A stretch of DNA of 64,000 nt. Origin: Candidatus Parcubacteria bacterium. GTDB taxonomy: Bacteria > Patescibacteriota > Minisyncoccia > Minisyncoccales > JAGLUP01. How positions within the stretch are numbered: position 1 is the stretch's first letter; every line of letters starts with the position of its first letter. Location of the stretch: positions 62,001-126,000 of the forward strand of contig JAGLUP010000003.1 in NCBI GenBank assembly GCA_023134715.1, read 5' to 3'. Position numbers and translations under genes: made by a program. The notes beneath the pieces were generated by a model. The model did no database searches. It worked only from the letters and a program-made list of their open reading frames with translations, and was not told the DNA's origin. Positions 1 through 64,000 of this stretch are shown here, piece by piece.

Positions 1-57
1 GACTTATTCTTTTAGCTTTTTAAAAACTTTTCCACATGTAAATTTTTGAAAAAGTGT

Positions 58-63
58 TAAACT
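58..63 (+). promoter_or_regulatory. Putative -10 box of a leaderless transcript
   Basis: TAAACT ends exactly 6 nt before the ATG at 70, which would put the transcript start at the start codon. No convincing -35 box is visible. The same spacing recurs at 1262, 8445, 27013 and 63969, which is the main support for this site. Confidence 0.45.
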
Positions 64-69
64 AACCTA

Positions 70-1191
70 ATGTTTATGAAATCAAAAAAAGTTTACCCTG
101 TAGGGAGCCAAAGGTTATCCTTCAGGGGATTTACGTTAATAGAGCTATTAGTGGCTATTGCTATTTTAGGGCTTTTAGCTTCTATAGTTTTTGTTCATTT
201 GAAAGGAGCTAAGGCCTCAGCCAGAGACGCTGAAAGAAAAGGAGAAGTGGATTCTATCCGTAAAGCATTAGCTTTTTACTACACAGAACATAATAAATAT
301 CCTGAATCTGAGGAATGGATCAGCGTTGAAGAAGATGCTGATTTTTCTCAAGCATTAAGTGAGTGGCTTCCTGAAATGCCCGAAGATCCTTTCTATCCCA
401 ACCTTAAAGACGGAGATGAGAATAAACCATTTTCCTACCAATACTCTACAGGAAACACCGGAGGACATGGATACAGAATTCATGTTGAAATGGAAGGCGA
501 GGCCTATTCTTCACATGAAGTTTCTTCTGTCGGAGGCGGAGGGATAGTTTATGGAGGAGGAGAATGGACTTGCGGAGATGTGATTAGTTATGCTGGGCAG
601 GATTATACTACTGCTCTAATTGGAACACAATGCTGGCTTGCTGAAAACCTGAATATCGCCACTGCCCAAGCTGACAAGGGCGATTGTTCGGGTTATGGTT
701 CCAAATATTGCCACAGCGACATTAGCTCTAATTGCGACACTTACGGCGGCTTATACCAATGGACAACTATGATGTGCGGGGAAGCAAGCAGTGGTTCTGA
801 ACCGAGTGGAGTCCAAGGTATTTGTCCGACCGGCTGGCATATACCAAGCGACGATGAATGGAAAACTCTGGAAATGAATCAAGGAATGTCGCAAGCAACG
901 ACTGATTCCATCTTTTGGCGAGGCGATGACGAAGGCTCTAAATTAGCAGGCAATGCCGCGTTGTGGACTGACGGAGCGTTAGATGCCCACGCGAATTTTG
1001 GAACTTCCGGCTTTACAGCATTACCCGCTGGCTATCGCAGTACTGTCGGCAGTTACTACCATCTGGGTTACTACACGAATTTCTGGTCTTCTAGTACATG
1101 GGTTCGGAGCTTGAGTTACGGACATACGGATGTCTACCGGTATGCTTACGATAAGTTATCTGGTTGTTCTGTCCGCTGCATCAAGGATTGA
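70..1191 (+). CDS. Prepilin-like protein with C-terminal FSMP domain
   Basis: A 373-residue surface protein. Residues 1-20 form a basic leader ending in Gly20, followed by a class III prepilin motif FTLIELLVAIAILGLLASI with Glu25 as the conserved E5 residue and a hydrophobic helix to about residue 45. A pseudopilin-like stem runs to about 150 and a GGGG linker follows near 155. The rest, from about 165, matches the Fibrobacter succinogenes major paralogous (FSMP) domain: CWLAENLN, CPTGWHIPSDDEW, GFTALPAGYR and FWSSS are visible, with many Cys residues. It is probably processed by prepilin peptidase and displayed on or near a pilus or secretion pseudopilus. The ligand is unknown. ATG 76 is an alternative start. 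A terminator follows at 1212. Confidence 0.82.
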   Translation: MFMKSKKVYPVGSQRLSFRGFTLIELLVAIAILGLLASIVFVHLKGAKASARDAERKGEVDSIRKALAFYYTEHNKYPESEEWISVEEDADFSQALSEWLPEMPEDPFYPNLKDGDENKPFSYQYSTGNTGGHGYRIHVEMEGEAYSSHEVSSVGGGGIVYGGGEWTCGDVISYAGQDYTTALIGTQCWLAENLNIATAQADKGDCSGYGSKYCHSDISSNCDTYGGLYQWTTMMCGEASSGSEPSGVQGICPTGWHIPSDDEWKTLEMNQGMSQATTDSIFWRGDDEGSKLAGNAALWTDGALDAHANFGTSGFTALPAGYRSTVGSYYHLGYYTNFWSSSTWVRSLSYGHTDVYRYAYDKLSGCSVRCIKD

Positions 1192-1211
1192 TTCATCTTT
1201 TTTTAATTTTA

Positions 1212-1246
1212 TCCCCGTTCTAATTTTAGGGCGGGGGTTTGTTTTA
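1212..1246 (+). terminator. Intrinsic terminator after the FSMP prepilin
   Basis: CCCCGTTCT pairs with AGGGCGGGG (nine pairs, two of them G-T) around an AATTTT loop and is followed by TTTGTTTT. Confidence 0.75.
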
Positions 1247-1249
1247 TGA

Positions 1250-1255
1250 TACAAT
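1250..1255 (+). promoter_or_regulatory. -10 box, leaderless spacing
   Basis: TACAAT ends 6 nt before the ATG at 1262, just after the preceding terminator. The -35 region is poor, so this is a weaker case than those at 8411 and 26978. Confidence 0.5.
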
Positions 1256-1261
1256 AGAAAA

Positions 1262-2302
1262 ATGAGGAAAGCTTTCAAATATATTTTATTCGGCTTTTTG
1301 GGATTATTTTTGATTTTTGTTATTTTTATCGGGTATTTTTTTCTTGGTACTCCTCCTGAAGCGGAAAAGATTATATGGGGGGTTAATTTTTCCCAAAAAC
1401 ATGCTAAAGATATGGGGCTTGATTGGCAGGAGTGTTATTTATCTTTATTAGATGATTTAGGCGTAAAAAATATAAAAATACTTACGCATTGGGATTTAAT
1501 TGAGCCAAAGCAAGGGGAATACAATTTTAAGGATTTAGATTGGCAGATAAAAACAGCAGAAGAAAAAGGAGCTGACATTTTTTTAGTGCTTGGAAGAAAA
1601 ACAGGCCGTTGGCCTGAATGCCATATTCCTGAATGGGCTAAAAATTTAAGACCCGAAGAGCAGGAACAGGAAGTTTTAAAATTACTAAAAAAAATAGTTT
1701 TAAGATATAAAGATAGCGAATTTATTTCTAGATGGCAGGTGGAAAATGAACCATTTTTTGTTTTTGGCGAGTGTCCAGAAATTAAAGAAAAATTTGTAAA
1801 AAAAGAAATTAATTTAGTGAAATCGCTTGATTCTTCTCGGCAAATAATAATTTCTGACAGCGGAGAATTTTCACTTTGGATTAGGGCGGCTCGTTTAGGA
1901 GATATGGTCGGCACTACTATGTATCTAAAAACCTGGTTCACCCCCGCTTTTTTAAATAAATGGCAGAGATTTAAACATGTTGGCAGATATTCTTCCAGTC
2001 CTTTGCCTCCTGCTTTTTATTGGAGGAAAGCCCAAATTATCAAAAAATTATTTAATAAAAAAATAATTTGCGTTGAATTGCAGGCAGAGCCATGGGGACC
2101 TGTTTTACTTTATGATTCGCCATTAGAAGAGCAAGAAAAATCAATGGATTTAGAGCAATTTAGAAAAAATATTGATTTTGCCAAAAAAACAGGGCTTGAT
2201 GAATTTTATTTATGGGGGAGTGAATGGTGGTATTGGTTAAAAATTGAGAAAAACCAGCCAGAAATTTGGCAAGAAGCAAAATTATTATTTATAAATCAGT
2301 AG
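1262..2302 (+). CDS. Membrane-anchored clan GH-A glycoside hydrolase-like protein
   Basis: A 346-residue protein with an N-terminal uncleaved membrane helix (about residues 7-29) and an extracytoplasmic TIM-barrel-like domain. WDLIEPKQGEYNFKDLDW resembles the N-terminal signature of beta-galactosidase, xylanase and cellulase-type barrels. Glu in VENEPF (about residue 163) is in the place of the acid/base, and Glu in VELQAEPW (about 270) fits the nucleophile strand. These residues suggest an active retaining glycosidase, but the substrate cannot be told from sequence. It heads a run with the PHP protein, the GT4 gene and a small membrane protein, so a role in trimming or remodelling surface glycan is an inference. 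Confidence 0.7.
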   Translation: MRKAFKYILFGFLGLFLIFVIFIGYFFLGTPPEAEKIIWGVNFSQKHAKDMGLDWQECYLSLLDDLGVKNIKILTHWDLIEPKQGEYNFKDLDWQIKTAEEKGADIFLVLGRKTGRWPECHIPEWAKNLRPEEQEQEVLKLLKKIVLRYKDSEFISRWQVENEPFFVFGECPEIKEKFVKKEINLVKSLDSSRQIIISDSGEFSLWIRAARLGDMVGTTMYLKTWFTPAFLNKWQRFKHVGRYSSSPLPPAFYWRKAQIIKKLFNKKIICVELQAEPWGPVLLYDSPLEEQEKSMDLEQFRKNIDFAKKTGLDEFYLWGSEWWYWLKIEKNQPEIWQEAKLLFINQ

Positions 2303-2320
2303 CGTGTTTAATAAAAGTTT

Positions 2321-3055
2321 ATGGAAAAAGTTTTTAGCAAGGCAGATCTTCATTGCCATTCAAAATATAGCCCAGATGGTTATTCTTCAATTGAAACAAT
2401 TTTAGAAAAAGCTAAACAAGAAAATTTAGTTTTTATCGCTATTACTGACCACAATACTATTGAAGGAGCAGTAAAAGCCCAGAAAATAGCTTCAGATTTC
2501 GGGGTAGAAGTAATAATAGGAGAAGAAATTGACACCAAAGTTGGCCACTTAATAGGATTGTTTCTGAGCAGACATATTTCTCCTTGGAGAACGCTTAGCG
2601 AAACAATTAAAGAAATTCACGAGCAAGGAGGGTTGGCGATTGCGCCTCATCCTGGCAGTTTTCCCAGCGGAATACCATTGTCAATAATTGCTAAAGTTTT
2701 TAACCATTTGGACGGAATTGAAACCTTTAATGGAGGATGGAATTCTGTGATTTGGATAGGCAAAAAAAAGCAAAAACAAGTAGAGCGTTTAAATCGAGAG
2801 ATTTTTCACCTTGCCTCAACTGGAGGAAGCGACGCCCATATATCTTCTCAAGTCGGTTCAGGTTATACTGTTTTTCAAGGAAAAACCAGCTCTGAACTTT
2901 ATAAAGCCATTAAAGAAAAGAAAACTTTTACCGGAGGACAAGGATGGAATTTTTCAGATTATATTAATTTACAGTTCAGAGGGCTTACTCGACTTCCCTT
3001 ATTTATTAAGAATTTTAAACAAATTTTCAATAGAGTTCGCAACCAAAGAAAATGA
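2321..3055 (+). CDS. PHP-domain metal-dependent phosphoesterase
   Basis: A 244-residue cytoplasmic protein of the PHP family (TrpH/YciV-like). Metal-binding motifs appear in order: DLHCHSKYSPDG at the N-terminus, ITDHNTIEG near 45, GEEID near 68, PHPGSFPSG near 108 and GGSDAH near 168. It probably hydrolyses a phosphate ester or short oligonucleotide; the substrate is unknown. Its stop overlaps the next gene's start (ATGA at 3052), so the two are translationally coupled. Pairing of a PHP protein with a GT4 enzyme hints at glycolipid or nucleotide-sugar metabolism, but this is inference. Confidence 0.8.
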   Translation: MEKVFSKADLHCHSKYSPDGYSSIETILEKAKQENLVFIAITDHNTIEGAVKAQKIASDFGVEVIIGEEIDTKVGHLIGLFLSRHISPWRTLSETIKEIHEQGGLAIAPHPGSFPSGIPLSIIAKVFNHLDGIETFNGGWNSVIWIGKKKQKQVERLNREIFHLASTGGSDAHISSQVGSGYTVFQGKTSSELYKAIKEKKTFTGGQGWNFSDYINLQFRGLTRLPLFIKNFKQIFNRVRNQRK

Positions 3056-4227
3056 GAATTGGATTTTTTACAGATTCATATAATTTAAAATGTCTTACAG
3101 GAGTAGATGTTTCAGTAGAAAGCTTTAGAAAAGAGTTGGAGGATTTAGATAATCAAGTTTTTTTGTATGCTCCCAAGGTTCCGGATTGGGAAGATAAAAA
3201 TCCTCGCGTGTTCAGATTTAGAGGGATAAAAGTATTTAAAAAACCGCCTATGCGACTGGCTTTGCCTTTTCTTTTAACAAATCCTAAAAAAGAAAAGGCC
3301 AAGATTGATAATAAGCTGGATATTGTTCATACTCATTCTTTTTTTTCAATGGGGCTTTTAGGGAAATATATTGCTTATAATCAAAAAATTCCTTTGATAT
3401 ATACTCATCATACTTTTTATACTGAATATGCTAAAATTTATCTTAAAGAAAAGATAATTTCTCCTCATATAACAAAATTATGGACCAAATGGTATGCGGC
3501 TCAAGCTGACGCGATAATTGCTCCTTCTTTTAAAATAAAAAAACATTTAGAGAATTATGGAGCGAAAAAACCGATTTTTGTTCTGCCCACAGGGGTTAAT
3601 CTTAAACTTTTTAAAAAATCAAAAAAAACAAAGCGCTTTTTAAGGAAAAAACTTGGACTTCCGCTTGAGAAAAAATTATTACTTTTCGTTGGAAGAATCG
3701 GCAAGGAAAAAAATCCTGATTTTTTAGTAAAAATGATAAAACAATTATCCAGAAAAAGAAAAGATACAATTCTTATAATGGTGGGGGATGGTTTTTATTT
3801 AAAAAAACTTAAAACTTTGGTTAAAAATTTAGGAATTGATGAATTTGTAAAATTTATTGGCCGGGTTGCTCATCAAAAAATTTCAGAATATTATCAATCT
3901 TCCGATGTTTTTGTTTTTTCTTCATCAACCGAAACTCAGGGTTTAGTAATTTTAGAAGCAATGGCTTGCGAATTACCAATAGTTGTTTTAGAAGACCAGG
4001 CCTTTGAGGGTATAGTTATAGATAAAAAAAATGGATTTATAATAAAGAATAAATCTATTTCGGTTTTTTCCGATAAAATAAATCAGATTTTAGACAATCC
4101 TTTAATCTATAAAAAATTTTCAGTTTCTTCGCAAAAAATAGCTTCTGGTTTTTCTGAAAAAGCCCAAGCTCAAAAATTATTAAAAATATATCAGAAATTA
4201 ATTTTAAAAAACAACAAAAAAATTTGA
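3052..4227 (+). CDS. Glycosyltransferase family 4 (GT-B)
   Basis: A 391-residue GT-B enzyme. The N-terminal acceptor domain has DIVHTHSFFSMGLLGK and YTHHTFYTEY. The C-terminal nucleotide-sugar domain has LLFVGRIGKEKNPDFLV near 215 and the EX7E-type donor motif ETQGLVILEAMA near 302-313. The overall pattern resembles diacylglycerol glucosyltransferases (1,2-diacylglycerol 3-glucosyltransferase group), so glycolipid synthesis at the inner membrane face is plausible. The lysine-rich character fits membrane contact. The start overlaps the PHP gene by 4 nt. The last bases overlap the -35 box of the next gene's promoter. Confidence 0.85.
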   Translation: MRIGFFTDSYNLKCLTGVDVSVESFRKELEDLDNQVFLYAPKVPDWEDKNPRVFRFRGIKVFKKPPMRLALPFLLTNPKKEKAKIDNKLDIVHTHSFFSMGLLGKYIAYNQKIPLIYTHHTFYTEYAKIYLKEKIISPHITKLWTKWYAAQADAIIAPSFKIKKHLENYGAKKPIFVLPTGVNLKLFKKSKKTKRFLRKKLGLPLEKKLLLFVGRIGKEKNPDFLVKMIKQLSRKRKDTILIMVGDGFYLKKLKTLVKNLGIDEFVKFIGRVAHQKISEYYQSSDVFVFSSSTETQGLVILEAMACELPIVVLEDQAFEGIVIDKKNGFIIKNKSISVFSDKINQILDNPLIYKKFSVSSQKIASGFSEKAQAQKLLKIYQKLILKNNKKI

Positions 4228-4252
4228 CAAAACATTTTAAGATAGTTATTCT
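4224..4252 (+). promoter_or_regulatory. Sigma70-type promoter overlapping the end of the GT4 gene
   Basis: TTGACA (4224-4229), a 17-nt spacer and TATTCT (4247-4252): an almost ideal housekeeping promoter. Transcription would start near 4259. The TTG at 4224, which could be mistaken for a start codon, is part of the -35 box. Confidence 0.8.
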
Positions 4253-4271
4253 AAAAATGAAAAATAAATTT

Positions 4272-4751
4272 ATGGAAGAGCAAAATATTAATTTAGAGCC
4301 AACTCAAAAAACCTCTCCTTGGATTACAACTATTGTGACAATTTTAGTTACTCTTTTAGCTATTGGAGGGCTGGCTTGGCAGTATAATAAATTAGAAGAA
4401 AAAACTAAAAAAACAGAACAAGAAATTATTGAGCTTAAAGGCACAATAGAACAGCAATCAGCTAAGGATTTATTAGAGAGATTTATGGATACTCGTTTAG
4501 AAAAAAATGAAGCCCAGGCGCTTACTTATTTTACAGAAAGAACAATGGAGCAGTATTATCAAGATAAGTTTATTTTAATAGATAATTTTGAGAGTTTCGA
4601 GATATTAGAAGCGCAGAAATTAGAAGAGACAAAATTTAGATTTACAACTAAAATTAAGACAAAAGACGAAATGAATTATTTTGTGGAAGTAATTACTGTT
4701 AATAAGATTTTAGACAGTTATTATATAGATTCAATAGAAATGGCAGGTTAA
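4272..4751 (+). CDS. Small membrane-anchored protein with coiled-coil stalk, unknown function
   Basis: A 159-residue protein from ATG 4272. This start lies about 13 nt after the predicted transcript start, whereas an upstream in-frame TTG at 4224 is the -35 box and ATG 4257 would lie before +1. One transmembrane helix (WITTIVTILVTLLAIGGLAW) is followed by a charged heptad segment (KLEEKTKKTEQEIIELKG) and a C-terminal alpha/beta domain of about 100 residues with alternating strands, reminiscent of NTF2/SnoaL-like or DUF4878-like domains. The C-terminal part is predicted to be outside. No catalytic motif was recognised. A strong terminator follows. Confidence 0.65.
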   Translation: MEEQNINLEPTQKTSPWITTIVTILVTLLAIGGLAWQYNKLEEKTKKTEQEIIELKGTIEQQSAKDLLERFMDTRLEKNEAQALTYFTERTMEQYYQDKFILIDNFESFEILEAQKLEETKFRFTTKIKTKDEMNYFVEVITVNKILDSYYIDSIEMAG

Positions 4752-4776
4752 AAAAACATAATTTAAAAAAATTTTT

Positions 4777-4806
4777 CAAAAGGGAATTTATCCCCTTTTG
4801 TTTTTG
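4777..4806 (+). terminator. Intrinsic terminator
   Basis: CAAAAGGG pairs perfectly with CCCTTTTG around a short AT-rich loop and runs directly into TTTTTG. Confidence 0.85.
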
Positions 4807-4818
4807 TTTGAAATTTAT

Positions 4819-4824
4819 TATACT
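4819..4824 (+). promoter_or_regulatory. -10 box close to the LamG prepilin start
   Basis: TATACT ends 8 nt before ATG 4833, predicting a leader of at most a couple of nucleotides. The -35 region overlaps the T-run of the preceding terminator and has no good consensus. Confidence 0.5.
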
Positions 4825-4832
4825 GAAAACAT

Positions 4833-5636
4833 ATGAAGAAAGGTTTCACTCTCGTAGAGCTTTTAATTGCTATCGCTATTATTGGCGTGTTGTCCAGTTT
4901 GATTGTGGCAAATTTAAAGAACGCCAAAGAACGAGCCGAGCAAAAAAAAGCAATGGGATTTGCTCACACCGTGAGAGTGAGCTTGGGTTCTGATTTGGTT
5001 GGCGAGTGGACGTTTAATGATGCGACCAATTTAGGAAAAGACACCAGCGGTTATGATAATCACGGAACTAATTACGGCGTTTCGCTGATTAGCGGAATAA
5101 TCAGAGGAGCTAGTGAATTTAAAAGTTCTGAAGGTGATTATCTTGATTGCGGGGGCAATACGAGCTTAAGACCTGGCAGCGAAATTACGGTTGAAGCTTG
5201 GTTTAAATTGAGTACAATTAGTGGAACAAATACTATTTTATCCAAGGACAATCCGGGTCCAACAAATTATTGGACAGACATAAGAAGCAACGGGACAATA
5301 ATATATGTTGGCGGGTATACATCTGCTGGCGGCGCCTGTTATCAAGGCACATCGGTTTCAACAATTTCAACAGATACCTGGTATCATCTTGCCTGGACAT
5401 ACAATAGAAAAAAGATAATAACCTATTTAAATAGTGATACTATAAGTGATGTGCCAAAGACCTGCGCATTAAACGCAAATGATGCTCCTTTTAGGATTGG
5501 GACGAGAAATGGTACTGGCAATATGTTTAATGGCGCAATTGATGAAGTCCGAATTTATAATCGGGCCTTAACAACAGCCGAAATCCAAAGACATTATACC
5601 GAAGGCGCCGCTAAGCATGGTATTGTGTTAAAATAA
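4833..5636 (+). CDS. Prepilin-like protein with LamG/concanavalin-like domain
   Basis: A 267-residue surface protein. After the short leader MKKG comes a textbook prepilin motif (FTLVELLIAIAIIGVLSSLI, with E9 as E5) and a helical segment to about 50. From about 53 to 260 is a LamG-like jellyroll: EWTFND, GYDNHGT, SEITVEAWFKL, WYHLAWTY and the closing GAIDEVRIYNRALTTAEI are all characteristic. Such domains bind glycans or mediate adhesion. The gene has its own -10 box and is followed after 4 nt by htrA, suggesting co-transcription with a protease of the envelope. It is the second pilin-plus-adhesin fusion in the first 6 kb. Confidence 0.85.
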   Translation: MKKGFTLVELLIAIAIIGVLSSLIVANLKNAKERAEQKKAMGFAHTVRVSLGSDLVGEWTFNDATNLGKDTSGYDNHGTNYGVSLISGIIRGASEFKSSEGDYLDCGGNTSLRPGSEITVEAWFKLSTISGTNTILSKDNPGPTNYWTDIRSNGTIIYVGGYTSAGGACYQGTSVSTISTDTWYHLAWTYNRKKIITYLNSDTISDVPKTCALNANDAPFRIGTRNGTGNMFNGAIDEVRIYNRALTTAEIQRHYTEGAAKHGIVLK

Positions 5637-5640
5637 AATT

Positions 5641-6852
5641 ATGTACGAATTGCCAGAATTTAAAATGTTAAAATTAAAATCACCGAAAATACTGTTTTTT
5701 AAAAGCAGTGTTTTTCGGAAAAAACGAATTTTTACAGGAATAGCTATAATTATAATTTCCTCGTTTTTCGGTTTTTTGGCTGGCGCTGTTTCTGGAAGTT
5801 ATTTTTATTTATATACCAGAGATTATTTTTCAGAAGATAAAATTGTTCTGTCTCAGATTATTGAGAAAGAAACAGTTATAGAAAAAGAATATATTCCCCA
5901 AACAAGCCAAGAAGAAAAAATTATTAAAGTGGTAGAAGAAGTTTCTCCTTCTGTGGTTAGTATTACTGTTAGTAAAGAGGTGTTTTTTCAAAAAACCAGG
6001 GCTGGAAGCGGAACAGGATTTATTATTTCTTCAGACGGTATGATTTTAACTAATAAGCATGTTGTTTTAGACAAAGAAGCCGAGTATACTGTTTTAACCA
6101 ATGACGGAGAAAGTTTTCCGGCTAAGGTTTTAGCCAGAGATCCGATTAAGGATTTGGCAATAATTAAAATTGAGAATGGAAATAACTTTGAACCTTTGAA
6201 ATTAGGAGATTCTAATAATTTGCAAATCGGCCAGACAGTTATTGCCATCGGAAACGCTTTAGGCGAATTTCAGAATACTGTTTCCGTAGGCGTGGTGTCT
6301 GGCCTTAAAAGAACAGTTACTGCTTCTGGAGGAGGTATAACAGAAGTATTGGAAAACCTTATTCAATCTGACGCGGCAATCAATAAGGGAAATTCAGGGG
6401 GTCCGCTTTTAAATCTTAGAGGAGAAGTTATTGGAGTTAATGTCGCAATGTCTCAGGTTGCGGAAAATATTGGTTTTGCTATTCCTATTAATGAAGCTAA
6501 AAGAGATATTGAGCAGGTTAAAACTTTGGGAAAAATTGTTTATCCCTTTTTGGGCGTTCGTTATATTCCAGTTTCTGAGGATTATGGCGTTTTGATTGTT
6601 CGAGGCGATGGTCCAAAGGAGTTAGCTATTACTCCCGGTTCTGCTGCTGATAAAGCTGGATTGAGAGAGGATGATATAATTTTAGAGTTTAATAATGAAA
6701 AAATTACATTAGAAAATTCTTTAGGTAAAATTATTCAAGAATATCAGCCGGGCGACAAAATAGTTTTAAAAATTTTAAGGCCTGCCCGCAATGCAGGCGG
6801 GAAAGACAAAGAAAAAATTGTTTCTGTTATCTTAGGCGAAAGAAGCGAATAG
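5641..6852 (+). CDS. htrA: HtrA/DegP-type membrane-anchored serine protease
   Basis: A 403-residue envelope quality-control protease. It has a basic N-terminus, one membrane helix (about 32-56), a linker, a trypsin-like domain and one C-terminal PDZ domain. The triad is intact: His140 in TNKHVV, Asp171 in IKDLAIIKI, Ser252 in GNSGGPLL. The PDZ domain begins near 298 and contains ITPGSAADKAGLREDDIILEF. An unusual insertion, PARNAGG at 381-387, lies in the last PDZ hairpin and is encoded by a GC-rich palindrome (6780-6801). Compare the degenerate relative at 11165, which lacks the triad. ATG 5641 is accepted because the protein needs its N-terminal anchor; ATG 5665 is possible. Confidence 0.9.
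   Translation: MYELPEFKMLKLKSPKILFFKSSVFRKKRIFTGIAIIIISSFFGFLAGAVSGSYFYLYTRDYFSEDKIVLSQIIEKETVIEKEYIPQTSQEEKIIKVVEEVSPSVVSITVSKEVFFQKTRAGSGTGFIISSDGMILTNKHVVLDKEAEYTVLTNDGESFPAKVLARDPIKDLAIIKIENGNNFEPLKLGDSNNLQIGQTVIAIGNALGEFQNTVSVGVVSGLKRTVTASGGGITEVLENLIQSDAAINKGNSGGPLLNLRGEVIGVNVAMSQVAENIGFAIPINEAKRDIEQVKTLGKIVYPFLGVRYIPVSEDYGVLIVRGDGPKELAITPGSAADKAGLREDDIILEFNNEKITLENSLGKIIQEYQPGDKIVLKILRPARNAGGKDKEKIVSVILGERSE
6780..6801. repeat. GC-rich palindromic element inside htrA
   Basis: GCCTGC/GCAGGC (6780-6785 with 6793-6798) and CCCGC/GCGGG (6785-6789 with 6797-6801) give two mutually exclusive hairpins. The element keeps the frame and encodes PARNAGG in a PDZ loop. It is much richer in GC than the surrounding gene. 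Confidence 0.6.
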
Positions 6853-6881
6853 TTGCTATTTTGTTTTAATTGAGATATATT
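6853..6881 (+). promoter_or_regulatory. Promoter of the geranylgeranyl reductase gene
   Basis: TTGCTA (6853-6858), a 17-nt spacer and TATATT (6876-6881). Transcription would begin around 6888, giving a leader of about 50 nt that starts with GGAGG. Confidence 0.55.
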
Positions 6882-6938
6882 ATATAGGAGGACAAAAAAT
6901 TGTTCTTTTTAAATTAAATAAAACAACAGGTGATTGAA

Positions 6939-8117
6939 ATGATAAATGAAATAAAGGAAAAATATGATATAGTGGTAGTGGGAGCGGGTCCGGCTGGTTC
7001 AATGACAGCTAAAACAGCTGCTAAAAATGGACTAGAAGTTCTTTTGATGGAAAAAAAAATGGTAATTGGCCATCCGGTCCAATGCGCTGAAGCAGTCGGC
7101 AAAGGATTGGAGAAATTTTTAAACATAAAATCTAAATGGGTGGCTCAAAAAATTAAAGGATCTTATATGTATTTCCCAGACGGGACAAGGATTGTAATGC
7201 CTCAAGGAAATAAAACAGGATATGTTTTAGAGAGAAAAATTTTTGATAGAGATTTGGCGATGCAAGCAGCAAGAGCAGGCGCGAAAGTCAGGATTGGAAC
7301 AAAAGCAGAAGACCTCTTAATTGAAAACGGATTTGTTAAAGGAGTTAAGGGAATTTCTTTTGGAAAAAAATTTGAAGTTTTCGCTGATATTGTCATTGGA
7401 ACAGATGGCGTTGGGTCAAAAGTAGGAAGATGGGCTGGCATCGATACATCAACAGAGATAATGCCCTGCGCTCAATTTTTGCTTGCTGGAATTGAAATTG
7501 ATTCTGGCTATAGTGAATTTTACTTAGGAGAAAAAATCGCTCCAGGCGGTTATGCTTGGGTTTTCCCCAAAGGAGAAGGTGTTGCTAATGTCGGATTAGG
7601 CTTTCCTCGTGAAAGAGCGGAGCAGGGATTGACTGTTTCTGATTATTTAAAAAGATTTATTAGAAAAAAATTTCCAGAAGGACAGATTATAGAAAAAATT
7701 CCCGGAGCAGTGCCAGTCGCGCCTATTAAGAAAATTGTCGAAAATGGATATATGACAGCTGGCGATGCGGCCGGGCAGGTAGATTCTCTTACTGGCGCCG
7801 GCATTAGAAATGCGGTGGAAGCAGGAATTATGGCAGCCGAAGTGGCGGCAAAAGCTATCTCAAAAGGAGATGTTTCCATAAAGATGTTGATGGAATATCA
7901 AGAAAGATGGCATAATTCAAAGACAGGAAGAGATATTATCAAAATGAACAAAGCGAGAAAGATAAGCGCAAAGTCTATCGATAAAGATTTTAATGAACTA
8001 GGTCATTCTTTGAAAGGAGTTAACCTTAGAGGAGTTTCTTCAATTGAATTATTGAAGATATTAATAAGAAAAAATCCAAAGATGCTTTGGAAACTTCGAG
8101 GTCTGATTAAATCTTAA
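6939..8117 (+). CDS. Archaeal-type geranylgeranyl reductase family FAD protein
   Basis: A 392-residue flavoprotein from ATG 6939, chosen because AGGTGAT at 6928-6934 makes a good SD just upstream; GTG 6930 is the alternative. The N-terminal FAD-binding Rossmann motif is VVVGAGPAGSMTAKTAA, followed by a GHPVQCAEAVGKG Cys-containing loop like that of archaeal digeranylgeranylglycerophospholipid reductases. The second FAD motif, TAGDAAGQVDSLTGAGI, is near 268. Family members reduce isoprenoid double bonds of lipids or prenyl diphosphates. In a bacterium the substrate could be a polyprenyl carrier or scavenged lipid; this is inference. A strong terminator overlaps the stop codon. Confidence 0.82.
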   Translation: MINEIKEKYDIVVVGAGPAGSMTAKTAAKNGLEVLLMEKKMVIGHPVQCAEAVGKGLEKFLNIKSKWVAQKIKGSYMYFPDGTRIVMPQGNKTGYVLERKIFDRDLAMQAARAGAKVRIGTKAEDLLIENGFVKGVKGISFGKKFEVFADIVIGTDGVGSKVGRWAGIDTSTEIMPCAQFLLAGIEIDSGYSEFYLGEKIAPGGYAWVFPKGEGVANVGLGFPRERAEQGLTVSDYLKRFIRKKFPEGQIIEKIPGAVPVAPIKKIVENGYMTAGDAAGQVDSLTGAGIRNAVEAGIMAAEVAAKAISKGDVSIKMLMEYQERWHNSKTGRDIIKMNKARKISAKSIDKDFNELGHSLKGVNLRGVSSIELLKILIRKNPKMLWKLRGLIKS

Positions 8118-8144
8118 GCGAGTAAAATTTACTCGCTTTTTTTT
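8116..8144 (+). terminator. Intrinsic terminator
   Basis: AAGCGAGTAAA and TTTACTCGCTT form an 11-pair arm set around one base, directly followed by eight Ts. It overlaps the stop codon of the reductase gene. Confidence 0.9.
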
Positions 8145-8159
8145 ATTTAAGCGTGGGGG

Positions 8160-8190
8160 TTGACAAATGTTTTTATTCGGGTATTATAAT
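8160..8190 (+). promoter_or_regulatory. Strong sigma70 promoter of a probable ncRNA
   Basis: TTGACA at 8160-8165 and TATAAT at 8185-8190 (19-nt spacer), or TATTAT at 8182-8187 (16 nt). Both hexamers can be exact consensus, the best match in the window. The expected start is about 8197. Confidence 0.8.
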
Positions 8191-8196
8191 AATTGA

Positions 8197-8408
8197 AAAA
8201 GGAGGAAAGAGCCACATGGTGTGGAAAATATCCAGTACCGCGGGGGTGGTTGCCCAAAGATCTCTGACGCAGAACAGCGCGAATGAAGAGGCTGGATCTA
8301 TCCTTTTCTTGTAGTTTTCTCCGAATTAAATTTAATTCGAAGAAACTCATTTTCGTTATAGGGGTGAAAATTTTTAAAAGAAAGTTTTTATCCTCTTCTT
8401 TTTTTTTG
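8197..8408 (+). ncRNA. Putative structured small RNA of about 210 nt upstream of clpB
   Basis: The stretch lies between a consensus promoter and a U-run terminator and has no plausible reading frame with codon usage like the neighbours. GAAAAAGGA (8195-8203) can pair with TCCTTTTC (8301-8308), closing a domain that holds the CCACA/TGTGG hairpin (8212-8224) and GC-rich single strands unlike the AT-rich surroundings. A second hairpin is built on a perfect palindrome, CGAATTAAATTTAATTCG (8322-8339), and the terminator is the third. I compared it by eye with SRP, 6S, tmRNA and RNase P signatures and found none. It could also be a clpB leader with an internal terminator, although clpB has its own promoter. 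Confidence 0.6.
8361..8407 (+). terminator. Terminator ending the small RNA
   Basis: AGGGGTGAAAA pairs imperfectly with TTTTTATCCTCT and is followed by a run of about ten Ts (8397-8407, one C). Confidence 0.65.
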
Positions 8409-8410
8409 GG

Positions 8411-8438
8411 TTGATTTTCTTTAGATTTATGTTAAAAT
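8411..8438 (+). promoter_or_regulatory. Leaderless promoter of clpB
   Basis: TTGATT (8411-8416), a 16-nt spacer and TAAAAT (8433-8438), ending 6 nt before ATG 8445. Transcription should start at or next to the A of the start codon, with no room for an SD sequence. Confidence 0.7.
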
Positions 8439-8444
8439 ATTGAA

Positions 8445-11159
8445 ATGATTGGTCATAACTTTACTCGCAAATCACAAGAAGCGATATTAAAAGCTCAGTC
8501 AGCTGCTCGAGAAAACGGTCAACAGCAGATTGACGCTTTGCATCTTCTTTATGCTCTGCTTTCTCAAGAAGAAAGCATTGTTTTGCTTTTATTACAAAAA
8601 TTAGGCGTAGATATTCAGGATTTAAAAAAGAAAACAGAGCAGGATATTACTAGAATTCCTGTTATTGCTAGTGGCCAAAGTTTTGGTCAGTTTTATCTTA
8701 CCCAGGATTTAGCTCGAGTTTTAGAAAAAGCCAACCAAGAGGCGATGAAAATGGGGGATGAGTTTGTTTCAATAGAACATTTATTTTTATCCTTATTAGA
8801 TGCTCCGACCAGGGCAAAAGAAATTTTAAATAGGGCTATGATTTTAGGAAGAGGTGGTGTTTCCACTTTAGAATTTTCCCAATTGGATTATGAAACAGCT
8901 TTAAGAATTTTATCCCAAATTAGAGGAGGTCAAAAAGTTACTGACCCAGAGCCGGAATCAAAATATCAAGTAATTGAAAAATATGCCCACAACTTGACTC
9001 AATTAGCTAAACAGGGAAAACTTGACCCAGTTATTGGCAGGGAAGATGAAATTCGGCGCTTAATGCAGGTTCTTTCCCGAAGAACAAAAAATAATCCGGT
9101 CTTAATCGGCGAAGCAGGAGTAGGGAAAACGGCTATTGTTGAAGGATTGGCTCAAAAAATTATTAGAAAAGATGTTCCGGAGAGTTTAAAAAATAAGGAG
9201 GTTATTTCTCTTGATTTAGGCGTTTTGGTTGCCGGCACAAAATATAGGGGAGAGTTTGAGGATAGAATTAAAGCGTTTCTTAAAGAAATCAACAGAGCCA
9301 AAGGTAATTATATTTTATTTATTGACGAACTTCACACATTGGTTGGGGCTGGCGGCGCGGAAGGCGCGATTGATGCTTCCAATCTTTTAAAACCAGCTTT
9401 AGCTCGTGGTGAATTGCGGGCTATCGGAGCCACTACTTTAAAAGAATATCAAAAATATATTGAGAGAGATTCTGCTTTAGAGCGGAGATTTCAGCCAATT
9501 TATGTAAAAGAGCCGAGCGTTGAGGATACAGTGGCAATTTTAAGAGGAATAAAAGAAAAATATGAAGTTCATCATGGCGTAAAAATTAAAGATTCAGCTC
9601 TAAAGGCAGCAGCTGATCTTGCTTTTCGTTATATTTCTGATAGATTTTTGCCTGATAAAGCAGTGGATTTAATGGACGAAGCGGCTTCAGCCCTTCGTTT
9701 GGAAATCGAAAGCGAGCCGACAGAACTTGATAAATGCCGAGAAGAAATTACTAAATTTGCGATTGAAAAAGAGTCCTTGAAAAAAGAAAAAAATTCGGAA
9801 GCAAAAAAGCGGTTAAAAGCATTGGAGAGGATACTGGCTGATTTAAAAGAAAAAATGAAAGAAATTGAAGCAAAATGGAAAATAGAGAAAGAATTAATTT
9901 ATAAAATTAAAGAATCAAAAAAAGAGATGGATGATTTGTCTTATCAGATAGAGGATTTTACTAGAAAAGCGGATTTAGAAAAAGTAGCCGAGATAAGATA
10001 TGGAAAAATTCCCGAGCTTAAAAAAGAACTTAAGTCAACAGAAAGGAAATTAGCAAGAGTCCAGGAAAAATCCCGCCTTTTGAAAGAAGAGGTTACCGAA
10101 GAAGATATAGCACGGGTTGTTTCCCGTTGGACAGGAATTCCAGTTATGCGTTTAATAGAGGAGGAAGCCAGGAAATTGGAAAAAATGGAAGCTTATTTAT
10201 CTAAAAGAATAATTGGTCAAAAACAGGCGATTTCCGCTGTTTCTCGCGCTATTAGGCGGGCAAGAGCCGGAATTTCTGAGGAAAATAAGCCATTGGGTTC
10301 TTTTCTATTTTTAGGCCCTACCGGTGTAGGGAAAACAGAGCTTACGCGGGCGTTGGCTGGATTTTTGTTTAATGATGAAAACGCGATGGTGCGATTGGAT
10401 ATGTCAGAATATATGGAACGCCACACTGTTTCAAAGATTATGGGTTCCCCGCCTGGTTATGTTGGATATGAAGAGGGTGGGCAGTTAACAGAAAAAATTC
10501 GGCGCAGGCCATACAGCGTTATTTTGTTAGATGAAATTGAAAAAGCCCATCCAGAAGTCTTTAATATCCTGCTTCAGATTTTTGAAGATGGCCGCTTGAC
10601 TGACGCCAAAGGAAGAGTTGTTTCTTTTAAAAATACGATTATTATTATGACTTCTAATATTGGTTCTGACCATATTGTCAAAATGGAGTCATTAGGATTT
10701 AAAACTGGAGAAGAGGAAGCAATTCAGAAAGACAATTTAAAGGAAAAAGTAATCACGGCTTTAAAGCAAGGGTTTCGTCCTGAGTTTTTAAATAGAATTG
10801 ATGAGATTATTATTTTCAATTATCTTAGAAAGCCGGAGATTAAAAAGATTGTTTGTTTGGAATTAACAAAAGTGATTGAGCGGTTGAAACGTAAAAATAT
10901 TGACATTAAATTTTCTGAAAAAGCTAAAGAATTTTTAGTTGAGAAGGGTTTTGATGTTAGTTTAGGAGCTCGGCCATTAAAAAGAGTGATACAACAAATG
11001 ATTCTTGATCCTTTATCTTTTCAGATTGTTATTTCTGAAATTCAGCAAGGCGAGAAAGTTTTTGTTGACGTAGAAAAAGATAAAATTGTTATTAAAGGGC
11101 AGGGCTCTTTGATTATGACTAAAAAAGAAAAAAATAGGAATAAGGTTTTAGCGAGATAA
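8445..11159 (+). CDS. clpB: ClpB-type AAA+ disaggregase
   Basis: A 904-residue Hsp100 chaperone of the cytoplasm. It has a Clp N domain (1-145), AAA1 with Walker A GEAGVGKT near 222, a long coiled-coil middle domain (about 430-560, with the YGKIPEL repeat segment typical of ClpB), AAA2 with Walker [10 protein letters not shown] near 624, and a C-terminal D2-small domain ending near 885. The middle-domain length marks ClpB rather than ClpC. Oddly, AAA2 carries an extra segment with SLGF at 749-752, where ClpB is normally shorter and where ClpC/ClpA carry their ClpP-binding loop. The gene is followed after 5 nt by an HtrA-like pseudoprotease. Confidence 0.92.
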
Positions 11160-11164
11160 TTTTT

Positions 11165-11884
11165 ATGCTGTCAAAATTTGTTTTTAAAATTATAGCGGTT
11201 TTTATAATCGGGACAATCGGCGGGATTTTTGCCGACCAGATTCTCTGGCCTTATTTTATAGAAAGACCTCTTTTTTATGAATATCGCTTAGATCAGTCCC
11301 CGATTTATATTAATGAAACAAAAGAGATTACGATTCAGGAAAACACTGCTTTAAAAAAGGCGGTAGAAAAGGTAGAAAAATCAGTAATTGGAGTTAAGAC
11401 ACAAACTAAAACAGGAAAATTTTTAGAGGGTTCTGGTGTAATTATTTCTTCTGATGGCTTAATGGTTACCCTGGCAGAGCTTGTTCCTTATGGTTCTACC
11501 TTTAATTTTTATATAGACGGAAAGCAAGTTGTTTGCAAGATTTTAAAAAGGGATTTAGAGCAAAATTTAGCTTTAATAAAGATTGAGCAGGAGAATTTGC
11601 CTACCGTTAAATTTGCTGACTTGGAAAAGCTGAAATTAGGAGAAAGGGTTTTTCTTGTCGGAGTAATTTTTAGAAAAAAAATCCCGCAGAAAATGGTAAA
11701 TCAGGGAATTATTAAATATTTCAATGAGGATTTACTTCATACGAGTATTTTTGAGAGTAAAGTTGTTCAAGGAAGCCCTTTGTTTGACATTGAAGGCAAT
11801 GTTTTAGGCATAAACACGATTGATTCTCAGGGAAAAGTCATCACCATCTCAATATCTAAAATCAAAACCTTCACCGGTTTTTAA
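11165..11884 (+). CDS. Membrane-anchored HtrA-like pseudoprotease
   Basis: A 239-residue protein with an N-terminal membrane helix (about 5-25) and a trypsin-like fold recognisable from GSGVIISSDGLMVT, NLALIKIEQ and SPLFDIEGNVLGINT. Aligned with the active htrA at 5641, every catalytic residue is replaced: His by Glu105 (LAELV for NKHVV), Asp by Asn134 (QNLALIKI) and Ser by Gln202 (VQGSPLF for NSGGPLL). No PDZ domain is present. It is therefore probably a binding or scaffolding protein. It lies 5 nt after clpB and is likely co-transcribed, linking an extracytoplasmic sensor-like domain to cytoplasmic disaggregation; the link is inference. Confidence 0.75.
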   Translation: MLSKFVFKIIAVFIIGTIGGIFADQILWPYFIERPLFYEYRLDQSPIYINETKEITIQENTALKKAVEKVEKSVIGVKTQTKTGKFLEGSGVIISSDGLMVTLAELVPYGSTFNFYIDGKQVVCKILKRDLEQNLALIKIEQENLPTVKFADLEKLKLGERVFLVGVIFRKKIPQKMVNQGIIKYFNEDLLHTSIFESKVVQGSPLFDIEGNVLGINTIDSQGKVITISISKIKTFTGF

Positions 11885-11895
11885 AGAAATTTCAA

Positions 11896-11922
11896 GGAGC
11901 TTAGCTCCTGGAGCTAAGCTCC
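11896..11922. repeat. REP-like palindrome copy 1
   Basis: GGAGCTTAGCTCC, T, GGAGCTAAGCTCC: two 13-nt arms that are exact reverse complements. Each arm is itself a six-pair palindrome around one base. The outer CCCACG/CGTGGG extension seen in other copies is eroded here. Confidence 0.9.
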
Positions 11923-11934
11923 CTAGGTCCGTGG

Positions 11935-11962
11935 TTGACAAAATTTATTATCATGATATGCT
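11935..11962 (+). promoter_or_regulatory. Promoter of the REP-flanked unknown gene
   Basis: TTGACA (11935-11940), a 16-nt spacer and TATGCT (11957-11962), starting only 12 nt after REP copy 1. The expected leader is about 65 nt. Confidence 0.6.
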
Positions 11963-12020
11963 TAGCTGTTCGATGAAAAGAATAAAATTTGTTCTTTGAG
12001 AATAAAATATACAAATATGG

Positions 12021-12030
12021 GAGGTGAGGA
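12021..12030 (+). promoter_or_regulatory. Unusually strong Shine-Dalgarno sequence
   Basis: GGGAGGTGAGG stands 5-6 nt before ATG 12034 and matches the full anti-SD. Most plus-strand genes of the window have no SD, so this one stands out. Confidence 0.75.
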
Positions 12031-12033
12031 AAA

Positions 12034-12669
12034 ATGAGTAAAGAAGTAATAAATAACATAAATAAGGCAATTAAAAGAACAGGAAAGGAGCTGAAAGAAG
12101 AGACAGACAAAAAATCTCCTGACCACAAAAGGATTAAGGGGTTAGAAGAATATATGTCAAGTTTGCGAAAAGATAGGGCAAGAGAAGCTGAGATAAAAAT
12201 TCTTGAAGACAGTGACCAAAGAAAAGAAAAAAGTGAGGAAAAACCGAGAGCAGTTGTTCGTGAAGTTGATGGTAAGTTGGTACTAGACGATCCTGATGCA
12301 GTAGCCGTGATGGAAGCAGTAGGAAAACACAATTGCCAGAACACATTGGAATTGAACGCTGATCGAGTTGCGCATTTCAAAAATCGTATTTCGGAACGTG
12401 AATTAACGGCTTCCAATACGGTGATTGTGCTTTTGAATGTTGATGATGTTCATGGCGGTCCAATTGCCGACATCTTAATGCCTGAATACAATTGGAAGGA
12501 AATTCGCGATCGTGGAGAAGTTCCTTTTGCGCGAGGACTTGCTGACCGAGAATTTATTCAAGAAGTACTTAATACTTTCGACCAAGAAGCCGGTAAGAAG
12601 TTACAAGATATGTCAAAAGTGGCTGTTGTGGTCGTAGATCACGGAGTCGCCGAAGTATTTTCGGCATGA
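12034..12669 (+). CDS. Unknown protein flanked by REP-like palindromes
   Basis: A 211-residue soluble protein that I do not recognise. Residues 1-75 are highly charged and predicted helical or coiled. Residues 80-211 look like a compact alpha/beta domain: VVREVDGKLVLDDPDAVAVMEAVG, NTVIVLLNVDDVHGGPIADIL, VPFARGLADREFIQEV and a final hydrophobic strand VAVVVVDHGVAEVF. There are no membrane segments. Its base and codon use is visibly less AT-rich than the neighbours, its SD is strong, it has its own promoter and a good terminator, and palindrome copies lie on both sides. These point to a recently acquired, independently expressed gene. Confidence 0.7.
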   Translation: MSKEVINNINKAIKRTGKELKEETDKKSPDHKRIKGLEEYMSSLRKDRAREAEIKILEDSDQRKEKSEEKPRAVVREVDGKLVLDDPDAVAVMEAVGKHNCQNTLELNADRVAHFKNRISERELTASNTVIVLLNVDDVHGGPIADILMPEYNWKEIRDRGEVPFARGLADREFIQEVLNTFDQEAGKKLQDMSKVAVVVVDHGVAEVFSA

Positions 12670-12732
12670 ACAGAAGCACAACAAAATAAGTAGCAAGAGT
12701 TGGTTATTATTGTGATTAATATATAATTAATG

Positions 12733-12761
12733 AGAAGAGTTTTATACTCTTCTATTTTTTT
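12733..12761 (+). terminator. Intrinsic terminator after the REP-flanked gene
   Basis: AGAAGAG (12733-12739) pairs with CTCTTCT (12747-12753), followed by ATTTTTTT. The rest of the gap up to REP copy 2 (12762-12890) is AT-rich, with nothing recognised. Confidence 0.8.
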
Positions 12762-12890
12762 ATTTAAAATTCTACTAAATTAGAAAAAGAAAATAAAACT
12801 TATTCCTATAGTTTAGTTATAGAAAAATTGCAAGCAGGTAGTTCTCCACTGGCAATACTTTCAATAAATTTGTAAAATAAAAGAGAAGGG

Positions 12891-12935
12891 AAAACCCACG
12901 GAGCTTAGCTCCAGGAGCTAAGCTCCGTGGGTTTT
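12891..12935. repeat. REP-like palindrome copy 2 (full length)
   Basis: A perfect inverted repeat of two 22-nt arms (12891-12912 and 12914-12935) around a single A. Each arm consists of AAAACCCAC followed by the 13-nt GGAGCTTAGCTCC core, or its complement. It lies 45 nt upstream of the transposase gene. Confidence 0.95.
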
Positions 12936-12979
12936 CATAGGTTGAGCTTTATGGAATTAGTTTAATTTTATATTTTTAT

Positions 12980-13645
12980 ATGAGAAAGATTCAATTTGCT
13001 GATAATGAATATTATCATATTTATAATCGAGGCGTGGATAAGCGCGACATTTTTCTTGATGACGAGGATTATTTAAATTTTTTAAAGGATTTGAAAGAAT
13101 TTAATAATAATTCTTATCACGACGAAAGATTAAGAGTTTTGGGTCATTCTTCCAGTTTACGTTTTAAGGAGCTTAATTTCTTTTTGAATGATTTAGAGAG
13201 GGTGGTAGATGTAATAGCTTATTCGTTGAATCCAAATCACTTTCATCTTATATTAAAACAATTAAGAGAGAATGGTATTCCAAATTTTATGCATAAGATT
13301 GGGACTGGTTTCACAAATAAATTTAATAAAAAATATGATCGTTCTGGCTCGCTTTTCCAAGGCTCTTATAAGGCGATTCATATTGATAACAATAATTATC
13401 TTCTTTGGTTAGCGGGTTATGTTAATGGAAACATTGAAATTCACAGTAGCGAAAAAGCAGAGTTTTATAAATGGTCAAGCTTTAAGAGCTTTTTAAATCA
13501 AGAAACAAGCGAAATTTTAGGAGATATAGATGTTATTCTTTCTCAATTTGAAGATGCTGAGAGATTCAAAGAATTTATTGAAAGGGTAATCAGCGAAAGC
13601 AAGACAAAGAAAGAAATGGAAAAGTATTTATTAGAAAAGATTTAA
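12980..13645 (+). CDS. REP-associated tyrosine transposase (RAYT, Y1/HUH family)
   Basis: A 221-residue transposase-like protein related to IS200/IS605 TnpA and the TnpA_REP family. The N-terminus YYHIYNRGVDKRDIF is diagnostic. The HUH motif is NPNHFHLIL near 92-100 and the catalytic Tyr probably lies in the helix around KKYDRSGSLFQGSYKA (about 131-146). RAYTs are single-copy enzymes that nick and spread short palindromic REP sequences rather than themselves. Perfect palindromes flank the gene: copy 2 ends 44 nt upstream and copy 3 begins at the base after the stop codon. A TTATAT box ends 6 nt before the ATG. The length is full and no frame damage is seen. Confidence 0.93.
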   Translation: MRKIQFADNEYYHIYNRGVDKRDIFLDDEDYLNFLKDLKEFNNNSYHDERLRVLGHSSSLRFKELNFFLNDLERVVDVIAYSLNPNHFHLILKQLRENGIPNFMHKIGTGFTNKFNKKYDRSGSLFQGSYKAIHIDNNNYLLWLAGYVNGNIEIHSSEKAEFYKWSSFKSFLNQETSEILGDIDVILSQFEDAERFKEFIERVISESKTKKEMEKYLLEKI

Positions 13646-13686
13646 GACCCACGGAGCTTAGCTCCCGGAGCTAAGCTCCGTGGGTC
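13646..13686. repeat. REP-like palindrome copy 3
   Basis: Two 20-nt arms (13646-13665 and 13667-13686), exact reverse complements around one C: GACCCAC plus the 13-nt core. The left arm begins immediately after the TAA of the transposase. Confidence 0.95.
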
Positions 13687-13709
13687 TCCGTGGATTTAGT
13701 CAAGATGGC

Positions 13710-13737
13710 TTCTCCATTGATTCTTCTCCATTGATTC
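13710..13737. repeat. Tandem duplication of 14 nt
   Basis: TTCTCCATTGATTC occurs twice in direct succession just downstream of palindrome copy 3, compatible with slippage or a scar of element insertion or excision. Confidence 0.8.
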
Positions 13738-13809
13738 CCGGTTGATATAAAATTTGACATTAGGTCAAGGAGCTTGTAGAATTAAAAAATAGTAAGAAAT
13801 AGTAAGTTT

Positions 13810-13826
13810 CTGTAGCTAAGCTACAG
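13810..13826. repeat. REP-like palindrome variant with GTAG core
   Basis: CTGTAGCTAAGCTACAG: the same centre as the other copies, but GGAG...CTCC is replaced by GTAG...CTAC, a change on both sides that keeps the pairing. Only one half-unit is present. Confidence 0.7.
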
Positions 13827-13867
13827 GAAAAATAGAATTAGAATTAAAAAGCGTCGGTTTTTTTATT

Positions 13868-13893
13868 ATTGGTTTAATTTATTGGTTTAATTT
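13868..13893. repeat. Tandem duplication of 13 nt before the start of the next gene
   Basis: ATTGGTTTAATTT occurs twice without a gap and ends 7 nt before ATG 13901. Confidence 0.75.
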
Positions 13894-13900
13894 TTTTATT

Positions 13901-14527
13901 ATGAACATTATAAATGAAATGAGAAATATGAGCAAAAAGACAAAAATTATTGTTTTAATTGCTATTTTACTTATCCTCGCCGGTGGGATTTTTTTGTGGA
14001 ATGAAAGGAGAGAAAAACAAGGAATGGGGTTTGCGAATTTAGAGAATTATACTGTTAAAGAGACCTCTGAAGGCAAGTTGGTGGAAATAAAGGATATAGG
14101 ATTAAGTTTTAATATACCTGAAGGATGGAGGATAGGTATTCCTGATTACGGAACCCAGATATTTTTTTATAGCCCAGACGAGAAAGAAAAAAATAGATTT
14201 TTAATAAATGAAGGATGCAAAATAGATATAGAGGTAGAGCAAAGGAAAGTAGATATAAATAAAATAGAAGAAGAAATAGACTCATATACACTTGGCTATC
14301 TTTCAGCAAATAATGAAATTATAACAGTGGACAACAGGCAGGCTCTTAAGAGCTCAGAGGAATTGTCAGAAAGTCTTAATTTGTATCATGTTATGGTTTT
14401 TGTCCCATATAATAATTTATTCTGTGAGGATAAAATTTATTCATTTGGGCTGTTTTCTAATTTGAAAGACAAAGAAAGGTGTTCGCAGGAATTTGATAAA
14501 TTTTTAGAAACAATATCAATTAAATAA
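13901..14527 (+). CDS. Membrane-anchored extracytoplasmic protein, unknown
   Basis: A protein of up to 208 residues with one N-terminal membrane helix (KIIVLIAILLILAGGIFLW) and an exported C-terminal domain. GLSFNIPEGWRIG followed by FFYSPDEKEKN resembles the PsbP/MOG1-like or lipoprotein-type beta folds found beside cell-surface proteins, but no family is certain. Three in-frame ATGs (13901, 13919, 13928) are possible; the last gives the most compact signal-anchor. The stop is 8 nt before the next gene, so it is probably co-transcribed with the 1419-residue surface protein. Confidence 0.6.
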   Translation: MNIINEMRNMSKKTKIIVLIAILLILAGGIFLWNERREKQGMGFANLENYTVKETSEGKLVEIKDIGLSFNIPEGWRIGIPDYGTQIFFYSPDEKEKNRFLINEGCKIDIEVEQRKVDINKIEEEIDSYTLGYLSANNEIITVDNRQALKSSEELSESLNLYHVMVFVPYNNLFCEDKIYSFGLFSNLKDKERCSQEFDKFLETISIK

Positions 14528-14535
14528 GAGTAAAA

Positions 14536-17500
14536 ATGAATATTTTGAATAAAAAGGTTTTTTTAGTATTTTTACTGTTTTTTTCAGTAAGTTTTTTTGC
14601 TTTGCCTCAAAATTGTTTTGCTGATAGTTCAGAAACATCAGAATATCTTGAACTTTCTGAAAAAGACGCAAAAAATTTAATGAAACCGCTTATTCAGGGC
14701 TCAATAGATAGTTGGACAGCTATAGCAGGATTATCTCAACCAGAAGAAGAAGCGATTTTGAAGATTTTAGAAAATTCTATTAGATATGACCAGATTAAAT
14801 TTTGGTTAAGCTATATTCCCGCGCAAACAGCAAAAACAATTGTAAAAGGAGCTATTAAAATTGCTCCTTTAGTGGCAAGTTCTGAAATATCTGTTGTTTT
14901 AGATAAAATTGAGAAAATGTCTGTTGAACAAGCGGTAAAATATGGAGAAAATTGGCTTTTGCAAAATCAAATAAGAAAAGCAAGCGGTGTTTTAACTGAT
15001 TCCTATGAAACCTATAGCAAGACTACACATAAGCCTGTTTTTCAGTTTATTATTATTTATAAGCCAAAAAATAAAGAAATTAGAATAACAATTTATTCGC
15101 CAAATAGTGTTGATCCTCCGCATCCTACAAGAAAATATCAATGGATAGGAAACGGAGGCAAGCCAATAGATCCATTTATAGTAAATATAAGCGGAAAGGC
15201 GGAAAAAGAGAAATCCGGACAATATAAATGGACGAGAGGGCCAAATATTGATATTTCTTTTCCGGAAGATGTTCCGGATTTAGGCATAAAACCGCTTTCT
15301 TTTTGGGAAAAACAGAAGAAAGGCGTTGAAAACGAGTTGAAAAAGAAAAAAATAGTTTTAACACAGTTTTTAAAGTGGGTGAGCAGTGAAACAAATGTAA
15401 ATGTAGAAGGTATTTGGGCTAAAATTAAGGATACTATCTCTAACATTGACTTGTTCGGCGGCGCGGCGTTGGTGGAGACGCCAATATTAAAAGATGAAAA
15501 ATTAACATTGACTGAAGATTTTCCAGAAATTTTTTCAGAAACTGAGTCAAGCGCGTCAGTGGAACCAGAAACAGAGCCTCAACCAGAGGTTGATGCTAAG
15601 TTTCAATCTGAGGATAAATCAGATGGGGTCGGACATAACATAGGACAGACATTAAGTAAAGATGAGATCGAGGAGGAATTAAAAGGGATTTTAGAGGAAG
15701 TTGATAAGATTAGTCAGGAAGTTAAGGAATTAGTTGGACATATTGAAGAAAAATTGGTTGACGCTGAAGATATGAAGGACAAAGAGGAAGAAGAGACAGT
15801 AGAAGAAGACGAGGAAACAGAGATAGAGTTGGCAAAATCCACGGTTCTTTGCGATAAAAAATTTGGGAATTCGCCTGTTCAAAACAAGGTTATTATCAAT
15901 GAGGTAGCTTGGATGGGGACAAAAAATTCCTCAAATGACGAGTGGATTGAGTTGAAAAACCTTACTAATAGCACAATCAGCTTAGAAGGATGGCAATTAA
16001 TTGATAAAAAACAGCAAATTAAAATAGTTTTTACCGCAGGAGAAGCTATTCCTGCTGGCGGGTTTTTGTTTTTGGAGAGAACTGACGATGATTCAGTGCC
16101 AAATATTGATGCTGACTTAATTTATACTGGCGCGCTTAGTAATAGCAATGAAGCATTATATCTTTTTAATGAAAATTGCCAACTTCAAGACGAAGTTTTA
16201 GCTGATTCTAAGTGGCCGGCAGGAAACAATAGCGAAAAAAGAACAATGGAAAGAGCCAATAATTTAACTTGGCATAGCTATTGTGGTCCGCATAGAGCTG
16301 GTATTTTTGGCACTCCAAAAGCGGGGAACAGTTTTGCTCCCATGGTTTTTGCTGGCAGCGGAGGCGGAGGCGGTTCCAGCGCTTCTGAACCTGAACCTGA
16401 AATTCAATACTGTTCTCAAGAAAATTTATCTTTAGCGACTTCTTTATTTGTTGTTTTAAATGAAATCGCGTGGATGGGAACAGCAACCTCTTCTAACGAC
16501 GAGTGGATTGAGCTGAAAAATGTATCTGACCAAGATGTTTCTTTAGAAGGATGGCAAATTTTAGATAAAGACGAGCAAATTAAAATAGTTTTTAGCGCAG
16601 GAGAAGCTATTCCTGCTGGCGGGTTTTTGCTTTTGGAGCGGACTGATGATGATTCTGTTCCAGATATTACAGCGGATTTAATTTATGTTGGCGGTTTGAA
16701 TAATCAAGATGAAACCCTGCGGCTTTTTGACCAAAATTGTAATTTAATAGATGAGATTCAAGCAACTTCAACCTGGTCGGCAGGAGATAATAACGAGAAA
16801 AGGACAATGGAGAGAAAGATGGGACTACCGGGATGGCTTCCCGGTAGTTGGCAAACGAGTCAAAATCCTGGCGGCACGCCAAGGCAGGAAAATAGCGAGA
16901 TTTTTGATGGAGATTTTGTAGAAGAAGAGACAGAGGAAGAACCCGAGCCCCTACCTCTGACTGAAGCTCAAAATGTTGTAATTTCTGAAATTCAGCTTGC
17001 AGACAGAGAATTTATTGAGCTTTATAATCCATTAGATGAGGATATAGATATTTCTAATTGGTATTTTTCTTATTTTTCTTCAACCAGAGATTGGAATGAG
17101 CCGTACCGAAATAAAAATTTTTCTGAAATATCTACATCTACAGCTACAACTACAATCATTATTTCAGCCAAAAGCTATTTTCTTATTGGTTTACAGGGAT
17201 ATCCAGAACAAGAAGGGAATCCAAATAGCGACTGGCAGATTTATGAAACCAGCCAATTAGGCAATCAAACTGGCGCTGTAGGTATATTTTCCTGTAATCC
17301 GCAGGACGCAACTTCTTCAGAAGAGGCAATGGCTTGTAAAATTGACGCTGTTGGCTGGGGAGATGTAATAGTTAAAGAAGCGACAAGCACTGAATCTGCT
17401 CCAGAGAACAAAAGTTTAGCGAGAATAAGAAACAGTCAAGGCAATTATGTTGACAGTAATAATAATTTTCAAGATTTTGAGATCCAAGAGATTGTTTCAC

Positions 17501-18795
17501 CTACGAATTCAAAAGGAGAAACAGGAGATGTTGTTTGTCCAGAGCCAATTTCTGATTTAGGGGCAAGTAGGACAAAAAATACTGTTGTTTTAACTTGGTC
17601 AGCGCCAAATGACCCTGGTACTTTGCCAGAAAATTTTGTTTATGAAATTCGTTATCTAAAAAATGAGGAAATTAGCGAGAATAATTGGGATAGCGCGTCA
17701 TCATCTGCCGCCACAACTACTGATTTGACGATAGCTATCTCTGACCTTTATTATAATTCTGTTTATTATTTTGGAGTCAAAACTTTTGACACTAAAAATT
17801 GTTCTCTAATTTCCAATGTTGTTTCTTTGGAGATTCCTCGCATGGGAGGAATATTGCCGGCAACAGGCCAGACAAGCTCATACGATAAGTTTGATGATGG
17901 ATTTTATTCAGCAGGATGCAATAATGGTTATACTGGTAATAATGATGGAACTATTACAGATAATTGCACTGGTTTAATTTGGCTCAAACAGGGACAGGAA
18001 AAAATGAAATGGAAAGACGCAATTGATTTTTGTAATAATTTAGATTTTGCCAGCTCCACTGACTGGCGTTTGCCAAATTATAAGGAATTATATAGTATTG
18101 TTGATTTTGGAGCGGAAAACGCGCCGGTTATTGATAAAAATTATTTTAATATTGAGCCAGACAAATATTGGACTTCATCTGCTCGAAAAAAAATACTTGG
18201 ATATGGACATCTTTATTACGCTTATGGCATAGATTTTAATACAAGGAAAACTCATAGAGTTATGTTAATGAGAAGCCATGGAGGAGGAGAAGGAGAAGAT
18301 TCTTTTTATGTTTTGCCGGTTCGCGGCCCAGATGGTCCAGATGTTCTGCCGATTACTAATTTGCATTCATCTAGCGCATACAGAGGGGGAGATGACGCGA
18401 ATTTGCAAAAAGGATGCGATTCTGAAATTCAAATCAATGAAGATGGGACTAAAACAGATACTTGTACAAATTTAATGTGGCATCATATTCAGCTTGATGG
18501 AGCTTATTGTTCTTGGGAGCAAGCGGTTGAACATGCTGAAAATTCAGATTTTGCCGGTTATACTGACTGGCGTTTGCCTAATATCCAAGAGCTTTTACTT
18601 ACAGAAGGAATATGTTATAGAGGGCTAAGCGGGCCTTGGGCATATTGGTCTTCCACTGCTTATTCTCTTGATAATAATCAGCATTGGTATTTAGATAATT
18701 ATAATGGAAGAGGAGAGACTAACGCAGGCGATCAAAATCATTTTAGTTATCATTGGGATATTCGTCTTTTATTTGTCCGAAACATTGATGATTAG
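14536..18795 (+). CDS. Large secreted multidomain surface protein (lamin-tail, Fn3, DUF1566 domains)
   Basis: A 1419-residue exported protein. The signal peptide (1-30) probably ends at NCFA-DSS. Residues 30-290 are unassigned, and 330-445 are acidic and coiled. Three lamin-tail domains follow: about 450-590 and 638-775, near-duplicates sharing AGEAIPAGGF and ERTDDDSVP, then 811-970, which is more diverged. A fibronectin type III domain is at about 998-1095. Two DUF1566/Lcl-type domains lie at 1115-1270 and 1277-1415, each with the TDWRLPN signature. No sortase motif or C-terminal membrane helix is visible. It is probably adhesive or structural. A perfect 10-pair palindrome (16824-16848) encodes GLPGWLPGS at 763-771, inside the second lamin-tail region. 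Confidence 0.8.
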   Translation: MNILNKKVFLVFLLFFSVSFFALPQNCFADSSETSEYLELSEKDAKNLMKPLIQGSIDSWTAIAGLSQPEEEAILKILENSIRYDQIKFWLSYIPAQTAKTIVKGAIKIAPLVASSEISVVLDKIEKMSVEQAVKYGENWLLQNQIRKASGVLTDSYETYSKTTHKPVFQFIIIYKPKNKEIRITIYSPNSVDPPHPTRKYQWIGNGGKPIDPFIVNISGKAEKEKSGQYKWTRGPNIDISFPEDVPDLGIKPLSFWEKQKKGVENELKKKKIVLTQFLKWVSSETNVNVEGIWAKIKDTISNIDLFGGAALVETPILKDEKLTLTEDFPEIFSETESSASVEPETEPQPEVDAKFQSEDKSDGVGHNIGQTLSKDEIEEELKGILEEVDKISQEVKELVGHIEEKLVDAEDMKDKEEEETVEEDEETEIELAKSTVLCDKKFGNSPVQNKVIINEVAWMGTKNSSNDEWIELKNLTNSTISLEGWQLIDKKQQIKIVFTAGEAIPAGGFLFLERTDDDSVPNIDADLIYTGALSNSNEALYLFNENCQLQDEVLADSKWPAGNNSEKRTMERANNLTWHSYCGPHRAGIFGTPKAGNSFAPMVFAGSGGGGGSSASEPEPEIQYCSQENLSLATSLFVVLNEIAWMGTATSSNDEWIELKNVSDQDVSLEGWQILDKDEQIKIVFSAGEAIPAGGFLLLERTDDDSVPDITADLIYVGGLNNQDETLRLFDQNCNLIDEIQATSTWSAGDNNEKRTMERKMGLPGWLPGSWQTSQNPGGTPRQENSEIFDGDFVEEETEEEPEPLPLTEAQNVVISEIQLADREFIELYNPLDEDIDISNWYFSYFSSTRDWNEPYRNKNFSEISTSTATTTIIISAKSYFLIGLQGYPEQEGNPNSDWQIYETSQLGNQTGAVGIFSCNPQDATSSEEAMACKIDAVGWGDVIVKEATSTESAPENKSLARIRNSQGNYVDSNNNFQDFEIQEIVSPTNSKGETGDVVCPEPISDLGASRTKNTVVLTWSAPNDPGTLPENFVYEIRYLKNEEISENNWDSASSSAATTTDLTIAISDLYYNSVYYFGVKTFDTKNCSLISNVVSLEIPRMGGILPATGQTSSYDKFDDGFYSAGCNNGYTGNNDGTITDNCTGLIWLKQGQEKMKWKDAIDFCNNLDFASSTDWRLPNYKELYSIVDFGAENAPVIDKNYFNIEPDKYWTSSARKKILGYGHLYYAYGIDFNTRKTHRVMLMRSHGGGEGEDSFYVLPVRGPDGPDVLPITNLHSSSAYRGGDDANLQKGCDSEIQINEDGTKTDTCTNLMWHHIQLDGAYCSWEQAVEHAENSDFAGYTDWRLPNIQELLLTEGICYRGLSGPWAYWSSTAYSLDNNQHWYLDNYNGRGETNAGDQNHFSYHWDIRLLFVRNIDD
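16824..16848. repeat. Perfect palindrome embedded in the surface-protein gene
   Basis: ACTACCGGGA (16824-16833), loop TGGCT, TCCCGGTAGT (16839-16848). The frame is kept, and the homologous position of the first lamin-tail copy in the same gene has no such sequence. Confidence 0.65.
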
Positions 18796-18813
18796 ATAAA
18801 ATTCTGCTATACT
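18785..18813 (+). promoter_or_regulatory. Promoter of the winged-helix regulator
   Basis: TTGATG (18785-18790), a 17-nt spacer and TATACT (18808-18813), partly inside the end of the upstream gene. The -10 box ends 10 nt before ATG 18824, so the leader is about 4 nt. Confidence 0.65.
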
Positions 18814-18823
18814 TGATGATATT

Positions 18824-19420
18824 ATGGATAGAGAATATATTATCAAGCTGACTTTGGCTCTTTATCGAGTAACCGAGCTTTTTCCAGAAAAAGAACCCTT
18901 GAAAGATAAATTAAGAGAACGAGCTTTAAAAATTTTAGGAGATTTAGCTCCTTATTATTTTTCCAGTGATTCTTCAATTTTAGATTCAAGAAAAAGCGAG
19001 ATAGATAAAACAGCAAAAGATATTGAGGCATTAGAAGACCTTTTAGAGATAGCCCAATCTCAAAATTGGGTTGATTTTCGTAATTTTTTGGTGCTTAATC
19101 AGGAATATGTTAATATAAGAAAAGGATTAATATACGCGAGTTTAGACGCAAATTCAACAGGAATTATTCAGGAGAAAGATAAGTTGATAGAGAAAAAAAG
19201 CAAAGAATTACCCAAAAAAGCAAAAATTTCTCCTCGCCAGGAAAAAATCTTAGAATTTCTCAAAAAACAGGAAAAAGCTCAAGTTTGGGAGCTGCAAAAA
19301 TTTTTTCCTGAAAAAACTAAAAGAACCTTAAGAAGAGATTTAGAAAATTTGTTAAGCCAGGGGCTTATTGAGCGGATAGGCAAGTGGAATGAAACATTTT
19401 ATAAAATTAAAAGTGTTTAA
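18824..19420 (+). CDS. Winged-helix (DeoR-like) DNA-binding regulator
   Basis: A 198-residue cytoplasmic protein. Residues 1-125 are helical with no motif recognised. The C-terminal 60 residues form a clear winged helix: ISPRQEKILEFLKKQ, then QVWELQKFFP, then KRTLRRDLENLLSQGLIERIG, which matches the recognition helix and wing of DeoR/HTH_11-type domains. It lies directly upstream of an ECF sigma factor and a DUF5667 gene and may regulate that set or the surface proteins nearby; this is inference. The near-leaderless promoter overlaps the preceding stop. Confidence 0.72.
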   Translation: MDREYIIKLTLALYRVTELFPEKEPLKDKLRERALKILGDLAPYYFSSDSSILDSRKSEIDKTAKDIEALEDLLEIAQSQNWVDFRNFLVLNQEYVNIRKGLIYASLDANSTGIIQEKDKLIEKKSKELPKKAKISPRQEKILEFLKKQEKAQVWELQKFFPEKTKRTLRRDLENLLSQGLIERIGKWNETFYKIKSV

Positions 19421-19463
19421 ATGTTTTATGTCCTATCTATGCTTGTTTTTGTCCTATCTTTCC

Positions 19464-19505
19464 ATTCACTATTCACTATTCACTATCCACTACTCACTAC
19501 CAACT
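19464..19505. repeat. Six degenerate 7-nt tandem repeats before the sigma factor start
   Basis: ATTCACT three times, then ATCCACT, ACTCACT and ACCAACT, ending 4 nt before ATG 19510. GTCCTATCT is also repeated at 19430 and 19451. The array occupies the place where promoter and ribosome-binding signals would be. Confidence 0.85.
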
Positions 19506-19509
19506 ATCT

Positions 19510-20013
19510 ATGTCCGACCATTATTCAATTTTTAACGAGCTTTATGACGATAATGTAGAGAATATCTATCGTTTTATTTATTTGAAAGTAAATTCTGATG
19601 ATATAGCGAAAGATTTAACCTCAGAAACCTTTACTAAAGTATGGAAAAGCTTGAATAATGGTCAAAAGTTTGATAATTCTCGGGCATTTACTTTTCAGGT
19701 TGCCCGTAATTTAATAATAGATCATTATAGGGGAAAAAATAAAACAACTATTCCTTTATCTGAATGTTCGGAAATGTCCGACCCATCTTCTGATATTGAA
19801 AAAAGATTTCAGCTTAGTTCGGACATTGACGAAATAAAAATTGCTTTGTCTGGACTTAAAGATGAATATAGGGAGGCGATTACTCTTAGGTATGTGGAAG
19901 ATATGCCTATTTCTGAAGTTGCCAAGATTTTAGGTAAAAAACAAGGAACAGTCCGGGTAATTTTACATAGAGGATTAAAGGCCCTACGGGAGAGCATAAC
20001 CCACGGAGCTTAG
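19510..20013 (+). CDS. ECF-type RNA polymerase sigma factor
   Basis: A 167-residue sigma70-family factor. Region 2 covers about 10-75: VENIYRFIYLKVN, IAKDLTSETFTKVW and FTFQVARNLIIDHYR, the -10-binding helix. Region 4 covers about 105-158: LKDEYREAITLRYVEDMPISEVAKILGKK and TVRVILHRGLKALRE, the -35-binding helix-turn-helix. The last residues ITHGA and the TAG stop (20011-20013) are encoded by the left arm of a REP-like palindrome, so the original C-terminus has probably been replaced. The DUF5667 membrane protein downstream is a likely regulatory partner. Confidence 0.88.
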   Translation: MSDHYSIFNELYDDNVENIYRFIYLKVNSDDIAKDLTSETFTKVWKSLNNGQKFDNSRAFTFQVARNLIIDHYRGKNKTTIPLSECSEMSDPSSDIEKRFQLSSDIDEIKIALSGLKDEYREAITLRYVEDMPISEVAKILGKKQGTVRVILHRGLKALRESITHGA

Positions 20014-20037
20014 CTCCGGAGCTAAGCTCCGTGGGTT
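19998..20037. repeat. REP-like palindrome copy 4, overlapping the sigma factor 3' end
   Basis: Two 20-nt arms, AACCCAC plus the 13-nt core, meeting without a spacer (19998-20017 and 20018-20037). The left arm contains the sigma factor stop codon. Confidence 0.95.
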
Positions 20038-20108
20038 TAAGTGTAACATTTTGCTCGGTTTCTCGTCTTCATATTAAAGGGTAAAGTTTATTTATAAACA
20101 ATTTATTT

Positions 20109-20873
20109 ATGAACGACGCCATTCTCATTAAAAAACTCAAAGAATTAAAACAGGTGAAACCCAGCAATGACTGGGTTGTTTTAACAAAAACACAGATTTT
20201 AAACCAAGAGCAGTTCCAAGGAGCTAAGCTCCGGGAGCTAAGCTCCATTGGTTTTTTTATAAAAAGATTGATTTTTCGACAGGGTTTTGCTACTATATCA
20301 GCAATTGGAATTTTAGCTTTAGTCGGTGGTTTTGGTTTTGCTCAGAATTCTATGCCTGGTGATTTTCTTTATCCGGTTAAAAAAATTACAGAAAGAGCCA
20401 AAACATATGTTTTTAAAGAAGCAAGTCCGGAAAGTCAGTTAAAATTGACTGAACAGCGGTTAAAAGAATTAGCTCAAATTACTGAAGAAAATCAAGTTGA
20501 AAGCTTATCTTCCGCGCTTAAAGAGTATGAAACAGCTAAAATAGAGGTAGAAAAACAGGTTTCCATTTTAATTAAAGAAAGTAAGACAGAGAAGGAGAAA
20601 ATTAAAATAGCGAAAGAATTCGCGCCTCAACTTAAAGTAATATATGAGGAAGAAAAACAGGTTTACGCAACATTGCAAATTAAACCAGACGAACAAACAA
20701 GCGGAAATACATATAAAATAGTTGTTGAGCCGCTTATTAAAGACCTGAACTCTCAAATACTTACCGAAGAACAGCAGGAGATATTAGAACAAGCCCAAGA
20801 ATTGTTTAAAAATCAGGAATATCAGAAAGCGTTAGAAAAAATATTATTATTGAGTTATCCACAAGCAGAATAA
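20109..20873 (+). CDS. DUF5667-type membrane protein, probable anti-sigma partner
   Basis: A 254-residue protein. A short cytoplasmic part (1-55) has KPSNDWVVL, similar to the N-terminus of anti-sigma-like DUF5667 proteins. One membrane helix (about 62-80) follows, then MPGDFLYPVKKITERAK, the DUF5667 hallmark, and a helical extracytoplasmic domain to the end. The position directly after an ECF sigma factor supports an anti-sigma role; this is inference. Residues 38-46 (GAKLRELSS), between the cytoplasmic segment and the helix, are encoded by a REP-like element inserted in frame (20220-20246). Confidence 0.75.
   Translation: MNDAILIKKLKELKQVKPSNDWVVLTKTQILNQEQFQGAKLRELSSIGFFIKRLIFRQGFATISAIGILALVGGFGFAQNSMPGDFLYPVKKITERAKTYVFKEASPESQLKLTEQRLKELAQITEENQVESLSSALKEYETAKIEVEKQVSILIKESKTEKEKIKIAKEFAPQLKVIYEEEKQVYATLQIKPDEQTSGNTYKIVVEPLIKDLNSQILTEEQQEILEQAQELFKNQEYQKALEKILLLSYPQAE
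20220..20246. repeat. REP-like palindrome copy 5, in frame inside the DUF5667 gene
   Basis: GGAGCTAAGCTCC (20220-20232), G, GGAGCTAAGCTCC (20234-20246), with outer CCAA and TTGG. The two halves are identical rather than complementary, so each forms a small hairpin while the long hairpin keeps a central mismatch. Its length leaves the reading frame open. Confidence 0.9.
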
Positions 20874-20885
20874 GACATTTTTTGA

Positions 20886-20891
20886 TATAAT
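20886..20891 (+). promoter_or_regulatory. -10 box upstream of the S-layer-like gene
   Basis: TATAAT 13 nt after the DUF5667 stop; no good -35 is visible. A second TATAAT occurs at about 20903. A start near 20898 gives a leader of about 160 nt. Confidence 0.5.
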
Positions 20892-20934
20892 ATAAAGGTT
20901 ATTATAATTTTTTAATTTTAAAATTTGATAGTCG

Positions 20935-20998
20935 TTAGCTCGCTTTTTTAGGATGTAATGCGCAAAATCATGGTTAATATCCTTAAGCCGCGAGCAGG
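20935..20998 (+). ncRNA. Putative structured 5' leader of the S-layer-like gene
   Basis: GCTCGC (20938-20943) pairs with GCGAGC (20990-20995), and inside it AGGAT (20950-20954) pairs with ATCCT (20979-20983), leaving an apical region TGCGCAAAATCATGG. The GC-rich paired segments stand out in a very AT-rich leader. I could not match it to a riboswitch family. There is no SD before the ATG, so the leader may act in stability or initiation. Confidence 0.45.
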
Positions 20999-21060
20999 TC
21001 GATAATGGCAAAAGAAATAAAAAGTTGATTATTATTAATTAAAAATATTGAAATAAAAAA

Positions 21061-24000
21061 ATGAATAAAAAATTTATTGCGATTATAGCTGGTTTAGCTT
21101 TAGCCGCAACAGTTGGTTGTACTTCTGGTGTAAGCGCGTTGACAGCTGATGAGCTTCAGACGCAGATTGATGACTTGTTAGCTAGTTTAGCTGCATTGCA
21201 AACGCAGTTAGCTGAACTTCAGGGCGACACTGGCGACACTGGCGACGTAACTGTTACTGGCTGTACTATTACTAGCTTTGACCGAAATTTGAGCCAAGGA
21301 ATGACTGGCGATGATGTTAAATGCATGCAGATTGTGTTAAACACTGCATCTGACACCAAATTAGCTGATTCTGGCGCGGGTTCTCCTGGAAGCGAAACTA
21401 CTTACTTTGGTCCAATTACCAAAGCAGGTGTTATTAAGTTTCAGGAAAAATACGCTGATGAAATTTTAGCTTCTTGGGGATTAACTTCAGGAACTGGTTA
21501 TGTTGGTTCTACCACTAGAACTAAATTGAATTCTCTTTTGACTGCAGGTGATACTGGAGACACAGGAGATGACGGAGATGACGGAGACGATGGCGATGAC
21601 GGCGATACAGGTGATACTGGAGACACAGGAGAAGCTTCTGGCTTAACAATAGCTTTAGCTTCTGACACCCCTTCTTCAATTAGCATTCCAAGTGGTTCTA
21701 CTTCACCTGGTAATGCTGACTTTACCAAGCTTACTTTAACTACTGGTTCAGAGGGAAGTGTTTCTATTTCCAAGATTTATGTAACCAGAACCGGATTAGC
21801 AAGTAATTCTGATGTGGAAAATATTAAGGTTATTGACGCTGACACAGGTGTTTATACGGGAAGCATTGGCAGTTTAAATACTAATAGTAAAGCGATGATT
21901 ACCTTTACCCCTAATTTAGTTATTCCAGCTGGTACAGCCAAGAGTTTCTATGTTAGGGCAGGCATTAACGCTGGAACTGCTGGAGGAAAAACAGCTGCTT
22001 TAGGAATTGCTTCGGCTGATGATATTGTTTCCAACGCTTCTGCGGTTAATGGCAGTTTCCCTGTAAGTGGAAATTTAATGACCACTGTTAATATTGATAT
22101 TGGTTCATTGGATGTAGAAGAAATTTCTACTGTTGATTCCACTCCAGATATTGGAGACACTGATGTTGTTGTGCTTGAATTTAAGGCCTCAGCCGGTTCA
22201 GTAGAGCCAGTTACCATTGAACAAATTACAGTTATGGAAGCTGGAAATTCTTCTTTGTCTGACAGCAACAATATTGAGCTTTACAGCTTAACCAACAGCG
22301 CCAGTTTGGGCGAAGTTGATAGCTGGAACGCTGAAGGCAAGGCAAGCTGGTCTGATTTAGGGATTGTTATTGCTAAAGGAGAATCCCACAGATTCCAAGT
22401 AAGATTAGATGTAGTAGGCGGTTCTGGTTTAACAATGAATGCTGACTTAATAGATGGAACCGATGTATTAGTTACAGTGGAAGGAAATACTTATGGTTAT
22501 TACATTACTCCTAATCATGCCACTTGGAGCTCTGGTACTGACGACGGTAAAGGAACTGACCAAACTGTTAACGCTGGAAGCTTAACTATTTCCAAATCAA
22601 CAGCTACACCAGCTACTGGCAATATTGCGCCAGGCAGTGATATAATTTTGGGTGTGTTTGATTTTGACGCTCGTGGTGAAGAAGTAAAGATTTCAGCTAT
22701 TACTGTTACCGTTACACCTAGTGACGCAGGCGGATCTAAGACCTTTAATTATGCTGATATTACTAATGTAAAGATATATGATGAATCTGGAAAGATAGCT
22801 GCCGGTCCAAAAGATTGTGTAGTTACAACTAATGACGCCGCTTTTACCGACACATTTATTGTTCCAGTAGGAGTTCATCAGTATACTGTAAAAGCAAAGA
22901 TTGGAAGCGACGCTGAGACCCTTGATACAGTAGTTGTTGACATTAAGACACCGGTAACATTAGTTACAGCTAAAGGAATGACCACGAATGAGAGTATAAC
23001 CGCAGATCCAGATTCTGGCGATGTAGCGGCTAACACTTTAACAGTGGCCGCTGGTTATTTAGTTGTTACTACTTTAACCAGTCCTGTAGCCGCTAATATA
23101 GCAGTTGGCGCGCAAGACCAGGTCTTTATGACCGCTACTCTAGATGCTACTAATTCTGGAGAAAGTGTTCAGGTTACTGTTATAACCATTCAAGATACTC
23201 CAGTTACTGACGGATTTGCCGACTTAGATAATACTGAAATTTGGGCTGATTTAACTTCAGGCACAAGCGCTCGAGGCGACATCTATGAAACAAAGATAAC
23301 TAATACTGAACAGCCAGACGGAGCTGACGCCACTGTTGACACAGAAGCGTTTACTTTGAGCCAAACAGTTACTGTCCCTGCGGGAACTTATGTAAAAATT
23401 GCTTTTGTAGCTGATGTAGCTACTGGTTCAACCGTTGCCGGCACTGCTAAGCATACTGTTAATATAGCAAGCGGCGTTACCGCAACAGGAGCCGAAACAA
23501 GCGTTACTATTACTCCGACTTACAGCGGAAGTGGTCAGCAAATGACAATGAAAGAAAAAGGAACTTTAACTGTTTCAGTTGCTTCTGGTTCACCAGTTGC
23601 TGATTTATTAATTGGTCAGGCAACAGGAGTTACTTTGGGTATTTTCAAATTAGCGGAAACAGGCAAGGTTGAGAATTTGGATCTTGACAGTATTACAATT
23701 ACTGATACTGGAACAGGAGATGTAGTAGACACATACTATTTTTATCACGGTTCTACTCTAATCGGCCAAGCTCCAGGAGGAACAACAGCAACAGCTCAGA
23801 TTGCTGACGGCACTGTGACTATTCCAAAAGATGATGATATTTTGATTACTGTAAAAGCAGATTTAAAGAAGGTTGACGGTATTGCTATTCAGAGCACAGA
23901 TACTCTTGTTATGCGCGTTGAAGTTTCTGGCGATATTGACACTACTGGTTTAGCTTCTGGTGAAGAAGTAGATTCAACTCAGACAGTAAGCGCGGCTACT

Positions 24001-24510
24001 CATGTGCTTTATGAGTCAAGACCTTACTTCTCAGTTAATAGCGCTTCACCTTCAGGAAACTTAATTCCAGGAACTGATACCTTGTTAGCTATCTTTGATA
24101 TTAGAGCTGATGACGCTGAAGATGTTACCTTTGAGAACGCTACCGGAACATTGACAGTTTCTATTTCTGCTGTTGTTGCTGATAGTACTGGAGGCAATGA
24201 AACATGGACATTGAAAGATGAACAAGGCACGCTTCTTAGCAATGGCACAGCGAAAATAGAAAGCGCTACTACTGTAGTATTTACTTTTGACCAGAGCGCT
24301 TTAACTGTTACTAAAGGCGAGACCAAAAAGGTTTACATCCGCACTAATACTACTGAGTTAGAAGATGATGGAGATACTATTCAGTTATATTTAGCGGCTA
24401 CTGCAGGCCATCTGACTTGGAGTGTTAATAATGACGCCAAGGCCTATCAGGAAGGTGATAAGATATTTAAAGGCAATATTTACGCTGGCTCGTTGACCAA
24501 TCCTAAATAG
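21061..24510 (+). CDS. S-layer-like surface protein with peptidoglycan-binding domain
   Basis: A 1149-residue exported protein. The signal peptide is about 1-28 (cleavage near VSA-LTA; a Cys at 20 makes a lipoprotein only weakly possible). A short coiled coil (ADELQTQIDDLLASLAALQ) and a peptidoglycan-binding domain (about 70-165, with GDDVKCMQ, YFGPITKAGVIKFQEKYA and STTRTKLNSLL) follow. A Gly-Asp-Thr/Asp linker is at about 163-190, then roughly 950 residues of Thr/Val/Ala-rich beta domains in repeated pattern. Very low Cys and Lys content fits a cell-coat protein. It is probably the main surface layer, anchored to the wall, and the likely carrier of glycans made by the downstream cluster. 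Confidence 0.82.
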   Translation: MNKKFIAIIAGLALAATVGCTSGVSALTADELQTQIDDLLASLAALQTQLAELQGDTGDTGDVTVTGCTITSFDRNLSQGMTGDDVKCMQIVLNTASDTKLADSGAGSPGSETTYFGPITKAGVIKFQEKYADEILASWGLTSGTGYVGSTTRTKLNSLLTAGDTGDTGDDGDDGDDGDDGDTGDTGDTGEASGLTIALASDTPSSISIPSGSTSPGNADFTKLTLTTGSEGSVSISKIYVTRTGLASNSDVENIKVIDADTGVYTGSIGSLNTNSKAMITFTPNLVIPAGTAKSFYVRAGINAGTAGGKTAALGIASADDIVSNASAVNGSFPVSGNLMTTVNIDIGSLDVEEISTVDSTPDIGDTDVVVLEFKASAGSVEPVTIEQITVMEAGNSSLSDSNNIELYSLTNSASLGEVDSWNAEGKASWSDLGIVIAKGESHRFQVRLDVVGGSGLTMNADLIDGTDVLVTVEGNTYGYYITPNHATWSSGTDDGKGTDQTVNAGSLTISKSTATPATGNIAPGSDIILGVFDFDARGEEVKISAITVTVTPSDAGGSKTFNYADITNVKIYDESGKIAAGPKDCVVTTNDAAFTDTFIVPVGVHQYTVKAKIGSDAETLDTVVVDIKTPVTLVTAKGMTTNESITADPDSGDVAANTLTVAAGYLVVTTLTSPVAANIAVGAQDQVFMTATLDATNSGESVQVTVITIQDTPVTDGFADLDNTEIWADLTSGTSARGDIYETKITNTEQPDGADATVDTEAFTLSQTVTVPAGTYVKIAFVADVATGSTVAGTAKHTVNIASGVTATGAETSVTITPTYSGSGQQMTMKEKGTLTVSVASGSPVADLLIGQATGVTLGIFKLAETGKVENLDLDSITITDTGTGDVVDTYYFYHGSTLIGQAPGGTTATAQIADGTVTIPKDDDILITVKADLKKVDGIAIQSTDTLVMRVEVSGDIDTTGLASGEEVDSTQTVSAATHVLYESRPYFSVNSASPSGNLIPGTDTLLAIFDIRADDAEDVTFENATGTLTVSISAVVADSTGGNETWTLKDEQGTLLSNGTAKIESATTVVFTFDQSALTVTKGETKKVYIRTNTTELEDDGDTIQLYLAATAGHLTWSVNNDAKAYQEGDKIFKGNIYAGSLTNPK
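21547..21633. repeat. Gly-Asp repeat-coding segment
   Basis: Short in-frame repeats of the type GGAGATGAC/GGCGATACT encode alternating GDT and GDD triplets in the linker after the peptidoglycan-binding domain. A shorter run of GGCGACACT lies at 21225-21245. Both are prone to length change. Confidence 0.8.
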
Positions 24511-24567
24511 CAGGATTCTGTTCAGACCCGCGTTTCTTCCTTGTGAGAGATTGAGCGGGATAAAATT

Positions 24568-24597
24568 GAAAACCGTCTCCGTAAAGAGGCGGTTTTC
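24568..24597. terminator. Hairpin between convergent genes
   Basis: GAAAACCGTCTC (24568-24579) pairs with GAGGCGGTTTTC (24586-24597), with one G-T pair and loop CGTAAA. It lies between the S-layer-like gene and the convergent ligase gene. T-runs are poor on both sides, so it may act as a 3' end stabiliser as much as a terminator. Confidence 0.65.
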
Positions 24598-24617
24598 AGT
24601 TATTTAAGATTAAAAAA

Positions 24618-26915
24618 TTATTTTAAAGTTTTCAAAAATTCCTCTACATTTGGTTTGCTTTCCGGCGATAGTTCTATAACTTTTTGAGCTGCTTTGCGGG
24701 CGTTTTCATAATCTCCAACAGCTTGATAGCAGACAGCCAAAGAAGCCCAGTATTGAAAGTTTTCAGGTTCAAATTTTATTATTTTAGGATAAATTTCAAT
24801 TAAATCAGGATAGCTCTCAACTTTAATATAAGCGGAAACAAGTTGAGAAAGGGATTTATAGGACTCAAGAGCATAGCCCTGTTTTTTGGCAATTTTCAGA
24901 CATTCTTTTCCCTGCTTAATTTCTCCTAAATAAATCTGGGAAAGTCCTTTCAGTTGCCAGCATTCCGCAAAGTCAACGCTTATGTCAACGCATTCTCGCG
25001 CTTTTTCTTTTGCTTTTTGATATTCTCCGGTTAAAATATGGGTTTTAATCCAATCTTTAAAAATTTCCTGCCTTTTCGGCGACAAGGAATTGGCTCTTTC
25101 AAAATAATAATTTGCTTGTTGTTTAAGTTCTTTTTTATCAGCAATATCAATCAAATAATTAGTGTAAATACCTAAAAACCACCAATTTCGAGTATAATTT
25201 GGTTGAATTTCAGTATTTTCTTTAAGCGCTTGAATCGCTTTCTCAATTAATTCCTTTTTTTTGTTTTTGTCAGATTCTTTATCAAAACAGCTATTAATAA
25301 TATCAATATATTCCAGACGGACATGGCTGTCTATGATGCTGTGTTGAAGCAAGCTCTTCTCCATTATGGCTAAAGCGTTGGGACAATTTTCCGCTCTTAT
25401 TTCCCATAAAGCTAATTTTATTTCCTTATTAATCTGTAATGGTTTTAAGTTATAATTCCAATTAAACCAAATTAGCCCGATAAATAAAACAAAAATTATG
25501 AGCATATTCGCCCGTCCATAACGCTTCGCGTAATGTTGCGGGTAAACATCATTCGTATCACATTGTATTAGATGCAGAGAATAGGCAATCAATAAAAATG
25601 AAATAATATAGCTTGAATATGAATCAAAGCTGAAAAAATTAGCTGTAAGATAAGCCAAAAAAGCTGCCTGAATTCCATGATAAATAATCGTTTTATTCGG
25701 GTTTTCTTTTTTTCTTTTTTGCAGCTGCCAAAACAGAGTTCCAAACAATAGAAGATAAATAATCAGAGCAGGAATTCCGGAGCAGACACTTATTTCAAAG
25801 ACAAAATTATGAGCTCTGTCCCACCAGCCAGTGCCTCCATTGATTTCTGTTTTAGTAATATTGGGGATAGATGGGTCGTAATGTTTATCAAATCCAATAG
25901 AAAAATTTTCTGGCCCATATCCTAAAATTGGTTTTTCTTCTAATGCTTTTAAGGCAACCTTCCAGCCAGAAGATCTGCTGCTTATACTAGAGAAAGCTGT
26001 TTCAATTGAGAGGGGCCGTGTTATTATATTTTGCAAGATAGGTATTTCTTGTATAAATTGCGGCAATTCTGGCTGTTTATTTAGCCAATAGCTTCCCAAA
26101 ATTCCTAAAATTAGAATAAGTCCTACAGAAATTTTTAGAAAGTTGAATTTTTTTTTAAGATGGGAGGCAGGTAAGTAAAAAAAGAAAAAATAAGAGAAAC
26201 CTACGATTAATCCTAAATAAGCGGCGCGAGTAAGCGTAATGGAAATAACATAAAAAAATAATCCCGCGCAAAAAAGATAAAATAAGGATTTTTTGTTCCT
26301 TTTTTGGATTGCGAAAGAAATAGCCAAAAAAATCAGAAGCAAAAGATAGATTGCCAGAAACGAAGGCGCTCCAGTGGTAGAAGAAGGGCGCCAGGAGACA
26401 GAGATTAAAATGTCGCTAAAGAGACCAAGTTGTTGGAAAATAGCAGCCAGAGAAACGAGAAAGCCAATAATAAAGGCAAAATTCCAGATTTTTTGCCAGT
26501 CATGCTTTTTTAAAATTAAAAAAGCCAAAATAGCAAAGAAAATATAAAAAGCAAAATTTAAAAATCCGCCAGCCCGATAGGGTGAACCAAAAAAACTGAA
26601 ATAAGAATCTTGAGAAAAGATAGTGGCTAAGAAAAAAGTTCCCAAAAGAGAAACAAGGAGCCAGAAACTAAGGAAAACTTTACTTTTTGGCTGTAATAGA
26701 TTCTTTACGGTCAAGAGAAAATTTTCATTATTTTTTTTAAATAGAGCTTGGCAAATAAAAACAAAAAGCATTATGGAAAAAATAATCCGGAACACAATTG
26801 TTTTTCCCCAGTCAGGAGGGGAGAACCAAGGCGGAATATTAAGAAGCGGCAGAGCCAATATCAAGCAAAAACCAATCAAGTAAAACCATCTTAATTTAGA
26901 GTTTTTGATTTCCAT
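24618..26915 (-). CDS. O-antigen ligase/polymerase family membrane protein with TPR domain
   Basis: A 765-residue protein. About 11-12 membrane helices cover residues 10-490, with the Wzy_C-type large outer loop (about 290-380) containing RSSGWKVALKALEEKPILGYGPENF and WDRAHNFVFEI. TPR-like helices occupy 520-765, including FEPENFQYWASLAVCYQAVGDYENARKAAQKV. The family polymerises glycans, or ligates them to lipid A or proteins; with no LPS genes here, protein glycosylation or polymerisation is more likely. A palindromic element (25511-25542) encodes the hydrophilic stretch YPQHYAKRYGRA at about 458-469, just before the helix starting MLIIFVLF. A TATTAT box ends 8 nt before the ATG. Confidence 0.82.
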   Translation of the reverse strand: MEIKNSKLRWFYLIGFCLILALPLLNIPPWFSPPDWGKTIVFRIIFSIMLFVFICQALFKKNNENFLLTVKNLLQPKSKVFLSFWLLVSLLGTFFLATIFSQDSYFSFFGSPYRAGGFLNFAFYIFFAILAFLILKKHDWQKIWNFAFIIGFLVSLAAIFQQLGLFSDILISVSWRPSSTTGAPSFLAIYLLLLIFLAISFAIQKRNKKSLFYLFCAGLFFYVISITLTRAAYLGLIVGFSYFFFFYLPASHLKKKFNFLKISVGLILILGILGSYWLNKQPELPQFIQEIPILQNIITRPLSIETAFSSISSRSSGWKVALKALEEKPILGYGPENFSIGFDKHYDPSIPNITKTEINGGTGWWDRAHNFVFEISVCSGIPALIIYLLLFGTLFWQLQKRKKENPNKTIIYHGIQAAFLAYLTANFFSFDSYSSYIISFLLIAYSLHLIQCDTNDVYPQHYAKRYGRANMLIIFVLFIGLIWFNWNYNLKPLQINKEIKLALWEIRAENCPNALAIMEKSLLQHSIIDSHVRLEYIDIINSCFDKESDKNKKKELIEKAIQALKENTEIQPNYTRNWWFLGIYTNYLIDIADKKELKQQANYYFERANSLSPKRQEIFKDWIKTHILTGEYQKAKEKARECVDISVDFAECWQLKGLSQIYLGEIKQGKECLKIAKKQGYALESYKSLSQLVSAYIKVESYPDLIEIYPKIIKFEPENFQYWASLAVCYQAVGDYENARKAAQKVIELSPESKPNVEEFLKTLK
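25511..25542. repeat. Palindromic element inside the ligase gene
   Basis: On the plus strand: CCCG, tc, CAT, a, ACGC, ttc, GCGT, a, ATG, ttg, CGGG. Three nested paired blocks with small symmetric interruptions make a 32-nt hairpin whose GC content contrasts with the gene. The frame is maintained. Confidence 0.6.
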
Positions 26916-26977
26916 ACAATTTTATAATACAATAAAAACTAATTTAGTTCTATACCACTGGTTCTTATTGACACCTA

Positions 26978-27006
26978 TTGACACTTCTTTTGGATTGGTC
27001 TAATAT
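26978..27006 (+). promoter_or_regulatory. Consensus leaderless promoter at the head of the glycan cluster
   Basis: TTGACA (26978-26983), exactly 17 nt, TAATAT (27001-27006), then exactly 6 nt to ATG 27013. This is the clearest leaderless arrangement of the window. An extra TTGACA lies 10 nt upstream. Confidence 0.85.
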
Positions 27007-27012
27007 AGAGTA

Positions 27013-27258
27013 ATGAAAGAAATAAAACCAAATCAAGTTTATACTACACAAGAGGCGCAGGATTTTTTGAAAATAAGCAACAGCACTATTAAACGTCATT
27101 TGAAGAGTGGGATTATTCAAGCGAATAAAGTCGGCGGCAGATACAGGATTTTAGGAGCCGAGCTTTTAAATTTGGTTTCGCCACAAGCGGAAAAAGGCGC
27201 GACAATAGTATACCGCGATTTAAAAGAAAAAGTCGGACAAACTATTAAAAATTGGTAA
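27013..27258 (+). CDS. Small excisionase/MerR-like DNA-binding protein
   Basis: An 81-residue protein with a helix-turn-helix of the HTH_17/excisionase type: VYTTQEAQDFLKISNSTIKRHLKSG, followed by a wing-like KVGGRYRILGAEL. The short C-terminal tail is of unknown role. Although this family includes phage excisionases, no integrase or phage gene is near. Being first gene after a strong promoter and 16 nt before the UDP-sugar dehydrogenase, it is more likely a regulator of the glycan cluster; this is inference. Confidence 0.75.
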   Translation: MKEIKPNQVYTTQEAQDFLKISNSTIKRHLKSGIIQANKVGGRYRILGAELLNLVSPQAEKGATIVYRDLKEKVGQTIKNW

Positions 27259-27274
27259 TTTTTAATCAAATTTT

Positions 27275-28597
27275 ATGAAATTAGAGGAATTAATTAAAGA
27301 GAAGAAAGCAAAAGTATCAGTAGTTGGATTGGGCTATGTCGGCTTGCCAACTGCAGTAGAAATAGCAAAAGCTGGTTATCAGGTTTTTGGCATTGATATT
27401 AAAAAACAAAAAATTGACCAGATAAATAAAGGAATTTCTTATATCTCTGATATTTCTTCTGAAAATCTTAAAAAAATAGTAGATTCTGAAAAATTAAAAG
27501 CTTTTAATACTTATGAATCATTAAAAAAATCTGACATTATTTTAATTTGTATTCCTACACCATTGGATAAAAATAAAATTCCTGACCTTGTTTATGTTAA
27601 AGCTGTTGCAGAAAAAATTGCTCAAAATTTACGAAAAGAACAGCTTATTATTTTAGAAAGTAGCACTTATCCTGGAACAACAAAAGAAGTTATTTTGCCA
27701 TTGCTTCGCGAAACAGGACTAAAAGAGGGCAAGGATTTCTTTTTAGCTTATTCACCGGAGAGAATAGATCCAGGAAATAAAAAATATAAATTTAAAGACA
27801 TATCAAGAGTGGCAGGAGGAACAACCAAAGAATGTGTTAATCTTGCTGTTAAGTTTTATCAAAGCTTTATAAAAGCTCAAATATTTCCGTTAAGTTCTTG
27901 TGAAGCAGCTGAAATGACTAAAGTTCTTGAAAATACTTTTCGTTTAGTTAATATTTCTATGATTAATGAATTAGCTCTTTTGTGTGATAAAATGAAAATT
28001 GATATTTGGGAGGTAATTGAAGCGGCAAAAACAAAGCCGTATGGCTTTCAAGCATTTTATCCTTCGCCGAAAGTAGGGGGTCATTGCATTCCATTGGACC
28101 CTTTTTATCTTTCATGGAAAGCAAAAGAATATAATTTTTGGGCAAAATTTATTGATTTAGCAGGAGAAATTAATGAGCAAATGCCTCATTTTGTGATGAC
28201 AAAAATTAATTATGTTTTGAATAAGCAGGAAAAACCAGTTAGAGGTTCAAAATTTTTGGTTTGGGGGGTGGCTTATAAAAAAGATATTAATGATTATAGA
28301 GAATCAGCGGCTTGCAATATAATTTGGGATCTTTTACGAAAAGGCGCCGAAGTTGATTATTTTGATCCTTATGTCAAAAAATTTGAACTTAAAAATCACC
28401 GATTTAAAAATGATATTTTATTAGAATCGATTGAATATTCTCCAAAAATTTTAAAAAATTATGATTGTGTTGTAATCTTAACAGACCATTCTGGCTTTGA
28501 TTATAATGAGGTTGCTGAAAATTCAAAATTAATAATTGACACTAGAAATGCTATAAAATCAAGAAATTATAAGAATATTTATCGCTTCGGAGATTAA
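27275..28597 (+). CDS. UDP-sugar dehydrogenase (WecC/UDP-GlcNAc/ManNAc dehydrogenase family)
   Basis: A 440-residue NAD-dependent four-electron oxidase that converts a UDP-hexose to the uronic acid. The N-terminal Rossmann motif is VVGLGYVGLPTAVEIAKAGY, followed by LESSTYPGTTKEV and YSPERIDPGN. The catalytic Cys lies in GGHCIPLDPFYLSWKA (about residue 271), and the C-terminal domain has VAYKKDINDYRESAA. The sequence groups with the UDP-N-acetylhexosamine dehydrogenases (WecC, WbpA, Tvi) more than with UDP-glucose dehydrogenase, by eye. It supplies an acidic sugar to the glycan. Confidence 0.88.
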   Translation: MKLEELIKEKKAKVSVVGLGYVGLPTAVEIAKAGYQVFGIDIKKQKIDQINKGISYISDISSENLKKIVDSEKLKAFNTYESLKKSDIILICIPTPLDKNKIPDLVYVKAVAEKIAQNLRKEQLIILESSTYPGTTKEVILPLLRETGLKEGKDFFLAYSPERIDPGNKKYKFKDISRVAGGTTKECVNLAVKFYQSFIKAQIFPLSSCEAAEMTKVLENTFRLVNISMINELALLCDKMKIDIWEVIEAAKTKPYGFQAFYPSPKVGGHCIPLDPFYLSWKAKEYNFWAKFIDLAGEINEQMPHFVMTKINYVLNKQEKPVRGSKFLVWGVAYKKDINDYRESAACNIIWDLLRKGAEVDYFDPYVKKFELKNHRFKNDILLESIEYSPKILKNYDCVVILTDHSGFDYNEVAENSKLIIDTRNAIKSRNYKNIYRFGD

Positions 28598-28615
28598 ATT
28601 AAAATTATTTTATTT

Positions 28616-29599
28616 ATGGATAAACCAAAAAAAGCGTTGATTACAGGAATTACGGGGCAGGACGGTTCTTATTTAGCAGAGCTTCTTTTAGATAAGGGCT
28701 ATGAAGTTCATGGAATAATTCGGCGAGCCAGCACTTTTAATACCGGCAGAATTGACCATTTATATCAAGATCCTCATATTAACGGAGTGAAGATGTTTTT
28801 GCATTACGGCGACCTTTCTGATACAGGAAATATTGAAAAATTAATTAATCAAATCAAGCCGGATGAAATTTATCATTTAGCCGCGCAAAGTCATGTCCGG
28901 GTGAGTTTTGATATGCCATTATATACTGCTAATGTCGGCGGATTGGGAACATTAAGAATTCTTGAAGCGATTAAAAACTCCGGTTTGCCTATAAAATTTT
29001 ATCAAGCGTCATCTTCGGAAATGTTTGGCGCTTCGCCGCCTCCTCAAAATGAAGAAACGCCTTTTCATCCGAGAAGTCCTTACGCTTGCGCTAAAGTTTT
29101 TGCTTATAATATTACTCGGTTATATAGGGAAGCGTATGGAATTTTTGCCTGCAACGGCGTGCTTTTCAATCATGAAAGTCAACGTCGCGGAGAGACCTTT
29201 GTTACCCGAAAAATTACTCGAGGAATTGCCAGAATTAAAGCAGGGCTTGATAAAAAGATTTATTTGGGAAACTTAGACGCTAAAAGGGATTGGGGGCACG
29301 CGCCTGAATTTGTTGAGGCAATGCATTTAATGCTTCAGCAAGAAAAGCCAGATGATTTTGTGATTGCCACAGGAGAGGCGTATTCAGTAAAAGAGTTTTT
29401 ACAAGAGGCATTCAGATATAGCGGCTTAGGCGATTGGCAAAAATATGTAGAAATTGACCCTCGTTATTTTAGGCCGGCTGAAGTAAACGCTTTAATCGGC
29501 GACGCTTCAAAAGCAAAAGAAAAACTTGGCTGGGAATCCAAAACCAAATTTAAAGATTTAGTAAAAATAATGGTTGACGCCGACATAAAAAATATATAA
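28616..29599 (+). CDS. gmd: GDP-mannose 4,6-dehydratase
   Basis: A 327-residue extended short-chain dehydrogenase. [19 protein letters not shown] and [11 protein letters not shown] are the NADP-binding signatures of this enzyme. [11 protein letters not shown] and the catalytic Thr/Ser-Tyr-Lys set (SSSEMFG, SPYACAK) are present, and [16 protein letters not shown] is specific for Gmd. It produces GDP-4-keto-6-deoxymannose, the precursor of GDP-fucose made by fcl at 30819. The next gene, a GDP-mannose hydrolase-like Nudix, starts 2 nt after the stop. Confidence 0.94.
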
Positions 29600-29600
29600 A

Positions 29601-30056
29601 ATGAGCAAAAATTTTATTCCTGAAAATTTGTATAAAAAAATTATCCATAATATTCCTTTATGCTGTATAGATATAGTTGTTAAAATGAATAATTCATTTC
29701 TTTTAATTAAGAGAACAGAGGAACCAGTAAAAAATAAATGGTGGTCTCCCGGAGGAAGAGTATTATTTAATGAAAAATTAGAAACAGCGGTAAAAAGAAA
29801 GCTTAAAGATGAGCTTAATATTAAAAGAATTAAAAATATTGAATTTTTAGGAACGCAAGAAATGAAATTTAAAAAAGGCGATTTTGGCAAGCCAGTTTTC
29901 TGCATCAGCAATGTATTTTTAGTTGAAATAGACAAAAAACAAGCAGATAATATTCAAATTGACAATACATCATCTGAATTTAGATGGTTTAACAGTATTC
30001 CAAAAAATATTCATCCATATTTAAAGAAAATTTTAAAAAAATCCCCATCTAAATAG
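29601..30056 (+). CDS. gmm: Nudix hydrolase, GDP-mannose mannosyl hydrolase-like
   Basis: A 151-residue protein. IPLCCIDIVVKMNNSFLLIKRTEEPVK is followed by WWSPGGRVLFNEKLETAV and a shortened Nudix helix (RKLKDELNI in place of REUXEEXGU). The loss of canonical acidic residues in that box, and the IPLxCxDIVV start, match the GDP-mannose mannosyl hydrolase subfamily. The enzyme would control GDP-mannose or GDP-fucose pools. It is tightly coupled to gmd (one base between stop and start). Confidence 0.75.
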   Translation: MSKNFIPENLYKKIIHNIPLCCIDIVVKMNNSFLLIKRTEEPVKNKWWSPGGRVLFNEKLETAVKRKLKDELNIKRIKNIEFLGTQEMKFKKGDFGKPVFCISNVFLVEIDKKQADNIQIDNTSSEFRWFNSIPKNIHPYLKKILKKSPSK

Positions 30057-30078
30057 ATGAGGACATAATAGTTTTACT

Positions 30079-30723
30079 TCACTGCAGGATGCCTAATTTA
30101 AGGAGTGCCTTATATGCGCAACAGACAGCGCTTGTTTCAACAAACATTCCAGAATCAAGAACTTTCATAAATTCGTTCAATGGCACTGGCAACATGGTAA
30201 TTTTTTCTTCTGCCGCATGGGTAGTATCGCTTATTTTTTCAAGTTCAGTAGCGAGCCAAAGGTGCGCTTTAAGTCCGTGAGAATTTACTGTTGCTCCCCT
30301 ATATTTGCCTGTTTCAATTATAACATAGCCCAGATATTTCCATTTCCCATTGCCATAGCCGGTTTCTTTTTGATAAAACTCTTTGGTTTTTTCCTGAATC
30401 AAGTCAAGCTCTGCTTCCTCGTCAATTTTACCAATTCCGCCGGGGGGAAGCTCCCAAGATGCTTGGTTCACTCCTGGCTTCCATTGAATCAGTGTTAATA
30501 CCTGATTATCAGCAGTTACTCCGAATGTCACACTCCAGCCAAAATGACGCAATATGTTGTAATAATCCATCATCTCGCCATTTACATTTCTGATTTGCTT
30601 AATCACCTTTCCGAAATAAGGAATTGTCTTCACAATTTCAGTTGACACAACCGGCCATTCCTTCAATCCATCCATTTCCATTATTTCCTTAGCTTTTCTT
30701 ACTATATCCTTTTCATTTTCCAT
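30079..30723 (-). CDS. Nudix-like hydrolase (ADP-ribose pyrophosphatase-like) with altered box
   Basis: A 214-residue protein. TLIQWKPGVNQASWELPPGG resembles the start of ADP-sugar pyrophosphatases. The Nudix box that follows is stretched and altered: between the first Glu and KEFYQKETGYG there are several extra residues and the REUXEE core is not intact. Function could be hydrolysis of a nucleotide-sugar, or the enzyme may be weakened. It is on the strand opposite to the cluster, sits between gmm and fcl, and has a perfect SD (AAAGGAGGT) before the ATG, unlike its neighbours. It is probably an insertion. Confidence 0.65.
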   Translation of the reverse strand: MENEKDIVRKAKEIMEMDGLKEWPVVSTEIVKTIPYFGKVIKQIRNVNGEMMDYYNILRHFGWSVTFGVTADNQVLTLIQWKPGVNQASWELPPGGIGKIDEEAELDLIQEKTKEFYQKETGYGNGKWKYLGYVIIETGKYRGATVNSHGLKAHLWLATELEKISDTTHAAEEKITMLPVPLNEFMKVLDSGMFVETSAVCCAYKALLKLGILQ

Positions 30724-30734
30724 TTTTATTTACC

Positions 30735-30743
30735 TCCTTTTCA
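30735..30743 (-). promoter_or_regulatory. Strong SD of the minus-strand Nudix gene
   Basis: AAAGGAGGT on the minus strand, about 8 nt before the ATG at 30723. The strength contrasts with the SD-less genes on both sides. Confidence 0.75.
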
Positions 30744-30803
30744 TTTTCCATTATTTTATTTTAAATGTGCGAATCAGCACTAAAAACTAACAAAATATAT
30801 TAA

Positions 30804-32486
<1,683 letters not shown>

Positions 32487-32490
<4 letters not shown>

Positions 32491-33800
32491 AAATTAACAA
32501 AGGAATCAAATTATGGAATAAAGCCAAGAAAATTATTCCAGGAGGAACCCAGTTGCTCTCAAAAAGATCTGAGTTGTTTTTACCAAATCAATGGCCTTCT
32601 TATTTTCAAAAAGCAAAGGGAGTAGAAGTTTGGGATTTAGACGGTAATAAATTTATTGATATGTCTATTATGGGAGTGGGAACCTGTATTTTAGGATATG
32701 CTGACGAAGATGTGAATAGAGCAGTTAAAAAAGTTATAGATGAGAGCTGTATATCTACCTTAAATTCTCCAGAAGAGGTAGAATTAGCAGAATTATTATT
32801 AAAACTGCATCCTTGGGCAAAAATGGCAAGATATGCAAGAACAGGAGGAGAGGCAATAGCAATGGCAATAAGAACAGGACGCGCTTTTACAGGCAGGGAC
32901 AAGGTCGCTTTTTGCGGTTATCATGGTTGGAGCGATTGGTATTTATCAGCCAACTTATCTAATAACAAAAACTTAGACGGACAGTTGCTGCCTGGTCTTG
33001 AGCCAGCCGGTGTTCCCAGATGTTTGAAAGGAACAGCAATTCCATTTAATTATAATAAGATTGAAGAACTTAAAAAAGTTACAAAGGAAAATAAAATTGG
33101 AGTTATCATAATGGAGCCGCGGAGAGAGCGTGGACCCGAAAAAGGTTTTTTGGAAGATGTCAGGAAAATTGCCGATAAAACTGGCGCGGTTTTAATTTTT
33201 GATGAAGTAACTACTGGCTGGCGGATGAATCTCGGGGGAATTCATAATCTTTATGGCGTTTTTCCGGATATTGTTATTTACGGCAAGGCGATAAGCAATG
33301 GTTTTCCAATGGCAGTGGTGGTAGGAAAAAAGAAAGTTATGGAGTTTTTTCAAAAAAGTTTTATCAGCAGCACTTACTGGACTGAAAGAATAGGACCTGT
33401 AGCAGCTATTACTACTATAAAAAAAATAAAAAAGCAAAATGTTCCTTCTCATTTAAATAAAATCGGGAATTTAATAAATGAGGGGTGGAGAAAATTAGCG
33501 GAAAAACACGATTTGAAAATAAATATAACAGGCATTCCTCCCTTAACAACCTTTATTTTTGATTATAAAAAAAATTCTCAAGCGTTGCATACTTTATTTA
33601 CTCAAGAAATGCTGGAAAGAGGATATTTAGCTTCAAAAAGCGTGTATGTTTCTTATAGCCATAATGAAAGACATATAAAAGAATATTTAGAGAACGTAGA
33701 CAAAGCATTTGAACTAATTAAAAATGGCATAGAGAAAGACAATATTCATAATTTACTTAAGGGACCCATTGCTCATACCGGATTTAAACGTTTAACTTAA
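32487..33800 (+). CDS. Class III aminotransferase (glutamate-1-semialdehyde aminomutase-like)
   Basis: A 437-residue PLP enzyme. The N-terminus WNKAKKIIPGGTQLLSKR and the region GNKFIDMSIMGVGTCILGY are GSA-aminomutase-like. The PLP region has GGEAIAMAIRTGRAFTGR, FDEVTTGWR and the Schiff-base Lys in YGKAISNGFPMAVV (about 264). Since no haem genes surround it and it is translationally coupled (ATGA) to the CMP-sugar synthetase, a role in amino-sugar or nonulosonate synthesis is more likely than tetrapyrrole synthesis. The substrate is unknown. Confidence 0.78.
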
Positions 33801-33819
33801 AGTTTAATTTTTATAAAAT

Positions 33820-34599
33820 ATGTTTAATTTTAAAAATAAAACAATTATTATTACTGGCGGCGCAGGATTAATTGGCAGCGCATTTTCAAAAGCATGCTCA
33901 AAACATTATGCGAATGTTGTTATCGTAGATATTGATGAAAAAAAAGGGGATAATTTAGTTAAAGAATTAAAAAAAGAGACCGGAAGTGAAAATATAATAT
34001 TCCAGAGATGCGATATTACAAGCATTAATGATATTCAAGATTTGATAAATATTACATTAAATAAATTCAAAACAATTGATGCGCTTATAAACAATGCATA
34101 TCCGAGAAACAAAAATTATGGCAGGAAATTTGAGGATGTCACTTATGGAGATTTTTGCGAAAATGTGAATATGCACCTTGGAGGATATTTCTTAATAACA
34201 AAAGAAATATCAAAAGTTATGATTAAACAGAATAATGGAAATATAATTAATATGGCTTCTATTTATGGATTTTCTGCTCCGGATTTTGAGATTTATAAAA
34301 AAACAAATATGACAATGCCTGTAGAATACGCAGCCATAAAAGGAGCCATAATAAATTTAACCAGGTATTTAGCGTCTTATTTAGGAAAGCATAATATTAG
34401 AGTGAATGCCATTTCTCCTGGCGGAGTTTTTAATAATCAGTCCCCAGAATTTGTTAAGAAATATTGTGAAAAAGTTGTTTTGGAAAAAAGAATGGCGAGC
34501 ACAGATGATTTGACAGGAGTTTTAGTGTTTTTATTGTCTGATGCTTCAAAATATATTACTGGACAGAATATTATAGTAGACGGAGGATTTACATTATAA
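33820..34599 (+). CDS. Short-chain dehydrogenase/reductase (PtmA-like)
   Basis: A 259-residue classical SDR. IIITGGAGLIGSAFSKAC is the cofactor motif. The Ser-Tyr-Lys triad lies in NMASIYG and VEYAAIKGAI, and the C-terminal VFLLSDASKYITGQNIIVDGG is family-typical. Placement after a CMP-sugar synthetase and aminotransferase resembles ptmA/ptmB arrangements of legionaminic-acid loci, so it may act on the nonulosonate precursor or on a modified sugar; this is inference. It is the last plus-strand gene before a minus-strand transporter. Confidence 0.82.
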   Translation: MFNFKNKTIIITGGAGLIGSAFSKACSKHYANVVIVDIDEKKGDNLVKELKKETGSENIIFQRCDITSINDIQDLINITLNKFKTIDALINNAYPRNKNYGRKFEDVTYGDFCENVNMHLGGYFLITKEISKVMIKQNNGNIINMASIYGFSAPDFEIYKKTNMTMPVEYAAIKGAIINLTRYLASYLGKHNIRVNAISPGGVFNNQSPEFVKKYCEKVVLEKRMASTDDLTGVLVFLLSDASKYITGQNIIVDGGFTL

Positions 34600-34656
34600 A
34601 AAAAGACGAGTTTTTTCTCGCCCATAAATTTTTGTTCTTTTTATCTCAGTAAAACT

Positions 34657-35526
34657 TTATCTTAGCAAAACCAGGATTGTTCCGATAATTCCTATTGTAA
34701 AACCAAACCACTCTTTTCTAGAAAGCCCCTTTCTTTCTTTAAAAATAGACCAACCCAGCAGGACTGGAATTATAGTAATAAACAGTCCTCGCAAAGGAAG
34801 CACCATGCTGACAGGACCTCCTAATTGGAAAGTCCAATAGAGAGCGAAAAGGGATCCCAGAATAGCCAAACTTAAAGGAAACACTAATAGGATTGTTTTT
34901 CTAGATGCTTGAAGTGGATTTTGTTTTTCTAATCTCAGAATTGGCAGGGCGCCCAAGAAAGCTCCTCCATACCATCCCATAAGAAAAGTTCCTTGAGAAA
35001 CAGTAAAAGAAAACAACTTCATTAAGAAACCGGCCACTCCGAAAATTAGAATCATCGCTAAGGTAAATAAGAACCACTTTTTATTGAAAATTTCCTTTAT
35101 TTTTCCATCATTGCCTGTTGATGACCGGAAAAGCCAAATTGCTGAGAAACAAAGTGCTGCCCCTAAGATTAATTGGATATTCCAGAGATTAATTTCTCCC
35201 AAGAATATCATTGCTAATCCTATCGCCGTAACTTCCATTAAGGGAAAAAATAAAACGGTTTTACTAAGACTTATATCAAATGCTCGCCACTGACAGTAGT
35301 TTCCAAAGGTATTTATAAATCCCACTGCTCCTATCAGAATAATCACAGAATTTATATTGCCTTTTTCTGAAAACAGGAAGAACAAGATTGATAGACTAAC
35401 ACAAAATAGATACTGATAAAATATTCCTATGGCTTTTTTAGGCAGTTTGTCAGTGATTACTTTCGTTAAAACCACGCTAACGGTATTTATGACTACCAAT
35501 AGCCCCAAAGCTAATTGCCAATACAT
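34657..35526 (-). CDS. EamA/DMT-family transporter
   Basis: A 289-residue protein with about ten membrane helices in two repeats of five, typical of EamA transporters: a first half with FINTFGNYCQWRAFDISLSKTVLFFPLMEV and a second half ending LGWSIFKERKGLSRKEWFG plus GIIGTILVLL. The family moves metabolites and some members move lipid-linked sugars. Substrate unknown. It is inserted opposite to the cluster direction and has a strong SD (GGGGTGAT) 5 nt from the ATG, unlike its neighbours. Confidence 0.82.
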   Translation of the reverse strand: MYWQLALGLLVVINTVSVVLTKVITDKLPKKAIGIFYQYLFCVSLSILFFLFSEKGNINSVIILIGAVGFINTFGNYCQWRAFDISLSKTVLFFPLMEVTAIGLAMIFLGEINLWNIQLILGAALCFSAIWLFRSSTGNDGKIKEIFNKKWFLFTLAMILIFGVAGFLMKLFSFTVSQGTFLMGWYGGAFLGALPILRLEKQNPLQASRKTILLVFPLSLAILGSLFALYWTFQLGGPVSMVLPLRGLFITIIPVLLGWSIFKERKGLSRKEWFGFTIGIIGTILVLLR

Positions 35527-35630
35527 TTTTAATCACCCCATATTTGTTTTAAATTTTTAATTTACTGTAATGCAATATAATAACATAAATTAATAAAAAG
35601 TCAACAAATTTAATTTAATTTTTAAAAATA

Positions 35631-36731
35631 ATGAAAATAAAAATAGAAAATAAATTAATAGGTGAAAAAAAACCCTGTTTTATAATAGCTGAAGCAGGAG
35701 TTAATCATAACGGCGATTTAGGATTGGCTAAGAAATTAGTTGATGCGGCAAAGAATGCCGGAGTTGATGTTGTGAAATTTCAGACATTTAAGTCGGAAAA
35801 AATCGTAACACCAGACGCTAAACAGGCGAAATACCAGTCAGAAAACATCGGCAAGAAAGAATCGCAATACGCGATGTTGAAAAGGTTAGAATTGCCTTAT
35901 TCTAAGTTCAGAGAATTAAAGGCATATTGCGATCGAAAAGGAATAATTTTTTTATCAACTCCTCATTCTTGCCAGGAAGATGTTGACCTTGTTGCTGAAT
36001 TGTGTCCGGCTATAAAAGTTGGCAGTGGCGACTTGACTAATCTACCGATATTAAAATATATTGCCGGTAAAAAATTGCCAATTATTTTATCAACTGGAAT
36101 GGCAACATTAGAAGAAGTGAGAGAAGCAGTTGAGACGATTCTGTCAATCAATGAGAAATTGATTTTGCTTCATTGTACAACAAACTACCCAACACCTCTT
36201 AATGAGGTCAATCTGAAAGCTATGCTGACAATGGCAAAAGAATTTGATTTACCCGTAGGTTATTCTGACCACACAGAGGGTATAAATGTTTCTTTAGCTG
36301 CTGTTGCTCTCGGTGCTTGCGTTATTGAGAAGCATTTTACATTAGACAGAAATCTTCCCGGACCAGACCACAAGGCATCACTTGAGCCCTTAGAATTAAA
36401 GAAAATGGTTGATGGTATAAGAAATATTGAGAAACGACTAAACCAGAAAGAGAACCTGGATAACATTATTACAGAACTAAATATCCCAGAAGCATTAGGA
36501 AGCGGAATTAAAAAACCCAACCCAAGTGAAATTGAAGTTGCTGAAGTAGCCAGAAAAAGCATTGTTGCCGCTGTAGATATAAAAAAAGGAACAAAAATAG
36601 TAGAAGAAATGTTGATTATAAAGCGACCTGGAATTGGAATTTTGCCAAAATATTTTAATAAAGTCATTGGCAGAATTGTCAAAAAAGACATAAATCAAGA
36701 CACATTAATTGAATTTAAAGATTTAAAATGA
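35631..36731 (+). CDS. neuB: Nonulosonic acid synthase (NeuB/LegI family)
   Basis: A 366-residue enzyme condensing phosphoenolpyruvate with a hexosamine. IIAEAGVNHNGDLGLAKKLVDAA and VVKFQTFKSE begin the TIM barrel. KVGSGDLTNLPILKYIA, GYSDHTEG and ACVIEKHFTLDRNLPGPDHKASL are all NeuB signatures. A C-terminal SAF/antifreeze-like domain occupies about 300-366 (KSIVAAVDIKKGT, IKRPGIGI). Whether the product is neuraminic, legionaminic or another acid cannot be fixed by eye. It overlaps neuC by 4 nt (ATGA). Confidence 0.92.
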   Translation: MKIKIENKLIGEKKPCFIIAEAGVNHNGDLGLAKKLVDAAKNAGVDVVKFQTFKSEKIVTPDAKQAKYQSENIGKKESQYAMLKRLELPYSKFRELKAYCDRKGIIFLSTPHSCQEDVDLVAELCPAIKVGSGDLTNLPILKYIAGKKLPIILSTGMATLEEVREAVETILSINEKLILLHCTTNYPTPLNEVNLKAMLTMAKEFDLPVGYSDHTEGINVSLAAVALGACVIEKHFTLDRNLPGPDHKASLEPLELKKMVDGIRNIEKRLNQKENLDNIITELNIPEALGSGIKKPNPSEIEVAEVARKSIVAAVDIKKGTKIVEEMLIIKRPGIGILPKYFNKVIGRIVKKDINQDTLIEFKDLK

Positions 36732-37870
36732 AAAAAATTCTTTACATTTCAGGAACAAGAGCAGATTATGGTTTGATGAGGCGCGCTTTATTAACTATAA
36801 ATAAGCATCCAAAGTTAGAAGTAGAAGTAATAGCTGCTGGCATGCATTTAATGCCGGAATTTGGCGAGACAATAAAAGAGATTAGAAAAGATAATCTTAA
36901 AATTTATAGAATAGACGCAGTTTATGAAAATGATAATAGAGAATCAAGCTCTTGTTTTATTGGTGAATTTGTTCAACTTTTTGCCAAAAGAATAAAAAGA
37001 ATAAGACCTGATATAATTTTACTTTTAGGCGATAGGGCGGAAATGTTGGGAGGGGCGATAGTAGGGACATATTCAGCAATTCCAGTTATTCATATTCACG
37101 GAGGTGATTTAAGTTTTACTGTTGATGAATTTGTTCGGCACGCTATAACCAAATTATCCCATTTTCATCTTCCTGCGACAAAAAAGTCCGCTGAAAGGAT
37201 AATAAAAATGGGTGAAAATTCTTGGAGAGTGTCTGTTGTCGGCGCGCCAGGGTTAGATGATATTTTAGGCGAAAAATTGTTTTCCAAAAAAGAAATAGCA
37301 AAAAAATATAAATTAGATTTTAATAATCCTGTTTTATTAGTGATACAGCATCCAGTGGTAGAAGAAGATAAGACAATTTTTAAGCAAATAAGTGAGACAA
37401 TGGAGGCAGTAAAGGAAACAGGCCTTCAGTCCATTGTAATTTATCCAAATGCTGATGCTGGCGGAAGGAGTATGATAAAAGTTATTGAAGAATATCGAAA
37501 ATGTTCATTTATTCAAATTTACAAAAGTTTTGCTCGTAAAGATTATTTAAGCTTAATGAATATAGCAAGCGTGATGATTGGGAATTCAAGTTCAGGAATA
37601 ATAGAATCTTCGGTTTTCCATTTGCCTGTGATAAATATAGGAACGAGGCAGAAAGGAAGAGAAAGAAGTGAAAATGTTATTAATGTAGATTATAATAAAG
37701 AGCAAATAAAAAAAGCTATCCAAAAGGCGCTTTATAATAAGAAGTTCAGGGAAAAAGTAAAAAAATGTAAAAATCCTTATGGAAACGGCAATGCCGGAAT
37801 AAAAATCGCTGGTTTGTTAAGCAAGATTAAAATTAACAATAAACTATTGCAAAAACAAATAACTTATTAA
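36728..37870 (+). CDS. neuC: UDP-N-acetylhexosamine 2-epimerase (hydrolysing), NeuC/LegG family
   Basis: A 380-residue GT-B-like epimerase. ILYISGTRADYGLMRRALLTI is the NeuC-type start. GDRAEMLGGAIVGTYSAIPVIHIHGGDLS, RHAITKLSHFHLPATKKSAERI and GNSSSGIIES follow. It releases UDP and gives ManNAc or its 6-deoxy diamino analogue, which feeds NeuB. The gene is coupled to neuB by a 4-nt overlap. Confidence 0.9.
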   Translation: MKKILYISGTRADYGLMRRALLTINKHPKLEVEVIAAGMHLMPEFGETIKEIRKDNLKIYRIDAVYENDNRESSSCFIGEFVQLFAKRIKRIRPDIILLLGDRAEMLGGAIVGTYSAIPVIHIHGGDLSFTVDEFVRHAITKLSHFHLPATKKSAERIIKMGENSWRVSVVGAPGLDDILGEKLFSKKEIAKKYKLDFNNPVLLVIQHPVVEEDKTIFKQISETMEAVKETGLQSIVIYPNADAGGRSMIKVIEEYRKCSFIQIYKSFARKDYLSLMNIASVMIGNSSSGIIESSVFHLPVINIGTRQKGRERSENVINVDYNKEQIKKAIQKALYNKKFREKVKKCKNPYGNGNAGIKIAGLLSKIKINNKLLQKQITY

Positions 37871-37890
37871 TAAAAAATATAAATTTTAGT

Positions 37891-38289
37891 ATGGAAAAAA
37901 GATTTAAAAAATGGAAAAAGCCAAAAATTGAGGATGGAAAATTAACCAAATACAACTGGCTAATCCAAAATAAAAAAAATTTAAAATTAGGAGAATATAC
38001 TGACATAGGAGCATTTACTTATATTAACGCAAAATATGGAGTTGTAATTGAAGATTATGTTCAAATCGGTTCTCATTGTTCAATATATTCTATTTCAACG
38101 ATTGATAACAAAAAAGGAAAAGTAGTTTTAAAAAAGAATTGTAAAATCGGCTCCCATTCTGTGATAATGCCGGGAATTACGGTTGGTGAAAATTCAGTTG
38201 TTGGGGCTTTTAGTTTTGTAAATAAAGATGTTCCTAAAAATACATTAGTTTTAGGAGTTCCTATAAAAATAGTAAAAAAATATGAATAA
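37891..38289 (+). CDS. Hexapeptide-repeat acyltransferase
   Basis: A 132-residue left-handed beta-helix protein. Hexapeptide repeats run through LGEYTDIGAFTYINAKYGVVIEDYVQIGSHCSI and VVLKKNCKIGSHSVIMPGITVGENSVVGAFSFV. The short length and position next to neuB/neuC and an aminotransferase fit N- or O-acetylation of a nonulosonate precursor (NeuD/LegH-like role), inferred from context. It overlaps the next gene by 8 nt. Confidence 0.8.
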   Translation: MEKRFKKWKKPKIEDGKLTKYNWLIQNKKNLKLGEYTDIGAFTYINAKYGVVIEDYVQIGSHCSIYSISTIDNKKGKVVLKKNCKIGSHSVIMPGITVGENSVVGAFSFVNKDVPKNTLVLGVPIKIVKKYE

Positions 38290-39757
38290 AGAAATCAATG
38301 CCATTACTTTAAAAGAAGATGCTACTATTAAAGAAGCAATGGAGTCCATTGATAAATCCGGTATGGGATTTGTTTTGATAATCAATAAAGACAAAAAAAT
38401 TCTTGGAATGGCAAGTGACGGAGATATACGTAAAGCTTTATTGTATAGAGAAAAGTTTGAATCTTTAATAAAAAATATAATGGTTAAGGAGCCGATTACA
38501 GCGCTAAAGGAAACTCCGGCGATAGAATTATTAAACATAATGCTTGAAAAAAGCATTAGAGCGATACCTATTGTTGATATTAATAAAACATTAATTGATG
38601 TAGTTTTATTATCAGAATTAAAAAGCATTCCTCTTTCAAATCCTGACATAAGCAATAAAGAAGTTGAAATTATAAGTCAGGTTTTAGGTACGCCGTTTTT
38701 AAGTATTGGGCCCAAGGTGGAAGAATTCGAGGAAAAAATAGCAGATTACATAGGAGTAAAACACGCCATAGCCGTAAATAGCGGAACAAGCGGGCTTCAT
38801 TTATGCGTTAGAGGTTTAGATATTAAAGATGGAGACGAGATAATCACTGCCCCTTTTAGTTTTATTGCTTCGGCAAATTGCGCTTTATTTGAAAGAGCAA
38901 ATCCAGTATTTGTTGATATAGACAAAGATAATCTATGTATTAATGCTGACAAAATTGAAGAAAAAATTACAAAAAAAACTAAAGCAATATTGCCTGTCCA
39001 TATATTTGGTCATCCATGCGAAATGGATAAAATTATGGAAATTGCCAAACATTATAATTTAGCGGTAATTGAAGATGCCTGCGAAGCATTAGGGACAGAA
39101 TACAAGAATAAAAAAGCTGGATCCTTTGGTGACGCCGGGGTTTTTGCCTTTTATCCAAATAAACAAATCACTACAGGAGAAGGAGGAATGATTGTTACAA
39201 ATAATGGAAAAATAGCAGATTTATGCAGAAGCATGCGCAATCAGGGCAGAAACGAAGATGACAAACACTCATTAGAACATATAAGGTTGGGTTATAATTA
39301 TAGGATGAGCGAATTGAGCGCAGCTCTTGGCGTGGCACAGATGAATAGAGTTGATGAGATATTAGAAAAAAGGCAAAGAATAGCTAATTTTTACAATAAA
39401 AGATTAGAAAAAATAGATGGTATAAAAATTCCTTATATCGGACCCAATATAAATATGAGCTGGTTTGTCTATGTTATAAAGTTAGACGATAAACGATTTT
39501 CTAAAAAAGGTAGAGATCAAATTATAGAAAAATTAAACGCAAAGGGAATTAATTGTCGAAATTATTTTTCTCCCATTCATTTAGAATCTTTTTATATAGA
39601 AATGTTTGGCTATAAAAAAGGGGATTTTCCAATTACAGAATGTGTCTCTGATTCAACCATTGCTTTACCTTTTTATAACAATTTAACAGAAGAAGAAATT
39701 GATTATATTTGTAAAAATCTTGAGAGCATAATAAATTTTTTTAAAATTTCTTCATAA
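38282..39757 (+). CDS. CBS-domain pair fused to a DegT/DnrJ/EryC1 aminotransferase
   Basis: A 491-residue fusion. Residues 1-118 are two CBS motifs (TIKEAMESIDKSGMGFVLII, ILGMASDGDIRKALL, then ELLNIMLEKSIRAIPIVD). Residues 125-491 form a complete PLP-dependent sugar aminotransferase: FLSIGPKVEEFEEKIADYIG, AVNSGTSGLHLCVRG, AVIEDACEALGTEYK and the Schiff-base Lys in FYPNKQITTGEGGM. In legionaminic-acid loci the same kind of CBS pair normally sits on the PtmE nucleotidyltransferase. Here it may let a nucleotide control transamination at C4 of the sugar (LegC/PseC-type step). Function of the fusion is inference. Confidence 0.85.
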   Translation: MNKEINAITLKEDATIKEAMESIDKSGMGFVLIINKDKKILGMASDGDIRKALLYREKFESLIKNIMVKEPITALKETPAIELLNIMLEKSIRAIPIVDINKTLIDVVLLSELKSIPLSNPDISNKEVEIISQVLGTPFLSIGPKVEEFEEKIADYIGVKHAIAVNSGTSGLHLCVRGLDIKDGDEIITAPFSFIASANCALFERANPVFVDIDKDNLCINADKIEEKITKKTKAILPVHIFGHPCEMDKIMEIAKHYNLAVIEDACEALGTEYKNKKAGSFGDAGVFAFYPNKQITTGEGGMIVTNNGKIADLCRSMRNQGRNEDDKHSLEHIRLGYNYRMSELSAALGVAQMNRVDEILEKRQRIANFYNKRLEKIDGIKIPYIGPNINMSWFVYVIKLDDKRFSKKGRDQIIEKLNAKGINCRNYFSPIHLESFYIEMFGYKKGDFPITECVSDSTIALPFYNNLTEEEIDYICKNLESIINFFKISS

Positions 39758-39762
39758 AAATA

Positions 39763-41214
39763 ATGCCAAAAGAGCTTATAAAAAATACAGGAATTTATAT
39801 CGCTATTGGTTTTCTTGGTCAGGGACTAATTTTTTTACTTTGGATTATTTTAGCTTGGTGGATAGCTCCTTCGCAAATTGGCATATACGCATTAGTGATG
39901 TTTGTTATTGAATTTTTCAGCGCTCTTAGTATTTTTGGCTTGGATTCAGCAATAACTAGATTTTATTATACTAAAGAAAAAGTTTTTGTTATTTTCAATA
40001 ATGCTTTGACTATTTTTATTGCCACTAGTGTTCTCTCTTTGTTTTTATTTTTTTTAACAGCAAAAATAATACCTGTTTTTATCTCTGGACTTTCAAATAT
40101 TTTAGAGGAAAATTTATTTTTATTTTTAGCTATAATTTTTACCAATTCATTATTTAATTTTATTCTTGTTCACTATGCCGCTCTTAAAAAAGTTATTTCT
40201 TACGCAAGGTTTCAAACATTAAAAGTGTTGTCTTTTTGTTTTTTCTCTCTTGTTTTAGTTTATTTTGGTTTCGGAATTTTGGGAATATTTTCTGCTCTTT
40301 TGTTTTCTTCTTTATTAATAATAGTTCTATTTTTAATCAAGGAACGGAGGATAATATCATTTCGGATTAGTTCTTTTGAGGGCGTGAAAAATATAACTTC
40401 CTACGCATTTCCTTTAATGCTGCATAGTTCTTTAGTAATTATTATTTTGTATTTTAGTCGGATTTTACTTGATAAATATACAGATTTAGTTACTTTGGGT
40501 GTTTATAGTTTCTTTTTATTACTTGTTTTACAGGTTAATGGTCTTTGGAGCAGTTTTAATAGAGCATGGCTGCCGGAAGTTTTTTCTAAACTTTTAGATG
40601 ACAAAAAAAAGGCGATTGAGAAGGTTAATTCCATGGTATTTTTTTTAAGCTTTATTTATTTGTTGGGATTTGCTTTTTTAATCATTATTGGAGAACTGTT
40701 TTTATTTAAATTAATACTTAAAGAAGTATATTTAACAAACATTCACCTTTTTTATATTCTTTTACTCGGACCATTGATTGGAGCAATATCCATAGCTCTT
40801 TACCCTTTATATTATTATAAAAACGAGACAAAAAGAATTTTGTTTATTTCAATTTTACTTTCAGGAATTAATATTACATTAACATTTTTTATGATTAAGT
40901 TTTTTAGAGAAACTGGAGCGGCAGTAAGTTATTTCATTATGTCGTCTTTAGCCGCTTTTATATACTTTTTCGTGTTTAAAAACATAATGCCTATTTCTTC
41001 AAAAGTTATCAATTGGACATTTTTTCTTTCAATAATAATGGCAATTAATGCCGCGTTGTTAATAAAAACTTCTTCTTCTATTTTATTCTTAATTTTTATT
41101 ATTATAAGCGCTGTTTTAGCTTATAAACTGGGGGATTTATCAAAAAAGAAAGATTTGTTTTTTTATTTTTTTAAAAAAATAACAGGGAAAATAAATAATA
41201 AAATAATAAACTAA
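39763..41214 (+). CDS. Wzx-type polysaccharide flippase
   Basis: A 483-residue MATE/MVF-fold membrane protein with about 12-14 helices. GIYIAIGFLGQGLIFLLWIILAWWIAPSQIGIYALV is the typical first repeat of polysaccharide-biosynthesis exporters. It flips the undecaprenyl-linked glycan unit to the outside. It starts 5 nt after the aminotransferase and is followed by an SDR after 2 nt, all in one operon. Confidence 0.88.
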   Translation: MPKELIKNTGIYIAIGFLGQGLIFLLWIILAWWIAPSQIGIYALVMFVIEFFSALSIFGLDSAITRFYYTKEKVFVIFNNALTIFIATSVLSLFLFFLTAKIIPVFISGLSNILEENLFLFLAIIFTNSLFNFILVHYAALKKVISYARFQTLKVLSFCFFSLVLVYFGFGILGIFSALLFSSLLIIVLFLIKERRIISFRISSFEGVKNITSYAFPLMLHSSLVIIILYFSRILLDKYTDLVTLGVYSFFLLLVLQVNGLWSSFNRAWLPEVFSKLLDDKKKAIEKVNSMVFFLSFIYLLGFAFLIIIGELFLFKLILKEVYLTNIHLFYILLLGPLIGAISIALYPLYYYKNETKRILFISILLSGINITLTFFMIKFFRETGAAVSYFIMSSLAAFIYFFVFKNIMPISSKVINWTFFLSIIMAINAALLIKTSSSILFLIFIIISAVLAYKLGDLSKKKDLFFYFFKKITGKINNKIIN

Positions 41215-41216
41215 TT

Positions 41217-42248
41217 ATGAAAATTTTAGTAACAGGCGGATGCGGTTTTCTTGGCTCTCATGTTTGCGAGTATTATGCCAGAAAAGGAGACGATGTGGTT
41301 TCTTTTGACAACATGACGAAGCAAGAGCTGATGAGAACCGGTTATGCCGCTGAATCTGCGAGAAATTATAATTGGAATTTACTCAAAGGGTTGGGAGTAA
41401 AATTAATCAAGGGAGACATCAGAGATTATTCTCATTTATTAGAATCAACAAAAGGATGTGATTTTATTATTCACACCGCTGCTCAGCCAGCTATGACAAT
41501 AAGCTGGGAGGACCCAGACCTTGATTTTTCCACCAATGTTTTAGGGACATTTAATGTTTTGAAAACAGCTCGCGAATATAAAATTCCACTGGTTTCCTGC
41601 GCCACAGTCCATATCTATGGAAATGAGATAAATAAAGGATTAGCAGAAAAAGAGACCCGGTATTCCCGCGAGCCAGCAGAGATAGATGAAGAATATCCAG
41701 TAATGAGGGGACTTTTAACTCCTTTGCATGCTTCAAAAAGAGCGGCCGAACTTTATGTACAGGCCTTTATAGACACTTATCAATTAGAGGCGGCCAGTTT
41801 TCGCTTAACAGGCATTTATGGGCCTAATCAATTTGGAGGAGAAGATCATGGCTGGGTCGCTAATTTCGCGATTAGAGCCGCGATGGGGAAGCCGATTAAT
41901 ATATATGGCAATGGCAAGCAGGTAAGAGATATTTTATACGCTCCAGACGCTGTTTTGGCTTTTGACGCTTTCTATAAAACCAGAAAGTCCGGAATTTATA
42001 ATATCGGAGGGAGCTATAAAACATCAATATCATTGATTGAGTGCGTTGAGCTTATAAAAGAAATTACCGGCAAAGAAATAAAAGTAAATTTTTGCCCTGA
42101 TAGATTAGGAGATTTGCGATATTTTATCTGTGATACTTCCAAAGCCAAGCAGAATCTTGATTGGCAGGCAGATGTTCTACCAAAAGACGGCGTATCTAAT
42201 TTGATTGATTGGATTAAAGAAAATATCAATTTATTTAAAGTAGATTAA
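41217..42248 (+). CDS. Extended SDR, CDP-paratose/tyvelose epimerase-like, catalytic Tyr absent
   Basis: A 343-residue NAD-binding sugar epimerase or dehydratase homologue. ILVTGGCGFLGSHVCEYYARKGDDV binds the cofactor, and AAQPAMTISWEDPDLDFSTNVLGT and RLTGIYGPNQFGGEDHGWVANFAI resemble CDP-paratose 2-epimerases. At the YxxxK site the sequence is TPLHASK: Lys174 is kept but the usual Tyr is Leu170. Either a different residue provides acid/base chemistry or the enzyme is altered. The flanking flippase and nucleotidyltransferase place it in nucleotide-sugar modification. Confidence 0.8.
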   Translation: MKILVTGGCGFLGSHVCEYYARKGDDVVSFDNMTKQELMRTGYAAESARNYNWNLLKGLGVKLIKGDIRDYSHLLESTKGCDFIIHTAAQPAMTISWEDPDLDFSTNVLGTFNVLKTAREYKIPLVSCATVHIYGNEINKGLAEKETRYSREPAEIDEEYPVMRGLLTPLHASKRAAELYVQAFIDTYQLEAASFRLTGIYGPNQFGGEDHGWVANFAIRAAMGKPINIYGNGKQVRDILYAPDAVLAFDAFYKTRKSGIYNIGGSYKTSISLIECVELIKEITGKEIKVNFCPDRLGDLRYFICDTSKAKQNLDWQADVLPKDGVSNLIDWIKENINLFKVD

Positions 42249-42262
42249 ATTTTTCAAAAATT

Positions 42263-42997
42263 ATGAAAGTTTTAATTTTAGCCGGCGGCAGAGGGAGTCG
42301 CTTTAATAAAATAACAGAATCTCAGAACAAGTGTATGTTGAAGGTGGGAGGAAAGCCATTAATTGAATATAGTCTGGATATTGCGGGAAATCTTGAAATT
42401 AGCGAAATTGTCATAGTGGTTGGACATAAAGCCGAACAAATAATGAATGCTTACGGGGATCAATATAGCAATAAGCCGATAAAATATGTTGTTCAACCGA
42501 AACAAAAAGGACTTGTTCACGCAATTAACTGCGCGAAAGAAGTAATAGGGAATGAGGATTTTATATTGATGCTGGGAGATGAATTAATGTTGAGAGCCAA
42601 TCATAATGAGATAATTAGAGAATATCATGATGATGAAAATCTTTTTGGGATTTGCGGGGTGGTAAATGTTGAAAATAAAGATTTAATTAAAAAAACCTAC
42701 ACGGTTATTCAGGGAGAAGATGATAAAATTTTTAGATTGATAGAAAAACCGTCGAATCCAATGAATAATATTATGGGCACAGGAAATTGTGTATTCAATA
42801 ATAAAATATTTTCCTATATCAATCAGACCCCCATTAACCAAAGAAGAGGAGAGAAAGAACTGGTCGACCTGATACAATGCGCTATTGATGATGGAAATAT
42901 GGTTAAATCTTCTATCATTTGCGACCAATATGTTAATGTTAATTCTATGAGAGAACTTGATGAATCAAAATCATATTTTACTCATTTTTCATCATGA
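42263..42997 (+). CDS. Sugar-phosphate nucleotidylyltransferase
   Basis: A 244-residue NTP-transferase. VLILAGGRGSRFNKITESQNKCMLKVGGKPLIEY contains the nucleotide-binding GGxGxR motif and the substrate Lys. VQPKQKGLVHAINCA and FILMLGDELM are typical of the RmlA-like fold. There is no C-terminal left-handed helix, and no CBS domain (compare the fused CBS pair at 38282). The NTP and sugar cannot be told. The stop overlaps the next start (ATGA). Confidence 0.85.
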   Translation: MKVLILAGGRGSRFNKITESQNKCMLKVGGKPLIEYSLDIAGNLEISEIVIVVGHKAEQIMNAYGDQYSNKPIKYVVQPKQKGLVHAINCAKEVIGNEDFILMLGDELMLRANHNEIIREYHDDENLFGICGVVNVENKDLIKKTYTVIQGEDDKIFRLIEKPSNPMNNIMGTGNCVFNNKIFSYINQTPINQRRGEKELVDLIQCAIDDGNMVKSSIICDQYVNVNSMRELDESKSYFTHFSS

Positions 42998-44361
42998 AAG
43001 TGCTTTTTTACACTAACAATCTTAGGTCGTTTCGGGCTAGTTTAATCGGGCACCTTTTTGAGATTGCCCAAGTTTATCCTACAATATTACTTTCTGAAGA
43101 ATTGGATTCAGAAACTGAAACGGCTGTTAAGAATAAAGAATTATTTCCCAAACTGGAGAAAATTATTCCAGTTAGACAATTTACCGGACCAGAAATGAAT
43201 TTGTTTGACAGGAATAAGCATTTTTACAGGTTGGCGGAAGAGATTATTAAAGAGTATAAGCCAGATGTTGTTATTTTAGGAAGCGATATGCAATTTATTT
43301 TTGAATTATATCTTGCAAGGTTTGCAAAAGAAACAAACGCCCTTGTTCTTAGCATGCAGGCGCTTTATACTTTTAACGATATAGTCATACAAACGAAGTG
43401 GGTAGATTTGACTAATGCCTATTTAAGATTTCCTTTATTTTTACCTTTATGGTTCCGTCTTTTTCTTGTAAAGTGCAGGAAATATTTCGGTCATTTTTTG
43501 TATTATTGGATTTTACCCATATTGGCGAGAGAAAAACCATTTTTTGGAAAATCAAGTTTTATTCTTAGGAAAGGTCTTCACGGAATGAGAGACGCAGACT
43601 ATCAGATTGTTTTTTCAAAAAGAGATTATCTCACATTTCGCAATGTATATCTTAAATATGGCGTTCCTGTTGAGAAATTATATATCCTATCTCATCCCTT
43701 AGCACGAGAGATAAGAGAATTTTTTGAAAGAGTATATTTTAGTAAATTTAGAGAATATAAAAAAGATGAAAATAATACAAAAATTATAGCCATAATGCTG
43801 CCGGAAACAAAAATAGGATTTAAGAGAAAGGATTATTCTTTAATTCCGGGAGAAAAAAAAGAAAAAGTTTGGCTTGAAATTATTGAATCAATAAATCAAA
43901 TTTTTCCTGAATACAAAATTTTTATAAAACCTCATCCAGATAATAAAAATATCAAAAGAATTAAAGAAAAATTTGAATCTATTTCCGATAATATTAAAGT
44001 TGTAAATCCTCAAGAACCAGCGGATAAATATATTGAAATAGCGGATATTGTTATTGGTTTGCCATTATCAGCAAGCTCTACTCTTTTTACCGCTTCTCTC
44101 CAGTGTCCGGGAAAACCGATAATTTCATTAGATTTTCATAAGGAGCTTTTAGGAGATGTGTATCAAAACTTTAATGGAATTGCATATATTGACAATAAAG
44201 ATAAATTTCTTAATCTTTTAAAGCTAATTCGGGATAATAGATATTATATAAAAAAAGATTTCAATAAAATAAATAAAACAAAATTAGAGACAACTGAATT
44301 TTTAAACACCGTAGAGATGTTAAAATATTTAGCTTGTGAAAACAAAAAAAAAGTATTATAA
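42994..44361 (+). CDS. GT-B glycosyltransferase, possible sialyltransferase-like
   Basis: A 455-residue protein without an assigned family by eye. The N-terminal half looks like a Rossmann domain (FYTNNLRSFRASLIGHLFEIAQ). The C-terminal half has YKIFIKPHPDNKN (an HP motif, about 306-318) and VIGLPLSASSTLFTASL (a Ser-rich motif). HP and Ser-Ser motifs mark bacterial sialyl/polysialyltransferases (GT38/GT52) and CDP-glycerol transferases. With a CMP-nonulosonate pathway 3-11 kb upstream, transfer of the nonulosonate is a reasonable hypothesis. Confidence 0.6.
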   Translation: MKVLFYTNNLRSFRASLIGHLFEIAQVYPTILLSEELDSETETAVKNKELFPKLEKIIPVRQFTGPEMNLFDRNKHFYRLAEEIIKEYKPDVVILGSDMQFIFELYLARFAKETNALVLSMQALYTFNDIVIQTKWVDLTNAYLRFPLFLPLWFRLFLVKCRKYFGHFLYYWILPILAREKPFFGKSSFILRKGLHGMRDADYQIVFSKRDYLTFRNVYLKYGVPVEKLYILSHPLAREIREFFERVYFSKFREYKKDENNTKIIAIMLPETKIGFKRKDYSLIPGEKKEKVWLEIIESINQIFPEYKIFIKPHPDNKNIKRIKEKFESISDNIKVVNPQEPADKYIEIADIVIGLPLSASSTLFTASLQCPGKPIISLDFHKELLGDVYQNFNGIAYIDNKDKFLNLLKLIRDNRYYIKKDFNKINKTKLETTEFLNTVEMLKYLACENKKKVL

Positions 44362-44362
44362 T

Positions 44363-45727
44363 ATGACAAAGGTGGCTTTAGTTAATCCTGGGAAAGATTG
44401 CAGATATGCGGCGACAGAGCCGTTAAGTTTGGGATATATCGCCAGTTATTTAGAAAAACATGGCATTGAAGTTGTGATTATAGATGAATTAGCCGGTCAG
44501 AATGTAAAAACAGAAATTGAAAAATTACGTCCTGATATTGTTGGCGTTACCGCGACATCTCTTTTTATTTCCGATGCTTACAGGGTCACAGAGATGTGTA
44601 GAAAAATGGGAGTTCTTACAGTTATTGGAGGAGTGCATGTAAGTATATTGCCGGAAGAGGCGCTGAAGCATTCTGATATTGTAGTTAAAGGCGAAGGAGA
44701 AATAGCAATGCTTGATATTATTAGGAATAATATAAAATCAGGCATTGTTTTCCGTCCATATATAAAAAACATTGATGATGTTCCGCCTCCGGCAAGACAT
44801 CTTATGCGGATGGATTTTTATATAAACGCCAGAGATAAATTTCCTGATTCATATCTTTTCCATTTTATCCCTCCGCATACAAAAACAGCTTCAATTTTTA
44901 CAAGCAGAGGCTGCCCATTTTCTTGCATATTTTGCCATAATAGCTGGCGAGGCATCCCTTGGAGGTTTAATGCTCCTGAAAGAGTTATTTTGGAAATTGA
45001 ACAGCTTGTTAGGGTTTATGGCGTTGAAGCTTTATTTTTTATAGAAGACAATTTTTTTACGAATAAGGCGAGAGTTCAAAAAATTTGTAATTTAATAAAA
45101 AACAAAGGAATTAATATCATATGGGCGGCTAATTCCAGGGTGGATAGTATTGATTTGGAAATTCTTCAAACAGCAAAAGATGCTGGATGTCGAGAAGTAA
45201 TTTTTGGTTTTGAGAGCGGTTCTCAAAGGATTTTAGATGTTTTAAACAAAAAAACTACTGTTGAGCAGAATAAAAGAGCCATACAGCTTTGCAATAAAGC
45301 AGGCGTTATACCAGCGGGAAGCGTAATGATTGGCAATCCTACCGAAACAATTGAAGATATTAGGGCTACCCAGCAATTTTTAAGGGAATCTGATATTAAA
45401 AGCGTGGGAGTGAGCATTACCACTCCTTTTCCAGGAACCAAGCTTTGGAATTGGTGCGAAGAGCAAAAGCTTATCCCTTCAAATTTTAAATGGTCTGATT
45501 TTACTTTTGACAAGGTGGTTATTCCCGCTTGTAATACTATATCTCCTCGTGAGATAGAAAAATTATTTACAGAAACAATTGATATTGTTTTAGAAAAATC
45601 ACCTTTTAGTTTCTCAAAATTTTTGATTCAAAATTTTAAAAATCCCAAACAAGCGATAATTACAATATTTCGCATTTTTAAAAATCCAGCTCGGGCATTA
45701 AGATACATTAAAAGAATAATTAAATAA
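44363..45727 (+). CDS. B12-binding-domain radical SAM protein
   Basis: A 454-residue protein from ATG 44363, one base after the previous stop; an upstream in-frame ATG at 44336 would overlap the previous gene. The N-terminal cobalamin-binding-like domain has YAATEPLSLGYIASYLEKHG and GVTATSLFISDA. The radical SAM core has TSRGCPFSCIFCHNSWRG (CxxxCxxC, about 190) and FGFESGSQRILDVLNK. Class B radical SAM enzymes of this type often methylate or rearrange carbon centres. The cobalamin His motif (DxHxxG) is not evident. A DUF4430/DUF6580 pair follows. Confidence 0.82.
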   Translation: MTKVALVNPGKDCRYAATEPLSLGYIASYLEKHGIEVVIIDELAGQNVKTEIEKLRPDIVGVTATSLFISDAYRVTEMCRKMGVLTVIGGVHVSILPEEALKHSDIVVKGEGEIAMLDIIRNNIKSGIVFRPYIKNIDDVPPPARHLMRMDFYINARDKFPDSYLFHFIPPHTKTASIFTSRGCPFSCIFCHNSWRGIPWRFNAPERVILEIEQLVRVYGVEALFFIEDNFFTNKARVQKICNLIKNKGINIIWAANSRVDSIDLEILQTAKDAGCREVIFGFESGSQRILDVLNKKTTVEQNKRAIQLCNKAGVIPAGSVMIGNPTETIEDIRATQQFLRESDIKSVGVSITTPFPGTKLWNWCEEQKLIPSNFKWSDFTFDKVVIPACNTISPREIEKLFTETIDIVLEKSPFSFSKFLIQNFKNPKQAIITIFRIFKNPARALRYIKRIIK

Positions 45728-45731
45728 AATA

Positions 45732-46160
45732 ATGAAAAATCTAAAAATTTTTATAGGAATAGGAGTAGCGGTAATTGTTATTATCGGCAGTTGGATTATA
45801 TCTATAGATAAGAGCGAGAATTTTCAAGAGAATGTTAGTCAAGAAAATGTTAGCAAAGAAGTTGTTTTGATTATAGATGACGGCGAACAATCTCCAAAAA
45901 TTTTTAAAACTGATTTTAAAAAAGAGATGTATGTCTTTGATTTGCTGGAACAGGGGTCGGCAGAATTAGATTTAACTTTAAAAACAAAAACTTACGATAT
46001 TGGAGTGATGATTGAGGCGATTGGGAACACAGAGAATGGAAAAGACGGAAAATATTGGATGTATTATGTTAATAAGGAGATGCCCATGGTTTCTGCTGAT
46101 AAAAAATTAATAAATAAGGGAGATAGAGTAGAATTTAAATTTGAAAAATCATCCTTTTAG
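45732..46160 (+). CDS. Membrane-anchored DUF4430 (transcobalamin C-terminal-like) protein
   Basis: A 142-residue protein with one N-terminal membrane helix (7-25), a short linker and an extracytoplasmic domain. VFDLLEQGSAELDLTLKTKTY and GKYWMYYVNKEMPMVSADKKLINKGDRVEFKF match DUF4430, the fold of the transcobalamin/intrinsic factor C-terminal domain. In bacteria such proteins occur beside cobalamin or related ECF transporters. It lies 4 nt after a B12-type radical SAM gene and 6 nt before a DUF6580 gene. Confidence 0.75.
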   Translation: MKNLKIFIGIGVAVIVIIGSWIISIDKSENFQENVSQENVSKEVVLIIDDGEQSPKIFKTDFKKEMYVFDLLEQGSAELDLTLKTKTYDIGVMIEAIGNTENGKDGKYWMYYVNKEMPMVSADKKLINKGDRVEFKFEKSSF

Positions 46161-46166
46161 ATATTT

Positions 46167-46745
46167 ATGAAAAAAATTACTATTTATCAAAAACAAAAAA
46201 TTTTAGAATTGTCGGTTGCCCTAATCCTTATTTTAATAGGAGCCGGGTTAAGGCTTCTTCCTCATCCTCCCAACTTTACTCCTATTCTTGCCATTGCTTT
46301 ATTCGGAGGAGTTTATCTTTCAAGAAAAACAGCTTTTATTCTACCGCTCGCGGCTATGGTGATTAGCGATATATTTATTGGCTATTATCAGTTTAGTTTA
46401 ATGATTTTTGTTTACATAAGCTTTTTGCTCTGTGTTGCTTTAGGTTTTTGGCTGAAGAAACATAAAAAATGGCAGGCGGTTTTAGGGGGCTCTATCTTAT
46501 CTGCTCTTATATTTTTCTTTTTGACAAATTTTGCCGTCTGGATTTTTACTCCATGGTACGCAAAAACCATTTCTGGACTAACCCAGTGTTATCTGATGGC
46601 TTTGCCATTTTTTAAAAATACTTTGCTTGGAAGTTTTTTCTACTCAACTGTTCTTTTTGGCGCTTATGAGCTGGCTAAAATTTTGGTTAGAAAAAAAATT
46701 ACCAGCATAATATCTCCGGGTCAAAAATTACTTGACTTGACTTAA
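46167..46745 (+). CDS. DUF6580 integral membrane protein (ECF S-component-like)
   Basis: A 192-residue protein with six predicted membrane helices. RLLPHPPNFTPILAIALFGGVYL is the diagnostic start of DUF6580, a family that resembles substrate-binding (S) components of ECF vitamin transporters. Paired with the DUF4430 protein it may capture cobalamin or a related cofactor. No ECF ATPase genes are in the window, so the energising module would have to be elsewhere. Confidence 0.78.
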   Translation: MKKITIYQKQKILELSVALILILIGAGLRLLPHPPNFTPILAIALFGGVYLSRKTAFILPLAAMVISDIFIGYYQFSLMIFVYISFLLCVALGFWLKKHKKWQAVLGGSILSALIFFFLTNFAVWIFTPWYAKTISGLTQCYLMALPFFKNTLLGSFFYSTVLFGAYELAKILVRKKITSIISPGQKLLDLT

Positions 46746-46758
46746 TCAAATTAAATTT

Positions 46759-47853
46759 ATGAAATTAGATTTATTATTATATAAATTTAAGCGCGTGTTA
46801 TTTTTCTTAAGAGAAAAAGGGTTTAAATGGACTTGGAATTATATTCATTTATATACTTTTTACGGCACTAAAAACACTTTTATTATTAAATTAATACATT
46901 GGCTGCAGTTTTATCCGCCTTATCTTGAAGTTGAGATTACTACTATGTGTAATTTAAAATGCATAATGTGCGAACATACTTACTGGAAGGAGCCAGATAG
47001 AGATATGAGTTTTGAACAATTTAAAAAGATTGTTGACCAGTTTCCTAAGTTAAAATGGATTGGGCTTACCGGTATAGGAGAAAGTTTTCTGAATAAAGAT
47101 TTTATGAAAATGTTAAGGTATGTGAAATCAAAAAATATATTTGTTGAACTTTATGATAATTTTTATTTTTTAGACAGCAAGGCCGCTGAAGAGTTTATAG
47201 AAATGGGCGTAGACCAGCTTTTTATTTCTTTGGACGCCGCTACCAAGGAGACCTATGAGAAAATAAGAGTTGGTTCTAATTTTGAGAGGGTCACTAACAA
47301 TGTTAGAAATTTTATTCAGCTTAAAAAAGAGAAGAAAAAATATTTCCCTGAGGTTGATTTTCACTACATAATCAATAGATTGAATATTAATGAAATACCT
47401 CAATATATTGAGTTGGTTCATTCTCTTGCTGGAGGAGAAAGAACAGTGGTTCGATTTACAAGAATGCTTCATAAATTTAAAGAGGTGTCTGATTTGTTTG
47501 TGGAAGTGCCTGAAGAAATGATTCAAGCCGCTGAAAAAAGGGCAAAGGAGCTGGGTGTTATATTAACATGGAATAGAGATGTGCCTCAAGCAAAACCGCC
47601 TATAAGTCATTGCACTGTTTGGCTTATGCCTTTTATTTTTGTAACAGGGCATGTTATCCCATGCTGCAGCGGCAATGAAGCAGGCAACCGTGATTTTCAA
47701 AAAGCAACGGCCTTAGGCAATATCTATGAGCAGAGTTTTAAAGATATTTGGAACGGGGAAAAATATAAAACCCTTAGAAGGATGATACGCGAAAATAAAG
47801 TTCCGGCAGTATGCAGAGATTGCTGCGCCTTTGATGTTAAAAATAAGACATAA
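46759..47853 (+). CDS. Radical SAM/SPASM-domain protein
   Basis: A 364-residue enzyme. The radical SAM cluster motif is EITTMCNLKCIMCEHTYW (CxxxCxxC, about 66-73), with GIGESFLNKDF and LFISLDAATKETYEKIRVG typical of the SPASM/MoaA-like group. A Cys-rich C-terminal SPASM region has CTVWLMPF, IPCCSGNEAG, NIYEQSFKDIWNGEKY and CRDCCAF, probably binding extra 4Fe-4S clusters. Its substrate is unknown; in a glycan cluster it might modify sugars or peptides. Confidence 0.82.
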   Translation: MKLDLLLYKFKRVLFFLREKGFKWTWNYIHLYTFYGTKNTFIIKLIHWLQFYPPYLEVEITTMCNLKCIMCEHTYWKEPDRDMSFEQFKKIVDQFPKLKWIGLTGIGESFLNKDFMKMLRYVKSKNIFVELYDNFYFLDSKAAEEFIEMGVDQLFISLDAATKETYEKIRVGSNFERVTNNVRNFIQLKKEKKKYFPEVDFHYIINRLNINEIPQYIELVHSLAGGERTVVRFTRMLHKFKEVSDLFVEVPEEMIQAAEKRAKELGVILTWNRDVPQAKPPISHCTVWLMPFIFVTGHVIPCCSGNEAGNRDFQKATALGNIYEQSFKDIWNGEKYKTLRRMIRENKVPAVCRDCCAFDVKNKT

Positions 47854-47867
47854 GAAAATGTGATTAT

Positions 47868-49082
47868 ATGAAAGTTTGTTTAGTTTCAGATCAATTAGTT
47901 GGATGCCATGAAGCTTGGAGCGGAGCAGAAATTGTCTGTGAGCGTATGGTTGAATTTTTTAAAAAAGAAAATCAGGAAATAATTTTTATTACGACAAGAT
48001 TCAAGAAAAAGAATATTTCCCGGGGAATTTTTCAAGTTCCGACAGCCAACATTAGGCCCTTATTTTTAAAGAAAATAATAGCGCCTTTTTTTCGTATTTT
48101 GGGAATTATTTATTCTTTTTATTATCTCAAGAAAGAAAAGCCAGACATTGTTCATTTGCTTCATTCAAATTATTTATTTATTCCTGTAATGGTCAGCGCT
48201 AAGATTTTAAGAATTCCAACGGTTTTTACTGTTTTGGATTATTTTATAATTTGTTCCAGAAATAATCTTAGATTAGACAGCGGAGAAATATGCGATAAAC
48301 CAGAGGGCAGACAATGTCTTAGATGCATTTCTTTGCTTAAATTTTTTGAGAGATTTATAATAAGACTGCTTTTCAAAAATTTGAACGGTATAATTACTTT
48401 TACTGAAACTTCTAAATCCAGATTGGTTAAACACGGGATTCCAGCAGATAAAATTAAAGTTATTTATACTTATAACCTTTCTCCAGAATTTGCGGCCGGC
48501 AATAAGGGAAAAGAAAGCAAGATTACTCCAAACAGCATTTTGTTTATCGGCACTTTTTTTGAATATAAAGGACTGCATATTTTGATTCAAGCTATGTCTG
48601 AAATAGCATCTCAAGTTCCAAATTCAGCGCTGATGGTTGCGGGAGCTGGTTATGAGCGGGATAGGAAAAGAATTGAAAAAATGGCAAAAGATTTAGGATT
48701 AGAGAATAACATTAAATTTTTAGGCAGGAAAAAAAATCAAGAAGTTTCAGAATTAATTTCAAAAAGCGGAATAGTCGTTGTTCCGGAGCAATGGCCAAGC
48801 GATTTTGGACCCTTAATATTAGTAGAGGCAATGGCTTTAGGGAAGCCAGTGGTGGCGAGCAAGATAGGCGCTATCCACGAGTTTATAAAACATGAGAAAA
48901 ATGGGTTTTTAGTTGGACATAATCAACCAAAACAATTTGCCGAGAAAATAGTATGGCTGCTTAAAAATAAATCAAGCGCGGAACAAATGGGCGAACAGGC
49001 AAAAAAAACTGTTCAATTTTTATTTAACGACAGCCAAAACAAAGAAATTCTTGAGTTGTATAAAAATATACTGCGCGCATAA
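47868..49082 (+). CDS. Glycosyltransferase family 4
   Basis: A 404-residue GT-B enzyme. The acceptor domain begins VCLVSDQLVGCHEAWSGAEIVCERM, and the middle part has FLIRIPTVFTVLDYF-like strands plus a Cys-containing loop (CDKPEGRQCLRC). The donor domain has SILFIGTFFEYKGLHILI, NIKFLGRKKNQEV and the E-x7-E region GPLILVEAMALGKPVVASKIG. It adds a sugar to the growing lipid-linked oligosaccharide on the cytoplasmic side. Confidence 0.88.
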   Translation: MKVCLVSDQLVGCHEAWSGAEIVCERMVEFFKKENQEIIFITTRFKKKNISRGIFQVPTANIRPLFLKKIIAPFFRILGIIYSFYYLKKEKPDIVHLLHSNYLFIPVMVSAKILRIPTVFTVLDYFIICSRNNLRLDSGEICDKPEGRQCLRCISLLKFFERFIIRLLFKNLNGIITFTETSKSRLVKHGIPADKIKVIYTYNLSPEFAAGNKGKESKITPNSILFIGTFFEYKGLHILIQAMSEIASQVPNSALMVAGAGYERDRKRIEKMAKDLGLENNIKFLGRKKNQEVSELISKSGIVVVPEQWPSDFGPLILVEAMALGKPVVASKIGAIHEFIKHEKNGFLVGHNQPKQFAEKIVWLLKNKSSAEQMGEQAKKTVQFLFNDSQNKEILELYKNILRA

Positions 49083-49084
49083 AT

Positions 49085-49996
49085 ATGCGAAAATACACAG
49101 AACAAGAAATCAAAAAATTTATTTCAGAGCCTTTATTTAATGAAAGAACGGTTTTGGAAAAGGATTTTTCTTTTCCAAAAATTTCTATTATCACGCCGTC
49201 TTATAACCAAAAAAGGTTTTTAGAAAAAACGATTTTAAGCGTTTTAAATCAAAATTATCCTAATTTAGAGTTGATAATAATTGACGGCGGCTCAACTGAC
49301 GGAAGTGTAGACATAATTAAAAAATATGAAAAATATCTTGCTTATTGGGTTAGCGAGAAAGATAGGGGACAGTCAGACGGTTTAAATAAAGGGTTTAAAA
49401 TCACAGCAGGAGAAATTATTGGATGGCAAAATTCCGATGATATTTATTTGCCAGACGCTTTTTTAAAGATAGCTGATTTTTTTAAGCAGAATTCAAGAAT
49501 TGATATTATTTGCGGGAATAGATTAGATATTGATGAAAATGATAATATAATCGGCGAGTCAAGATTTACAAGATTTTCACCAATTGTTTATCAATATGAC
49601 GGAATTTCTTTAGGAACTCAAGTTGTTTTTTGGCGGAAGAGTTTATTTTCTAAAATAGGATATTTGGATATCAATCTTCAACTTGCTATGGACTACGATT
49701 TTTTTTTAAGAGCTGCAAAAAAAGAAGCAAAATTTAAATTTATTCCTTATTATTTAGGCGCTATGCGAAGACATAACTTGGCTAAAACAGAAATGTTTTT
49801 AGGAACGATTCCTCACCAAAAAGAGCTTGATAAAATAGACAAAAAATATGGACGAAAAAATTGGCTGAACTTTCCCTTGAAGATATATTCACTATTTTTT
49901 AGAACTGTCAACTATTTTTTTCAAGGCGATATAGATTATATTTTAAAGGGTTTTAAACGTAGAATTAAACGGAGAACTCTTCTTAGAGGACGTTGA
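49085..49996 (+). CDS. Glycosyltransferase family 2
   Basis: A 303-residue GT-A enzyme. ISIITPSYNQKRFLEKTILSVL and LELIIIDGGSTDGSVDII give the nucleotide-binding fold, WQNSDDIYLP contains the DxD-type metal motif (about 120), and WRKSLFSKIGYLDINLQLAMDYDF marks the acceptor loop. It follows the GT4 gene with 2 nt between stop and start. Confidence 0.9.
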   Translation: MRKYTEQEIKKFISEPLFNERTVLEKDFSFPKISIITPSYNQKRFLEKTILSVLNQNYPNLELIIIDGGSTDGSVDIIKKYEKYLAYWVSEKDRGQSDGLNKGFKITAGEIIGWQNSDDIYLPDAFLKIADFFKQNSRIDIICGNRLDIDENDNIIGESRFTRFSPIVYQYDGISLGTQVVFWRKSLFSKIGYLDINLQLAMDYDFFLRAAKKEAKFKFIPYYLGAMRRHNLAKTEMFLGTIPHQKELDKIDKKYGRKNWLNFPLKIYSLFFRTVNYFFQGDIDYILKGFKRRIKRRTLLRGR

Positions 49997-50023
49997 CATT
50001 AGAATTAACCAAATTATTAAAAA

Positions 50024-51508
50024 ATGAAATTACTACTAACAAATCCTAATTTCAAAGGAGTGGTCGAGGATCCTTCGCTAAGTTTTTGTTTTATTGGCAC
50101 TTATGTTAAGGAACACAGCAATTGCGAAGTTGAAATCATAGAACCAACTTTACAAGGGGTAACCGAAAAACAATTACTTGCTAAGATGAAAGAGTCTGAC
50201 ATTCTTGGTTTGACATGCTACACCGAATCAAGGTTTCAAGTTTTTGATTTTGCCCGCAAAGCAAAAGAAGTCAATCCCAATTGTAAAATAGTAATAGGTG
50301 GTCCTCATGTTTATACTTTAGACAAGGAAATATTAGAATACTATCCGTTTGTTGATTTTATCGTCAGAGGAGAAGGGGAGGAAACCATTCTGGAGATAAT
50401 AGAAGGAAAACCAGCTGAGAAAATATTAGGCATTGCATGGAGGAAAAATAGCGGTGAAGTTGTTAGAAATCCTGACAGGCCACTAATAAGCAATATTGAT
50501 AATCTCCATTGTGATTACTCGTTAATTCTTCCCCAGGTAAAGGGATGGAAAGAGCTTGGGAGCCCATATGAACTACAGAAGCTAAATAATTTGCCAGTAA
50601 TAGCCTCTAGGGGCTGTCCTTTCCACTGCACCTTTTGCGCCGCCCATGAACTATGGGGAAAAAGGTATAGAGGTTTTAGTCCAGAAGAATTAGTTAGAAG
50701 ATTAAAAAAATTATCGTCTGATTATAATATAGGATACTTCCGATTCTATGATGCTTTGTTTACGGCAAATGATGAAAGAATATTAAAATTCTGTGATTTG
50801 CTTAAAAAAAGTAATTTGAAAATTAGATTCAGGATAGATATTAGAGCAGGAACAAGCAGAGAAGTTTTAAAAAAATTAAAAGAAGTTGGCTGTGATGTGG
50901 TCGGTTTTGGCGTGGAGAGCGGTTCTGATAAAATCCTTCAGAGAATTAACAAGATGACAACCAGAAAGCTGATAGAAGAAACAATCAAAACGTGTAAGGA
51001 ATTAGGCTACTGGATACACGGTTTTTTTATGGTTTCTCTGCCTGACGAGACTTTGGAAGATTTTGAAAAAACATTTGAATTGTTTAAATCCTTTGATGAA
51101 ATGAATATTCAATTCTTTAAAATCCATCCCAATACCATTTTTTATAATGAATTGAAGCAAAAGGGGGAAATAAATGACGAAGTCTGGTTTAATCCGGACT
51201 ATGGCTTTAAGACAAAATACGGAAGTGAAGTTTACTATTGTAAAGAAATGTTTCCTAGCGCCAATTTCTACCGAAAAGAAGTGGAAATCCTCCTCCATCG
51301 GGTGAATTATAACTACATCATTTATAATCGCCAAAAGACAATCAGAAAGTACGGATTAACCAAAGGCATCTTTATTATTTCCCTGTCTATCGTGATGGAT
51401 GGGCTGTTAAAGAATGGAACAGGCAGGAAGCTCTATTTTAGATTAGAAAAGGCAAATATTCCAAAAAGGTTTTATAATTGGTTTACCAAGAGAAAAAAAG
51501 AAAATTAA
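50024..51508 (+). CDS. B12-binding-domain radical SAM protein, second copy
   Basis: A 494-residue protein with an N-terminal cobalamin-binding-like domain (DILGLTCYTESRFQVFDFA, KIVIGGPHVYTLDKEIL, VRGEGEETILEII), then the radical SAM core with ASRGCPFHCTFCAAHELWG (CxxxCxxC, about 195) and VGFGVESGSDKILQRINK. The C-terminal part is helical and basic. Same general type as 44363 but not a recent duplicate. It probably modifies a sugar or lipid in the glycan pathway; this is inference. Confidence 0.85.
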   Translation: MKLLLTNPNFKGVVEDPSLSFCFIGTYVKEHSNCEVEIIEPTLQGVTEKQLLAKMKESDILGLTCYTESRFQVFDFARKAKEVNPNCKIVIGGPHVYTLDKEILEYYPFVDFIVRGEGEETILEIIEGKPAEKILGIAWRKNSGEVVRNPDRPLISNIDNLHCDYSLILPQVKGWKELGSPYELQKLNNLPVIASRGCPFHCTFCAAHELWGKRYRGFSPEELVRRLKKLSSDYNIGYFRFYDALFTANDERILKFCDLLKKSNLKIRFRIDIRAGTSREVLKKLKEVGCDVVGFGVESGSDKILQRINKMTTRKLIEETIKTCKELGYWIHGFFMVSLPDETLEDFEKTFELFKSFDEMNIQFFKIHPNTIFYNELKQKGEINDEVWFNPDYGFKTKYGSEVYYCKEMFPSANFYRKEVEILLHRVNYNYIIYNRQKTIRKYGLTKGIFIISLSIVMDGLLKNGTGRKLYFRLEKANIPKRFYNWFTKRKKEN

Positions 51509-51524
51509 AAGGCAGATAAAATTT

Positions 51525-52448
51525 ATGAATTTAAAAAACAAAAAAATTTTAGTCACCGGAGGAGCGGGCTTTATTGGTTCGCATACGGTTGACGCGCTGA
51601 TTAGAAAAGGAGCTAATATAGTTATAGTTGATAATTTGCTTACCGGAAGAAAAGAAAATATTAATCCCAAGGCAAAGTTTTATGAGATGAATATCGCTAA
51701 TCCAGATATAGAAGATATTTTCAAAAAAGAAAAACCAGAAATTATTTATCATTTTGCTTTTAATGTTCAAGTTCCAAAATCAGTTGAAAATCCGCTTGTA
51801 GATATGGACAGTATAATCGGCTCTGTTAATCTTTTAAGAAACATTTGTAAATACGGGGCAGAAAAAATAATTTTTTCTTCTTCATGCTTTGTTTATGGCA
51901 ATACTAAAAATTTACCAACTAAAGAGACCGAACCAATAAATCCGATTTCTTCTTATATTATTGCCAAAAATACGGTTGAAAATTATTTAAGATTTTTCAA
52001 TACGGCTTATGGTCTGCCTTATGTGATTTTTAGATATGGCACTGTTTACGGAGAAAGACAAGTGATGGGGGCAATGGCGGATTATATTCGTCAATTAGCC
52101 AAGGGAAATCAAGCAAAAATTTGGGGCAATGGCAGTAAAACAAGAGATTATGTTTATGTTAAGGATGTTGTTCAAGCGAATCTTTTAGTTCTTGAATTGC
52201 CTAATAATTACTCCAATCCAGTTTTTAATATCAGCAGTGGAGTTGAAACAACCCTTAATGATTTATATTGGAAAATTGCTAAGTTGTTGAAGAAAAAGCC
52301 GCAACCAGAGTATTTGCCTGATCGTTCCGGCGAATTAAGGAGGTTTTGTTTGGATTCTTCAAAAATTAAGGAGGTTTTGGGCTGGCGGGCCGAATATAAC
52401 CTGAATCAAGGTTTGAAATTAAAATTAAAAAGCGAGGGACTTATTTAA
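51525..52448 (+). CDS. NAD-dependent UDP-sugar epimerase (GalE-like)
   Basis: A 307-residue extended SDR. ILVTGGAGFIGSHTVDALIRKG binds NAD, and FAFNVQVPKSVENPLVDMD, SSSCFVYGNT and SSYIIAKNTVENYL supply the Ser-Tyr-Lys set. RYGTVYGERQVMGAMADYIRQ is typical of UDP-glucose/GlcNAc 4-epimerases. It provides UDP-galactose-type or related sugars for the transferases nearby. Confidence 0.85.
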   Translation: MNLKNKKILVTGGAGFIGSHTVDALIRKGANIVIVDNLLTGRKENINPKAKFYEMNIANPDIEDIFKKEKPEIIYHFAFNVQVPKSVENPLVDMDSIIGSVNLLRNICKYGAEKIIFSSSCFVYGNTKNLPTKETEPINPISSYIIAKNTVENYLRFFNTAYGLPYVIFRYGTVYGERQVMGAMADYIRQLAKGNQAKIWGNGSKTRDYVYVKDVVQANLLVLELPNNYSNPVFNISSGVETTLNDLYWKIAKLLKKKPQPEYLPDRSGELRRFCLDSSKIKEVLGWRAEYNLNQGLKLKLKSEGLI

Positions 52449-52451
52449 ATT

Positions 52452-53309
52452 ATGTTGACAATATTTTCTAATCCAAGGCCTTTTCAGGGTCCATTTGACA
52501 CTATTCAACGAAACGCAATTAAAAGTTGGACATTATTGCGTCCAAAATGCGAAATTATTTTATTTGAAGACGAAGAAGGAACGACTTCTCGGGTAGCTGA
52601 GGAGTTTGGAGTTCAATGTAGAACTGATGTTGCTTGTGATGAGTTTGGGACGCCTTTGCTTAGCGATGTGTTTGCTAAAATCCGAAGGACAGCCAGTAAT
52701 GAGATTATAGCTCAGGTAAATGCTGATATTATTTTAATGAGTGATTTTATAAAAGCGATTAGAGATGTGAAGCGATTAAAAGCCAGTCAACCGTTTTTTT
52801 TGACCGGCCGACGTTGGGATTTGGATATAAAAGAAAAAATTAATTTTAATGAAATTGATTGGGAAAAAAAATTGCGTCAGAAAATTGTTAAACAAGGCGA
52901 ATTACATGGTTTTTCCGGTATGGATTACTGGGTTTTTACCCGCAATCTTCCAATTAATCCTCCCGCGTTTGCGGTTGGCCGTCCGGGAATGGATAGTTGG
53001 CTAATCTATAAAGTTAGGGAGCTTAAGATGCCGGTAATAGACGCAACGCAAGTAGTTGATATAATCCATCAAAATCATAATTATCCCCAAAAAAAGAAAC
53101 ATTTTTTTGAAATTGAAAGAAAGAGAAATCTTAAATTAGCCGGTGGTTTTTCCCGGCTTTGCACGCTTAGAGACGCGGATTGGATTCTTACACCAGAAGG
53201 TTTGAAAAAACCAAAATTCCTTAGACGAATTTTTTCTGAACTATCTTTGTTTTATCCTTGGCGTCTGTTTCTTTTAGTCAAACGAAAAATACAAGAGCTT
53301 TTAAAATGA
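52452..53309 (+). CDS. Putative GT-A-fold glycosyltransferase
   Basis: A 285-residue protein, 3 nt after the epimerase gene. TIFSNPRPFQGPFDTIQRNAIKSW, IILFEDEEGTTSRVAEEFGV and QVNADIILMSDF (a DxD-like site near 92) suggest a GT-A fold. PGMDSWLIYKV could bind the acceptor. I do not recognise a named family. Its position between an epimerase and a GT2 gene supports glycan assembly. Confidence 0.65.
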   Translation: MLTIFSNPRPFQGPFDTIQRNAIKSWTLLRPKCEIILFEDEEGTTSRVAEEFGVQCRTDVACDEFGTPLLSDVFAKIRRTASNEIIAQVNADIILMSDFIKAIRDVKRLKASQPFFLTGRRWDLDIKEKINFNEIDWEKKLRQKIVKQGELHGFSGMDYWVFTRNLPINPPAFAVGRPGMDSWLIYKVRELKMPVIDATQVVDIIHQNHNYPQKKKHFFEIERKRNLKLAGGFSRLCTLRDADWILTPEGLKKPKFLRRIFSELSLFYPWRLFLLVKRKIQELLK

Positions 53310-53337
53310 TAAAGAAATTTGATTCAAAATTTTGCCT

Positions 53338-54312
53338 ATGAATAATACAATTTCTGTAATAATTCCTTGTCGGAATGAAGAGAAGTTTATAGGTCAGTGC
53401 CTGGATTCTATAATTACGCAGGATTATCCAACCAAAAATTTGGAAATTTTAGTTATTGACGGTATGAGCCAGGATAGAACAAGAGAAATTATTGAAAAAT
53501 TCAAAATCCAAATAATAGATAATCCTAAAAAAATTATTCCTTGCGCTTTGAATATCGGCATTAAACAGGCGAGGGGAGAAATTATTATCAGAATGGACAC
53601 TAACGCTATTTACGCAAAAAATTACATATCAAAATGTGTGAGTTGTTTACAAAAATATAAAGCTGATAATGTTGGCGGAGTAATAAAAACCTTACCTAAA
53701 AAAAATACTATTTTTGCTAAAGCAATCACTCTTGCTCTTTCGCATCCGTTTGGAGTAGGCGGTTCTCACTTTAGAGCTGGTTCAAAAAAGCCGAGATGGG
53801 TTGATACGGTTTATGGCGGATGTTTTAAAAAACAGATTTTTGAAAAAATAGGATTTTTTAATGAAAATTTAGCAAGGTCCCAAGATATGGAGTTTAATTT
53901 GCGATTAAAAAAAGCCGGAGGCAAAATTCTTTTAGTCCCTGATATTATAAGCTATTATTACCCGTCTTCTACATTAACCGATTTTTTCAAGCATAACATT
54001 AAAGATGGAATTTGGGCAATTTATCCTTTGAAATTTGTTAAGATGCCATTCCGACTAAGGCATTATATTCCTTTTATTTTTACATCAAGCTTATTAGGGG
54101 CAGGACTATTGGCTTTTTTCTTTCCAATTTTTTTATATTTGTTTTTACTTATATTCAGTTCATATTTTTTGACTAATATGTATTTTTCAGTTAAGATTGC
54201 CTTAAGGGAAAGAGATTTAAGATATTTACTTATTATGCCGATAACATTCGCTATCCGCCATATTGGGTATGGATTGGGTTCAATTTTAGGATTAATAAAG
54301 TTATTGAAATAA
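53338..54312 (+). CDS. Membrane-associated GT2 glycosyltransferase
   Basis: A 324-residue protein from ATG 53338; an in-frame TTG at 53332 is less likely. The GT-A core has ISVIIPCRNEEKFIGQCLDSII, LEILVIDGMSQDRTREII and IIRMDTNAIY (DxD-type, about 87). The QDMEFNLRLKKAGG motif is followed by two or three C-terminal membrane helices (about 245-325). It resembles enzymes that work on lipid-linked or exopolysaccharide substrates at the membrane. Confidence 0.85.
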   Translation: MNNTISVIIPCRNEEKFIGQCLDSIITQDYPTKNLEILVIDGMSQDRTREIIEKFKIQIIDNPKKIIPCALNIGIKQARGEIIIRMDTNAIYAKNYISKCVSCLQKYKADNVGGVIKTLPKKNTIFAKAITLALSHPFGVGGSHFRAGSKKPRWVDTVYGGCFKKQIFEKIGFFNENLARSQDMEFNLRLKKAGGKILLVPDIISYYYPSSTLTDFFKHNIKDGIWAIYPLKFVKMPFRLRHYIPFIFTSSLLGAGLLAFFFPIFLYLFLLIFSSYFLTNMYFSVKIALRERDLRYLLIMPITFAIRHIGYGLGSILGLIKLLK

Positions 54313-55092
54313 ATGGAATTAAGAAAGCAAAAAGAAATTGAATTTTATGATAAGCAAGCTCAAAAAAAGCAGGAAGCGGGAGATTTTGAGGGTTTTAATC
54401 CAAATTTATTAAATAGTTATCAGTTTTGCTGTCAATGGTTAAAAAAGAATTGCCGAGGGAAAAAACTTCTTGATTATGGCTGCGGCAACGGAGTTCATTC
54501 TATATTTCCTGCTCAAAATGGAGCTCAAGTGAAAGGAATTGATTTATCAGAGCCGTCTCTGGAGATTGCTAAAAAAAGAGCCAAACAGGAACAAGTTGAG
54601 GATAAAATTGAATTTTTGTTAATGGATTGCGAAAAATTAAATTTTCCTGATAATTTTTTTGATATAATTTTTGACGGAGGCGCTTTTTCTTCTCTTGATT
54701 TAAATAAAGCTTTTCCTGAATTGATTAGGGTTTTAAAGCCAAACGGATATTTAATAGGAATTGAAACTTTAGGCCACAATCCCATTGCTAATTTAAAAAG
54801 AAAATTTAACAAATTGAGCGGTAAAAGAACAGGATGGGCTGAAAGCCATATTTTTAAAATAAAAGATTTAAAAACAGCAGAAAGACATTTTAACGGAATT
54901 GAAGTTTATTTTTTTCATATTATTTCTTTTTTAGCTTTTCCTTTTTTGAATTTACCCGGCGGTAAAATTTTATTAAGATTGTTAGAGAAAATTGATAAAA
55001 TTTTATTTAAATTTTCATTTTTAAGGAAATACGCTTTTAAAATAGTTTTTATTTTCTCAAACCCTAAAAAATATGCTCAAAAGATTATTTGA
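54313..55092 (+). CDS. SAM-dependent methyltransferase (class I)
   Basis: A 259-residue protein directly after the GT2 stop. LLDYGCGNGVHSIFPAQNGAQVKGIDLSEPSLEIAK is motif I and post-I, and FPDNFFDIIFDGGAFSSLD and ELIRVLKPNGYLIGIE are motifs II and III of Methyltransf_11-type enzymes. The C-terminal 60 residues are hydrophobic and basic, possibly membrane-contacting. It probably methylates a sugar or the glycan end. The 3' end overlaps the sugar-transferase gene by 20 nt. Confidence 0.83.
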   Translation: MELRKQKEIEFYDKQAQKKQEAGDFEGFNPNLLNSYQFCCQWLKKNCRGKKLLDYGCGNGVHSIFPAQNGAQVKGIDLSEPSLEIAKKRAKQEQVEDKIEFLLMDCEKLNFPDNFFDIIFDGGAFSSLDLNKAFPELIRVLKPNGYLIGIETLGHNPIANLKRKFNKLSGKRTGWAESHIFKIKDLKTAERHFNGIEVYFFHIISFLAFPFLNLPGGKILLRLLEKIDKILFKFSFLRKYAFKIVFIFSNPKKYAQKII

Positions 55093-55663
55093 TATTATTT
55101 TTTCTTTTTTTGGTTTGATAATTACTCTGCCTTTATTTTTGGTTATCGCTGTTTTGATAAAAAATGACTCAAAAGGTCCTGTTTTCTACAGAGGAGAAAG
55201 AGTTGGAAAGCGGGGCAAATTATTCAGGATTTATAAATTCAGGACAATGGTGACGGATGCTGAAAAATTAGGAGGTCCGTCTACAGCTGGCGACGACCCT
55301 CGTTTAATAAAAATCGGGAAATTTTTAAAAAAATATCAGCTTGACGAACTGCCGCAATTAATAAATGTTTTAAAAGGAGAAATGAGTTTGGTGGGACCAA
55401 GGCCAGAAGTAAAAATGTATATTGCCCTGTTCACTGAACAAGAAAAAATTATTCTTTCTGTTTTACCCGGAATGACTGACTGGGCAAGCTTATGGAATTT
55501 TCACGAAAGCGAAATTTTAAAAGGAAGTCCTGACCCGGAAAAGACCTATTTGAAAAAAATAAGGCCTAAAAAAATTCAGCTTCAATTAAAATATGTTAAA
55601 GAGCGCTCATTCTGGACTGATATTATAATTATTTTTAAAACAATAATTAAGATATTTCAGTAA
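55073..55663 (+). CDS. Initiating phosphoglycosyl transferase (monotopic PGT)
   Basis: A 196-residue enzyme of the bacterial sugar transferase family (PglC/WbaP catalytic core). The re-entrant membrane helix is RLFDIIFSFFGLIITLPLFLVIAVLI. GPVFYRGERVGKRGKLFRIYKFRTMVTDAEK and LDELPQLINVLKGEMSLVGPRPE carry the catalytic Asp-Glu-type region and family signature. It transfers a sugar phosphate to undecaprenyl phosphate, the first step of the glycan unit. Length equals the small PglC-type core with no N-terminal domain. Confidence 0.92.
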   Translation: MLKRLFDIIFSFFGLIITLPLFLVIAVLIKNDSKGPVFYRGERVGKRGKLFRIYKFRTMVTDAEKLGGPSTAGDDPRLIKIGKFLKKYQLDELPQLINVLKGEMSLVGPRPEVKMYIALFTEQEKIILSVLPGMTDWASLWNFHESEILKGSPDPEKTYLKKIRPKKIQLQLKYVKERSFWTDIIIIFKTIIKIFQ

Positions 55664-55667
55664 TAAT

Positions 55668-56645
55668 ATGGATTATTCCAAAGAATTTTTAGAAAAGCTT
55701 TATAAAATGATGCTTAAAATTCGCTTTTGCGAGGAAAGTTTTGTTGACCCGATTTTAAAAAAAGAAATACAATGTCCTGTTCATCTTTATTCTGGCGAAG
55801 AAGCAATAGCCGCGGGAGTTTGCGCCGCTTTAACAGAAAAAGATTATGTTTTCGGCAATCATCGTTCTCACGGACATTATTTAGCCAAAGGAGGAGATAT
55901 AAAAGAATTAATTGCTGAAATTTATTGCAAAGAAACAGGGTGTTCTAAAGGTAGGGGCGGCTCCATGCATATTATTGCTCCTGAAAAAGGATTTTTAGGA
56001 GCAGCTCCGATTGTTGCCGGCACTATTCCCTTGGCAGTTGGTTCAGCTCTTGCTTCAAAAATTAGAAAACAAGAAGCGGTCTCTGTTAGTTTTTTTGGGG
56101 ATGGCGCCACTGGAGAGGGGGTTTTGTATGAATCTTTAAATTTCGCGGCGCTTAAAAAACTACCTGTTATATTTATTTGCGAAAATAATTTTTATTCAAC
56201 GCATCTTCATATCCGGGAATGCAGGCCTCCTGCTCCTATTTATAAGATAGCGCAGCCATTTGGAATTTCTTCAATTCAGGTTGACGGAAATGATGTTTTA
56301 AAAATTTTTAAAATTGCTGAAAAAGCTGTTCGATTATGCAGACAAGGAAAAGGGCCGTTTTTTATTGAATTTCTTACTTATCGGCTAAGAGGGCATGTTG
56401 GGCCTGATGATAATATTCAAGGTTCTCGCGCTGATATTCGGCCTGCTAAAGAGGTAGAAGAATGGAAAAGAAAAGATCCTGTTAAAAGGTTTGAAAAATT
56501 TATTCTGGAGAATAAAATTTTAGAAGAAACAAAAATACAAGAAATTAAAAAACAAATCCAAGACGAAGTAAAACAAGCTCATAATTTTGCGAAACAAAGC
56601 CCCAATCCATTAAAAGAACAAGTTAATAAATATGTCTTTAAGTAA
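55668..56645 (+). CDS. Thiamine diphosphate-dependent dehydrogenase E1, alpha subunit
   Basis: A 325-residue protein of the pyruvate/acetoin/branched-chain E1 alpha family. HRSHGHYLAKGGD, GRGGSMHIIAPEKGFLGA and the ThDP motif FFGDGATGEGVLYESLNFA followed by ENN (about 145-175) are intact. The partner beta subunit overlaps by 14 nt. No E2 or E3 gene is present nearby, and the pair is embedded in glycan genes, so it may perform a ketol- or acyl-transfer on a sugar rather than serve central metabolism; this is inference. Confidence 0.85.
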   Translation: MDYSKEFLEKLYKMMLKIRFCEESFVDPILKKEIQCPVHLYSGEEAIAAGVCAALTEKDYVFGNHRSHGHYLAKGGDIKELIAEIYCKETGCSKGRGGSMHIIAPEKGFLGAAPIVAGTIPLAVGSALASKIRKQEAVSVSFFGDGATGEGVLYESLNFAALKKLPVIFICENNFYSTHLHIRECRPPAPIYKIAQPFGISSIQVDGNDVLKIFKIAEKAVRLCRQGKGPFFIEFLTYRLRGHVGPDDNIQGSRADIRPAKEVEEWKRKDPVKRFEKFILENKILEETKIQEIKKQIQDEVKQAHNFAKQSPNPLKEQVNKYVFK

Positions 56646-57615
56646 AAGAAAACTATCATACGGTTTAGCTATTAATGAAGCATTGTGTCAGATAATGGAA
56701 AAAGATATGTCTGTTTTTCTTTTAGGACAGGGCGTGAAGAGTCCTTGGTATGTAGGAGCTACTTGCAAGGATTTATTAGATAAATTTGGCGAGAACAGAG
56801 TTATTGATACTCCGATTTCAGAAAACGCAATGACTGGTACCGCGGTTGGAGCGGCTTTAATTGGAATGCGGCCAGTCGCTGTTTATCCGAGAATGGATTT
56901 TATGATTTACGCTTTTGACCCTATAATTAACGAAGCGGCAAATTGGCATTATATGTCTGGAGGAAAATCCTGCGCGCCTGTTGTTTTTTGGGGAATTATT
57001 AACAGAGGAGGAGAACAGGCGGCGCAGCATTCTCAGGCGCTGCAATCCTTATTTGCTCATATTCCTGGATTGAAAGTAGTCGCGCCCTCTACGCCTTATG
57101 ACGCTAAGGGTTTGATGCTTGCGGCTATTAAAGATGATAATCCGGTAATTTATATTGACGACCGCTGGCTTTATGGAGTTGAGGGAGATGTGCCAGAGGA
57201 AATATACGCAGTTCCAATTGGAAAAGGAATTGTCAGAAAACAAGGCAAGGATGTTACTATTGTCGCGGCTTCTTATATGGCTCAGGAAGCGATTAAAGCT
57301 AATGAATTTTTAGAAAAACAGGGGATTAGCGCGGAAATAATTGACTTGCGTTCTTTAAAGCCGATTGACGAGGAACTTTTATTTGAATCAGTTAAAAAAA
57401 CAGGCAAATTAGTTATTGCGGACGGCACCTGGAAAAGCTACGGTGTATCAGCTGAAATTTCCGCTTTAGTTTCAGAAAATATTTTTAAATATCTAAAAGC
57501 GCCGGTACAAAGAGTGGCGCTTCCGGATTGCCCTGCTCCAGCCAATCAAGTTTTAGAAAAAGCGTATTATCCAACCAAAGACAACATCATTGAAGCCGTA
57601 AAAAAAATAATTTAA
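56632..57615 (+). CDS. Thiamine diphosphate-dependent dehydrogenase E1, beta subunit
   Basis: A 327-residue transketolase-like protein. INEALCQIMEKDMSVFLLGQGV, IDTPISENAMTGTAVGAALIGMRPV (with the ThDP-activating Glu) and YIDDRWLYG are typical, with the C-terminal domain containing IDLRSLKPIDEELLFESVKKTGK. The gene is translationally coupled to the alpha subunit. A bidirectional terminator follows the stop. Confidence 0.87.
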   Translation: MSLSKRKLSYGLAINEALCQIMEKDMSVFLLGQGVKSPWYVGATCKDLLDKFGENRVIDTPISENAMTGTAVGAALIGMRPVAVYPRMDFMIYAFDPIINEAANWHYMSGGKSCAPVVFWGIINRGGEQAAQHSQALQSLFAHIPGLKVVAPSTPYDAKGLMLAAIKDDNPVIYIDDRWLYGVEGDVPEEIYAVPIGKGIVRKQGKDVTIVAASYMAQEAIKANEFLEKQGISAEIIDLRSLKPIDEELLFESVKKTGKLVIADGTWKSYGVSAEISALVSENIFKYLKAPVQRVALPDCPAPANQVLEKAYYPTKDNIIEAVKKII

Positions 57616-57624
57616 TAAAAAAAT

Positions 57625-57649
57625 CCTTATCATTTTGATAAGGTTTTTT
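57625..57649. terminator. Bidirectional intrinsic terminator
   Basis: CCTTATCA pairs perfectly with TGATAAGG around TTT (57625-57643), with T-run on the plus side and A-run on the left (a T-run on the minus strand). It serves E1 beta and the convergent phosphatase gene. Confidence 0.9.
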
Positions 57650-57657
57650 AAAATTTT

Positions 57658-58551
57658 TTAAAATTCTATTGCAATCGCTGTAGCTTCTGCAAAGTCCATA
57701 TAATTTAATTCTTTTGCGGCTTTTTCTGTCTTTCTTGCTTCATTAAGAATTTTTTGCAGTCCGCCATTTAGGTGCAGATAGTAAATTTTTTCTGCCAATA
57801 CCAGCTCATTGCTATTTTTCATTATTTCCCAAGGTATTATGCCGTCTGAGAAAAGAAGAAGTAGTTTGATCTCTGAGCGAGGCAAAGACATCTGTTTCCA
57901 CATCTGACTTGACGCTTCCTGACCGTTTAAAATGCCATAACCGCGGCGGCTTTTGGGATTATTTACATCCTGTTGCCGAGCTTTGCAAAGTTTGAAATAA
58001 AATCTATTCCACATTTCTCCGCGAATTTCTTCTTTTTCTTTTTCTGTTGCTTTTTTGGAGTCAATACCTTTTTCTTTTGCAATTTTTTTTAACAGCCGGT
58101 TGACAATATTATTCATTTCTGTTTCGTGCTGATAGACCTGATTTTTGGTAATATTGATATTACCATTTTTTGTCACGCAAAGCGCAAAACAATCGCCTGC
58201 TTGAATAATGTCAATATGCTTCTTATTAATTTTCGCTACTGCAAAACAAGCACCTGCTAATTTATCAGCCCTGTTTAATGGATTCTTGTATTCTCTCTGT
58301 TTATCAGCTACACGGTTGTTCGCTCTAAGAAGCACTCCTTCAAGTAGTTCTTTAGAACAAGCAGAGTTAAAAATTTCTGTAATTGTTTTCACTATCGCCT
58401 CTCCATCAAAGGGTCCTATTGGATTATTAGGACCATAAGGACTGCTCACTCCGTCAAATACTCCAAAAAATGGTGGATTTACAACAAATCCATCTTCTAT
58501 ATGCTTTGCCGTTCCTCGGTCATAAATCGCTTCAATCCTTTTTATTTTCAT
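57658..58551 (-). CDS. PPM/PP2C-type protein phosphatase-like protein
   Basis: A 297-residue cytoplasmic protein. FFGVFDGVSSPYGPN, IDIIQAGDCFALCVTKNG and LLLLFSDGIIPWEIM line up with PP2C motifs (DGxxG, GDS, SDG), which carry metal-binding aspartates. No membrane helix or sensor domain is attached. No Ser/Thr kinase is in the window. SD GAGGTGAT is 5 nt from the ATG. Together with the next small membrane protein it forms a minus-strand island inside the glycan genes. Confidence 0.75.
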   Translation of the reverse strand: MKIKRIEAIYDRGTAKHIEDGFVVNPPFFGVFDGVSSPYGPNNPIGPFDGEAIVKTITEIFNSACSKELLEGVLLRANNRVADKQREYKNPLNRADKLAGACFAVAKINKKHIDIIQAGDCFALCVTKNGNINITKNQVYQHETEMNNIVNRLLKKIAKEKGIDSKKATEKEKEEIRGEMWNRFYFKLCKARQQDVNNPKSRRGYGILNGQEASSQMWKQMSLPRSEIKLLLLFSDGIIPWEIMKNSNELVLAEKIYYLHLNGGLQKILNEARKTEKAAKELNYMDFAEATAIAIEF

Positions 58552-58611
58552 TCACATCACCTCGTTTTTATTAAAAAATATTTTGTATTTTCAAATTAAG
58601 AAATTATATAA

Positions 58612-58851
58612 CTAACCACACCATAAAGGCGGTTTTTTGTCAGAAAGCAAAATATCAAGGAACATTCCTATGAGCGAAATTGTTCCTCCTATAGCTCCTA
58701 AAATTCCCATAAATCCTATAATAAGAATCATAGGAATAGGAATAATTATAAAACACCGGAGCATAGTAAATAACAAAAATAATATCATTGTTGAAAAACA
58801 TATCTTTCCGCCCCAAATTACTCCCATTATTCCTATTTCTTCTTTTTTCAT
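58612..58851 (-). CDS. Small hydrophobic membrane protein, unknown
   Basis: A 79-residue protein from the ATG at 58851, preceded by SD AAGGTGAT; the longer frame from 58923 lacks an SD. Two or three membrane helices cover about 17-70 (STMILFLLFTMLRCFIIIPI, then a Gly/Ile-rich pair). It begins MKKEEIGIMGV and ends KPPLWCG. Likely co-transcribed with the PPM phosphatase gene 60 nt downstream. No function is known. Confidence 0.6.
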   Translation of the reverse strand: MKKEEIGIMGVIWGGKICFSTMILFLLFTMLRCFIIIPIPMILIIGFMGILGAIGGTISLIGMFLDILLSDKKPPLWCG

Positions 58852-58931
58852 TTTATCACCTTTTTCAGTATATTTTTTTGTTAAAGAATAAATTATAGTA
58901 GCAATTTTAAGCACTTTTGTCAATTTAAAAT

Positions 58932-58960
58932 TTGATTTTTTAGAAAATATCGTTTAAACT
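58932..58960 (+). promoter_or_regulatory. Promoter of the second DegT aminotransferase
   Basis: TTGATT (58932-58937), 17 nt, TAAACT (58955-58960), ending 8 nt before ATG 58969, so the leader is about 2 nt or absent. Confidence 0.7.
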
Positions 58961-58968
58961 AAATCAAT

Positions 58969-60072
58969 ATGAAAAATAAGGTTGGATTTGTAAATTATCC
59001 ATTGCAGTATCGGAATATAAAAGAAGAAATAGATGCTGCTATGCAGGATGTGCTTGCTCGGGGCGACTTGATTAACCGTTCAGATGTTGAAGATTTTGAG
59101 CAAAGCATTTCCTCTTTTGTAGGAACAAAATACGCTGTTTCTCTTAATAGCGGAACAGACGCTTTGATTTTTTCCTTAAAAGCCGCAGGTATCGGATCAG
59201 GAGATGAAGTGATAACTGTCTCCCATACTTTTGTTGCCAGTATCGCCTCTATTATTCACTGCGGCGCTGTTCCTATTTTAGTAGATGTTGGACAAGATTT
59301 TTTAATGGCTCTGGATAAAGTAGAGCAGGCAATAACTCCTAAAACAAAAGCAATTATTCCCATTTATCTTAATGGCCGTGTTTGCGATATGGATAAAATA
59401 ATCACGATTGCTGAAAAATATAATTTAGCAATAATCGAGGATGCGGCTCAAGCGTTGGGAGCTAAATTTAATAATAAAATGGCCGGAAACTTTGGTTTGA
59501 CAGGATGTTTTAGCTTTTATCCGGCAAAAATTTTAGGTTGTTTTGGTGATGGAGGGATGTTAACAACAAATGATGAAAATATAGCAGAAAAAGTTTATCT
59601 TTTAAGAGACCATGGTCAAAAAACCAGGACAGATATTCGTTGCTATGGTTTTACGAGCCGATTGGATAATCTTCAGGCAGCAGTATTAAATGTAAAATTA
59701 AAATATTTGCCAGAATGGGTTAAGAGAAGAAGAGAAATAGCCAAAATTTATGATAAAGAACTTTCTAATATTGAAGGGATAAAGCTTCCCCCTGCTCCAG
59801 ATTCAGATAATGAGCATTTTGATGTTTATCAAAATTATGTTTTACGAGTTCAAAAAAGAGATGAATTATTTGAATTTTTAAAAGAGCGGGGAGTGGAAAC
59901 CTTGATTAAAGACCCGATTCCCAATCATTATCATAAAGGACTTGATATTTCTCATTTTTCTCTTCCCTATACAGAACAGCTTGCCAAAGAAGTAATTTCT
60001 CTGCCAATGTATCCGGAATTAACCAACGAGCAAGTGCAATATGTGATAGATTGTGTCTGCAAATTTTACTGA
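58969..60072 (+). CDS. DegT/DnrJ/EryC1 sugar aminotransferase
   Basis: A 367-residue PLP enzyme. VSLNSGTDALIFSLKAAGIGSGDEVITVSHTF-type start, AIIEDAAQALGAKFN, and Schiff-base Lys in CFSFYPAKILGCFGDGGM (about 187). TSRLDNLQAAVLNVKLK contacts the partner subunit. It aminates a nucleotide-linked keto-sugar. The dehydratase immediately downstream (60187) probably supplies the 4-keto substrate. Unlike 38282, it has no CBS domains. Confidence 0.88.
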   Translation: MKNKVGFVNYPLQYRNIKEEIDAAMQDVLARGDLINRSDVEDFEQSISSFVGTKYAVSLNSGTDALIFSLKAAGIGSGDEVITVSHTFVASIASIIHCGAVPILVDVGQDFLMALDKVEQAITPKTKAIIPIYLNGRVCDMDKIITIAEKYNLAIIEDAAQALGAKFNNKMAGNFGLTGCFSFYPAKILGCFGDGGMLTTNDENIAEKVYLLRDHGQKTRTDIRCYGFTSRLDNLQAAVLNVKLKYLPEWVKRRREIAKIYDKELSNIEGIKLPPAPDSDNEHFDVYQNYVLRVQKRDELFEFLKERGVETLIKDPIPNHYHKGLDISHFSLPYTEQLAKEVISLPMYPELTNEQVQYVIDCVCKFY

Positions 60073-60078
60073 ATCGCA

Positions 60079-60178
60079 AAAACTCCGAAAACTAAATTTT
60101 GAAATCGCTTATCCCTACCCTCGCTTCGCTCGGGCGCTCGCCCACACCTACGATTTCAAAATTTGTTTTCTGCGTTTT
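60079..60178. repeat. Long imperfect inverted repeat with GC-rich core
   Basis: The left arm (60079-60107) and the right arm (60151-60178) are near-complementary over 28-29 nt: AAATTTTGAAATCG/CGATTTCAAAATTT is perfect and the outer parts differ by one inserted base and two mismatches. The 43-nt centre is GC-rich with its own CGCTTCG/GCGCTCGCC-type foldings. It fills nearly all the gap between two genes. It could be a MITE- or REP-like element or an unusual terminator. Confidence 0.8.
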
Positions 60179-60186
60179 CTATAACA

Positions 60187-62085
60187 ATGTTTAAAGATTT
60201 TCTTAAAATTATTCCTAAAACGTCGGAAACCAGAGCTCTGTTTTTTGTTGTGAGCGATATAGTTTTAATTTCTCTTTCGGTCTATTTGGCTTTTGTTTTA
60301 AGGTTTGACGGGAAAATTCCCAGCCAGTATCTTGTCAAACTTGATTCTTTTAGCTGTGTTGAAACAGTAATTATTTTAAGTTTAGTTTTTTATTTATTTG
60401 CTTTTTATTTTTTTAAACTTTATTTTTTTTCCTGGTCTTATGTCAGTGTTCAAGAGTTAATTTCCTTAATCAAAGCAGCTTCTTTAGGATTTTTATTTTT
60501 AATTATTTCTTTTTATATTTTTAAAAAAGAACTGATTTTTCAGAGTTTTCCCCGTTCCACTTTTTTTATTAGTTATTTTTTAATTCTTTTGTTCTGCGGA
60601 GGGCTTCGTTTTTCCAAAAGGATTTATTTGCAGTTTTTTCAAGAGCGGGCTCAAAAAGAAAAAAATCCAACTTTGATTATCGGAGCCGGTGATGCAGGGG
60701 AGCAGATTTTAAGAAGCATTTTAAGCTCTCCCTTGAGTCCTTACTCGCCCGTTGGATTTATTGATGATGATAAGCTTAAACAAGGGAGTTTAATTCACGG
60801 CATAAAGGTCTTAGGCGGGATTGAAGAGATTCCTCAAGTAGTAAGTAATTATAAAGTTGAGGAGATGATTATTGCTTTGCCTTCAGCAGGGCGCGGCTTA
60901 ATTAAAAAAGCGGTTGAGATTGGAAGACAAGCTGGTTTAAAGAAAATTAAAATTATTCCTTCAATTACAGAAATTATCAATGGTCAAGTTTCTGTTAAAA
61001 ATATTAGAGAAGTTCAAGTGGAGGATTTGCTTGGCAGAGAGCAGGTTTCTTTGGATACAGCATTAATTAGAAATTTTGTTCAAGATAAACGAGTTTTAGT
61101 TACCGGAGCCGCAGGTTCAATTGGTTCAGAGCTTTGCCAACAGATTGCTAAGTTTAATCCATCTCTGCTTTTAATTTTAGACCAAGATGAAACAGGAATT
61201 TTTAATATCTCTCAAAAATTAAAAAATAAATTTCCTCAATTAAATTTTGTTTGGAAAATTGGCAGTATTTGTAATAAATTAAAAATAGACAGAATTTTTG
61301 AAGAATTTAAGCCAGAGATTGTTTTTCACGCGGCAGCTTATAAGCATGTTCCGTTAATGGAAGAAGAAGCAGAAGAGGCAGTAATGAATAATATTTTTGG
61401 AACAAAGATTTTAGCGGAAAAAGCTTTAAATCAAGGGATAGAAAAGTTTATTTTTATTTCTACAGATAAAGCGATAAATCCTACGTCTGTAATGGGCGCG
61501 ACAAAAAGAGCAGGAGAAATGATTTGTCAAACCTTGAATAAAAAAAGCCCTACTAATTTTATTTCTTTGCGATTTGGCAATGTTTTAAACAGCAGGGGAA
61601 GCGTAATACCAATTTTTAGAAAGCAAATAAAAAAAGGCGGACCAGTTGAGATTACTCATCCAGAAATGAAAAGATATTTTATGATTACATCAGAGGCCTG
61701 TCTTTTGGTAATGCAGGCAGGAGCGATGGGTCAAGGGGGCGAAGTATTTGTTTTAGATATGGGAAAGCCAGTTAAGATTGTAGATTTAGCAGGGGAAATG
61801 ATTCGGCTTTCCGGATTTGAGCCAGATAAAGATATTCCCGTTGTATTTACAGGAATAAGGCAGGGAGAAAAACTTTTTGAAGAAATTTTAACAGTTGAAG
61901 AGGGAACTACAGCCACACAAAATCAAAAAATTTTTATGGCAAAACTTTCTGATATTGATGAAAAAAAGCTAAATTTTAATTTAGAAAAATTAAAAATAGC
62001 CGTGGATAATTCAGACAAGCAGGAAATAAAAGCGATTCTTAAAGACCTTATTCCTTCTTATGGTCCTCATATTTTCCAAACTTAA
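60187..62085 (+). CDS. Membrane-bound nucleotide-sugar 4,6-dehydratase (WbpM/CapD/PglF family)
   Basis: A 632-residue protein from ATG 60187; the in-frame TTG at 60163 lies within the inverted repeat and is unlikely. Four membrane helices occupy 20-145, a CoA-binding-like Rossmann domain about 165-270 (TLIIGAGDAGEQIL), and the dehydratase domain 305-620 (VLVTGAAGSIGSELCQQIA, AAYKHVPLMEEEAEEAV, STDKAINPTSVMGATKRAGE). The catalytic Tyr is Met in VMGATK, which is normal for WbpM-type UDP-GlcNAc 4,6-dehydratases. It feeds the DegT aminotransferase upstream. Confidence 0.9.
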   Translation: MFKDFLKIIPKTSETRALFFVVSDIVLISLSVYLAFVLRFDGKIPSQYLVKLDSFSCVETVIILSLVFYLFAFYFFKLYFFSWSYVSVQELISLIKAASLGFLFLIISFYIFKKELIFQSFPRSTFFISYFLILLFCGGLRFSKRIYLQFFQERAQKEKNPTLIIGAGDAGEQILRSILSSPLSPYSPVGFIDDDKLKQGSLIHGIKVLGGIEEIPQVVSNYKVEEMIIALPSAGRGLIKKAVEIGRQAGLKKIKIIPSITEIINGQVSVKNIREVQVEDLLGREQVSLDTALIRNFVQDKRVLVTGAAGSIGSELCQQIAKFNPSLLLILDQDETGIFNISQKLKNKFPQLNFVWKIGSICNKLKIDRIFEEFKPEIVFHAAAYKHVPLMEEEAEEAVMNNIFGTKILAEKALNQGIEKFIFISTDKAINPTSVMGATKRAGEMICQTLNKKSPTNFISLRFGNVLNSRGSVIPIFRKQIKKGGPVEITHPEMKRYFMITSEACLLVMQAGAMGQGGEVFVLDMGKPVKIVDLAGEMIRLSGFEPDKDIPVVFTGIRQGEKLFEEILTVEEGTTATQNQKIFMAKLSDIDEKKLNFNLEKLKIAVDNSDKQEIKAILKDLIPSYGPHIFQT

Positions 62086-62131
62086 ATTATTTTGCTATAC
62101 TAATAGTAATTTATATTAATTTCAAAAAAAG

Positions 62132-63850
62132 ATGGATATAGCAAATCACACAAAAATTAATAAGCGAATAAAACGCGGGATAAATTTTTTTTTGGCTTTA
62201 GTTATATTTTTAAGTATTCCCTTTTTTGTCTCAGCTGATTCTTTGGGAGAGAAAACAAATTTTTTTATTGCTTCTCCTTATGACGCTCAAAGCAGAGATA
62301 ATATAGGCGCCACCTTGCAAGCAAAAAACAGCAAGCTCTATTTTTATATTGATGATAATTGGTGGGATAAATTTGGAACAGCCCAAGAACAGGAGATTAA
62401 AGCGGCTTTAAGCTCTCTTTCCAGTGCGTTTGAAGAAGAAATTTATCCTGTTCTGACTTCAACCTTTGGTTCAGAATGGAATCCAGGAATTGACAAAGAC
62501 AGCAGAATTACGGTTTTAATTCATCCAATGCCTGAAGAGGTTGGAGGTTATGTTAGGACAGAAGACGAATATCCTGAAATTCAAGCGCCTTGTTCCAACA
62601 CAAGAGAAATGCTTTATCTTAACGTTGATTATATAACCGAATCTTTAGCAAAATCTCTTTTAGCTCATGAGTTTATGCATTTAATCACTTTTAATCAAAA
62701 AGAAAGAAGATACGAAATAGAAGAAGAAATTTGGCTGAATGAGGCCAGGAGCGAATACGCGCCGACATTGATGGGATATGATAATGTTTTTCAGGAAAGC
62801 AATCTTGAAAATAGAGTTCAGATTTTTTTAGCAAATCCTAATGACTCAATCACAGAGTGGAAAAACAAAAAAGCTGATTACGGCGCGTTAAATCTTTTTA
62901 TACAATATTTAGTTGACCATTACGGCAAAGAAATTTTAAGCGATTCTTTGCATTGTCCCGAGACAGGAATTAAAAGTATAAATTACGCGCTTGAAAAAAA
63001 TGGGCATAATATAGAATTTTCTCAAGTTTTTTGGGACTGGGTTCTTACCGCTTTTATTAATGATTGCGCTTTGGGCGAGAATTATTGTTATTTGAATGAA
63101 AATTTAAAAGATTTTCATATTGTTCCTTCTTTAAACTTTCTTCCCTTTACAGGGAAGAGCAGTTTGACTATTGAGGATTCTGTTAAAGATTGGTCTGGCC
63201 GTTGGTATAAAATTATGGGAGGCAAGGGAGATTTAAAATTAGAGTTTGACGGCGCGGATGAGTCCGAATTTAAAACCTCTTATTTTGTTTGCGACCTGTT
63301 TGGTAATTGTTTTTTGAAATCTTTAATTCTTGACCAAAATCAAGATGCCAGTATTATTTTTTCTGACTTTAATAATAAATATGCTTTTTTGACTATTGTT
63401 ATATCTTCTCAGAATAAAATAGCAAAATTTAGCGAGTCAGAACCGGCTCATTCGTTTATTTTAAAAGCCACCACTATTCAAGAAGACGAAACAATCAAAA
63501 ATTTGTTGCTTCAGATTGCGGCTTTAAAGCAGGAAATAGCTCGGCTTCAAGCGCAAATTCAAATAATTTTAGAAAAAAAAGTTTCCTGTAAGAAATTTGA
63601 GAATAATCTTTATTATGGTTTGAACAATGATGAGGTTCGCAATCTTCAGGAATTTTTTAAAAAACAAGGAAGCGATATTTATCCCGAAGCCATTGTTTCC
63701 GGCTGGTTCGGGCCGTTAACCCAATCCGCTGTAATTCGCTTTCAAGAAAAATACTCTAATGAAATTCTTGAACCGCTGGGAATGAGCAGGGGCACTGGTT
63801 TTGTGGGCAGCAGCACTCGCGCAAAAATCAACCAGCTTTTAGCAAAATAA
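62132..63850 (+). CDS. Secreted HExxH metalloprotease with C-terminal peptidoglycan-binding domain
   Basis: A 572-residue exported protein. The signal peptide (about 1-35) ends near FVSA-DSL. The metalloprotease domain has LLAHEFMHLITFNQ (HEFMH zinc motif, about 181) and WLNEARSEYAPTL, whose Glu is placed like the third ligand of gluzincins. A beta domain follows. At 445-480 is a coiled coil (LLLQIAALKQEIARLQAQIQ). Residues 488-572 are a peptidoglycan-binding domain (YGLNNDEVRNLQEFFKKQG, GWFGPLTQSAVIRFQEKYS, STRAKINQLL) closely like that of the S-layer-like protein. It may process or shed cell-surface proteins. Confidence 0.85.
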   Translation: MDIANHTKINKRIKRGINFFLALVIFLSIPFFVSADSLGEKTNFFIASPYDAQSRDNIGATLQAKNSKLYFYIDDNWWDKFGTAQEQEIKAALSSLSSAFEEEIYPVLTSTFGSEWNPGIDKDSRITVLIHPMPEEVGGYVRTEDEYPEIQAPCSNTREMLYLNVDYITESLAKSLLAHEFMHLITFNQKERRYEIEEEIWLNEARSEYAPTLMGYDNVFQESNLENRVQIFLANPNDSITEWKNKKADYGALNLFIQYLVDHYGKEILSDSLHCPETGIKSINYALEKNGHNIEFSQVFWDWVLTAFINDCALGENYCYLNENLKDFHIVPSLNFLPFTGKSSLTIEDSVKDWSGRWYKIMGGKGDLKLEFDGADESEFKTSYFVCDLFGNCFLKSLILDQNQDASIIFSDFNNKYAFLTIVISSQNKIAKFSESEPAHSFILKATTIQEDETIKNLLLQIAALKQEIARLQAQIQIILEKKVSCKKFENNLYYGLNNDEVRNLQEFFKKQGSDIYPEAIVSGWFGPLTQSAVIRFQEKYSNEILEPLGMSRGTGFVGSSTRAKINQLLAK

Positions 63851-63869
63851 AATTTATCAAACAAAAAAT

Positions 63870-63890
63870 AGACAAGGCCCGTCCTCGTCT
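63870..63890 (+). terminator. Putative terminator after the metalloprotease gene
   Basis: AGAC.AGG pairs with CCT.GTCT around CCCGT with one mismatch; a T-rich stretch follows at a distance (63903-63917). Confidence 0.5.
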
Positions 63891-63933
63891 GTTTATTATG
63901 AGGTTTTTCTTTTCTTTTCCACATTCATGATTA

Positions 63934-63962
63934 TTGAAGAATTTGCCGATCAATGATAAGAT
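63934..63962 (+). promoter_or_regulatory. Leaderless promoter at the window end
   Basis: TTGAAG (63934-63939), 17 nt, TAAGAT (63957-63962), then exactly 6 nt to ATG 63969. Confidence 0.6.
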
Positions 63963-63968
63963 AATAAA

Positions 63969-64000
63969 ATGGAAATAGAGGAAGAGGAAAAGAAAAAAGT
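63969..64000 (+). CDS. Start of a truncated gene
   Basis: Only ten codons are inside the window (MEIEEEEKKK). The call rests on the well-spaced promoter and the ATG placed at the predicted transcript start. The product cannot be identified. Confidence 0.4.
   Translation, partial: MEIEEEEKKK

Follow-up and report, generated by a model that had tools for sequence, protein, structure and literature searches.

A putative REPtron-like system in Patescibacteria: a RAYT-like gene between two copies of its own palindrome, which also lies scattered between and inside other genes

Two copies of a short palindromic repeat bracket a RAYT-like transposase gene in this Parcubacteria contig, and three more lie within a few kilobases. 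The locus raises the question of whether repeat and enzyme form one system and, if so, how the repeat multiplies in the genome of what is probably a small, symbiotic bacterium. In the window, that is, the whole 64,000-nt stretch analysed, doublets of GGAGCTTAGCTCC occur five times between positions 11896 and 20246, with paired core starts at 11896/11910, 12900/12914, 13653/13667, 20005/20018 and 20220/20234. All five had been foreseen at these places by the original prediction, and every core in them is an exact GGAGCT[T/A]AGCTCC. Allowing up to two mismatches, the window holds 11 core matches against 1.06 expected, a number reached in 0 of 100 shuffles. The features of the region are the following.

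11894..11922, no strand: element 1, a doublet, 11 nt past the stop of a trypsin-like peptidase gene
12890..12936, no strand: element 2, a doublet forming a perfect 47-nt palindrome with a 1-nt centre, the left bracket of the RAYT gene
12980..13645, + strand: RAYT-like gene for a 221-aa protein of the Y1/HUH transposase family; no second Y1_Tnp gene was found in the genome
13645..13687, no strand: element 3, a doublet forming a perfect 43-nt palindrome, the right bracket of the RAYT gene
13807..13829, no strand: variant single copy, with core GTAGCTAAGCTAC at 13812
19998..20037, no strand: element 4, a doublet without spacer forming a perfect 40-nt palindrome, whose 20005 copy ends the ECF sigma-factor gene 19510-20013 with its TAG
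20220..20246, no strand: element 5, a doublet within the DUF5667-family gene 20109-20873, translated in frame as GAKLRELSS

Three copies are thus perfect palindromes, as had been claimed. As single-stranded DNA, the 47-, 43- and 40-nt palindromes each fold into one long hairpin (-27.5, -25.4 and -22.3 kcal/mol; folding z of -12.5, -9.3 and -8.6), in agreement with the predicted structure, and the copies at 11896 and 20220 fold more weakly. Rfam, PADLOC and PHROGs searches returned no match. The position of the 20220 copy inside a gene had not been pointed out before.

The gene between the two brackets encodes a protein that matches Y1_Tnp (PF01797, 29.2 bits, cut-off 23), and its bracketing holds as described, the 12900 copy lying 44 nt ahead of the start codon and the 13653 copy directly at the stop. 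Pfam recognized Y1_Tnp alone in this protein and no helix-turn-helix domain. Residues H87, H89, Y147 and N151 are invariant across 69 RAYT homologues and, as judged from this alignment, are the catalytic set expected of a Y1/HUH nuclease. The homologues also share the motifs NHFH, LFQG, Y[IV]xxN and WSS; the Y motif of the window's own protein is YVNGN, without P. A PDB sequence search with the single protein gave no relevant match, and a profile search retrieved transposase 2xm3, which we take to be that of ISDra2, as a weak match (E 0.012). Structure prediction from three sequences was too poor (pLDDT 49.6) for a fold search. Named relatives were found in Candidatus Paceibacterota (34% identity) and, as a short match, in Moranbacteria.

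Bracketing palindromes recur at RAYT genes throughout the order. We read the neighbourhoods of 69 distinct homologues, mostly 31-60% identical to that of the window, scoring palindromes of at least 9 net pairs within 200 nt upstream of the gene or at or after its stop. An upstream palindrome was present at 60 of 66 genes and a downstream one at 50 of 69, compared with 124 of 2055 background windows (6%). In 40 of the 45 loci with both, the left and right palindromes share an identical word of at least 12 nt, as against 0.9% between loci, so that most RAYTs have their own palindrome. The framing palindromes differ from one RAYT to another (for example AGTTGCTTAGCTTAGCTAAGCAACT, ATACACCGGTTCAACCGGTGTAT and TGTTAGACATCCGATGTCTAACA), and their similarity rises with that of the RAYTs (Mantel r 0.35, 0 of 999 permutations). 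Across a phylum-wide sample to which two named contigs were added, both palindromes were present at 17 of 31 genes, and nine of these pairs share a word.

The original prediction had also argued from the GGAG or GTAG tetranucleotide carried by REPs. This argument fails: GGAG is here the stem itself and does not lie 5' of the hairpin foot, the place of the tetranucleotide in classical REPs (PMC6006769). Moreover, among 65 sets of RAYT-flanking palindromes, GGAG occurs in 16, GTGG in four and GTAG in one, and the GTAG at 13810, previously read as a version of the tag, falls in the 13812 variant, in which both stem bases are changed.

The family is not confined to the five doublets. The window's own genome (G000; 762 kb, 90% complete) contains 26 copies of the exact core at 19 sites, arranged as singles, doublets and triplets with a step of 14 nt and with two recurring arm types, (TTGT)AA...TT(ACAA) and CCCAC...GTGGG. 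Doublets are mostly inverted, in the manner of REPINs. Our sample of the order comprised 247 genomes, among which G000 alone represents the window's family. The exact core is present in 40 of them, with a maximum of 33 per genome, and a RAYT homologue in 133. Nor are the copies equally numerous in relatives lacking the gene: cores total 201 in the 133 genomes that have a RAYT homologue, as against 12 in the 114 that have none (Fisher P 5e-5 for presence against presence, kinship ignored). All 14 genomes with at least four cores have a RAYT homologue, compared with 133 of 247 overall, kinship again being ignored. The proposed tie between a REP-like family and the RAYT is therefore borne out, both by the recurrent brackets and by a copy number that follows the presence of the gene.

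Contrasts within genera point the same way. G031, with a RAYT, has 24 cores and G030, without one, has none; G063, G064, G066, G067 and G068 (with) have 3-9 and G065 (without) none; G087 (with) has 12 and G088 (without) three. The three highest counts (33, 26 and 24) come from genomes of three different families: one is G000, and the RAYTs of the other two have 60% and 51% identity to that of G000. Within this closest RAYT subfamily (51-60% identity), the frame AAGGAGN5CTCCTT occurs at 7-31 sites in each of eight genomes, with genome-specific inner bases, and at 0-2 sites in 11 controls. Other genomes speak against the tie. G051, G064, G066, G067 and G099 have 5-9 cores, yet at the loci read the palindromes around their RAYTs are different ones or missing, and the cognate enzyme there must be lost, unseen or different. 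In seven further genomes, a few copies of the core were present and no RAYT homologue was detected.

Many copies lie inside genes. Long reading frames contain six of the 19 sites of G000 and 23 of 40 that were read in six further genomes; in a sample of 50 sites, 26 lie in such frames. Of these 26 in-frame copies, 14 are exactly 17 nt long, and copies elsewhere are longer-armed on average (P 0.013). The host genes include those for PGK, PcnB, RF2, TPI, ThrRS, MiaA and KsgA. A chance origin of the in-gene copies was rejected, because the reversed core pattern is absent from all 247 genomes, G000 included, and the exact core from 207 of them.

Three in-gene sites of G000 were each compared with about 30 orthologues. 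At the PGK palindrome, TGTAAGGAGCTTAGCTCCTTACA, there is no gap, and the number of residues is equal in 30 of 30 orthologues (KE[IL]xxL). The PcnB site is gap-free in 29 of 29. The RF2 site, in a length-variable coiled coil, is gap-free in 17 of 29, at native KELxxL-like codons. The native orthologue sequences already match the 17-mer AAGGAGCTWAGCTCCTT at 8-9 of 17 positions, compared with a same-phase background of 4.5. In the other genomes, where gene names were assigned from protein sequences, the alignments with available orthologues are mostly ungapped, as at the sites in MurC, MurD, ThrRS, UvrC, MiaA, MetRS and KsgA, and for TPI in the better match; AlaRS has a one-residue gap near the site. 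In RecG, the loop at the site varies in length across all relatives. In-gene copies without added length were not part of the original prediction. From these alignments, it looks as if AAGGAGCTWAGCTCCTT replaces native codons that already resemble it, and its spread there would be overwriting rather than insertion. Alternatively, the native near-match could result from purifying selection acting on random overwriting. The copies in conserved genes display the effect of a new copy, with about 17 nt replaced and none added.

Taken together, these sequence comparisons favour, with a probability of roughly 0.7, a REPtron-like system of Patescibacteria in which a single-copy Y1/HUH RAYT is framed by its own palindrome and further copies are scattered over the genome. 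In the likeliest rival reading, the palindrome accumulates by point mutation and selection, as a site bound by some cellular protein or as something like a DNA-uptake signal, and the RAYT genes merely carry or use it. Gain by substitution is expected to give length-neutral copies at motif-like sites in conserved genes, and some sites do recur across three families each: for PcnB, G000, G087 and G099 carry the motif at identical codons, and MiaA has it in G035, G051 and G099. Selection for a motif nevertheless leaves unexplained why most RAYTs have a palindrome of their own, matched on both sides. The copy numbers are also low (3-33), the motif is missing from most relatives, and G000 has only about three stand-alone one-mismatch forms next to its 19 sites with exact cores, where gradual gain would leave more intermediates. 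We consider a binding site unlikely.

Hairpins at both ends of a Y1 transposase gene are likewise the layout of IS200/IS605 (PMC8266576), and the palindromes might be the ends of a true insertion sequence of that kind, with the whole gene moving. Several near-identical genes would then be expected, yet the genome has a single Y1_Tnp gene, far outnumbered by palindromes, and at a threshold of 90% identity 69 of the 70 RAYT loci sampled are distinct from one another. In addition, brackets of this kind are mostly missing from L075-L087, the canonical IS200-like genes with the best scores in the order, and we regard this reading as very improbable. Least probable of all is a role of the elements as intrinsic terminators of transcription, perhaps in both directions. 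Several do lie just past stop codons, and several terminator-like matches in the region coincide with them; however, about half of the sampled sites are inside long reading frames, most elements lack a clear T run, and terminators would not match in sequence across one gene while differing from RAYT to RAYT.

If the REPtron-like reading is correct, the RAYT would bind the hairpin of its own palindrome when the DNA is single-stranded, during replication; studied relatives cut single-stranded hairpins (PMC8266576). It may then cut, and release or join, short single strands of the palindrome, by which copies would spread. For copies in genes, if not more widely, the strand set free might serve as a template that overwrites partly matching sequence with no insertion, and the intergenic doublets may be ordinary insertions. 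We propose only tentatively that such a short RAYT-made strand pairs with a target that matches it at roughly half of the positions, probably where the fork is replicating the DNA, and takes the place of that target without change of length. This would be much like recombineering, in which an oligonucleotide replaces its target. If true, it would be repeat multiplication without insertion and would explain the copies in essential genes. How REPs spread has been stated to be unsolved (PMC8266576).

A search of openly accessible papers retrieved no report of such elements in Patescibacteria. The idea of palindrome-framed relatives is not without precedent, since Di Nocera et al. described TIR-framed ones, some of them self-complementary (PMC3733652). 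By its motifs, the RAYT protein resembles TnpAY1 subclass 2.1/TIRYT (PMC6006769, PMC3733652), a likeness drawn from comparison with Table 1 of PMC6006769. Common to both are NHFH, FQ, Y[IV]xxN(P), a C-terminal SS, a length of about 220-250 aa and a gene placed between inverted repeats, part of which have been called self-complementary. However, the C-terminal HTH or Bac_DnaA_C domain and the GGGGWSAS repeats of TIRYTs were not found here, and the flanks are full palindromes of other sequence. Automatic and manual searches had found no REP-like sequences in subclass 2.1 (PMC6006769); the present system would extend palindrome-framed RAYTs to Patescibacteria, in a protein subclass recorded as lacking REPs. 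Subclass 2.6, from Bacteroidetes, also has atypical secondary structures on either side of the gene and again elsewhere in the genome, but it carries a 21-aa insertion and a HuH-Y distance of 82 aa (PMC6006769), whereas the distance here is about 60 aa.

The palindromic elements of Rickettsia, among which RPE-4 and RPE-6 are CGTC REPs (PMC3733652), are similarly read in frame inside genes. They have been described as insertions that code for additional residues, in contrast to the copies in PGK, PcnB and most of the other genes aligned here, which add no length. The closest counterparts are the REPtrons of E. coli, Pseudomonas and Stenotrophomonas, in which tnpAREP/RAYT genes are flanked by REPs or REPINs (PMC2817692, PMC3116915, PMC8266576). 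As in these systems, the Y1/HUH gene is present once and stands between palindromes of its own, other copies are dispersed, doublets are inverted, and palindrome and enzyme covary. Classical REPs differ in having a 5' GTAG/GTGG tag outside the stem and usually more than 100 copies, against 26 exact cores at about 20 sites here; the Patescibacteria elements, for their part, are perfect odd palindromes of 17-29 nt, many of which lie inside genes without added length. In very small genomes, they offer a large natural collection of enzymes paired with palindromes, and by its architecture the system is a REPtron without the classical tag.

Two genomes of the order-level set are rich in Y1_Tnp genes (PF01797, the Pfam family of the RAYT), with 15 matches in G108 and 16 in G242. 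The RAYTs read from G108 are divergent, every one with a palindrome of its own. G242 additionally contains near-identical IS200-like copies. Together, these genomes constitute a natural set for testing specificity. In the 17-mer AAGGAGCTWAGCTCCTT, the form that appears to overwrite codons inside genes, one end is identical to the Shine-Dalgarno core AAGGAG and the other to the complement of that core, CTCCTT. This match is probably a coincidence, because the palindromes differ in other RAYT lineages.

Relaxed DnaA boxes occur near RAYT genes at approximately 3.5 times the background rate. The consensus TTATCCACA, or a near form, was found either as the spacer separating two inverted hairpins or about 30 nt from the palindrome, at the following sites:

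L140, L148, L131 and L127: RAYT loci of genomes G230, G217 and G214
L161: locus in genome G226
L364, positions 966 and 1751: locus in genome G003

No DnaA box was seen at the window's own elements. Locus L364 (G003:C35) encodes a RAYT cut down to residues 1-74 (55% identical), in which the palindrome is read in frame as NPKELSSFE. A segment of about 70 nt, including a DnaA box, is common to the truncated RAYT locus and the end of the neighbouring gene, and the arrangement is possibly a recombination scar. At another locus, L022, two sites about 500 nt apart (470-482 and 993-1033) have in common an AT-rich, promoter-like right flank, with one palindrome unit at one site versus three at the other. 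Units may have been gained or lost here, with the pair of sites preserving the trace.

Within the window's RAYT gene, AAGGAGCTTAATTTCTT (13166-13182) matches the 17-mer with three mismatches, where 0.21 such matches are expected by chance in the whole window. It is perhaps an old in-gene copy of the 17-mer. Elsewhere, RAYT reading frames often contain their own palindrome without a stop being introduced (L106, L107, L108 and L133), a feature also reported for TnpAY1 subclass 2.4 (PMC6006769).
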